Assembly: GCA_009776375.1 (NCBI GenBank)
Contig: WRNW01000005.1
Location: 1 to 36,237, forward strand
Source of the DNA: Candidatus Saccharimonadota bacterium
GTDB lineage: Bacteria; Patescibacteriota; Saccharimonadia; Saccharimonadales; Saccharimonadaceae
Reading direction: 5' to 3'
DNA length: 36,237 nucleotides
Positions 1 through 36,237 of the stretch are shown here, piece after piece. The notes below the pieces were generated by a model that saw only the letters and a list, made by a program, of their open reading frames with translations, ran no database searches and was not told where the DNA came from. The translations under genes and the position numbers were made by a program. Numbering within the stretch: the first letter of the stretch is position 1; every line of letters starts with the position of its first letter.

Positions 1-74
1 GAATCACCTTTAGACTACGCGAGGAAAAATTTAACGCGCCACAGGAAAGTGGCGGGAGAGGCGGAGCGCACTAA
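1..74 (+). CDS. infA: Translation initiation factor IF-1, C-terminal end (partial)
   Basis: Frame 3 reads ITFRLREEKFNAPQESGGRGGAH* with stop at 72-74. It resembles the IF-1 C-terminus (GRITFR...) and sits directly before rpmJ, the usual infA-rpmJ-rpsM order. Confidence 0.65.
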   Translation, partial: ITFRLREEKFNAPQESGGRGGAH

Positions 75-191
75 ATGAAGGTCCAAACCAGCGTCAAAAA
101 ACGCAGCCCTGACGACAAATTAGTTCGTCGCAAAGGGCGTCTCAGCGTTATCAACAAGAAAAAACCACGTAATAAACAGAGGCAGGGATAG
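75..191 (+). CDS. rpmJ: 50S ribosomal protein L36 (Cys-lacking form)
   Basis: [38 protein letters not shown]. Typical L36 with KQRQG end. Below the ORF-track size cutoff. Confidence 0.93.
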
Positions 192-198
192 ACGACAG

Positions 199-585
199 AT
201 GGCTAGATTTGCAAACGTCGAAGTTCCTGCCGAGAAACAGGTTCAGGTCGCGCTAACTTATATTTTTGGGATTGGTCCAAAATCAGCGCGCGATATCGTC
301 ATGGCCGCCAAAGTCGACCCCGCCAAGCGCGTCAAAGATTTGGACGAAGTAGAGGAAAAGAAACTGCGCGACATCATCGATGCCAATTACACCGTCGAGG
401 GTGATTTACGTCGCGTCGTTACCAATAATGTTAAACGCCTAAGGGACATCGGTTCTTATCGCGGGCTGCGGCACAAACTGAATTTGCCAGTGCGCGGTCA
501 GCGAACGAGGACTAATGCTCGTACCAAACGCGGCCGACGTGTCGCCGTCGGTGGCGCCCAACCCAAGGCCGCGAGCAAGACTTAG
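199..585 (+). CDS. rpsM: 30S ribosomal protein S13
   Basis: MARFANVEVPAEKQVQVALTYIFGIGPKSA...RGLRHKLNLPVRGQRTRTNARTKRG. Canonical S13. Confidence 0.97.
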   Translation: MARFANVEVPAEKQVQVALTYIFGIGPKSARDIVMAAKVDPAKRVKDLDEVEEKKLRDIIDANYTVEGDLRRVVTNNVKRLRDIGSYRGLRHKLNLPVRGQRTRTNARTKRGRRVAVGGAQPKAASKT

Positions 586-597
586 GAGATGATAAAT

Positions 598-1107
598 ATG
601 GCAGAAGAAACTAAGGAAAATATCAACCCCGTCATTGCGAGCGAAGAGGAGCAATCCAGCAATGACACTGGATCGCCGCGCGTCGAAGACACTCGCGATG
701 ACAGTGGTGATGCAGACAAACCCGCCGCCAAGAAAAAACCCCGAAAAGCTCGCCGCAGCGTGCCAATTGGGCAGGTGCATATCCAGGCGACTTTTAACAA
801 TACGATGATCAGTTTCGCCGACACCAAAGGCAACGTCATCGCCGCGAGCAGCGCCGGCGCTTGCGGTTTTCGTGGGTCAAAAAAGGGCACGGCCTATGCG
901 GCCCAAATCGCCACCGACAAAGCTGCCGAAATTGCCAAAAGTCAGTTCGGTCTCACCAAGGTCGATGTCTTCATCAGAGGTGTTGGCCTAGGTCGCGATG
1001 CCGCCATTCGGGCGCTGTCGAATCACGACTTCGTTATCGACAGCATCAGCGATGTGACCGGCGTACCGCACGGTGGTGTTCGTCCGAAACGCGAAAGGAG
1101 GGCCTAA
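598..1107 (+). CDS. rpsK: 30S ribosomal protein S11 with extended N-terminus
   Basis: GQVHIQATFNNTMISFADTKGNVIAASSAGACGFRGSKKGTAYAAQ... canonical S11. Start ATG at 598 fits an upstream aggag better than 589. Confidence 0.96.
   Translation: MAEETKENINPVIASEEEQSSNDTGSPRVEDTRDDSGDADKPAAKKKPRKARRSVPIGQVHIQATFNNTMISFADTKGNVIAASSAGACGFRGSKKGTAYAAQIATDKAAEIAKSQFGLTKVDVFIRGVGLGRDAAIRALSNHDFVIDSISDVTGVPHGGVRPKRERRA
631..702 (+). repeat. Palindromic repeat element inserted in frame in rpsK
   Basis: gtcattgcgag...agcaatccag caatgaca ctggatcgcc...actcgcgatgac: imperfect inverted repeat of 72 nt (24 codons). Confidence 0.7.
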
Positions 1108-1110
1108 GGC

Positions 1111-1728
1111 ATGGCACGAGATAAATCACCAATTGTCAAGCAATCACGTCGCGAAGGTTACGCGCTCCATCCAAAAGCGCACAAAATCATGGCGCGAAAA
1201 TCGGGGATTCCCGGTCAACACGCGCATGGTCGTCGGGGCAAGCCGTCACTTTATTTGACACAACTTCGCGAAAAGCAAAAAGTTCGCCGGATTTACGGTC
1301 TGCTCGAAAAGCAATTCGCTAAACTGATGCACCAAGCCGAACGAATGGATGGTATGTCGGGCGAAAACTTGCTACAACTACTCGAGCGTCGTCTCGATAA
1401 CACAGTTTACCGGGCCGGTTTCGCGACGTCGCGCCGCCAAGCCCGCCAACTCGTCAGTCACGGTCATTTTATGTTGAACGGTCGACGTGTCGATATTCCA
1501 TCAATTTGTGTCAAGGCGGGTGATCAAATCGTCGTTCGTCCGCGTAGTGCGAAAACCGCTTACTTTGCATCCTTGGACGAAATCGTTCGCGATGCAGGCG
1601 GTGCCACAGTTGGTTGGCTAAAAACTGACCTGAAAAAAATGTCGATCGACATCACCGGCTTGCCTAGCCGCGAAGAAGCCGAACCGGATATCAATGAACA
1701 ATTAATCGTCGAGTATTACTCGCGCTAA
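1111..1728 (+). CDS. rpsD: 30S ribosomal protein S4
   Basis: S4 core with S4 RNA-binding domain (LLERRLDNTVYRAGFATSRRQARQLVSHGHFMLNGRRVDIPS). Confidence 0.97.
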   Translation: MARDKSPIVKQSRREGYALHPKAHKIMARKSGIPGQHAHGRRGKPSLYLTQLREKQKVRRIYGLLEKQFAKLMHQAERMDGMSGENLLQLLERRLDNTVYRAGFATSRRQARQLVSHGHFMLNGRRVDIPSICVKAGDQIVVRPRSAKTAYFASLDEIVRDAGGATVGWLKTDLKKMSIDITGLPSREEAEPDINEQLIVEYYSR

Positions 1729-1744
1729 ATAGGGAGGAGCAAAA

Positions 1745-2665
1745 ATGAGTAAAGCAATCTTAAACCCAGTAGTATCAAACGTGACGGCGGTCGGCGATGC
1801 CAGCGCTATTATCACCATCGAGCCGCTGGCTAGCGGTTACGGCCAAACGCTCGGCAACTCGCTACGGCGGGTGCTGCTCGGTTCGATCGAGGGCGCAGCG
1901 GTAACGGCCTTTAAAATCGACGGCATCACTCACGAATTTACCACCATTGCTGGTGTCAAGGAAGACGTTGTCGAAATCATGTTAAACCTTAAATCGATCG
2001 CTATCAAACTGTTTAGCGACAAACCTGTCGAACTCAGCCTCAGTAAAAAAGGTGGTGTGGTCACTGCGGGCGATATCAAAACGACGGCCGATATCGAAAT
2101 CGCTAATCCTGATCAGTTAATCGCAACGATTGATGATCCGAAAACTGAGCTGAAAATTGACCTAGTGGTCGAAAACGGTCGCGGCTACCAAACGATCGAA
2201 GAATCAACTCTGAAACGCCTACATAGCGATATGATTGCGCTCGACGCGGTTTTTTCGCCAGTTCGTCGCGTCCGCTACGCTGTCGATAAAACTCGTGTTG
2301 GTGATAATGTTGATCTCGATAAATTAACCTTGACGATTGACACTGATGGTTCGATTGAACCTGGTGATGCTTTCGAACAGGCCGCGGCGATTTTGATGGC
2401 GCAATACGAAGCGCTGGCTGGCGACACCCGGATCAGCGACGAAGAACCAATCGCCAGCGATGATGATCAGGCAACCGACCTGTTAGGACTACCGGTTGAT
2501 GAACTGAATCTTAGCGCCCGGACGACTAACGCTCTGATCGGCGCTGGTGTTAAAACGGTCGGTGAACTAGTCAGCCTGAGCGACGAAGAACTCAATGACC
2601 TCAAAGGTTTCGGCGCCAAAGCCCGCGAAGAAGTCAAAGAAAAAGTTGCGGAGCTGGAGTTTTAA
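1745..2665 (+). CDS. rpoA: DNA-directed RNA polymerase subunit alpha
   Basis: EPLASGYGQTLGNSLRRVLLGSIEGAAVTAFKIDG...; C-terminal domain LNLSARTTNALIGAGVKTVGEL. Confidence 0.98.
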   Translation: MSKAILNPVVSNVTAVGDASAIITIEPLASGYGQTLGNSLRRVLLGSIEGAAVTAFKIDGITHEFTTIAGVKEDVVEIMLNLKSIAIKLFSDKPVELSLSKKGGVVTAGDIKTTADIEIANPDQLIATIDDPKTELKIDLVVENGRGYQTIEESTLKRLHSDMIALDAVFSPVRRVRYAVDKTRVGDNVDLDKLTLTIDTDGSIEPGDAFEQAAAILMAQYEALAGDTRISDEEPIASDDDQATDLLGLPVDELNLSARTTNALIGAGVKTVGELVSLSDEELNDLKGFGAKAREEVKEKVAELEF

Positions 2666-2666
2666 A

Positions 2667-3116
2667 ATGCATCGACACGGATATATTGGACGTAAATTTG
2701 GTCGCGAACGGGATGAGCGGCGAGCGCTGCTGCGCGGTTTAATGTGCTCGCTGACCGAACACCTTAGTATCAAAACCACCCTGCCGAAAGCCAAGGAATT
2801 ACGTCGTCAAATGGAGAAAATAATTTCCAAGGCCAAAAAAGCCAGTGATCTCGCGAATCGACGGGCGGTGATTGCCGCGCTGGATAATGTTGATCTAGCG
2901 AACCGTCTCGTCGACCAGATTGCCCCAGCAATCCAACGCCCCAGCGGTTATTTACGAATTATTAAACTTAATGAATATCGCGTTGGCGATGACGCTCCCA
3001 TGGCTAGGATCGAGTTTGTCGACCTGGACGAAATCAACAAGTCGTTTGCGGAAACTAATGATGTCGTCCTGAACGAAGCGCAGGATTCCAGCGGTTCAGA
3101 GGAGAATCAATCATGA
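2667..3116 (+). CDS. rplQ: 50S ribosomal protein L17
   Basis: MHRHGYIGRKFGRERDERRALLRGLMCSLTEHLSIKTTLPKAKELRR. The ORF-track start (2595) overlaps rpoA; ATG 2667 is preferred. Confidence 0.96.
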   Translation: MHRHGYIGRKFGRERDERRALLRGLMCSLTEHLSIKTTLPKAKELRRQMEKIISKAKKASDLANRRAVIAALDNVDLANRLVDQIAPAIQRPSGYLRIIKLNEYRVGDDAPMARIEFVDLDEINKSFAETNDVVLNEAQDSSGSEENQS

Positions 3117-3634
3117 CGGCATCCAAAACTTATTCCCAGACAGCCAGCGAAGTCGAACACCGCTGGGTGCTCATCGACGCGACTGGCGTGCCGATCGGAC
3201 GTTTGGCAAGTTTCGTTGCGACGCGGTTGATTGGCAAATACCAGCCGACCTTTACGGCGCACATCGACAGCGGCGACCATGTCGTGGTCATCAACGCCAA
3301 GCAATCGTGGTTGACTGGCGCCAAATACAAGGAGAAAAAATACTATTCGTATAGCGGCTACCTGAGCGGTATCAAGGAAACCACGCCGAGAAAGGTCGGC
3401 AAAGCTTCGGCCATCGAACGCGCTGTCGCCGGCATGCTGCCCAAGAACAAATTGCAAACCGCCCGCCTGAAACGCCTGCATGTTTATGCGGACGAAAATC
3501 ACGCTCACGCGGCGCAACAACCAACGCCAATCGTCATCAACAAGAATAAGCCAGCGAGCGCAGCGAAGCCCAGCACCAATTCCCGGGCGGAGCGTAGCGT
3601 AGCACCGAGAACGGGTGCTGGGGAGGTTAAATAA
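3113..3634 (+). CDS. rplM: 50S ribosomal protein L13 with C-terminal extension
   Basis: HRWVLIDATGVPIGRLASFVATRLIGKYQPTFTAHIDSGDHVVVINA... canonical L13. Confidence 0.95.
   Translation: MTASKTYSQTASEVEHRWVLIDATGVPIGRLASFVATRLIGKYQPTFTAHIDSGDHVVVINAKQSWLTGAKYKEKKYYSYSGYLSGIKETTPRKVGKASAIERAVAGMLPKNKLQTARLKRLHVYADENHAHAAQQPTPIVINKNKPASAAKPSTNSRAERSVAPRTGAGEVK
3560..3625 (+). repeat. Imperfect palindromic element in the 3' end of rplM
   Basis: cccagcaccaattcccgg gcggagcgtagcgtagca ccgagaacgggtgctggg: arms pair imperfectly around a gcggagcgtagcg centre. Encodes the non-conserved L13 tail. Confidence 0.55.
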
Positions 3635-4032
3635 TGGCTGATAAAAATTATTTCTATGGTCTCGGGCGACGAAAAAGCGCGACCGCGACAGCGCGTTTGT
3701 ACGCCGGCAAAGGTCAAATCACTATCAACGACCAGGATGCGACCAAATACTTGGACGATAATAAAACGTTGCTCGCCGAGTTAACCGATCCACTGGCGTT
3801 GGTCGGCAAACAAACTGATTTTGACATCACACTGTTGATCAAAGGCGGCGGCACTTCTGGCCAGGTCGATGCGGCTAAACTCGCCATCGCCAAAGCCCTC
3901 GCCAGCATCAACGACGACCTCAAAGGATCCCTTAGCAAAGCCGGCTACCTCCGCCGCGACAGCCGCACCGTCGAGCGCAAAAAATACGGTCTCAAAGGCG
4001 CCAGAAAGAAAGAACAATTTAGCAAACGCTAA
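3634..4032 (+). CDS. rpsI: 30S ribosomal protein S9
   Basis: YGLGRRKSATATARLYAGKGQITIN...LRRDSRTVERKKYGLKGARKKEQFSKR. Confidence 0.97.
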   Translation: MADKNYFYGLGRRKSATATARLYAGKGQITINDQDATKYLDDNKTLLAELTDPLALVGKQTDFDITLLIKGGGTSGQVDAAKLAIAKALASINDDLKGSLSKAGYLRRDSRTVERKKYGLKGARKKEQFSKR

Positions 4033-4052
4033 ACTTTCTCCATATTTTCCAT

Positions 4053-4094
4053 AAGCTCCGTTCTCGCAATAACAGTAGTGCAAGAGCGGAGCTT
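4053..4094 (+). repeat. Conserved palindromic hairpin element, copy 1
   Basis: aagctccgttctcgcaataacagtagtgcaagagcggagctt: about 15-bp arms; near-identical copies at 5438-5480 and 14512-14553. Confidence 0.85.
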
Positions 4095-4128
4095 CTTGGT
4101 TTGGTTTATTAGTCTTATAAATTCCCCC

Positions 4129-4162
4129 TTGACTTTTTTCGGGGGGGGGGTAAACTTATAGT
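4129..4162 (+). promoter_or_regulatory. Candidate phase-variable promoter with G10 tract between -35 and -10
   Basis: TTGACT (4129-4134), tttttc, G10 (4141-4150), TAAACT (4151-4156) overlapping TATAGT (4157-4162). Confidence 0.6.
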
Positions 4163-4199
4163 AGTAATAATGTGATGCGGTGGGGAAAGGGATGAAATA

Positions 4200-4838
4200 G
4201 TGAGCGCAACCGATACATATACACAACATGCGTACCAACAAGCTAAGGAAAAGTGCCCATCACAATGCCCGCCAGCGAACGAGTTTGGCAGCAAAGTTTG
4301 TGAAATAACCGGACCTGGTGACCGAGACTACGACCGTTTTTATGCAGAGTATATGGGAATGGTGGAAGAATGGCGACGGCTCGACCAATTCAGGCCGGCG
4401 GGCAGTAATCCACTAAGCGAGGAATATATTCAGCATGAGGCCGACATTTTTGCTAGGCAACGTGTGTGTGAAAAAGAACCTTTAAGCTGGCTCGAGGGCA
4501 GTTATGATGCTAGCGACGCGCCAATTAGGCGAGTAACTCGAGAACATATAGAAGAATATCTCGCAGACCCGTTCGGACGAGCCATTGAAGATCTCAGAGA
4601 AGACACGATAGCTACCCTATATAATATCTGGCACGGGGCCTTACGTTCTGCTAGAGAGCTTCGCTCGGAAGCTCTAGCACATATAGAAGAAGATCTCGCA
4701 GACCCGTTCGGGCAAGCCATCGAAGATTTCCGAAAAGAGACGGCAGCTATCCTAAGGCGGATCGGGCAAAAGGCTTACCGGGGTTACGTTCTCACTAGAG
4801 AGCTCCGCTCGGAAGCCTCAGACAGCAAGAAGACATAA
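4200..4838 (+). CDS. Hypothetical protein with N-terminal Cys motif and a C-terminal tandem repeat
   Basis: GTG start after gggaaaggg. Protein has CPSQCPPANEFGSKVC and two copies of HIEE(Y/D)LADPFG(R/Q)AIED. Confidence 0.75.
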   Translation: MSATDTYTQHAYQQAKEKCPSQCPPANEFGSKVCEITGPGDRDYDRFYAEYMGMVEEWRRLDQFRPAGSNPLSEEYIQHEADIFARQRVCEKEPLSWLEGSYDASDAPIRRVTREHIEEYLADPFGRAIEDLREDTIATLYNIWHGALRSARELRSEALAHIEEDLADPFGQAIEDFRKETAAILRRIGQKAYRGYVLTRELRSEASDSKKT

Positions 4839-4862
4839 ATAATAAAAAGTCATAGTCACAAC

Positions 4863-4876
4863 AAGCTCCGTTCTTA
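4863..4876 (+). repeat. Half copy of the hairpin element (left arm only)
   Basis: aagctccgttctta matches the left arm of the hairpin family and lies directly upstream of the second G-tract promoter. Confidence 0.6.
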
Positions 4877-4891
4877 GTCATAAACTCCCCC

Positions 4892-4924
4892 TTGACTTTT
4901 TACGGGGGGGGGTAAACTTATAAT
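4892..4924 (+). promoter_or_regulatory. Candidate phase-variable promoter with G9 tract between -35 and -10
   Basis: TTGACT (4892-4897), G9 (4904-4912), TAAACT (4913-4918), TATAAT (4919-4924). Near-duplicate of the 4129-4162 promoter. Confidence 0.6.
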
Positions 4925-4938
4925 GACAATAATCTAAG

Positions 4939-5397
4939 ATGGTGGGAGAAGCAGGTAGAATCATGGCTGGGGGAGAAAGTAAACGATATACGGATTATAC
5001 GTCGGAAGAAAAAGACGCGCTCCGCCAAAAGGCCGCAGCAGAATTGTGCCTGCATTGCGTCAATCACGTTTGTGAAACGGTTGAACCTGAGTCTCAAATT
5101 AGTGATGGCCCTCTGCCATATGAGTATAACAAGGAGTTTCAAGCTGTTGCGTGTGCCCAATTTTACGCTAAGAATACGCCGTCGCTCAGTGAGGATGAGA
5201 TAACCTATCGCGCCAACCACTCTGCTAGGAAAATGGCATGTCTCAAGCTGAATAGAGAGTATCTAAACACCCTCAATCCCCCTGGTTATCTTGGTGATTA
5301 TCCTCGTTTTAGTGGTCCTCTCGGTGACCAGATTGTGCCAGAGATTAAGGACGCGGTAAAGGCACATATAATAGACTATCTTGCAAAGCAGGTGTAG
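4939..5397 (+). CDS. Hypothetical Cys-motif protein, possibly related to the 4200-4838 product
   Basis: ATG 4939, or more likely ATG 4963 (MAGGESKRYTDYT...). CLHCVNHVC and LSEDEITYRANHSARKMAC parallel LSEEYIQHEADIFARQRVC in the upstream ORF. Confidence 0.7.
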   Translation: MVGEAGRIMAGGESKRYTDYTSEEKDALRQKAAAELCLHCVNHVCETVEPESQISDGPLPYEYNKEFQAVACAQFYAKNTPSLSEDEITYRANHSARKMACLKLNREYLNTLNPPGYLGDYPRFSGPLGDQIVPEIKDAVKAHIIDYLAKQV

Positions 5398-5437
5398 GAT
5401 CATTCAGCTCGTAAAAACCAGTAAACTTAAAATCTAT

Positions 5438-5480
5438 GAGCTCCGTTCTCGCAATAACAGTAATGCAAGAACGGAGCTTA
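5438..5480 (+). repeat. Conserved palindromic hairpin element, copy 2
   Basis: gagctccgttctcgcaataacagtaatgcaagaacggagctta, same orientation as copies 1 and 3. Confidence 0.85.
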
Positions 5481-5496
5481 TAGAATATTTTTCACC

Positions 5497-5581
5497 TGGT
5501 GCGCGAGACTGGAGTTGAACCAGCACGTCCAAGGACACTAGCTCCTAAGGCTAGCGCGTCTACCAATTCCGCCACTCGCGC
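5497..5581 (-). tRNA. tRNA-Leu (anticodon UAG)
   Basis: Reverse strand GCGCGAGTGGCGGAATTGGTAGACGCGCTAGCCTTAGGAGCTAGTG...GGTTCAACTCC...CTCGCGCACCA. Anticodon loop CTTAGGA. CCA encoded. Confidence 0.93.
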
Positions 5582-5619
5582 GCGCGAACAATTATAACAA
5601 AAAGCGCCGGTGGCGCCAA

Positions 5620-6174
5620 TCATTCATCCTGCAAACGAAAGAGGGCTATTGCCGCTTCTCCGTAAATTCGATTGTCCACCACAACAACTCCATCCAGGTT
5701 CGGCAAAGTCCCTCTCTCTGGATACGATAATACCAAAAGCCCGCCCGGTTGTAAATGCTTAACCAACTTGGAAACTGTGGAAAACTGTGGATCATGGTAT
5801 GGCGGATCGGCAAAAATTATGTTGTACTTATCATTTTCAGAGATTTTTGTCCAGCTTCTAACATCTGTTCGTAGTAAGTTTGTCTGGTTTTGCACAACTA
5901 ATGTTGTAATATTTACATCAATGACTTTGGCGGCTGTGCGATCACGTTCCAAAAAAGTTACAAAAGTCGCGCCGCGGCTCAAAGATTCCAAGCCTAGAAC
6001 GCCGGTTCCCGCAAAAGCATCCAACACCCGCGCACCGACCAACATCCCGCGCGATTCGAGCATCGAAAAAATCGCTGAACGGACGCGATCACCCATTGGG
6101 TGAGTGCCAGATCCAACATCAGCCGAAATCCACCGACCGCCGAATCGGCCGGCGATGATCCTTAGGCGCGCCAC
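5620..6174 (-). CDS. rsmD: 16S rRNA (guanine966-N2)-methyltransferase RsmD
   Basis: MARLRIIAGRFGGRWIS...RVRSAIFSMLESRG...VLDAFAGTGVLGLESLSRGA...IIFADPPYHD. Confidence 0.92.
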   Translation of the reverse strand: MARLRIIAGRFGGRWISADVGSGTHPMGDRVRSAIFSMLESRGMLVGARVLDAFAGTGVLGLESLSRGATFVTFLERDRTAAKVIDVNITTLVVQNQTNLLRTDVRSWTKISENDKYNIIFADPPYHDPQFSTVSKLVKHLQPGGLLVLSYPERGTLPNLDGVVVVDNRIYGEAAIALFRLQDE

Positions 6175-6235
6175 AAATGACTCCTTGACACAGGATTTAT
6201 TTTACCAGAAAAATCAAATGTGTTACAATGTCTAT

Positions 6236-7861
6236 ATGAGCAAGATCGCAGATTATTTGCGGGATAAATTGGTAGGTGAAGTTTCGACCGATGGGGTGGT
6301 GCGCGCTGATTTCGCACATGACGGCAGTATTTTTGAAGAAGCGCCGCAACTAGTGATTTTTCCGCGGACGACCAACGATGTGCGCAAAACGATACGTTTT
6401 ACCTGGCGGTTGGCCGAGCGCGGTCAGACTCTGCCGATCACGGCGCGCGGTGGCGGTACGAGTACCACCGGTGCGGCGATTGGTCGCGGCGCCATCATGT
6501 CGTTTCCGGCGCACATGTCGCGCATTCTCGAGCTGGACACCAAAGCGCAAATGGTGCGGGTTCAACCCGGTTTGAATTTTGCTGGTCTCCAGGAAGCGAT
6601 GGCGACGCACGGTTTGTTTCTACCGACGATTAGCGAAGATTTCAAAGTCGCGACCATCGGCGGCGCGCTGGCTTCTAATGTCGGCGGTACGAAATCGGTG
6701 AAGTACGGCACGCTACGGGATTGGACCGATCGACTCGAAGTGGTTTTAGCCAATGGTGAAATTATTCAAACTGGCGCTTTGACCAAACACGAGCTGAGTG
6801 CCAAAAAGGGTCTCCAAACCATGGAAGGCGAAATCTATCGCGGTCTCGATGCGCTGATTGATGATCACATGGAGGCGATCAGTAACTTTGCGAGCGGTCC
6901 AGCGCTCAACGCTGGCGGTTTTGCGATCGATTTAGTCAAAAGTCAAGATGGTTCTTTCGACCTGACGCCGCTGCTGGTTGGTTCGCAGGGGACGCTTGGT
7001 CTGATCACCCAGGCAATTATTCGCTTGGCGCCGCGTCCCGACGAAGTTTCGCTCATCGCGGCGGCGATCACTGCCGAGCAAGATCTAGCAACTTTGACCG
7101 AACAACTGCTGGCTCTCGAGCCGAGTGAACTAGAATTTATTGATGGTGAAACACTGAAATTGATTGAGAATAAGGGTGGTGGTGCGGCCTGGAAACATGT
7201 TAGCAACAAACGACCCGACACCTTGATTTTTATTGAATTTGACGACAAGCATCGCGCTCGTAAAACCAAAAAAGCCGCCCAGATTCTCGATCAGGCGGCG
7301 GTGGTGGATATGCAGATGACGAATGATTGGGAAGAACAGGAAATCCTTAGGTCAATTCATCATAGCGTGGCGGTGATTACGAATTTTAGCGAACGCGGCA
7401 CAGCGGCGCTACCGATTGCGCCGGATCTAGCGGTGGCGCCAGCCCAAGTGCCCGAGCTGGTTCGGGCGATCAAGAAACTCCTTCGTCGTAATCACATCGA
7501 TGGCGGGATTTGGGGTCATTTGGGCGCGGGTGTGGTCAGTGTGCGGCCGCTGCTCAACCTGGCGAACCTCGGTCAGCGGCAAGCGGTGTTCAAGTTTTTG
7601 GGCGAACTCCTCGGCGCGATCAAAGAGCTAAACGGCTCGATGAGTGGTGAATTCGGCGATGGGCGATTACTGGCGCCAGCGGCCGCCGAACAATATGGCG
7701 AAAAAATGACCGAAATTTTTACCAAGATCAAGGCGATTTTCGATCCTTTTGGCACGCTCAACCCGGGCGTCATCACCGGCACTACGCGCGATGATTTGCT
7801 CGGCATGCTCCGTCAAGATTATCGCGAAGATCGGTTTTTCGAACTACATTTACGTGGTTAA
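6236..7861 (+). CDS. FAD-linked oxidase (GlcD/D-lactate dehydrogenase-like)
   Basis: VIFPRTTNDVRKTIRFTWRLAERGQTLPITARGGGTSTTGAAIGRG, ATIGGALASNVGGTKSVKYGTLRDW, GSQGTLGLITQA and KAIFDPFGTLNPG are FAD_binding_4/FAD-oxidase_C motifs. Start 6236 (MSKIADYLRDK) fits the TACAAT at 6224-6229. Confidence 0.87.
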   Translation: MSKIADYLRDKLVGEVSTDGVVRADFAHDGSIFEEAPQLVIFPRTTNDVRKTIRFTWRLAERGQTLPITARGGGTSTTGAAIGRGAIMSFPAHMSRILELDTKAQMVRVQPGLNFAGLQEAMATHGLFLPTISEDFKVATIGGALASNVGGTKSVKYGTLRDWTDRLEVVLANGEIIQTGALTKHELSAKKGLQTMEGEIYRGLDALIDDHMEAISNFASGPALNAGGFAIDLVKSQDGSFDLTPLLVGSQGTLGLITQAIIRLAPRPDEVSLIAAAITAEQDLATLTEQLLALEPSELEFIDGETLKLIENKGGGAAWKHVSNKRPDTLIFIEFDDKHRARKTKKAAQILDQAAVVDMQMTNDWEEQEILRSIHHSVAVITNFSERGTAALPIAPDLAVAPAQVPELVRAIKKLLRRNHIDGGIWGHLGAGVVSVRPLLNLANLGQRQAVFKFLGELLGAIKELNGSMSGEFGDGRLLAPAAAEQYGEKMTEIFTKIKAIFDPFGTLNPGVITGTTRDDLLGMLRQDYREDRFFELHLRG

Positions 7862-7881
7862 AAAATTGTATAATCGAAATC

Positions 7882-7968
7882 TGGTGGGCGCGAGAGGAGT
7901 TGAACCTCCACGAACGAAAGTTCACTAGCTCCTGAAGCTAGCGCGTCTACCAATTCCGCCACGCGCCC
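7882..7968 (-). tRNA. tRNA-Leu (anticodon CAG)
   Basis: Reverse strand GGGCGCGTGGCGGAATTGGTAGACGCGCTAGCTTCAGGAGCTAGTG...GGTTCAACTCC...CGCGCCCACCA. Loop TTCAGGA. Confidence 0.93.
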
Positions 7969-8146
7969 ATTGCGCGCGCAACGTCCTTGTCCAACGCGAG
8001 ACGCGTCTACGGTTATTCACCTACTCGCTTCGCTCGGACAGGCCGCCACGCGCCCGACAAAACTACTATATCATACTGCCGTCAGGATCGCAGCATTTCT
8101 TGATCAAATTTAGTTCAAGAATAAAGGTTCGCTCGAGATTTTACTT

Positions 8147-9373
8147 TTACAGCGTTTCTCGTTCGAAAGTTTTGCGCGAGACCCAGATTATTTGCGTACC
8201 GATGATGACGCTGCCGAGAACTAGCGCCAGTAGAGCATCGTAGTTATAACCCGAATTCGTGCTCTCAGAAACCTGATAAAAACCCGTCGACGGGGTGGTG
8301 ATTATGGTAAGATCACCGCGACCAGGTTCGTCCTCGGTCGTCACCGCGACGATTTGCGAACAGTCGTCGCTTGTGACTGCGACGGCGACCAGTTGATCGT
8401 CCACAGCAAAAGTCACATAGGCTGTGGCCGTGAAATCACCAGCGCTAGCGTACTGATATTCGAAAATATTATCCGTCGCCACCAAATCAAACCCATCACC
8501 AAAGTCCATTTTGTACTCAATAACGGTGGCATCGTCGTCGGTCGTGAGTGGGGTAATCGTGAATTTAACATCCCGCATCGTGGTCCGCTCAACTGCTAGG
8601 GCTTGACAAACATACACAAAATCATTATCTGGCGGAGGCGGCAATTGGGGTTCGCCAAAATCTAGCCACATGTCGTTGATGACGATATCATCGTCCAGGG
8701 TTTCGCCCGCACCAACCTTCATTCGGGGAATTTCATACTCACCCGCTTCGTTGATCGTGTAATATTCGTAAGTTCCGTGATTCGTTTCCCAACGAACAGT
8801 AAAAGTCACATCCTCAGTAACGATCACCGTCAAAGTATTACCACTATTAGTATCATAATCAATCGTGATGATTGGCTCGGTCTCGCCGACCAAATAGATA
8901 TCATAACCGTGATTTTGCCCGTGACCGCGTCGATAGATCACCGCGCTGAGTTCATTGCCGTCCTGATCATAGATCACCACTGACATATGTGCACCATCAT
9001 TATTTAGTTCGGTGATTTTTGGTTTGCTGTCCCAATGATCCGAAGAGCTCTCACCACCAACCAAATGACTGTGATGATTGGCCGGATCATATTGATTAAC
9101 GCCCAAAATTCCGCTCAAGCTAGCTATCTCAAACGTTGTCATCAAATCTGCATCGGTCTGATCCTCTTCAACAGATTCCTCATCCTCCTGCGATGCGTCA
9201 GTATCTACTTCGACTGCGACCGCTTCGATTTCAGTTTCAGTTTCCGTCAGCTCCTCTGCCCAAGCCATCTGCGCCGGCGAACCGACTACTAGCAGCATGG
9301 TCATCAAGACAGCGACCACTACGTTGCGGATTTTTTTGACCCTAAATCCAATTTTATTGTTAGTATAACCCAT
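8147..9373 (-). CDS. Predicted surface-anchored protein with a PKD-like domain
   Basis: N-terminal hydrophobic segment VVVAVLMTMLLVVGSPAQMAWA, PKD-like VIEYKMDFGDGFDLVATDNIFEYQYASAGDFTATAYVTF, C-terminal TM LLALVLGSVIIGTQIIWV then RKTFERETL. ATG 9373 has SD gaggtgag. Confidence 0.75.
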   Translation of the reverse strand: MGYTNNKIGFRVKKIRNVVVAVLMTMLLVVGSPAQMAWAEELTETETEIEAVAVEVDTDASQEDEESVEEDQTDADLMTTFEIASLSGILGVNQYDPANHHSHLVGGESSSDHWDSKPKITELNNDGAHMSVVIYDQDGNELSAVIYRRGHGQNHGYDIYLVGETEPIITIDYDTNSGNTLTVIVTEDVTFTVRWETNHGTYEYYTINEAGEYEIPRMKVGAGETLDDDIVINDMWLDFGEPQLPPPPDNDFVYVCQALAVERTTMRDVKFTITPLTTDDDATVIEYKMDFGDGFDLVATDNIFEYQYASAGDFTATAYVTFAVDDQLVAVAVTSDDCSQIVAVTTEDEPGRGDLTIITTPSTGFYQVSESTNSGYNYDALLALVLGSVIIGTQIIWVSRKTFERETL

Positions 9374-9518
9374 ATAACTCACCTCGTTTTACCTTTCTCA
9401 ACCTCTAGTTGATAAATTATTGTATCAAGATATTACTACTACACAACATATTTGTCAATAAGAAAATATTATTGCATAATGATAATGTTTATTTTCGAAA
9501 AGGCTGTGAGTTTCGTTA

Positions 9519-9649
9519 TTGCTTTACCTGGGAAAGGATGATATGATGTGACAATGAATTACGCGATGAATATTCATACCCACGCCTTGCCGAGTTGACC
9601 GGTGTTTCTTCTCTTTAGTTGAAACAAGCGCCGATCACTCGGCGTTTTT
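9519..9649 (+). promoter_or_regulatory. Candidate leader-peptide transcription attenuator upstream of dapF-like/hisS
   Basis: TTGCTT-17-TATGAT promoter. Mini-ORF 9554-9598 encodes MNYAMNIHTHALPS*. Terminator-like hairpin CGCCGA-tcac-TCGGCG-TTTTT (9629-9649). GCCGAGT (9589-9595) is complementary to ACTCGGC (9637-9643). Confidence 0.6.
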
Positions 9650-9680
9650 GATATATCAAGTTTGAATTTTAGGAGAGAAA

Positions 9681-10415
9681 ATGATCGAATATTTAATCAC
9701 AGCCGCTGGCGGCAATGCCACGATTATCCAGGAATTGGCCAAAATGCCTGGCGATCCGACCGCACGCGGCCGGGAACTAATGGCCCGTTGGCCGATGGCC
9801 GAGCAAGCCGGATTCTTGCTGCGACACCAGCGTTATTTCGCGATGGCGGGTGGTGAATTTTGCGGCAATGCTGTTCGCGCGGCGGCAATTTTACTGAACA
9901 ATTTTCGCTCGGGTGTGGTCGAATTTAGGGTTTCGGGCTTTTCTGGAATCGTCTCGACTCAGGTCAAACGACGAACAAATAAGCGTTTTTTCGTGACAGC
10001 GACTTTCCCGAATCTACCGATCAAAATCCGTAAAACCATCCAAAACAACCGCACAGTTTCTATCGTTGACCTGGGCGGAATCGTGCACGTCGTCATCGCG
10101 GCCGCTGTGCCAAACAACATCGCCACGATCCAGACGCGCATTATCAACGATCTGGGTTTGGCTGATCGATCGGCTGTTGGCACGATTTGGCTCGAACGCA
10201 TTAAGGAAAAAGTATCGATCACGCCGATTGTCTGGGTGCGGGATACCGGCACGCTGTTTTCTGAAACCGCCTGTGGTTCGGGCGCCATCGCCGCCGCGAT
10301 TGTCGCCGGTGCGCGGCAAATCATCCAACCGACTGGCCAAACCATCACGGTCGATATTGGTGCCGGCGTGGTTCGCCTGTCCAGTGTGATCGAAGTGGTA
10401 GATGTGTTAAAATAA
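9681..10415 (+). CDS. DapF-fold amino-acid epimerase/racemase (possibly CntK-like)
   Basis: MAGGEFCGNAVRAAAILL and ETACGSGAIAAAI carry the two catalytic-Cys motifs of the DapF superfamily. SD aggag before ATG 9681. Confidence 0.8.
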   Translation: MIEYLITAAGGNATIIQELAKMPGDPTARGRELMARWPMAEQAGFLLRHQRYFAMAGGEFCGNAVRAAAILLNNFRSGVVEFRVSGFSGIVSTQVKRRTNKRFFVTATFPNLPIKIRKTIQNNRTVSIVDLGGIVHVVIAAAVPNNIATIQTRIINDLGLADRSAVGTIWLERIKEKVSITPIVWVRDTGTLFSETACGSGAIAAAIVAGARQIIQPTGQTITVDIGAGVVRLSSVIEVVDVLK

Positions 10416-10430
10416 TACGAGAGGAGAATT

Positions 10431-11702
10431 ATGAACTTAAATCTACAACCCTACAAAGGCACGCGCGATATTTATCCCGAGGATATGCGATTGCGCCAAT
10501 ATATTTTCGACACTTGGCGAAAGGTGGTCGAGAGTTTTGGTTATGAAAAGTATGATGTGCCAATTCTCGAACCGCTCGAACTCTACGCGGCGAAAACTGG
10601 CGAAGAAATCGTCAACGAACAAACCTATGTTTTTAACGATCGCGGTGATCGTCGCGTCACGATTCGTCCGGAAATGACACCGTCGGTGGCGCGGATGGTC
10701 GCGGCTCGACGTCAGGAAATTCCGCTGCCAGCGCGCCTCTATTCGATCGCTAATTTCATGCGCTATGAACGTCCACAAAAGGGTCGCGAGCGCGAATTTT
10801 GGCAACTCAACGTCGATATTTTTGGCGTGGCGGATACGCGGGCTGACATCGAGGTCGTATCGATCGCCGATCAAATCCTCCGCGAATTTGGCGCCGGACC
10901 AGAAATGTACACGATCCTACTTAACGATCGTCGGCTGACGGACTATATCATGCGCGACTATTTGGGTCTAACCGAAGCCCAGGCCAGCGCGATGATCAAA
11001 TTGTTCGATCGTCGTAAAAAAATCAGCGAGGCGGATTTCGATGCCCAGGTCGCCGAAATTGCTCCTGAAAATACTTCCGAAACTTTGGCTAAAATTCAGA
11101 AAATCACAGAGGTGAACAATCTCGACGATGTGCCCACAGGCGCGCCGATAAATGACCTTCAAAAAGTCCTCGCGACACTGACGAAAAAGGGTATCAACGC
11201 CAAGTACGATCCGACGCTAATGCGCGGTTTTGATTACTACACCGGTATCGTCTTTGAAGTATTCGATCAAAATCCCGACAACAATCGCTCGATGTTCGGC
11301 GGTGGACGCTATGACGGACTGGTCGGATTGTTCGGCGTCGAAGACCTCCCGGTCGTCGGTTTTGCCCCGGGCGAAACGACCATGATCGAGTTTTTGCGGG
11401 CCTGGAACTTGCTACCAAAACTATCGCCGACGACGACCATCGTCATTGCGCCGATCGGCGAGGTGGATGTGACCGCTGTGGCCGATCAGTTACGCGCCGC
11501 GGGAATTAACGTGGCCATCGATTTCACCGATCGAAAACTCGACAAGGTTATCAAATCTGCCGTCAAATCCGGCGCACCGTATCTCATGATCATCGGCGAG
11601 GACGAAATCACATCGAACCAATTTAAACTGAAAAACCTGAGCGAGGAAACTGAAAAAACTCTATCGATTGATCAAATTGTTGACATCGTGGCGCGATCGT
11701 AG
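10431..11702 (+). CDS. hisS: Histidyl-tRNA synthetase
   Basis: YKGTRDIYPEDMRLRQYIFDTW, RPEMTPSVARMVA, RYERPQKGREREFWQLNVDIFG, GGGRYDGLVGLFG. Confidence 0.95.
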   Translation: MNLNLQPYKGTRDIYPEDMRLRQYIFDTWRKVVESFGYEKYDVPILEPLELYAAKTGEEIVNEQTYVFNDRGDRRVTIRPEMTPSVARMVAARRQEIPLPARLYSIANFMRYERPQKGREREFWQLNVDIFGVADTRADIEVVSIADQILREFGAGPEMYTILLNDRRLTDYIMRDYLGLTEAQASAMIKLFDRRKKISEADFDAQVAEIAPENTSETLAKIQKITEVNNLDDVPTGAPINDLQKVLATLTKKGINAKYDPTLMRGFDYYTGIVFEVFDQNPDNNRSMFGGGRYDGLVGLFGVEDLPVVGFAPGETTMIEFLRAWNLLPKLSPTTTIVIAPIGEVDVTAVADQLRAAGINVAIDFTDRKLDKVIKSAVKSGAPYLMIIGEDEITSNQFKLKNLSEETEKTLSIDQIVDIVARS

Positions 11703-11708
11703 TATGCT
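11680..11708 (+). promoter_or_regulatory. Sigma70-type promoter for the HD-domain gene, inside the 3' end of hisS
   Basis: TTGACA (11680-11685), 17-bp spacer, TATGCT (11703-11708). Confidence 0.55.
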
Positions 11709-11741
11709 GTAGCGACCTATTTTATAGAGTAAGGAGTTGAG

Positions 11742-12386
11742 TTGCCAAAATCCACCACACCTGGGGGGGGGTCGTTACCTGAAACCGGTTTAGAGTTGAT
11801 CGAGGCCGCGTGGGAATTTGCCGCGGCGGCGCATGACGACCAAGAATACGGCGAGGGCACAGGTTTACCGTACAGTTACCACTTGGCCCAGGTAGCACTC
11901 AAACTTCTTGAACTCGGCTACGACGCGTGTACTATTGCGGCGGGAATTTTGCACGATGTCGTAGAGGACGTTAAAGGCGTAACCTTCCAAGATTTAGAAG
12001 AAGCAGGATTCCCCGAGCCAGTTGTTGTAGGTGTAAAGGGGATGACTTATTTTGCTAACGGGGAAAAGAATAAGGAGCGCAGACGACAAGACAAAGTAGC
12101 CCAGGCGAAAGGAAATCCGATTTCCTGGGTGGTGAAATATGTGGATTCGTGGTGTAACCGAGAAGCTAGCCATGACTGGCCTAAAGCAGACGATCCTAGA
12201 GGCGAGCGCTCTTTCGAGAAATATGACAAGAACGTCAAAGAGCTCGAGGTAGACTTGCCATTGCCAGAACAGATTCAAGAGCATCTAGGTGACCTAGCCA
12301 TTAGTTCACTCAGCGAGGATGATCGATCTACGCTGAGCACTATGTTCACCGGGAAAATTGATGATGCGTGCAATCGAGCAGCATGA
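11742..12386 (+). CDS. SpoT/MESH1-like HD-domain protein (putative small alarmone hydrolase) with G9 tract after the start
   Basis: TTG start after aaggag. AAHDDQ...GLPYSYHLAQVALKLLELGYDACTIAAGILHDVVEDV...VKYVDSWCN resembles SpoT/RSH hydrolase motifs. In-frame G9 at 11763-11771 encodes GGG. Confidence 0.75.
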   Translation: MPKSTTPGGGSLPETGLELIEAAWEFAAAAHDDQEYGEGTGLPYSYHLAQVALKLLELGYDACTIAAGILHDVVEDVKGVTFQDLEEAGFPEPVVVGVKGMTYFANGEKNKERRRQDKVAQAKGNPISWVVKYVDSWCNREASHDWPKADDPRGERSFEKYDKNVKELEVDLPLPEQIQEHLGDLAISSLSEDDRSTLSTMFTGKIDDACNRAA

Positions 12387-12432
12387 AGTGCAACTTCCTT
12401 AACGAGATAGTTTCTGTTACAATACTTTCATC

Positions 12433-13713
12433 ATGAAACATACGAGGAAAGATTTAGGCAATAACAAAATCGAATATCGCGTCGAAATTGCGCCAGAAGA
12501 TGTGGCGCGACATCACAATGCGGCGGTAAAGAAACTATCGCGTGATGTGAGAGTCGCCGGATTTCGAAAAGGTCACGTTCCGCCGGAAATCGCCGCGAAG
12601 CATGTCGATCCGAGCGCGCTCAACGACCAAGCCGTCAACACGGCCGTCAACGCGACGCTCGTCGAATTGATCAACGTCGAGCAGCTCCAATTGCTCGACC
12701 GGCCCGACGTGACTGTTACCAAATTCGTACCGGCTCAAACTTTGGAATTCACCGCGGTGATGCAAATCGTTCCGTCGGTCAAATTGGCGAATCCGAAAAA
12801 ACTAACGGCCAAAAAACCACCGGTCACCATCGATAGCCAGGACGTCGACGCAGTCATCGAACGTCTGCGCACCAACTCGGCGACTAAAAAAGAGGTCAAA
12901 CGCGCTGCCGAGAACGGCGATGAAGTGTTGATCGACTTTACCGGGATAAAGGACGGCGTCGAGTTCGATGGTGGCCAGGCGAAGGATTATACTTTGGTGC
13001 TCGGTTCGAATTCCCTTATTCCAGGATTCGAAGATGGCATCGTCGGTCAAAAATCCGGCGCGAAATTCGATTTACCACTCAAATTTCCAAAGGATTACGG
13101 TGTGAAAAACCTGGCTGGCGCAGCGGTTGTCTTTAAAATCGTTCTGAAAAAAGTTAGTTCTGTCAAACTACCCGAACTCGACGACAAATTCGCGTCGACC
13201 GTCGCGCCGGATTTCAAAACGTTGATCGATCTACGAAACGATATCAAAAAAGGACTGACCGCTCGCGCCGAACAAGAATCCCTCCAAAAATTCCAAAACA
13301 ATTTGCTCGACGAACTAGTGGAAAAATCCACAGTCGAAGTGCCAGAAATCTTGATCGAGGATCAATCAACGGCGCTCGAAAAACAATTTAGCGAGAATTT
13401 GGCGTATCGCGGATTGACTGTGGACAAATATTTGGAACAAGAAAAACTGACGCGCGACGAGTGGGTCGAAAAAGAGCTTCGCCCAGCGGCCGAGAAACGC
13501 GCCAAAACCGGCCTGGCGATTGCCCAATTAACCCGCGAGTGGGGAATCACGGTCAGTGACGAGGAAGTCGCCGCCGCGCAAGCGCGCATTCTCGCCCAAT
13601 ATAACGATCCAAAACTGATCGAACGCTTCAGCTCGCCCGAAGCGCTAGACCAAATCAGAAACGATCTCGCCATCGCCAAGGTGCTGCAGCGGTTGGCCGA
13701 GCTGAACAGCTAA
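12433..13713 (+). CDS. tig: Trigger factor
   Basis: VAGFRKGHVPPEI; PPIase-like GDEVLIDFTGIKDGVEFDGGQAKDYTLVLGSNSLIPGFEDGIVG; C-terminal chaperone domain. Confidence 0.95.
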   Translation: MKHTRKDLGNNKIEYRVEIAPEDVARHHNAAVKKLSRDVRVAGFRKGHVPPEIAAKHVDPSALNDQAVNTAVNATLVELINVEQLQLLDRPDVTVTKFVPAQTLEFTAVMQIVPSVKLANPKKLTAKKPPVTIDSQDVDAVIERLRTNSATKKEVKRAAENGDEVLIDFTGIKDGVEFDGGQAKDYTLVLGSNSLIPGFEDGIVGQKSGAKFDLPLKFPKDYGVKNLAGAAVVFKIVLKKVSSVKLPELDDKFASTVAPDFKTLIDLRNDIKKGLTARAEQESLQKFQNNLLDELVEKSTVEVPEILIEDQSTALEKQFSENLAYRGLTVDKYLEQEKLTRDEWVEKELRPAAEKRAKTGLAIAQLTREWGITVSDEEVAAAQARILAQYNDPKLIERFSSPEALDQIRNDLAIAKVLQRLAELNS

Positions 13714-13730
13714 TTTCATTGTGCTCATGC

Positions 13731-13759
13731 TTGCAGCTTCGACCAAGCAGTGCTAGCAT
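13731..13759 (+). promoter_or_regulatory. Promoter for the 13783 gene
   Basis: TTGCAG (13731-13736), 17-bp spacer ending TGC, TAGCAT (13754-13759). Confidence 0.45.
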
Positions 13760-13782
13760 GGGTTGACTATGGAGCAAAAGTG

Positions 13783-14496
13783 ATGGCTGGAATACCGGGC
13801 AGTGGTGGCGGGGGGGGGCATGGTTCTGTTGATGAAATTCCGACGGCTTGTGGACGAGAGTGCAATTATTACCAACAGCGGTTTGACTTAGGCAGATGCA
13901 AACGAACTGACCACCTGTTTAGTGATGACGACGGTTCGCAAGTTCATTTATCGCAAGGATTACCGAGACAATGCCCGTTCAATAAAGATTCTTCGGTCCT
14001 ATTCGCCACGATCACGGCGGAATATGCGGGCGGTGAAAACGGTCGGATTACTGACAAAGGACAAGGCAGAGTCGACTTTCTCGCCACGATAATCATGCAA
14101 TGTGTCAAAGAAGAAAGGCCATCAGAGATGGCGAATATCCAATATGTGATGTCTTCGCTAGGCGGTCCTAATGACACCATCCATCATGTTCGAGATGCAA
14201 TATCAACACATGAAATCCCTCAGCGTGGAACGGAGGTCCTGGGGAATAGAAGCGAAGAGTCTTTGTCTAATGACTATGAAGAATATGACATGGCGAGCAC
14301 CGTGAGAGAAATGTTAGAATCTCGTCTCGGCGGGGTGGTTGTGGCAATTGTCGAATCCAAAAAAGAACTAGAGGAACTGGCTGGGGAATATGGTATAGAC
14401 CCCGAGCAGATCAAGAATAGTGCTTTTGCAGCCAGGTTGTTTATGGCTGCTAAAAAGAGTTTGCCAATCGAGCTAGCGTTGGAACCAAGCGCGTGA
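13783..14496 (+). CDS. Hypothetical Cys-motif protein with G9 tract near the start
   Basis: ATG 13783 with ggag upstream. MAGIPGSGGGGGHGSVDEIPTACGRECNYYQQRFDLGRC... G9 at 13810-13818 is in frame. Confidence 0.75.
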   Translation: MAGIPGSGGGGGHGSVDEIPTACGRECNYYQQRFDLGRCKRTDHLFSDDDGSQVHLSQGLPRQCPFNKDSSVLFATITAEYAGGENGRITDKGQGRVDFLATIIMQCVKEERPSEMANIQYVMSSLGGPNDTIHHVRDAISTHEIPQRGTEVLGNRSEESLSNDYEEYDMASTVREMLESRLGGVVVAIVESKKELEELAGEYGIDPEQIKNSAFAARLFMAAKKSLPIELALEPSA

Positions 14497-14511
14497 GCGA
14501 GTCTAATTAGA

Positions 14512-14553
14512 AAGCTCCGTTCTCGCAGTAACAGTAGTGCAAGAACGGAGCTT
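14512..14553 (+). repeat. Conserved palindromic hairpin element, copy 3
   Basis: aagctccgttctcgcagtaacagtagtgcaagaacggagctt. Confidence 0.85.
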
Positions 14554-14609
14554 ATAACATTTGTAATATAATCTTTGACTTGCTTGGCGGGATTGCTTAT
14601 AATGGTTGT

Positions 14610-14891
14610 ATGGCAAGATTAACTGATGATGAAATTGCGCGACTGGTTCGATATATGGAGAAGCGGTTTAAGGAAAGTGACGCAAAACATGATGTTGCGC
14701 ATGAGAAATTGTTCAAACGATTCGATCGAGTGGATAATATTTTGGATGGATTAGTCGGTGATGTCAAGGCGCTCAAGGAAGAGAATGATGTTCGCGCCTA
14801 TGCTACGAGGCGGATTGACGATGCGTTGGACGATCACGAATCTCGCATCAAGCAGTTGGAAAATCTAGAGCTGGGTCGCCAAGCAGCTTGA
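14610..14891 (+). CDS. Hypothetical coiled-coil protein
   Basis: MARLTDDEIARLVRYMEKRFKESDAKHDVAHEKLFKRFDRVDNIL... Promoter TTGACT-17-TATAAT ends 6 nt before the ATG. Confidence 0.7.
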   Translation: MARLTDDEIARLVRYMEKRFKESDAKHDVAHEKLFKRFDRVDNILDGLVGDVKALKEENDVRAYATRRIDDALDDHESRIKQLENLELGRQAA

Positions 14892-14965
14892 TACTTTTTA
14901 CAATAATCATCTAAGTTGCTGTGCGAGAACTTGACAGAATCGCCAAAATTTGTCACAATCGGGAC

Positions 14966-15571
14966 ATGAGTAAACCAGCGAGTTATTTGGTGCCGACAGT
15001 GGTTGAAAAATCCTACGATGGTGAGCGAGCCTATGACATTTATTCGCGCCTGCTAAAGGATCGGATTGTTTTTATTGGTGACGAAGTTAACGAAACGACG
15101 GCGAATTTGGTGGTGGCGCAGCTACTTTTTCTAGCCTCGGAGGATTCCAAGGCCGACATTAACCTCTACATCAACTGTCCCGGCGGGTCGGTTTACGATG
15201 GGCTGGCGATCTATGACACAATGAATTTCGTACCTTGCGACGTGGCGACCTATGGCATCGGCCTCCAGGCGTCGATGGGCGCGTTTCTCCTATCATCTGG
15301 CGCGAAAGGCAAACGATTCATGTTGCCGAACGCTAAAACGATGATCCATCAACCATCCAGCGGTACCCGCGGCAAGGTGACCGATATGGAAATTGACCTG
15401 CGCGAATCAGTTAATTTGAAAGAAAAATTGGCGAAAATCCTCGCCACTAACACTGGCCAAAAAATTGAGAAAATCAAGGACGATATGGAACGCGACTATT
15501 GGATGACCGCCGACGAAGCCAAGCAATACGGCCTCATCGATCAAGTCTTGACAAAGCATAAACGGGCATGA
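14966..15571 (+). CDS. clpP: ATP-dependent Clp protease proteolytic subunit
   Basis: [24 protein letters not shown]...[18 protein letters not shown]...[33 protein letters not shown]. Confidence 0.96.
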
Positions 15572-15584
15572 TAGGGTACTTGGC

Positions 15585-15818
15585 GTGAGTGAACATGAAG
15601 ACGTCACAGAAGAATATAAAAAGATTGAGAGAGTCAGGTTTTTAAAGAAGCTCGGAAAAATCGCGCTGACTGGCCTGACTAGTGGTGCGGTTTTGTCGTT
15701 CGTTGCCGAATTGGCAGGCACTGAACCATTTCCACTCCCAGCCATAATCTGTGCCAGCGCTTTAGCTATGGGCGTTATGGCTCTTAATCTCTTTGTGCAA
15801 AAATCAGCAGATCCTTAA
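15585..15818 (+). CDS. Hypothetical small membrane protein
   Basis: GTG start. Hydrophobic segments ALTGLTSGAVLSFVAEL and LPAIICASALAMGVMALNLFV. TTGACA-18-TAGGGT promoter ends 7 nt upstream. Confidence 0.55.
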   Translation: MSEHEDVTEEYKKIERVRFLKKLGKIALTGLTSGAVLSFVAELAGTEPFPLPAIICASALAMGVMALNLFVQKSADP

Positions 15819-15880
15819 CTGGGGATGACAATTAACAAATCTGGTCGCAGGCCAAGGTTTAGCGGTTCCAAAAATCATGC

Positions 15881-15909
15881 TTGACACGCCAAACCAACTC
15901 GTGTAAAAT
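15881..15909 (+). promoter_or_regulatory. rpoBC promoter
   Basis: TTGACA (15881-15886), 17-bp spacer, TAAAAT (15904-15909), followed by a roughly 120-nt leader. Confidence 0.65.
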
Positions 15910-16035
15910 GTTCAGCAATGAAGTAGTGTAAGTCTGTTTGGCGTACCTGTCGTGGCGGACGGGTTTTGTTAGTTTGCAAACAGAATTAGTTCCTTCGCGC
16001 CGCCCAAGTTAACAATTTTAACCCTAGGAGCAAGC

Positions 16036-19000
16036 GTGGCAAAAGCGACCAAGATCGCGCCGTCAGCCAAAAAAACGAATTGGCTGGTCAATGGCGTTAC
16101 CAAACGAACATACTTTACCAAACAAAACAAAGTTCTCGATCTACCAGACATGGTGGAACATTTGAAAAAGTCGTGGCAGCAATTCATCCAAGAAGACATG
16201 GGTGAAATTTTTGCCGAGCTCAATCCGATTGATGATTACACCGGTCAGAAATTGTCGCTGGCGTTTACCGATTATCGTTTTGGCGAACCGAAAGTTTCCG
16301 ATCGCGACGCGATGAACAACAACGTTAGTTTCGAAGCGCCGCTCTATGTCACGGCCGAATTGACGAACAAGATGACTGGCGAAGTCAAAACTTCGGAACT
16401 CTATCTCGGTGATTATCCGTGGATGACCGACCGGGGAACTTTTGTGATTAACGGTTCTGAACGCGTCGTCATCAGCCAGCTAATCCGCAGTGCCGGTGTC
16501 TTTTTCACCGCCGAGCGAACGGGCGATCGTAATTACTACGGCGCGAAACTGATTCCTGGTCGCGGTGCTTGGTTGGAATTTGAAACGGCGACCAACGGCG
16601 CGATTTATGTCAAAATCGATCGTCGCCGCAAAATTGCGATTACGACTCTGCTCCGAGCATTGGGTTACGGCACTAACGCGGCGCTCAAAGATTTGTTCAA
16701 GAAAATCGACACTGGTGAAATAAATTACATCGATGCGACGATTGAAAAAGACACCGCGCGCGGCGCGAACGAAGCCCTAATCGAAGTTTTTCGTAAAATC
16801 CGTCCGGGCGATCTAGCGACAGTCGATAATGCCAAGTCAATGGTCGAACGAATGTTCTTTGATTTCAAACGATTCGACGTGTCGAGAGTTGGTCGTTACA
16901 AAATGAACCAACGTTTGGCCGAAATTAAACAAGAGTTAGGATTGAATCACGAGATCGCCAACACGGCCGAGCATCGCGTGCTCTTGCTCGACGATCTCAT
17001 CGCGATAGTGAGTGAAATTATTCGTCTCAATAATACCCAAGAACCGGCCGACGATATTGATGCTTTTCACAATCGTCGAGTCAAATTGGTTGGTGAACTC
17101 GTGGCGCGTCAGTTCCGTGTCGGCATGCTCAGGATGGATCGCAATATTCGCGATCGGATGTCAATTGCTGATCTCGAAACGATCACACCCAGCCAACTCA
17201 TCAACGCTCGACCGATCGTCGCGGCGGTACGTGAATTCTTTGCTAGCTCACAGTTGTCGCAATTCATGGATCAGGCCAATCCACTGAGCGAGCTATCGCA
17301 CAAACGTCGACTTAGTTCGATGGGTCCAGGTGGTCTGACGCGCGAGCGCGCTGGCATTGAGGTTCGCGACGTCCACCCAACCCATTACTCGCGAATTTGT
17401 TTGTTCGAAACACCCGAAGGCGCGAACGTTGGCCTGGTGCTCAATCTGGCGACTTATGCCCGCGTCAACGAATACGGTTTTATCGAAGCGCCCTATACCA
17501 GAGTCAAAAACGGCAAAGTCACTCACGAAGTCGTCTATCTCGACTCGGCGGCGGAAATGCGCGAAGTTATCGCCGAAAGCTCGACCGAGCTGAACACGGA
17601 CGGGACTTTCAAAGAGGCGAGAGTTGACGTGCGTCGTAATCTGCAACCGGAAACTGCCGACGCGGCCGAGGTAACTTTCATGGATGTTAGTCGCATGCAA
17701 GTGATCGGCGCGACCGCTTCGCTAATTCCTTTTTCGGAAAAGAATCGCGGCGAACGCAATCTGATGGGCGCGAACATGCAACGCCAGGCGGTGCCGCTGA
17801 TCAAACCGGCTGCACCGATTATCGGGACTGGTGTCGAGCACGACGTGGCGGCCAACACGGCTGAATTAATTTGCGCCGAGGCTGCTGGTGAAATCATCAA
17901 AGCCGACGCCGACGAAGTTCAAATCAAATACGCTGCCAAAGACATTCGTTCTTTGAAACCAACACATTTTGTTAAAAGTAACGAAGATCGTTCATTCAAC
18001 CAACGGGTCGTCGTTTCGCGTGGTCAACGGGTTACCAAAGGTCAACCACTCATCGAGGGCGCCTCGGTCGCTGACGGCGAATTGGCGCTCGGGCGCGACG
18101 TGATGGTCGCCTTTATGCCCTGGAAAGGTTACAACATGGAGGACGGCATCATCGTCTCGGAACGCTTGGTGCGCGACGATGAATTGACCAATATCAACAT
18201 TACTTCATCGCTCATCGAAATCCGCGATACTAAACTAGGTCCAGAAATTGTCACCCGCGATATCCCGAATGTTAGTGAAGAAGTCCTGCGTCATTTGGAC
18301 GAAAACGGTATTGTCACGGTCGGCGCCGAAGTCAAACCCGGCGATGTCTTGGTCGGCAAAATCACTCCCAAAGGCGAACAAGAACTCAGTTCCGAAGAAC
18401 GTTTGCTCCGCGCGATTTTTGGTGAAAAAGCCAAAGATGTCCGCGATACTTCCCACCGCGTTGGTCGCGCCGAGGGCGGCAAAATTGTCGCGGTGAAAAT
18501 CTTTGATCGCGAATCCGGCCACGAGCTCAAGGCCGGCGTCTTGCAGCAAATCGAAATCTTTATCGCCCAAACTCGCAAGATCCAAGTCGGCGACAAACTA
18601 GCCGGTCGTTACGGCAACAAAGGTGTCGTTTCGCGTGTCCTACCGATCGAAGATATGCCGTTCATGGCCGATGGCACACCGGTTGATATGATTTTGAACC
18701 CACTCGGCGTGCCGAGTCGGATGAACCTTGGCCAATTGTTCGAAGTCCACATCGGCATGGCAGCGCGCACGCTCGGCTATAAAGTCGCTTCGCCGGCGTT
18801 TGATAGTGTGCCGAACGAGGCGATCATCGCCGAGCTAGAAAAAGCCGGCCTACCCGCCGACGGCAAAGTCCAACTCTTTGATGGTCGTACCGGCGAACCA
18901 TTCCAGGAAATGACGACGGTTGGCAACATGTACATGATCAAACTCCATCACATGGTCGCGGACAAAATCCACGCGCGCTCGACCGGTCCGTACACGATGG

Positions 19001-19563
19001 TGACGCAACAACCTTTGGGCGGCAAAGCCCAAAACGGCGGCCAGCGGTTTGGCGAAATGGAAGTTTGGGCGCTCGAGGCTTATGGAGCAGCGACGACTTT
19101 ACAGGAAATGTTGACCATCAAATCGGACGACGTCAAAGGTCGCGCCAAAGCTTACGAATCGATTATCAAAAGTGTTCCAATTGAAGGCCCCGACGTGCCG
19201 GAAGGTTTCAAAGTCTTGGTCAAGGAACTCCAAGGCCTCGGCCTGCGCGTCGACATGGTCCGCGCCGGCGAACTCGAAGACGCCGAAAATCTCGTCGTCA
19301 CCAAGGGTGATGGTGGTAAAGTTTCGGCCGACGAACTCGTCGATGAAATGGCGGAATTAGACGACGAAGTCGGCGACGAAGCCGACGAAGGCGGGGTGAT
19401 CGATCTCGGCGAAGTCGCCCACATCGCCGAAACCGACGATGCCGGATTTGCCGACGAGGTGGACGAAGACAGCCTCTATCGCGAACCCGAGGATCCCGAA
19501 GCAGAAATGGCGGTCGACGAATCCGAAAACTACGATGACGAATTAGCTAGCGAGGAGGAATAA
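16036..19563 (+). CDS. rpoB: DNA-directed RNA polymerase subunit beta
   Basis: QLSQFMDQANPLSELSHKRRLSSMGPGGLTRERAGIEVRDVHPTHYSRICLFETPEGANVGL; GTG start after taggag. Confidence 0.98.
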   Translation: MAKATKIAPSAKKTNWLVNGVTKRTYFTKQNKVLDLPDMVEHLKKSWQQFIQEDMGEIFAELNPIDDYTGQKLSLAFTDYRFGEPKVSDRDAMNNNVSFEAPLYVTAELTNKMTGEVKTSELYLGDYPWMTDRGTFVINGSERVVISQLIRSAGVFFTAERTGDRNYYGAKLIPGRGAWLEFETATNGAIYVKIDRRRKIAITTLLRALGYGTNAALKDLFKKIDTGEINYIDATIEKDTARGANEALIEVFRKIRPGDLATVDNAKSMVERMFFDFKRFDVSRVGRYKMNQRLAEIKQELGLNHEIANTAEHRVLLLDDLIAIVSEIIRLNNTQEPADDIDAFHNRRVKLVGELVARQFRVGMLRMDRNIRDRMSIADLETITPSQLINARPIVAAVREFFASSQLSQFMDQANPLSELSHKRRLSSMGPGGLTRERAGIEVRDVHPTHYSRICLFETPEGANVGLVLNLATYARVNEYGFIEAPYTRVKNGKVTHEVVYLDSAAEMREVIAESSTELNTDGTFKEARVDVRRNLQPETADAAEVTFMDVSRMQVIGATASLIPFSEKNRGERNLMGANMQRQAVPLIKPAAPIIGTGVEHDVAANTAELICAEAAGEIIKADADEVQIKYAAKDIRSLKPTHFVKSNEDRSFNQRVVVSRGQRVTKGQPLIEGASVADGELALGRDVMVAFMPWKGYNMEDGIIVSERLVRDDELTNINITSSLIEIRDTKLGPEIVTRDIPNVSEEVLRHLDENGIVTVGAEVKPGDVLVGKITPKGEQELSSEERLLRAIFGEKAKDVRDTSHRVGRAEGGKIVAVKIFDRESGHELKAGVLQQIEIFIAQTRKIQVGDKLAGRYGNKGVVSRVLPIEDMPFMADGTPVDMILNPLGVPSRMNLGQLFEVHIGMAARTLGYKVASPAFDSVPNEAIIAELEKAGLPADGKVQLFDGRTGEPFQEMTTVGNMYMIKLHHMVADKIHARSTGPYTMVTQQPLGGKAQNGGQRFGEMEVWALEAYGAATTLQEMLTIKSDDVKGRAKAYESIIKSVPIEGPDVPEGFKVLVKELQGLGLRVDMVRAGELEDAENLVVTKGDGGKVSADELVDEMAELDDEVGDEADEGGVIDLGEVAHIAETDDAGFADEVDEDSLYREPEDPEAEMAVDESENYDDELASEEE

Positions 19564-19564
19564 A

Positions 19565-22500
19565 ATGGCTAAAGTTGATGACAAAGCAATCGCTGATTTC
19601 GACGCAGTTCGTCTAGCGGTCGCATCGGCTGACGATATTTTGGCGTGGAGTTACGGGGAAGTTTTAAAACCAGAAACGATCAACTATCGTACGCAGAAAC
19701 CTGAACGCGATGGTTTGTTCTGTGAAAAGATTTTTGGCCCAGTCAAAGACATCAATCCGCACGATGCCAAACTTCGGGGTGTTCGTAGCCGCGAAGCGGC
19801 GATTGATAAAAACGGTGAACTAGTCACCAAATCCAGTTCTCGCCGCGAACGAATGGGTCACATTAAATTGGCCACACCGGTCGCGCATATCTGGTTCATG
19901 CGTGGCGTGCCGAGCACGATGTCGCTACTGCTCGATCTAACGGTCAAAAACATCGAGCGGGTAGCGTACTTTCAATCGTACATTATTTTGACCACGGACG
20001 AGGAAAAAATCACTCAACTATTGGCCGATAACGAAGCCGAATTCGAAGCCGGTCGTGCGGCGATTAAATTGCGTTACGAGCGAGCGGCGGGTCTTGAACA
20101 AAATGATGGAGCCAAAGAACCGAGAACCGACAATCCGGTCGATATCAAAACTCTGTCCGCCGAAATGAATCGCGAGTTGGAGGAATTGAACGAAACTTAT
20201 AATGACAAAAAAACCACTCTTGAGAGTCTAAGAAAAGGCGCATTGATGAGTGAAACAACTTATCGCAATCTGCCCGAAGGCTACGAGGAACTCATCGAAG
20301 TTGGTATGGGCGGGGCGGCGCTGCATCAGTTGCTCACGGAAATTGATCTAGCGAAATTGATTGCCGAGCTGAGCGAAGAGGCTGAAACCAAGAAAGGTCA
20401 AGCCAAAAAACGTCTGCAAAAACGGCTGAAAATGCTCGAAGGCATGGCGAATGCTGGGATCAAACCTGAATCGACTTGTCTAACGATTCTGCCAGTGATT
20501 CCGCCGGATCTCCGACCGATGGTTCAATTGACTGGTGGGCGGTTTGCGACGTCTGATCTCAATGATCTCTATCGCCGAGTGATTAATCGCAATAATCGTT
20601 TGAAAAAGTTGGCTGAACTCAACGCTCCCGAAGTCATCACTAGAAACGAAATGCGTATGCTCCAGGAAGCGGTTGATGCCTTGATCGATAACTCGGCGAC
20701 ACGTGGTACGCGCGCGGCGCAGAGTACTGGCAATCGTCGACGCCTGAAATCTCTTTCCGATCTACTAAAGGGAAAGCAGGGTCGTTTTCGCCAAAACTTG
20801 CTCGGTAAACGAGTTGATTATTCGGGTCGTTCGGTTATTGCGCCGGGTCCGGAACTGAAAATCAACGAATGTGGTCTGCCGAAAACCATGGCGATGGAAC
20901 TGTTCAAACCATTTGTGATTAGCAAATTACTCGAATGGGAACAGGCTCACAACATTCGCACCGCCCAGCGCCTAATTGAGGCTGGCGACCCAGTGATTTG
21001 GGACGCGCTCGACGAAGCGATCCAGGACAAATACGTGCTCCTAAATCGCGCGCCGACTTTGCACCGTCTCGGTATTCAGGCTTTCCAACCGCGGCTGATC
21101 GAAGGTCAAGCGATCCAGCTCGGCCTGCTGGTGCTGACTGGCTTTAACGCGGACTTTGACGGCGACCAAATGGCGGTTCATTTGCCGCTCAGCGTCGAGG
21201 CCCAGGCCGAAGCCCGCGACCTGATGAGCGCCAGCAACAACCTTCTTAAACCGGCCGACGGCGCGCCGATCCTCAACCTCTCCCAAGATATCGTCCTTGG
21301 TTGCTACTATTTGACCTATGATAAATTATCGGCCGATCTGGCGGCGAACGAAAAACCGCGGATTTTTGCCGATATGGCGGAAGCGATTTTGGCGCGCGAC
21401 GCTGGCGAAATCAAATATCAAACACCGATCGTTGTGCGTTTTCGTGGGGAAATTCATCAAACCACTTTGGGGCGATTGATGTTCAATGAACTTTTGCCCG
21501 AAGATTTTCCGTTCGTTAACGAAGTCATGGCCAAGAAACCGCTCGGGCGAGTGATGGCGCGAATCTTTAACAACTATGGAGCCGATATCACCGCCACCGT
21601 GGCCGACGCCGTCAAAGATTTAGCGTTCGAGCACGCGACACAGGCGGCGATTTCGATCGGCAAGGACGACTTTTTCGAAGTTCAAAACCTGACCGGCACC
21701 ATCGAACACGGCGACAATAAAATTTCTCGGATCGCTGATCAATATAATCAAGGATTGATTACTGATGGCGAACGCTACAATTTAACCGTCAAAGCTTGGC
21801 GCGAAATCGATGCCACCCTGACCGACAAAGTTCGCGACGAACTGGCCAAGGTCGATACTTCGACCGCGGTGTTGGTCAATTCTGGCGCGCGCGGTTCAGT
21901 CGACAACATCAAACAGGCCGCCGCGATGATCGGCATCCAGGTCGACACGACCGGTCGAGCGATCGAGCTACCGGTCAAAAACAGCTACCAACACGGCATC
22001 ACGCCGCTGGAAGCTTTCGTGGTGACGCGAGGTTCGCGCTTTGGCGAAGTCTCCAAGGCGTTAAAAACCGCCGACTCTGGTTACATGACCCGTCGCCTAG
22101 TCGATGTGTCGCAGGATGTCTTTACCGTTAGCGATGAAAACGTGGCCGACGATCCAGGATTCACTATCTATCGCTCGGAAACCGAAGAAACGATGATCGA
22201 TTTTTCCGACCGAATTGCTGGACGCTATTTAGCGGCCGACGTGCCTGGTTATGGCAAGGAAGGCGAGTTGGTGACATTAGACGTGGCGGCGAACATCCAA
22301 AACGACGAAAACGTTAGCGCCGTCACCATCATGTCCGTCCTATCAACTCCAGAACTCAGCGGCATTCCGCAAAAATCCTACGGGATCGACATGGCGACTG
22401 GCTTCTTGGTCTCGGAATCCGAACCCGTCGGCGTGATCGCTGCCCAATCGGTCGGCGAACCAGGCACCCAGTTGACGCTCGACACCAAGCACTCTTCCGG

Positions 22501-23449
22501 TCTAGGTACTGGCACTTCGGAGGGTCTAGCTCGTGTCGACGAACTCTTCGAAGCTCGCTCGCCCAAAGGCGAAGCTATCCTTAGCGAATGTGATGGTATC
22601 GTGGCGATTAGCGAGCGCGAAGAAAAATACCTGATCGAAGTCACCCCGACCACCAACCGCAGTGAAAAGATCAAACTGACCGACGGTTACACTGCACAGG
22701 TCAAAAACGGCACGTTGGTGTCGATGGGTGATACTTTAGCGACCGCTGACGGTGATGAACCACCGATCGTCGCACCGTTCGATGGCCAAATCCAACTCAA
22801 AAAGAACGTGATTGAACTGACTGCTGGCCAAAATTCACTCCTTAAATACGAATTCCCAAACTGGCGTCAATTAGTTGTCAAAAGTGGCGACGAAGTCAAC
22901 GCCGGCGATCGCCTGACTACTGGTTCGATCAACTTGCACCAACTGATGAAGCTTAAGGGTATCGAAGAAACCCAACGTTACATCATCAACGACGTTTTAC
23001 GTATCTACGCCGCGCAAGGCCAAAACATTTCGCCGAAACATCTCGAAATCATTGTTCGACAAATGTTTAGCCGTGTCCAAATCGATGAACCTGGCGACAG
23101 TCCATTCGTCGCCGGCGATATCGCGAGCAAGGCGCTAGTTGTTCACACCAACAGACAGCTCGAAGCTGATGGCCAAGAACCAGCACAATTTACGCAACTC
23201 TTGCTCGGTATCACCAAAGTCGCGATTTACTCTGATTCGTTCCTATCGGCAGCGTCCTTCCAGGACACCACCCGCGTGTTGATTTCCGCCGCGACATCTG
23301 GCCGCGTCGATCGACTCTACGGGCTCAAGGAAAACGTCATCATCGGTCGCAAAATCCCCGTTGGTACCGGTGTGCTCGATGCCAGCGATTTCGTCGACCA
23401 GCAATACGACGACATGGACACCGACAACCAAATGGATCTGGCGGAATAG
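19565..23449 (+). CDS. rpoC: DNA-directed RNA polymerase subunit beta'
   Basis: NADFDGDQMAVHLPLS catalytic motif; GKQGRFRQNLLGKRVDYSGRSVI; VGVIAAQSVGEPGTQLTL. Confidence 0.98.
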   Translation: MAKVDDKAIADFDAVRLAVASADDILAWSYGEVLKPETINYRTQKPERDGLFCEKIFGPVKDINPHDAKLRGVRSREAAIDKNGELVTKSSSRRERMGHIKLATPVAHIWFMRGVPSTMSLLLDLTVKNIERVAYFQSYIILTTDEEKITQLLADNEAEFEAGRAAIKLRYERAAGLEQNDGAKEPRTDNPVDIKTLSAEMNRELEELNETYNDKKTTLESLRKGALMSETTYRNLPEGYEELIEVGMGGAALHQLLTEIDLAKLIAELSEEAETKKGQAKKRLQKRLKMLEGMANAGIKPESTCLTILPVIPPDLRPMVQLTGGRFATSDLNDLYRRVINRNNRLKKLAELNAPEVITRNEMRMLQEAVDALIDNSATRGTRAAQSTGNRRRLKSLSDLLKGKQGRFRQNLLGKRVDYSGRSVIAPGPELKINECGLPKTMAMELFKPFVISKLLEWEQAHNIRTAQRLIEAGDPVIWDALDEAIQDKYVLLNRAPTLHRLGIQAFQPRLIEGQAIQLGLLVLTGFNADFDGDQMAVHLPLSVEAQAEARDLMSASNNLLKPADGAPILNLSQDIVLGCYYLTYDKLSADLAANEKPRIFADMAEAILARDAGEIKYQTPIVVRFRGEIHQTTLGRLMFNELLPEDFPFVNEVMAKKPLGRVMARIFNNYGADITATVADAVKDLAFEHATQAAISIGKDDFFEVQNLTGTIEHGDNKISRIADQYNQGLITDGERYNLTVKAWREIDATLTDKVRDELAKVDTSTAVLVNSGARGSVDNIKQAAAMIGIQVDTTGRAIELPVKNSYQHGITPLEAFVVTRGSRFGEVSKALKTADSGYMTRRLVDVSQDVFTVSDENVADDPGFTIYRSETEETMIDFSDRIAGRYLAADVPGYGKEGELVTLDVAANIQNDENVSAVTIMSVLSTPELSGIPQKSYGIDMATGFLVSESEPVGVIAAQSVGEPGTQLTLDTKHSSGLGTGTSEGLARVDELFEARSPKGEAILSECDGIVAISEREEKYLIEVTPTTNRSEKIKLTDGYTAQVKNGTLVSMGDTLATADGDEPPIVAPFDGQIQLKKNVIELTAGQNSLLKYEFPNWRQLVVKSGDEVNAGDRLTTGSINLHQLMKLKGIEETQRYIINDVLRIYAAQGQNISPKHLEIIVRQMFSRVQIDEPGDSPFVAGDIASKALVVHTNRQLEADGQEPAQFTQLLLGITKVAIYSDSFLSAASFQDTTRVLISAATSGRVDRLYGLKENVIIGRKIPVGTGVLDASDFVDQQYDDMDTDNQMDLAE

Positions 23450-23565
23450 CTAACTGCTCTTGCGTAATCCAAGAAATTTTGCTACAATGACAAGCGAGTT
23501 TCACGGATTTCACCGGTGCTGTGGTGTAAAATCCCGTTTAAGTTAGTAATTAAGGAGACAAGAGT

Positions 23566-23979
23566 TTGCCAACAATTAATCAACTAGTTAGAAAACCGCG
23601 CAAATCGGCCATCAAAAAATCGAAAGCGCCAGCGCTTTTAACGATTCAAAATACGCTAAAAACCAGGGTTTATGATCAAGATGCGCCGCTTAAGCGCGGT
23701 GTTTGCATCAAAGTCACCACCAAAACCCCGAAAAAACCAAACTCGGCGATGCGCAAAGTCGCCCGTGTGCGTCTGACCAACGGTCAGGAAGTTTGGGCCT
23801 ACATCGGTGGCGAAAAACATAATCTCCAGGAACACGCCGTCGTATTGGTCCGTGGTGGTCGCGTGCCCGATCTACCAGGTGTGCGTTATCACATCGTCCG
23901 TGGCGCGCTCGACCTCCAAGGTGTCGAAAACCGCAAAAAGGGCCGCAGCAAATACGGCGCCAAGCGAGGAGATAAATAA
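23566..23979 (+). CDS. rpsL: 30S ribosomal protein S12
   Basis: TTG start. [13 protein letters not shown]...[71 protein letters not shown]. Confidence 0.97.
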
Positions 23980-24459
23980 ATGCCTAGAAAAGTCACCAAA
24001 TCATTACAGCGCAAAATCCTGCCTGATCGCAAATATAATAGCGTGTTGGTCCAGAAATTAATCAATAAATCGATGGCCAATGGCAAGAAATTGGCTGCCG
24101 AGCGGATGGTTTACGGCGCGCTCGAAACTGCGGCGAAAAAACTAAAGAGCGAGGATCCTTTAGAAGTTTTTGAAACCGCGATCAAAAATATCAGCCCGAA
24201 TTACGAAGTCAAAAGTCGCCGCGTCGGTGGGGCGAACTACCAAATTCCTTTTCCAATTTCCGGTCATCGCCAGGAGCATTTCGCCTTGATTTGGTTGGTC
24301 GGCAGCGCTCGCGAGCGCACCGGCATGCCGTACAACGAGTGTTTGTCGGCTGAAATCGTCGATTCTGTCAACCAAACCGGTGCTGCGTTCAAGAAGAAGG
24401 AAGACACTCACCGTATGGCCGAGGCCAACCGCGCTTTTGCCCACTTTGCTCGCACCTAA
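23980..24459 (+). CDS. rpsG: 30S ribosomal protein S7
   Basis: MPRKVTKSLQRKILPDRKYNSVLVQKLINKSMANGKKLAAERMVYGALE... Confidence 0.97.
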   Translation: MPRKVTKSLQRKILPDRKYNSVLVQKLINKSMANGKKLAAERMVYGALETAAKKLKSEDPLEVFETAIKNISPNYEVKSRRVGGANYQIPFPISGHRQEHFALIWLVGSARERTGMPYNECLSAEIVDSVNQTGAAFKKKEDTHRMAEANRAFAHFART

Positions 24460-24500
24460 AACTTTTGACGACTGAGGATCAAACGTGCTACAATCGAGGC

Positions 24501-25082
24501 ATGTTTGTACCAATAGTTATTCCATCCAATAAACAAATCAAGGACTTTCCGGGGAACGTCAAGAAAAATTGGAAATGGATGTTGCTCGGTTTTTTGATCG
24601 TCGCGGTGATCATTGTCTGTGCCGGACTAGTGACGCGATTACTGCGTGGCCCAGGCATCACGGACAACGGGATTGGACTTAGTTTCAAACTCAAAGAAGT
24701 CGTTTGGGACGTCAAAATGGACGAACCAGAGGCGAGTGAGCTGGGATCTGTCAGAGGGCCTCTAGTGGGCGTCAAACTAGAAGTGAAATTTGGCGGAGTC
24801 GTCGCGAACACAACGATGAGCCTGTATGACAAATTGTCGCTGGCCGACAGCACCGGCACAGAGAGAAAATCATCGAGTTTGTATTTGGACGATTTCTTTG
24901 CGACACATCCACAGCTACCTTCGTTCATTAAAAAGGACGAAGTCATCGAAGGTTGGCTGGTTTTTGAATACGCCAGCGGCCAGGAACCACTCCAGCTATG
25001 GTATCGTCGCGGCGCCATGGCCTCAATCGCGGGCAAACGAGCCATCACCGAATACTCATCGAAACTAGAATTAAAGAGATAA
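24501..25082 (+). CDS. Hypothetical membrane-anchored protein
   Basis: MFVPIVIPSNKQIKDFPGNVKKNWKWMLLGFLIVAVIIVCAGLVTRLL... one N-terminal TM segment. TTGACG-18-TACAAT ends 6 nt before ATG 24501. Confidence 0.65.
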   Translation: MFVPIVIPSNKQIKDFPGNVKKNWKWMLLGFLIVAVIIVCAGLVTRLLRGPGITDNGIGLSFKLKEVVWDVKMDEPEASELGSVRGPLVGVKLEVKFGGVVANTTMSLYDKLSLADSTGTERKSSSLYLDDFFATHPQLPSFIKKDEVIEGWLVFEYASGQEPLQLWYRRGAMASIAGKRAITEYSSKLELKR

Positions 25083-25113
25083 TTTCTACTAAAGTGTGCT
25101 AAAATAATCCTTA

Positions 25114-25182
25114 ATGAAAAAAGTTATTTTAACAGGTGATCGGCCGACGGGCAGGTCGCACCCTGAGCGCTTGGCGAGGTAG
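25114..25182 (+). pseudogene. Relic of the trpS 5' end (or small leader ORF derived from it)
   Basis: MKKVILTGDRPTGRSHPERLAR*. First 13 residues match the real TrpS start MKQVILTGDRPTG at 26878, with long nucleotide identity (attttaacaggtgatcggccgacgggca). Confidence 0.7.
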
Positions 25183-25189
25183 GGTTTTC

Positions 25190-25879
25190 GTGGTACCTCA
25201 ATTCGTTAGCAGTAGTGTTTATTACGTCCTCTACGGTTGTTTCAAATGGCCAGTTTGGCGCAAATTAAAGATCCGTGAGTTCGGGCGCCAAAATATCCCC
25301 AAGCGTGGCGCGGTGATTTTTGCCGCCAATCATGTCAAAGATGTGGACTCAGTGATTCTACTCGGTGCGGCTCGCCGGCTAGTTCACTTTATGGCGAAAA
25401 AGACTCTGTTTGATGGTGGTAAGAAACTGTCACTGAAATTTATCAAAATCCTCGTGAAATTGACCGGCCAGATCCCAGTCAAAGCAGGCGATAAACTGGT
25501 CGTAAAAGCCGCTTTCGAGATGGCTATCGCCTACTTGAAACGTGGCGGAGCGGTTGGGATGCACGTCGAGGGCACGCGGACGCTCGATGGCAAATTGCAT
25601 GCGCCCAAACTCGGTTTTACTAAACTAGCCTATGAGACGCGGGTGCCGGTCGTGCCGGTGGCTTTGCGCTACGATGGCGATCCGGAAATTCATTTTGGTA
25701 AACCAATTCCGTACTCTACTTATCAAAAATGGTCAGCCGAACAGTTTGGCTACGAACTACAAAAACGTCTCGCCAAACTCAGCGGTCAAGAAATGTCGGG
25801 CGAAGTCTCGCCCATAGTCAAAAAGGGTGACACAACCGTTGTCCAAGCGATTTTTACCAACAAAGTTAAACCGTCCTAA
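25190..25879 (+). CDS. plsC: 1-acyl-sn-glycerol-3-phosphate acyltransferase
   Basis: RGAVIFAANHVKDVDSVIL (NHxxxxD box) and GAVGMHVEGTRTLDGKLHAPKLGFTKLAYETRVPVVPVAL. GTG 25190 is the likely start. Confidence 0.83.
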   Translation: MVPQFVSSSVYYVLYGCFKWPVWRKLKIREFGRQNIPKRGAVIFAANHVKDVDSVILLGAARRLVHFMAKKTLFDGGKKLSLKFIKILVKLTGQIPVKAGDKLVVKAAFEMAIAYLKRGGAVGMHVEGTRTLDGKLHAPKLGFTKLAYETRVPVVPVALRYDGDPEIHFGKPIPYSTYQKWSAEQFGYELQKRLAKLSGQEMSGEVSPIVKKGDTTVVQAIFTNKVKPS

Positions 25880-26838
25880 GCGGCCGGGATATGTAACTTA
25901 ATCTTGGTCGGTATGCGCCAGGTTGAGATGGTTTTGATATCTCGCACCGTAAAATTCTCACCGTCAACCATCACATTGATTTTCTTAATTGGGGGGGGGT
26001 TAAAAGTAAAACTGGCGGTCTTGGCACGTTTGGCTGGCAGTCCGCGCACTACCCAAGCCACAATTCTCGGCACGTCGATCAGAGGGTTGCCTTTGATGTT
26101 GACATTAACAACCGCTATTTCGTCACCGATGTGCAGAGATTTGATAACCTTACCATCGATTCGCGGAAACCAAACCCCACCAATGCGACCAAGTAATGCC
26201 GAAATCACGCTATAGTGGTGCTGCTGCCCATTCATATCAGTAAAGGCTGGCAAACTAGCGCTCGGATTAGGCACGGCTTGCTTTTTATAATATTGAAAAA
26301 CCTCGATCGGCACGTTGATTTTTTTGCCAGCCGCTTTCGCGATCCGTTGCAAGCGATCATTACGCTCGCCGATATTGGCCAAATGTCCGATGCTCCATTC
26401 GTGCAACGCGTAGTAAAGATGTTGACCATTGATCTTTAGATCCAGCGCTTGATATTCGATAGTCGGCGAATTAACAATGCCGATAATGTCAAGAAATTTC
26501 TGTCGACTGCCGAACGAACCAATCATATCGTTAGCTTGTCCGAGGGGGAGAGTCACGAAATCTACCGCTTTATCTCCTTTAATCAGACCATTAAACACCG
26601 CACTCAACGTCCCATCACCACCAGCGGCAATGACGGTGTCGCCATCCTTAACCGCATCACTGGTAGCGATATATTTTATAGTGTCATCAAAATTTGGCAG
26701 AACCGTCAAGTATGTTACGTTAGCTCCAGTGCGACGGCAATATTTGTCTAGTGGCGTGCGTACCAGAGGATGAAAACCGCCAGAGCGCGTGCTCTGGTCG
26801 TTGTAAAACACCACAAACTGTCGCTGATTCACCCGCAC
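25876..26838 (-). CDS. Diacylglycerol/lipid kinase family protein with in-frame C9 tract
   Basis: VVFYNDQSTRSGGFHPLV; DTVIAAGGDGTLSAVFNGLIKGDKAVDFVTLPLGQANDMIGSFG is the DAGK catalytic motif. C9 on the coding strand (25991-25999) encodes PPP. Confidence 0.82.
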   Translation of the reverse strand: MRVNQRQFVVFYNDQSTRSGGFHPLVRTPLDKYCRRTGANVTYLTVLPNFDDTIKYIATSDAVKDGDTVIAAGGDGTLSAVFNGLIKGDKAVDFVTLPLGQANDMIGSFGSRQKFLDIIGIVNSPTIEYQALDLKINGQHLYYALHEWSIGHLANIGERNDRLQRIAKAAGKKINVPIEVFQYYKKQAVPNPSASLPAFTDMNGQQHHYSVISALLGRIGGVWFPRIDGKVIKSLHIGDEIAVVNVNIKGNPLIDVPRIVAWVVRGLPAKRAKTASFTFNPPPIKKINVMVDGENFTVRDIKTISTWRIPTKIKLHIPAA

Positions 26839-26877
26839 ATTATATCATAAACACAAATGATGTGGTATGATGTTTTC

Positions 26878-27897
26878 ATGAAACAGGTGATTTTAACAGG
26901 TGATCGGCCGACGGGCAAATTGCACATTGGTCATTTTGTGGGAGCTTTGCGCCAGCGCGTCGATATGCAAAACAGTGGTGAATACGACATGTTCGTGATG
27001 ATCGCTGACCAACAGGCCCTAACCGATAACGCCCGCGATCCCCAGAAAATCCGCAATAATCTGCTCGAAGTCGCGATGGACAACCTGGCGGTCGGCATTG
27101 ATCCGGAAAAAACCACTTTGTTCGTCCAATCGGCCATCCCGGCGCTGTACGAACTAACGATTCATTACCAAAATTTGGTGAATCTGGGTCGGTTGCAACG
27201 CAATCCAACGATCAAGACCGAAATTCGCGAGCGCGGTTTCGAAAAATCTGTGCCAGTTGGGTTTTTGACTTATCCGATTGCCCAAGCGGCCGATATCACG
27301 GCCTTTAATGCAAATCTGGTGCCCGTCGGCGAGGATCAACTGCCGATTCTCGAACAAGACCGCGAAATCGTCCGAACCTTTAACTCGATTTATGGCGAAG
27401 TTTTAGTCGAGCCAGAGGCGGTGTTAGCGACCGACGAAAAGGCGCGCCGTCTGCCCGGCATTCGCGGCATCGACGACAAAATGAGTAAATCCCTCAATAA
27501 CGGAATTTATCTGGCCGACGACGCCGAAACCGTGCGCCAAAAAGTCATGGAAATGTACACCGACCCCGACCACATCCGCGTCACCGACCCCGGTAAAATC
27601 GACGGTAACGTAGTGTTTTACTATCTCGATGTTTTTGCACCCAACGACCCGCACGTGGCCGAAATGAAGGAACAATACCGAGCTGGCGGTCTCGGCGATG
27701 TCACGGTCAAGGAATATTTGATCGAAGTTTTAGAAAAATTACTCGCGCCGATTCGCGAAAAACGCGCCTATTACGAAACTCGTCCCGACGAAGTCCGCGC
27801 CATCCTCCGCGCTGGCAGCGAAAAGGCCAACGCCGTCGCCAACACCACCTTGCAAAAAGTCCGCGACGCGATCGGGGTAAATTACTTTGGCTCGTAG
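26878..27897 (+). CDS. trpS: Tryptophanyl-tRNA synthetase
   Basis: MKQVILTGDRPTGKLHIGHFVGAL (HIGH); GIRGIDDKMSKSLNNGIYL (KMSKS). Confidence 0.96.
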   Translation: MKQVILTGDRPTGKLHIGHFVGALRQRVDMQNSGEYDMFVMIADQQALTDNARDPQKIRNNLLEVAMDNLAVGIDPEKTTLFVQSAIPALYELTIHYQNLVNLGRLQRNPTIKTEIRERGFEKSVPVGFLTYPIAQAADITAFNANLVPVGEDQLPILEQDREIVRTFNSIYGEVLVEPEAVLATDEKARRLPGIRGIDDKMSKSLNNGIYLADDAETVRQKVMEMYTDPDHIRVTDPGKIDGNVVFYYLDVFAPNDPHVAEMKEQYRAGGLGDVTVKEYLIEVLEKLLAPIREKRAYYETRPDEVRAILRAGSEKANAVANTTLQKVRDAIGVNYFGS

Positions 27898-29239
27898 CCG
27901 ACCAACTCTACTAGCGGTTGGTAAAAGTCTGCTTTAACCATGTCGAGCGGCACGCCAGCTTTGCGCAAATACTCATAATCATATGCGTCAAAGTTCCCGT
28001 GTGCCTGTTTGTGCTTGATCGTCTTTGCAATATACTCAATAAAAATCGGCTTCAGCTGTTTAATTTCATCAGGATCGTAACTAGGAGTGATTATTAAATG
28101 ATCATCTCCTAGTCGTGGATATCGTTTGAGCCCGCGCGAGGTAACATACTTCGCTAGGAATTTTCGAACTTTGTCCAGCCGTTCACCATCATAATCATAA
28201 AATTCGCAGGCCTGCTGTGAGCTCCACAAGTCATCATTCTTATCCGTTTCTGCCAGCACTTCCATAGCTTGCTCTATCAAATTTGTGAGCACTGAGTGCG
28301 GATAGTGAGTACGCGTGCGACCCTCATCGTCATCTCTTAACTCACTGATATCGCTATATTGCTTAAGACGGTTGCCCACCCATGCGAAGTTTAAGCCCGT
28401 TTTTTCCAAAATAATCATAGAGATCATATAGGCAGTCATCATTTCGCCACCGCGTGTACGATTACGTTCGCCCTCGCGTAAAAGTTCAATTGCTTCTGGC
28501 GGATATAGGTTACTAAGACGGCCACGCCGGCTCCATCGCTGCTCCGGTTCGTAGCCGTAGCCGAGAAATTTAAGCCGCTTCTCTGCCCATGCCGGATTGC
28601 GATAACCTGCCATTTTCGTCAATGCGGCACTCGACAACCATCCTTCGTGTTGTTTGAACTGTCTTTCATAGGCGCGTATTCTTTCAAGCAGAGACTTATC
28701 GTATCGTTTGTCAATTTTAGATTTTTTAATGCCTAAAAGTTGAGCAGTCTTATTCACAAACAAGTCTGTGTGTCCTTGCCCAAGTATTTTAGCCGCCGCA
28801 TAAGCTGACAGGCGATTATTTGTGGAATTATAGCATTCCTGCCACTGAAGTTCTGATCTAATAATTTCCAACGACAACGAGGAGTAAATCATGGCGTCGC
28901 AACCGTCAACCCGTTCGCCACCTATACTGAGACCACGAGTTAAACCAATAATTTTGTTCATGCCTGCCCGTAGTGAATAATTTCCGCATAGTTGTTCCGC
29001 CATGTCGTCAATAGTATATAGTTCAGCATATGGATCAAATTCGGGCGGTAGATCAACAAGGTAAATATACTGTGGCGTGCCGTCTGGCAACACTAAGTCG
29101 CAGCGCCAGCCATAATTCTTACCATCAATTTCGCCAACGTATTCGTAACCATACCCGTCGCAGACTCCACGTTTAACCTCTTGGGGGGGGGTATTTCAGG
29201 TTCAGCAAAAATCGATCTCTTCTGGGGAGCTTTATTCAT
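27882..29239 (-). CDS. Hypothetical protein, apparently frameshifted (OFF) at a C9 tract near the 5' end
   Basis: The ORF-track start (GTG 29093) truncates coding-like sequence. The same frame continues upstream as QEVKRGVCDGYGYEYVGEIDGKNYGWRCDLVLPDG to the C9 tract (29183-29191). ATG 29239 (MNKAPQKRSIFAEPEIPPP) is in another frame and is joined by one extra C. Confidence 0.7.
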
Positions 29240-29293
29240 GTCCTGATTGTATCATATTTATGTTAAAAATCAAGTAATGGTACAATGTTTAAT

Positions 29294-30208
29294 ATGAGAC
29301 TAGATGCATATCTCGCGCAAGAGTATCCGAAATATAGTCGCTCGGCGTGGGCCAAGTTGATCCGGCGGGGCGATGTGAGAGTTAATAGGGAAATAGCGGT
29401 ATCCGTTTCGCTAAATGTTACCGAATCAGACGAGGTGACGGTCAAGGAAAATGCTCAAAAACCAGAGGGATTGGATTTACCGATTATCTACGAGGACGAT
29501 AATGTTATCGTGATCAACAAACCAGCGGGCGTTTTGACGCACGCTAAAGGCGCGCTGAATGAAGAATCAACAGTGGCGGATTTTATAAGATCGCGCACTT
29601 CTTTGCAGGACCGGGTCCTGCAAGAAAACAACCGGTTTGGCATTGTCCATCGATTAGATCGGGCAACGTCGGGCGTGCTGATCGGTGCGAAAAATGACGA
29701 AACGCGGAAGTTTCTGCAAAAGCAATTCGCCGAACGCAAGGCTAAAAAAACTTATTTAGCGATCGTTGAGCAAGTTCCCACTGTCATTGCGAGAAATGAA
29801 CGTCGGACGAGGCCTCCTCATAGTGACAACTTCATGATTGACCTGCCGATAGCCAGAAGCCCCAAAAAACCATCGACCTTCCGTGTCGATCCCAAAGGCA
29901 AACCGGCAGTGACTGACTACCGAGTGATGCGGGTCTTGAAAAACGGTACGGCGCTGGTTGAGCTAAAACCGCTGACTGGGCGGACGCACCAATTGCGCGT
30001 GCATTTGGCGTACATCGGCGCGCCAATCGTTGGTGATCCGCTTTACAACTTTGCAGGTTCGGAACCGGCAAAGAGAGAGAGGATGTTTTTGCACGCGGCA
30101 TCTCTAGAAATAACCATCCCAGCCAAGCCAGAAAATCTCAGGAAAACTTTCGTAGCCGAACTGCCGAACGATTTCCAGGCGAAAATCAAGGAAGGAAGCG
30201 ACGAATGA
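29294..30208 (+). CDS. rluD: RluA/RluD-family pseudouridine synthase
   Basis: S4-like N-terminus MRLDAYLAQEYPKYSRSAWAKLIRRGDVRVN; catalytic GIVHRLDRATSGVLIGAKN; LKPLTGRTHQLRVHLAYIGAPIVGDPLY. Confidence 0.9.
   Translation: MRLDAYLAQEYPKYSRSAWAKLIRRGDVRVNREIAVSVSLNVTESDEVTVKENAQKPEGLDLPIIYEDDNVIVINKPAGVLTHAKGALNEESTVADFIRSRTSLQDRVLQENNRFGIVHRLDRATSGVLIGAKNDETRKFLQKQFAERKAKKTYLAIVEQVPTVIARNERRTRPPHSDNFMIDLPIARSPKKPSTFRVDPKGKPAVTDYRVMRVLKNGTALVELKPLTGRTHQLRVHLAYIGAPIVGDPLYNFAGSEPAKRERMFLHAASLEITIPAKPENLRKTFVAELPNDFQAKIKEGSDE
29603..29623 (+). repeat. TGCAGG-type short palindrome, copy 1 (inside rluD-like gene)
   Basis: TTGCAGGACC-g-GGTCCTGCAA, perfect. Confidence 0.7.
30050..30072 (+). repeat. 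TGCAGG-type short palindrome, copy 2 (inside rluD-like gene)
   Basis: TTTGCAGGTTC-g-GAACCgGCAAA, one mismatch. Confidence 0.6.
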
Positions 30209-31038
30209 TGACGTTCGTCGATCTAATTTTGCACCCCAAAACACGTCTAGCGTTAGCGAATCATTTGGGGCAACCGACGCACGCGCTGCTCTTGACCGGT
30301 GACAAAGGCGTCGGTCTCGGCACGATCGCACGAACTTTGGCCACCGAAATCGCTGGGACGAACGTGGTAATCGTCGAGCCGTGTTCTCACGACAGGCAGA
30401 AAACTCTGACTATTAACATCGACGACATCCGTGATTTAAGGACGTTAGTGCGCAGTCGCCGCAGTGATCCTTTGTGCATCATCATCGACGAAGCCGAAAA
30501 AATGACTGACAAAGCACCTGAAGCTTTCCTCAAAAGCCTCGAAGAACCGACGCCGCAGGTTTTTTATATTTTGACCACACATCTGCCCACTCGGTTGCCA
30601 GCGACGATCAAATCGCGCGCCCAAATCGTTGAAGTTTTGCCACCGCCGGTAGAAACCTGCGAATCGCTTTTTGCAGGGTCTGACCCTGCAAAATTGGCCA
30701 AAGTTAAATTTCTCGGCGAGCGCCAACCGGCCGAAATCGTTCGACTACTGAACGACGAAGAATACTTTAAAAAAGTTTCGCTAGCGATGGCCGCCGCCAA
30801 GGATTTTGTTCAAGGATCGCCCGGCAAACGACTAGCTATCGTCGCCGGGATCACCACGCGCGACGGCGCGATCGAACTGGGTAAAAATGTTGCGAGAATA
30901 CTGCTAGTGACAGCGGATCGGGCCAAAAATCCGAAAACCGTCGCCGCTAGTTTGAACACCGTGTCGAATGTCGTTGAGTACCTTCATCAAAATGGCAATA
31001 TTCGGGCGCAACTAACTTACCTGGCGCTGAATGTCTAA
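30205..31038 (+). CDS. holB: DNA polymerase III delta'-like AAA+ subunit
   Basis: LLTGDKGVGLGTIARTLATEI, IDEAEKMTDKAPEAFLKSLEEPTPQVFYILTTHLPTRLPATIKSRAQIVEV (SRC-like region). Confidence 0.8.
   Translation: MMTFVDLILHPKTRLALANHLGQPTHALLLTGDKGVGLGTIARTLATEIAGTNVVIVEPCSHDRQKTLTINIDDIRDLRTLVRSRRSDPLCIIIDEAEKMTDKAPEAFLKSLEEPTPQVFYILTTHLPTRLPATIKSRAQIVEVLPPPVETCESLFAGSDPAKLAKVKFLGERQPAEIVRLLNDEEYFKKVSLAMAAAKDFVQGSPGKRLAIVAGITTRDGAIELGKNVARILLVTADRAKNPKTVAASLNTVSNVVEYLHQNGNIRAQLTYLALNV
30669..30693 (+). repeat. TGCAGG-type short palindrome, copy 3 (inside holB-like gene)
   Basis: TTTTGCAGGGTC-t-GACCCTGCAAAA, perfect 12-bp arms. Confidence 0.75.
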
Positions 31039-31056
31039 ATATGTTAAAATGCTCGG

Positions 31057-31714
31057 TATGAATGGGACTTTTGGCGTGGGTGCGATCGTGCTGCTGGGGC
31101 TGGCGGTGATTTTTTGGCACCAGCAGGCAGATGGCCAATCGCGCGGGCCTTCCAAACTGGCGGAACAACTCGACAAATTGTGGAGTATTTCACAAAAATC
31201 GATCCGCGAACGGAAATACTTACGCGCCGAAAAAGCCCTCCTAACGATTTTGCGGGTCGACGAACGGAATGCGCGGGCTTATAATCGTCTAGGTATTTTG
31301 TACGCGAAACAGCATCAATACGATGACGCGATCGAATGTTTCGAAATTGCCCAAAGTCTGCAGCCGAGCGCTAGTTCGCTACATAATGTTGGTCTGATTT
31401 ATCACGAAACTGGCGAGCTGGACAAGGCGACACAGGCTTTCGAGCAGGCGCTGCGAATGGAAGAAGACGTCGCCGTGCGTCACGTCGCCTACGCCAAAGT
31501 CCTCGAGGCCACTGGCCATGTCAAAAAGATGATCAAAGAACTCGAACGCGCGGTCGAACTAGAACCGAATCCGCAAAGTGTTGAGCTACTCGCTGACGCT
31601 TTGGAAAACGAAGGCGAAATCGAACGTTCGGAAAAACTTCGTTTGATCGCCAAAAAAATGTCCGAAAAAGGTCACCGCGACCGCATCAAACAACCCGGCA
31701 AAGTCCAGATTTGA
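31057..31714 (+). CDS. TPR-repeat protein with N-terminal TM segment
   Basis: GVGAIVLLGLAVIFW; ARAYNRLGILYAKQHQYDDAIECFEIAQSLQPSASSLHNVGLIYHETGELDKATQAFEQAL. Start 31031 or 31057. Confidence 0.78.
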
Positions 31715-31746
31715 AAATTGCGAGCGGTTTGCTATACTGTTTACGT

Positions 31747-31823
31747 GCCGCTTTAGCTCAGTTGGTTAGAGCGACGGTTTTGTAAACCGTAGGTCCTCGG
31801 TTCGAATCCGAGAAGCGGCTCCA
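31747..31823 (+). tRNA. tRNA-Thr (anticodon UGU)
   Basis: GCCGCTTTAGCTCAGTTGGTTAGAGCGACGGTTTTGTAAACCGTAGGTCCTCGGTTCGAATCCGAGAAGCGGCTCCA. Confidence 0.95.
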
Positions 31824-31834
31824 ATTCCGAATGC

Positions 31835-31920
31835 GCTGGGATAGTGAAGCGGTCAAACACGACAGACTGTAAATCTGTTGGCTTTCGCCTTCGTAGGTTC
31901 GAATCCTACTCCCAGCACCA
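31835..31920 (+). tRNA. tRNA-Tyr (anticodon GUA)
   Basis: GCTGGGATAGTGAAGCGG...CAGACTGTAAATCTG... long variable arm ...GGTTCGAATCCTACTCCCAGCACCA. Confidence 0.95.
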
Positions 31921-31921
31921 C

Positions 31922-31996
<75 letters not shown>

Positions 31997-32059
31997 GAGT
32001 TTGACTTCGATGTTTTAGTGTGATATGATAATTGCCGAAATGGAGTTTTTATTTTGTTT

Positions 32060-32323
32060 ATGAAAGAATATATTATCAAAATCCTGAGCAAAGATAACGA
32101 ACGTCAAGTGTTACAACATGTATACGTGGTTATGTCTATAGCTACGCTGGTCGTAGCGGGTATTATTGGGCTGCTCAGCAACCAGTTGGGGCAGAAATTG
32201 CTTCTGGTCGCGATTACGCTACTTGGCATGTTTATGGCGAACGCAGTGTTATGGGCGATCACTAAAATGGCGAGTGATAATTACCTGGGCGATGAGCTGA
32301 AAAAGGCGCGCAAGAAAAAATAA
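32060..32323 (+). CDS. Hypothetical small membrane protein
   Basis: MKEYIIKILSKDNERQVLQHVYVVMSIATLVVAGIIGLLSNQLGQKLLLVAITLLGMFMANAVLWAITKM...; two hydrophobic segments. Confidence 0.6.
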   Translation: MKEYIIKILSKDNERQVLQHVYVVMSIATLVVAGIIGLLSNQLGQKLLLVAITLLGMFMANAVLWAITKMASDNYLGDELKKARKKK

Positions 32324-32386
32324 TGCTGGTCAAAAACTCCTTTAGCTAGTTGCGCCGCAGTTAATTTTATGATAGATTAGAACCAT

Positions 32387-32608
32387 ATGGCAAAGAGTAA
32401 TAGTAAATCCAAGCGTAAATTGGTCGGTATTGTTAGTGGTGATGGCAAAACGCGCCTTTATACGACAACTAATCCGCAGAATCAGCAAGTTAGAAATCAA
32501 GGTAAACTGTCGCTCAAGAAGTACAATCCGCGCACGCGTCAGCACGAAGTTTTCACCGAAACCAAGAAAAACCTTGGCCGTAACGAAGTCAAACCCAAGA
32601 AGCACTAG
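32387..32608 (+). CDS. rpmG: 50S ribosomal protein L33-like
   Basis: MAKSNSKSKRKLVGIVSGDGKTRLYTTTNPQNQQVRNQGKLSLKKYNPRTRQHEVFTETKKNLGRNEVKPKKH; L33-like KxxLKKYxPxxRxHxxFxExK. Confidence 0.78.
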   Translation: MAKSNSKSKRKLVGIVSGDGKTRLYTTTNPQNQQVRNQGKLSLKKYNPRTRQHEVFTETKKNLGRNEVKPKKH

Positions 32609-32614
32609 ATTGAT

Positions 32615-33247
32615 TCACTGATCCAAATATCGGGCTAACCACAATCCGACGCGGAGCATGTGGTCGAGAACCTGGAGATCGATGTTCGCGTTAGTAGCGT
32701 AAACAATCAACTTGTCGTCCTCGAATTCGTAATCAAACTCCGAGAAATGCGTCGCTAGCATGGTTTGGATTTCTTTAGTCAAAATCGCCGAAATCACAGC
32801 GACATCGAGCGGTTGAGCATAGGTCGCAAACAGTCGTGGAAAATTAGCATCAGCCGCGACGTGCTGCCAACCGATTTCGCGCCAACGTTGCGTCGAGGCG
32901 AGCAGCACGCCGTATTCCTCGGTGCGACGTCGACCATCAATCAAGCAATGCGGCAGACGGGCCTTTTTTAATTGAACCTGGAGCAACGTCCATTGTCGCC
33001 ATTGTTTCTGGCCAGAAACGATGCGGACGCGTTTCGAGCGCTGTAAAAAAGCCACTTCATAATCATAAACGTTGCCGGTCGTATAATTTTCATCCAACAG
33101 ATTCGGCGCGGCGGTCAATCCTTTGACCATTTTGTAATCAGTATCGATTCGCGGATCGACCGTGCCAAAGTAAACCAGATCGTACTCGCTAGCAATTTGG
33201 CCAAATTCACGTCGAGCGTGACTGTTTTGACTAGGTAGAAACCTCAT
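32615..33247 (-). CDS. Hypothetical protein, slightly overlapping the GH15-like gene
   Basis: MRFLPSQNSHARREFGQIASEYDLVYFGTVDPRIDTDYKMVKGL... ATG 33247 preferred to the longer ORF-track start. Confidence 0.65.
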   Translation of the reverse strand: MRFLPSQNSHARREFGQIASEYDLVYFGTVDPRIDTDYKMVKGLTAAPNLLDENYTTGNVYDYEVAFLQRSKRVRIVSGQKQWRQWTLLQVQLKKARLPHCLIDGRRRTEEYGVLLASTQRWREIGWQHVAADANFPRLFATYAQPLDVAVISAILTKEIQTMLATHFSEFDYEFEDDKLIVYATNANIDLQVLDHMLRVGLWLARYLDQ

Positions 33248-35243
33248 TTTCCGCTCCTGGGCGCGCCGACCCCGGGTTGCCATAGTCTAGGCAAGTGTTA
33301 ATAAATTCTGCGTGCGACCAACCCAGCGGCGCCGCGCTGAGCATGCGACCGTCGGTTGGGCTAACCTGTTCGGGCAAAACGTTAGTTCGAGTCATTTGGT
33401 CGTTCGCCCAATCGAGGACTTTTTTGGTCAAGTTTAATTTACCGCGTTCGGCCTGGTACTGCGCCAACCAAAACGAAGTGATGAACCACGGATTACCGTC
33501 CGAATTCGGGTCGGTGCGGTTGTACTCATCGCCTTCAAAGCGTGGCAAGCCAAGGTTATCGCCGCGAATATGAAATCTTTCGGTTAACGTGCGATAGGCG
33601 GTGGCTAGCTTTTCTTCGTCAAACAAGCGAAAAGCAAAAGCGCCGTAAAACGCCGAAGCGTCAATCGTCGCATCAAAATCAGTCTGTCCGCTATCGCGTC
33701 GCCAAAAACCGCGGTAGAAAAAGTTTCGCTCAGCGTTCCAGAGCATCGCCGCCGCTTCGCGAATTTCAGTGGCCGCATTGCGCCATTTGATAGCGTTGTT
33801 AGTTTCGCCGAACATTTCCGCTAGATCGACCGCGGCGCTCAACCCACCAAAAGTGACCGCTGTGGTATAGGTGGTCGTTAGGTAGGAAACTTCCCAGAGT
33901 TCGTAACTAGCGCGGGGTAGTTTAGTCGTTGGATCGATATAATCCGAGAGAAAATTCGCCATCGGTCGGGCTAGTTGTCCATATAGCTCGCGCCAATTCG
34001 CCAATTTGTCGCCAGCCTTGACGGCCGCTTGGACAGTTTCGGCGAATAAAAAGAGGATGATCGCCGTTTCGTCGGTTTGGATCGGTGGTGCAACTTCACC
34101 ATCATGAATATAAGCATGTGAATTCGGTCCAATCGTCGCGTCCGGTCGATACATTTGCCAAAAGAAACCTTCATCCGAAATCGCGTGACAGGCGAAACAG
34201 AAGAATTGGCGAATTTCGTTATAATAACCGAGTCGGAGCAGCGCCCACAGCACATAGCCCGTGTCCCGTGGCCAACAATCAACATAAGCATCACGAGTGT
34301 ATTTGAGCATCTCCGTATCGCAACTAGCCATCACCGCGCCACGACGGTCCATCATCGCTTTCAAAATCAGTAGGGAAGTCAAGAAATGTTCGCGATATTC
34401 GGGCGCGACCCGAACTTCGGCTAGCGTCTGGGCAGGCGTGATCCACTTCTGCCAATATTGATTGGTTTTCATTAGTCGCGTCAACAGCCCGTCGGCCCGG
34501 AATTTGTTCAAGGTTTGCCGACACTCATGACTGGATTTTCCAGCCACGAGGAAATAGTGAACTCGCGTCGAATCGTGGGCTTGAAATTCGAGATCATACT
34601 CTAAAATCGAATCAGTTTGAATCCGTTCAACCGGATTGCGCGCTAGTTCACCATCCTCCGCATCACGCCAACAACCATCACTCTGACCGTCGCGAAATTG
34701 ACCAAATGAACCAATACTGAAACTATCAAAAGTCGTCCCCGTTCGACAATTTTCACCACTGACCATAAAAGCGCGTTTGCCTTTGTAATGTAAAATTACT
34801 GCCGACTCGCCGCCACTCATTGATGGGATATATTGCGCAGTATCGTGACCGTCCGCCGCTTCACCGATAATAAATGCTTGATGCAAAAACAGCTTAGCCC
34901 GTCGCGGTCGATCGTTTAAATTAATCACGTGGATATTGCGGGCAAACACATTGAGCTCACTATCGACGAAATCTTGGAATTCGATCGCAAAACCCAACCA
35001 TTCGTTAGTCACAACAGTTTTACCGATCAACCGTCCAGGCAAATAATGTTGCTGGATCTGCCAACTACCGTCAGAGAGCCAATGCATCGCCCCTTCGATA
35101 TATAAACCAACGCGGTGTCGACTAGAGCGTTCACTGCTATGATTTTCGAGACCGACATAAGGAAAATAAAAATCATGCACCATACCAAACCGATTAAGTC
35201 CGATCGCCATTTCGCCGTTACTGAGAATTATTGGCCTGGCCAT
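33231..35243 (-). CDS. Glycoside hydrolase family 15-like protein (glucoamylase/trehalase type)
   Basis: MARPIILSNGEMAIGLNRFGMVHDFYFPYVGLENHS; YTRDAYVDCWPRDTGYVLWALLRLGY; GLPRFEGDEYNRTDPNSDGNPWFITSFWLAQYQ. Confidence 0.85.
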   Translation of the reverse strand: MARPIILSNGEMAIGLNRFGMVHDFYFPYVGLENHSSERSSRHRVGLYIEGAMHWLSDGSWQIQQHYLPGRLIGKTVVTNEWLGFAIEFQDFVDSELNVFARNIHVINLNDRPRRAKLFLHQAFIIGEAADGHDTAQYIPSMSGGESAVILHYKGKRAFMVSGENCRTGTTFDSFSIGSFGQFRDGQSDGCWRDAEDGELARNPVERIQTDSILEYDLEFQAHDSTRVHYFLVAGKSSHECRQTLNKFRADGLLTRLMKTNQYWQKWITPAQTLAEVRVAPEYREHFLTSLLILKAMMDRRGAVMASCDTEMLKYTRDAYVDCWPRDTGYVLWALLRLGYYNEIRQFFCFACHAISDEGFFWQMYRPDATIGPNSHAYIHDGEVAPPIQTDETAIILFLFAETVQAAVKAGDKLANWRELYGQLARPMANFLSDYIDPTTKLPRASYELWEVSYLTTTYTTAVTFGGLSAAVDLAEMFGETNNAIKWRNAATEIREAAAMLWNAERNFFYRGFWRRDSGQTDFDATIDASAFYGAFAFRLFDEEKLATAYRTLTERFHIRGDNLGLPRFEGDEYNRTDPNSDGNPWFITSFWLAQYQAERGKLNLTKKVLDWANDQMTRTNVLPEQVSPTDGRMLSAAPLGWSHAEFINTCLDYGNPGSARPGAENEVST

Positions 35244-35309
35244 TATCTAATGACTCCTACTGAAAAGCTCATGGTTAAATTATAGCACAAATTTCTAAAT
35301 GTTGGCTAC

Positions 35310-35338
35310 TTGTATTATTTAATTAGATATTGTAGAAT
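35310..35338 (+). promoter_or_regulatory. Promoter for the terminal AAA+ gene
   Basis: TTGTAT (35310-35315), 17-bp spacer, TAGAAT (35333-35338). Predicted TSS coincides with the start of the inverted repeat. Confidence 0.5.
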
Positions 35339-35344
35339 GTTGCT

Positions 35345-35437
35345 GTTTAATCCTTAACAGCGCAACGTTTTGCGTGTTATTGGGCTAACGCTATACAGCG
35401 CAAAACGTTGTTAAGGATTAAACACCCGCGTTAGTCC
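35345..35437 (+). ncRNA. Candidate structured 5' leader with long bulged stem and possible pseudoknot
   Basis: GTTTAATCCTTAA-cagcg-CAACGTTTTGCG pairs with CGCAAAACGTTG-TTAAGGATTAAAC. Loop GGGCTAACGC (35382-35391) can pair with downstream GCGTTAGTCC (35428-35437). Confidence 0.55.
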
Positions 35438-35492
35438 TATTTTGGTGGGAAAAACCCGACGACGCAAAATAAGTTTAACAAAGGAAGCCTAT

Positions 35493-36237
35493 ATGGGAAA
35501 AAAAGACCCCACTCGTCGCCACGACGTTCTGTCGGATGCTGCCGTGAACAATATTACGCGTCAAACACGTAAGCTAGTTGAAAAGACAGTTCGCGATATC
35601 GCTATATCGGCCCTTGATGAGGTAGTAAAGGAGTACTTGTCCGATGCTATAGACGCAGCGGCAGTTGACGCAGCTAGGGCAGCAGCTGCACGTGTCGCGC
35701 CCGAGATTGTTTTCAATGCGGTCATACAATTGTTATCACAAACCGAGGATAATAATCCTCACAAAGTTCCGCAATTGCTGCCATTTATTGACATGGCTAG
35801 TCCCACCCACCGTCAATTACCTTTGGTACGCGCTTGCCTGCAAGCCGACATACCAGTTTGGTTGCATGGCGAAGCTGGTTCAGGCAAATCGACAATGAGC
35901 GAACAAGTTGCGCAGCAACTAGGCTTGCCGTATCGCTCGAAGTCTCTAGGACCGGCCACCCTTGAAGCAGGATTATTGGGTTTCGTCGACGCGAATGGCC
36001 ATTATCATACAACTGGACTTCGTGAGGTCTACGAAGCAACACGGGCAAATGGCGATGAGGGCGAAGGCGGGGTTTTCTTATTTGACGAAATTGATAATGC
36101 TAACTCTAGCGTCTTAACGGCTTTGAACTCGATAATCGGGGGCGACCACGGAGAATTCCCAGACGGTCGCATAGAGCGCCACCAAAATACACGTTTTATT
36201 GCTGCCGCTAACACAATAGGTCGTGGCGCAACCGCCC
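35493..36237 (+). CDS. AAA+ ATPase, MoxR/CobS-like (AAA_5 type), truncated at the window edge
   Basis: ATG after aaggaag, open to window end. MGKKDPTRRHDVLSDAAVNNITRQTRKLVEKTVRD...VWLHGEAGSGKSTMSEQVAQQLGL (Walker A)...GVFLFDEIDNANSSVLTALNSII (Walker B)...RHQNTRFIAAANTIG (sensor). Absent from the ORF track. Confidence 0.85.
   Translation, partial: MGKKDPTRRHDVLSDAAVNNITRQTRKLVEKTVRDIAISALDEVVKEYLSDAIDAAAVDAARAAAARVAPEIVFNAVIQLLSQTEDNNPHKVPQLLPFIDMASPTHRQLPLVRACLQADIPVWLHGEAGSGKSTMSEQVAQQLGLPYRSKSLGPATLEAGLLGFVDANGHYHTTGLREVYEATRANGDEGEGGVFLFDEIDNANSSVLTALNSIIGGDHGEFPDGRIERHQNTRFIAAANTIGRGATA

Follow-up and report, generated by a model that had tools for sequence, protein, structure and literature searches.

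Does a run of ten Gs in the promoter spacer of an orphan gene act as a switch, and if so, is it the only one? The gene lies in a 36,237-nt stretch of DNA (the window), contig WRNW01000005.1 of assembly GCA_009776375.1, which is contig C5 of a 733-kb assembly that is 85% complete. The nearest matches to its ribosomal protein S9 are from Saccharibacteria MAGs. The isolate codes of several of these fit a termite-gut series, and the link to termite hosts is an assumption that rests on these codes. The first promoter and the gene it may control are arranged as follows.

4129-4134, + strand: -35 element TTGACT (from the sequence; CTTGAC is invariant across the eight promoter copies of the genome)
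4141-4150, + strand: G10 tract in the promoter spacer, candidate slippage site (from the sequence; one of the 52 G9/G10 tracts of the genome)
4151-4156, + strand: putative -10 element TAAACT (TAnACT is conserved in the eight-copy alignment)
4200-4838, + strand: orphan ORF of 212 aa with 4 Cys, putative controlled gene 1 (codon score; internal 83-nt tandem repeat)

TTTTTC (4135-4140) sits between TTGACT and the tract, and TATAGT (4157-4162) is directly 3' of TAAACT. The sequence-only reading had given these elements, with spacers of 16 bp to TAAACT and 22 bp to TATAGT, and all of them are exact. It had also offered both hexamers as the -10, and here only TAAACT holds up. Across the eight copies of this promoter in the genome, TAnACT is kept while TATAGT/TATAAT varies, so we propose, on conservation alone, that the -10 is the TAnACT directly after the tract. 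TATAGT/TATAAT at 21-22 bp was rejected because the other six copies do not keep it.

A promoter of the porA/opc/fetA type has a homopolymer between its -35 and -10 elements, as this one does (TTGACT-6-G10-TAAACT). Membership in that class also asks that small changes in tract length carry the spacer through the optimum. Tracts of G9, G10, and G11 would give spacers of 15, 16, and 17 bp, and 17 bp, for which G11 would be needed, is the optimum in this clade (see below).

For the ORF at 4200-4838, its own reading frame gives the best codon score (with 0 stops, versus 10 and 14). It had no Pfam match, and we found no relative among 60 genomes except for one stretch at E = 0.004. The two copies of its 83-nt repeat (4537-4619 and 4672-4754) are 84% identical.

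The earlier single-locus view was right about the tract, but it missed a genome-wide set and a second copy of the promoter (TTGACT-TTTTAC-G9-TAAACT-TATAAT), which lies 763 bp downstream of the first and ahead of another orphan ORF. The second cassette and the hairpins that flank the pair are listed here.

4892-4897, + strand: -35 element TTGACT of the second cassette (sequence; eight-copy alignment)
4904-4912, + strand: G9 tract of the second cassette, with a 15-bp spacer to TAAACT (sequence; repeat comparison)
4913-4918, + strand: putative -10 element TAAACT of the second cassette (sequence; eight-copy alignment)
4939-5397, + strand: orphan ORF of 152 aa with 5 Cys, putative controlled gene 2 (codon score)
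4048-4094, + strand: strong terminator-like hairpin after rpsI (fold -25.7 kcal/mol, z -5.8)
5433-5479, + strand: second hairpin copy, 3' of the second cassette (fold -25.3 kcal/mol, z -7.2)

The promoters of the two cassettes are 76-94% alike (from repeats within the window), and the distance from TTGACT to TATAAT in the second is 21 bp. The second ORF, whose real start may be the ATG at 4963, had no Pfam match, and no clear relative of it was found. A 24-nt stretch at its 3' end (5362-5385) is related to the 83-nt repeat of the first ORF, which suggests that the two cassettes are old duplicates. The pair of cassettes has rpsI on one side and a tRNA-Leu gene on the other. Because the flanking hairpins, which are 91% identical, enclose the pair, the two ORFs are probably separated from the ribosomal operon and in need of their own promoters. 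The locus has no conserved orthologue: every close relative has unrelated genes after rpsI. A relative from the same genus (L071) has its own insert at this position, with an unrelated gene and its own tracts (G11 at 1871-1881 and C9 at 2671-2679), so the site after rpsI seems to gather switchable genes.

A scan for consensus promoters is not significant by itself at this locus (2 found versus 1.9 expected); the promoter is significant through its conservation among copies and genomes. In the source genome, eight promoters form a single cassette, in whose alignment CTTGAC, the tract, and the A-ACT of TAnACT are invariant, and the base after TTGAC is T or A. Overall, 12 of the ~49 tracts in this genome lie in TTGAC promoters, versus about 0.5 expected. 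Sixteen of the 61 genomes have TTGAC 3-12 bases before a run of G8 or longer, often at many sites; hits to the reversed pattern are almost nil. The proposal that this is a poly-G promoter switch like that of porA is supported and stood up to each check that we could make: the layout occurs in eight copies here and with the same -35/G-tract/-10 order in 16 genomes; length variation at the locus itself and an effect on expression are inferred.

Within the window, G runs have lengths of 5 (three runs), 9 (five runs), and 10 (one run), and none has a length of 6-8. The 733-kb genome has 52 G9/G10 tracts, of which about 49 are distinct (three recur at the overlapping ends of two contigs). In 259 kb around the tracts, the numbers of G/C runs of 6, 7, 8, 9, 10, and 11 or more are 8, 2, 2, 37, 15, and 0. 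(This sample includes all 52 of the G9+ tracts, and the counts for lengths 6-8 are limited to it.) Across 72 other Saccharibacteria loci (676 kb), runs of 6, 7, 8, and at least 9 number 25, 1, 1, and 0. Long G/C tracts are thus in large excess over both chance and relatives, which is one mark of a phase-variable gene set of the Campylobacter type. Among the source genome and 60 relatives, G9 windows occur in 22 of the 61 genomes and are missing from 39. Eleven tract-rich genomes have 36-147 overlapping G9 windows each, and the rest of the 22 have 1-18. Runs of exactly 7 are not raised in the tract-rich genomes as a group: there are 0-3 in G000, G001, G022, G029, G031, and G035, and these same genomes have 40-147 G9+ windows. 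A phylum-wide trait is ruled out, as 282 of 384 genomes from the phylum have no G10 tract and most of the others have 1-3. Outside the family, G133, G262, and G443 have 7-8 G10 tracts, and the seven in G262 are all on one strand and after C.

Could such tracts arise without any function? In the absence of mismatch repair, and with a polymerase bias towards longer G runs, runs above about 6 G might simply drift to 9-10 and have no regulatory role. The gap at G6-G8 and the sharp cut at G10 are what such a drift would leave, and the apparent lack of MutS fits as well: we detected MutS_V in 1 of 61 genomes and no MutS in the other 60. MutS and MutL have been reported as absent from Saccharibacteria (PMC8406219), and porA switching is raised in a mutS mutant (PMC3639595). 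It is likely that the loss of mismatch repair promotes slippage. However, most of the relatives that equally lack MutS have no G9 tracts, so the loss of MutS does not by itself create them. Neutral drift also does not predict TTGAC upstream of the tracts (12 of ~49 in the source genome, and 16 genomes against the reversed control), the avoidance of 17-bp spacers, or the bias towards the 5' ends of ORFs (both described below). We consider it unlikely.

The tracts do have an orientation, with 41 of 52 on the G-richer strand of their contig versus 368 of 594 short G runs (p = 0.016). This could be expected if the tracts were a strand-oriented chromosomal signal, similar to KOPS or Chi, whose overlap with promoters is incidental. 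But the bias is weak, and the orientation is mixed in contigs C11, C13, C14, and C31. Such a signal would not explain the placement in promoters and the 5' parts of ORFs, and the tracts are absent from most relatives. We think that this is very improbable.

To describe the spacers, we collected 79 poly-G promoters over the 16 genomes and counted those with spacers of 15-20 bp to a strong -10 (a hexamer with at least 5/6 matches). For ordinary TTGAC promoters from the same clade, the counts for 15 through 20 bp are 3, 14, 75, 14, 8, and 7 (17 bp in 75 of 121), and the ordinary promoters in the sample from the source genome also peak at 17 bp (16, versus 3 each at 16 and 18 bp). This bears out the earlier claim that each G gained or lost moves the spacer relative to a 17-bp optimum. 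In contrast, the counts for poly-G promoters are 5, 8, 0, 7, 5, and 6, with none of 31 at 17 bp (p about 2e-11 raw, or 5e-10 after collapsing similar cassettes). If weaker -10s are admitted, then three poly-G promoters are at 17 bp. Also, the test at 17 bp was conceived after the data were seen, and genomes were pooled. Because both sides of 17 are populated, the missing length cannot be put down to an optimum that has simply shifted. Our reading of these sequences is that most poly-G promoters were assembled in a low, off-optimum state. Alternatively, there may be selection against 17-bp variants, or poly-G DNA may alter the optimum in a more complex way. The missing 17-bp spacers are a quantitative and testable signature of default-off contingency promoters.

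The tract might instead be a rigid spacer that tunes the strength or shape of the promoter without any switching, either because poly-G DNA is A-like or because a C5/G5 hairpin hides the -35. CCCC or longer is found directly upstream of TTGAC in 10 of 79 poly-G promoters versus 2 of 103 ordinary ones, which would suit a hairpin. The stretch at our locus does fold as a hairpin, though no better than shuffled sequences (z -1.6). In poly-G promoters of G035 and G000, the G tract might base-pair with a C4-C5 stretch that lies opposite it, immediately 5' of TTGAC. (Apart from this, TTGAC is immediately preceded by C in 57 of 79 poly-G promoters versus 29 of 103 ordinary ones.) But the hairpin is present in few promoters, and fixed tuning leaves the tracts in coding sequences unexplained. 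Nor would a fixed spacer be expected to differ among otherwise similar cassettes, and it is mainly in the tract that duplicated cassettes differ (G9/G11 in G057, G10/G12/G13 in G035, and G9/G10/G14 in G012). Purely static tuning seems quite unlikely to us.

The assembly itself may hold traces of length variation. Each of the four ambiguous bases in the 259 kb immediately follows the 3' end of a G tract, and tracts mark the ends of several contigs. These are suggestive of mixtures of lengths, but sequencing difficulty, with Illumina errors after homopolymers, could produce them too. That tract length varies is thus an inference drawn from paralogues and from tracts at which the assembly is ambiguous or broken, not from one locus seen at two lengths. 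The same ambiguous bases and contig ends might be taken to mean that the G runs are false, but this is hardly credible: the tracts lie between matched -35 and -10 elements and in frame within ORFs, and other Saccharibacteria MAGs do not have them. Also, comparable termite MAGs (15 Saccharibacteria MAGs from higher termites) were assembled from HiSeq 2000/2500 reads, not from two-colour instruments on which G is dark (PMC7024585).

About 30 tracts are within ORFs, which exceeds the number in promoters, and most of these are in frame. They are concentrated towards the 5' end (KS p = 3e-6): 22 of 30 are in the first third of the ORF, and the median relative position is 0.13. The tracts thus sit where indels would switch genes, in promoters and the 5' parts of ORFs, which is another mark of the Campylobacter type. 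The other long tracts in the window are:

11763-11771, + strand: G9, codons 8-10 of the HD_4-domain ORF 11742-12386, in frame
13810-13818, + strand: in-frame G9 close to the 5' end of orphan ORF 13750-14496
25991-25999, + strand: G9, which is C9 on the coding strand, close to the 3' end of the diacylglycerol-kinase-like ORF 25876-26838
29183-29191, + strand: G9, which is C9 on the coding strand, ahead of the minus-strand ORF 27882-29093

For the HD-domain gene at 11742, we found no clear orthologue with which to compare the tract. At 29183-29191, an upstream N-terminal piece of 16 aa is out of frame with an open frame of 432 codons, and the minus-strand gene (27882-29093) is apparently frame-shifted OFF at its natural start, as judged from the reading frames. 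At this tract and at two others (C4:25111 and C13:3232), a 5' piece is split from a long frame. Another in-frame G9 is at the DGG motif of a Sua5/TsaC-TrmB fusion gene, which is normally a housekeeping gene (G000 C2:23470, L015). As the orthologues in four poly-G-rich relatives do not share this tract, not every coding tract need be adaptive, and some may be tolerated expansions; this case counts in favor of neutral drift.

The proteins encoded by tract genes mostly have no Pfam match and no membrane segment. The exceptions are a few HD, NUDIX, methyltransferase, and PP2C/FHA proteins and one DUF11-type surface-like protein. They do not form one family, as none of the 40 tract-associated proteins matched another at E = 1e-3. 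That they are mostly orphans without membrane segments, unlike the surface antigens of classic phase variation, counts against a phase-variation reading. Similarly, the genes that would be switched are not mainly for surface structures or DNA modification, which is typical of Campylobacter-type sets but not strictly required.

Overall, the explanation that we favor, with a probability of about 0.74, is a genome-wide system of poly-G phase variation similar to that of porA. The anatomy, its recurrence, the non-random placement and lengths of the tracts, and the lack of 17-bp spacers are observed; slippage in the population, the effect on expression, and any benefit are inferred. The G10 tract would be the variable element of a sigma-70-type promoter. 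By replication slippage, in a lineage without detectable MutS, it would gain or lose Gs, which would change the distance from TTGACT to TAAACT and alter transcription of the orphan gene at 4200. G9 and G10 (15 and 16 bp) would be weak and G11 (17 bp) would be optimal. The same device would act on the neighboring gene and on about ten other genes of the genome, and the roughly 30 tracts in ORFs, mostly near the 5' end, could switch genes by frameshift. The promoter and coding tracts together would form a set of contingency loci, and sets of this kind would recur, patchily, in some related Saccharibacteria.

Most documented cases of phase variation come from pathogens and commensals exposed to immune systems or phage. 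In Saccharibacteria and other Patescibacteria, the switching of hosts and the resistance of hosts are still unresolved. Any role of the controlled genes in the interaction with a bacterial host is speculation. One possibility, for which we would not quite give even odds, is a default-off lottery in some Saccharibacteria, which lack mismatch repair. Each of dozens of orphan genes that plausibly act on the bacterial host would be kept by default at an off-optimum promoter spacing, and slippage would turn it on in a small minority of cells. If so, a clonal population of the symbiont would carry many combinations of expression. The roughly 50 candidate switch genes per genome are named genes that can be examined for host interaction. 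We found no description of phase variation in Saccharibacteria or other Patescibacteria in the open-access literature, and as far as that literature shows, poly-G switches, which are known from a few pathogens, would be new for the Saccharibacteria branch.

The closest known system is porA of Neisseria meningitidis, where tracts of 11, 10, and 9 Gs give high, intermediate, and low surface PorA (PMC3639595); porA, fetA, and opc share this spacer-tract design (PMC2791445). As in those genes, the homopolymer is between the -35 and -10 elements and tract lengths are 9-11. One-base changes shift the spacer, and graded expression would be expected here as well. In contrast to the three genes named in PMC2791445, about a dozen such promoters are present in one 0.73-Mb genome. 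The genes here encode soluble orphans, whereas those of Neisseria encode outer membrane proteins. Also, the Saccharibacterium has no detectable MutS, and its assembled promoters as a group are off the optimum.

The set as a whole is reminiscent of the phasomes of Campylobacter and Helicobacter, with tens of G/C tracts that are mostly in ORFs, a minority that are intergenic, and a patchy distribution among relatives. Putative phase-variable genes number 18-39 in C. jejuni and exceed 50 in some species (PMC8355987). Unlike in those genera, no set of surface-glycan or flagellar genes was recognised here, and a similar number of tracts is found in a much smaller genome, with a larger share in promoter spacers. 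From these comparisons, it is most likely that the locus works like a porA promoter, with its effect on expression inferred, and that the set to which it belongs is comparable in number to the phasome of Campylobacter.
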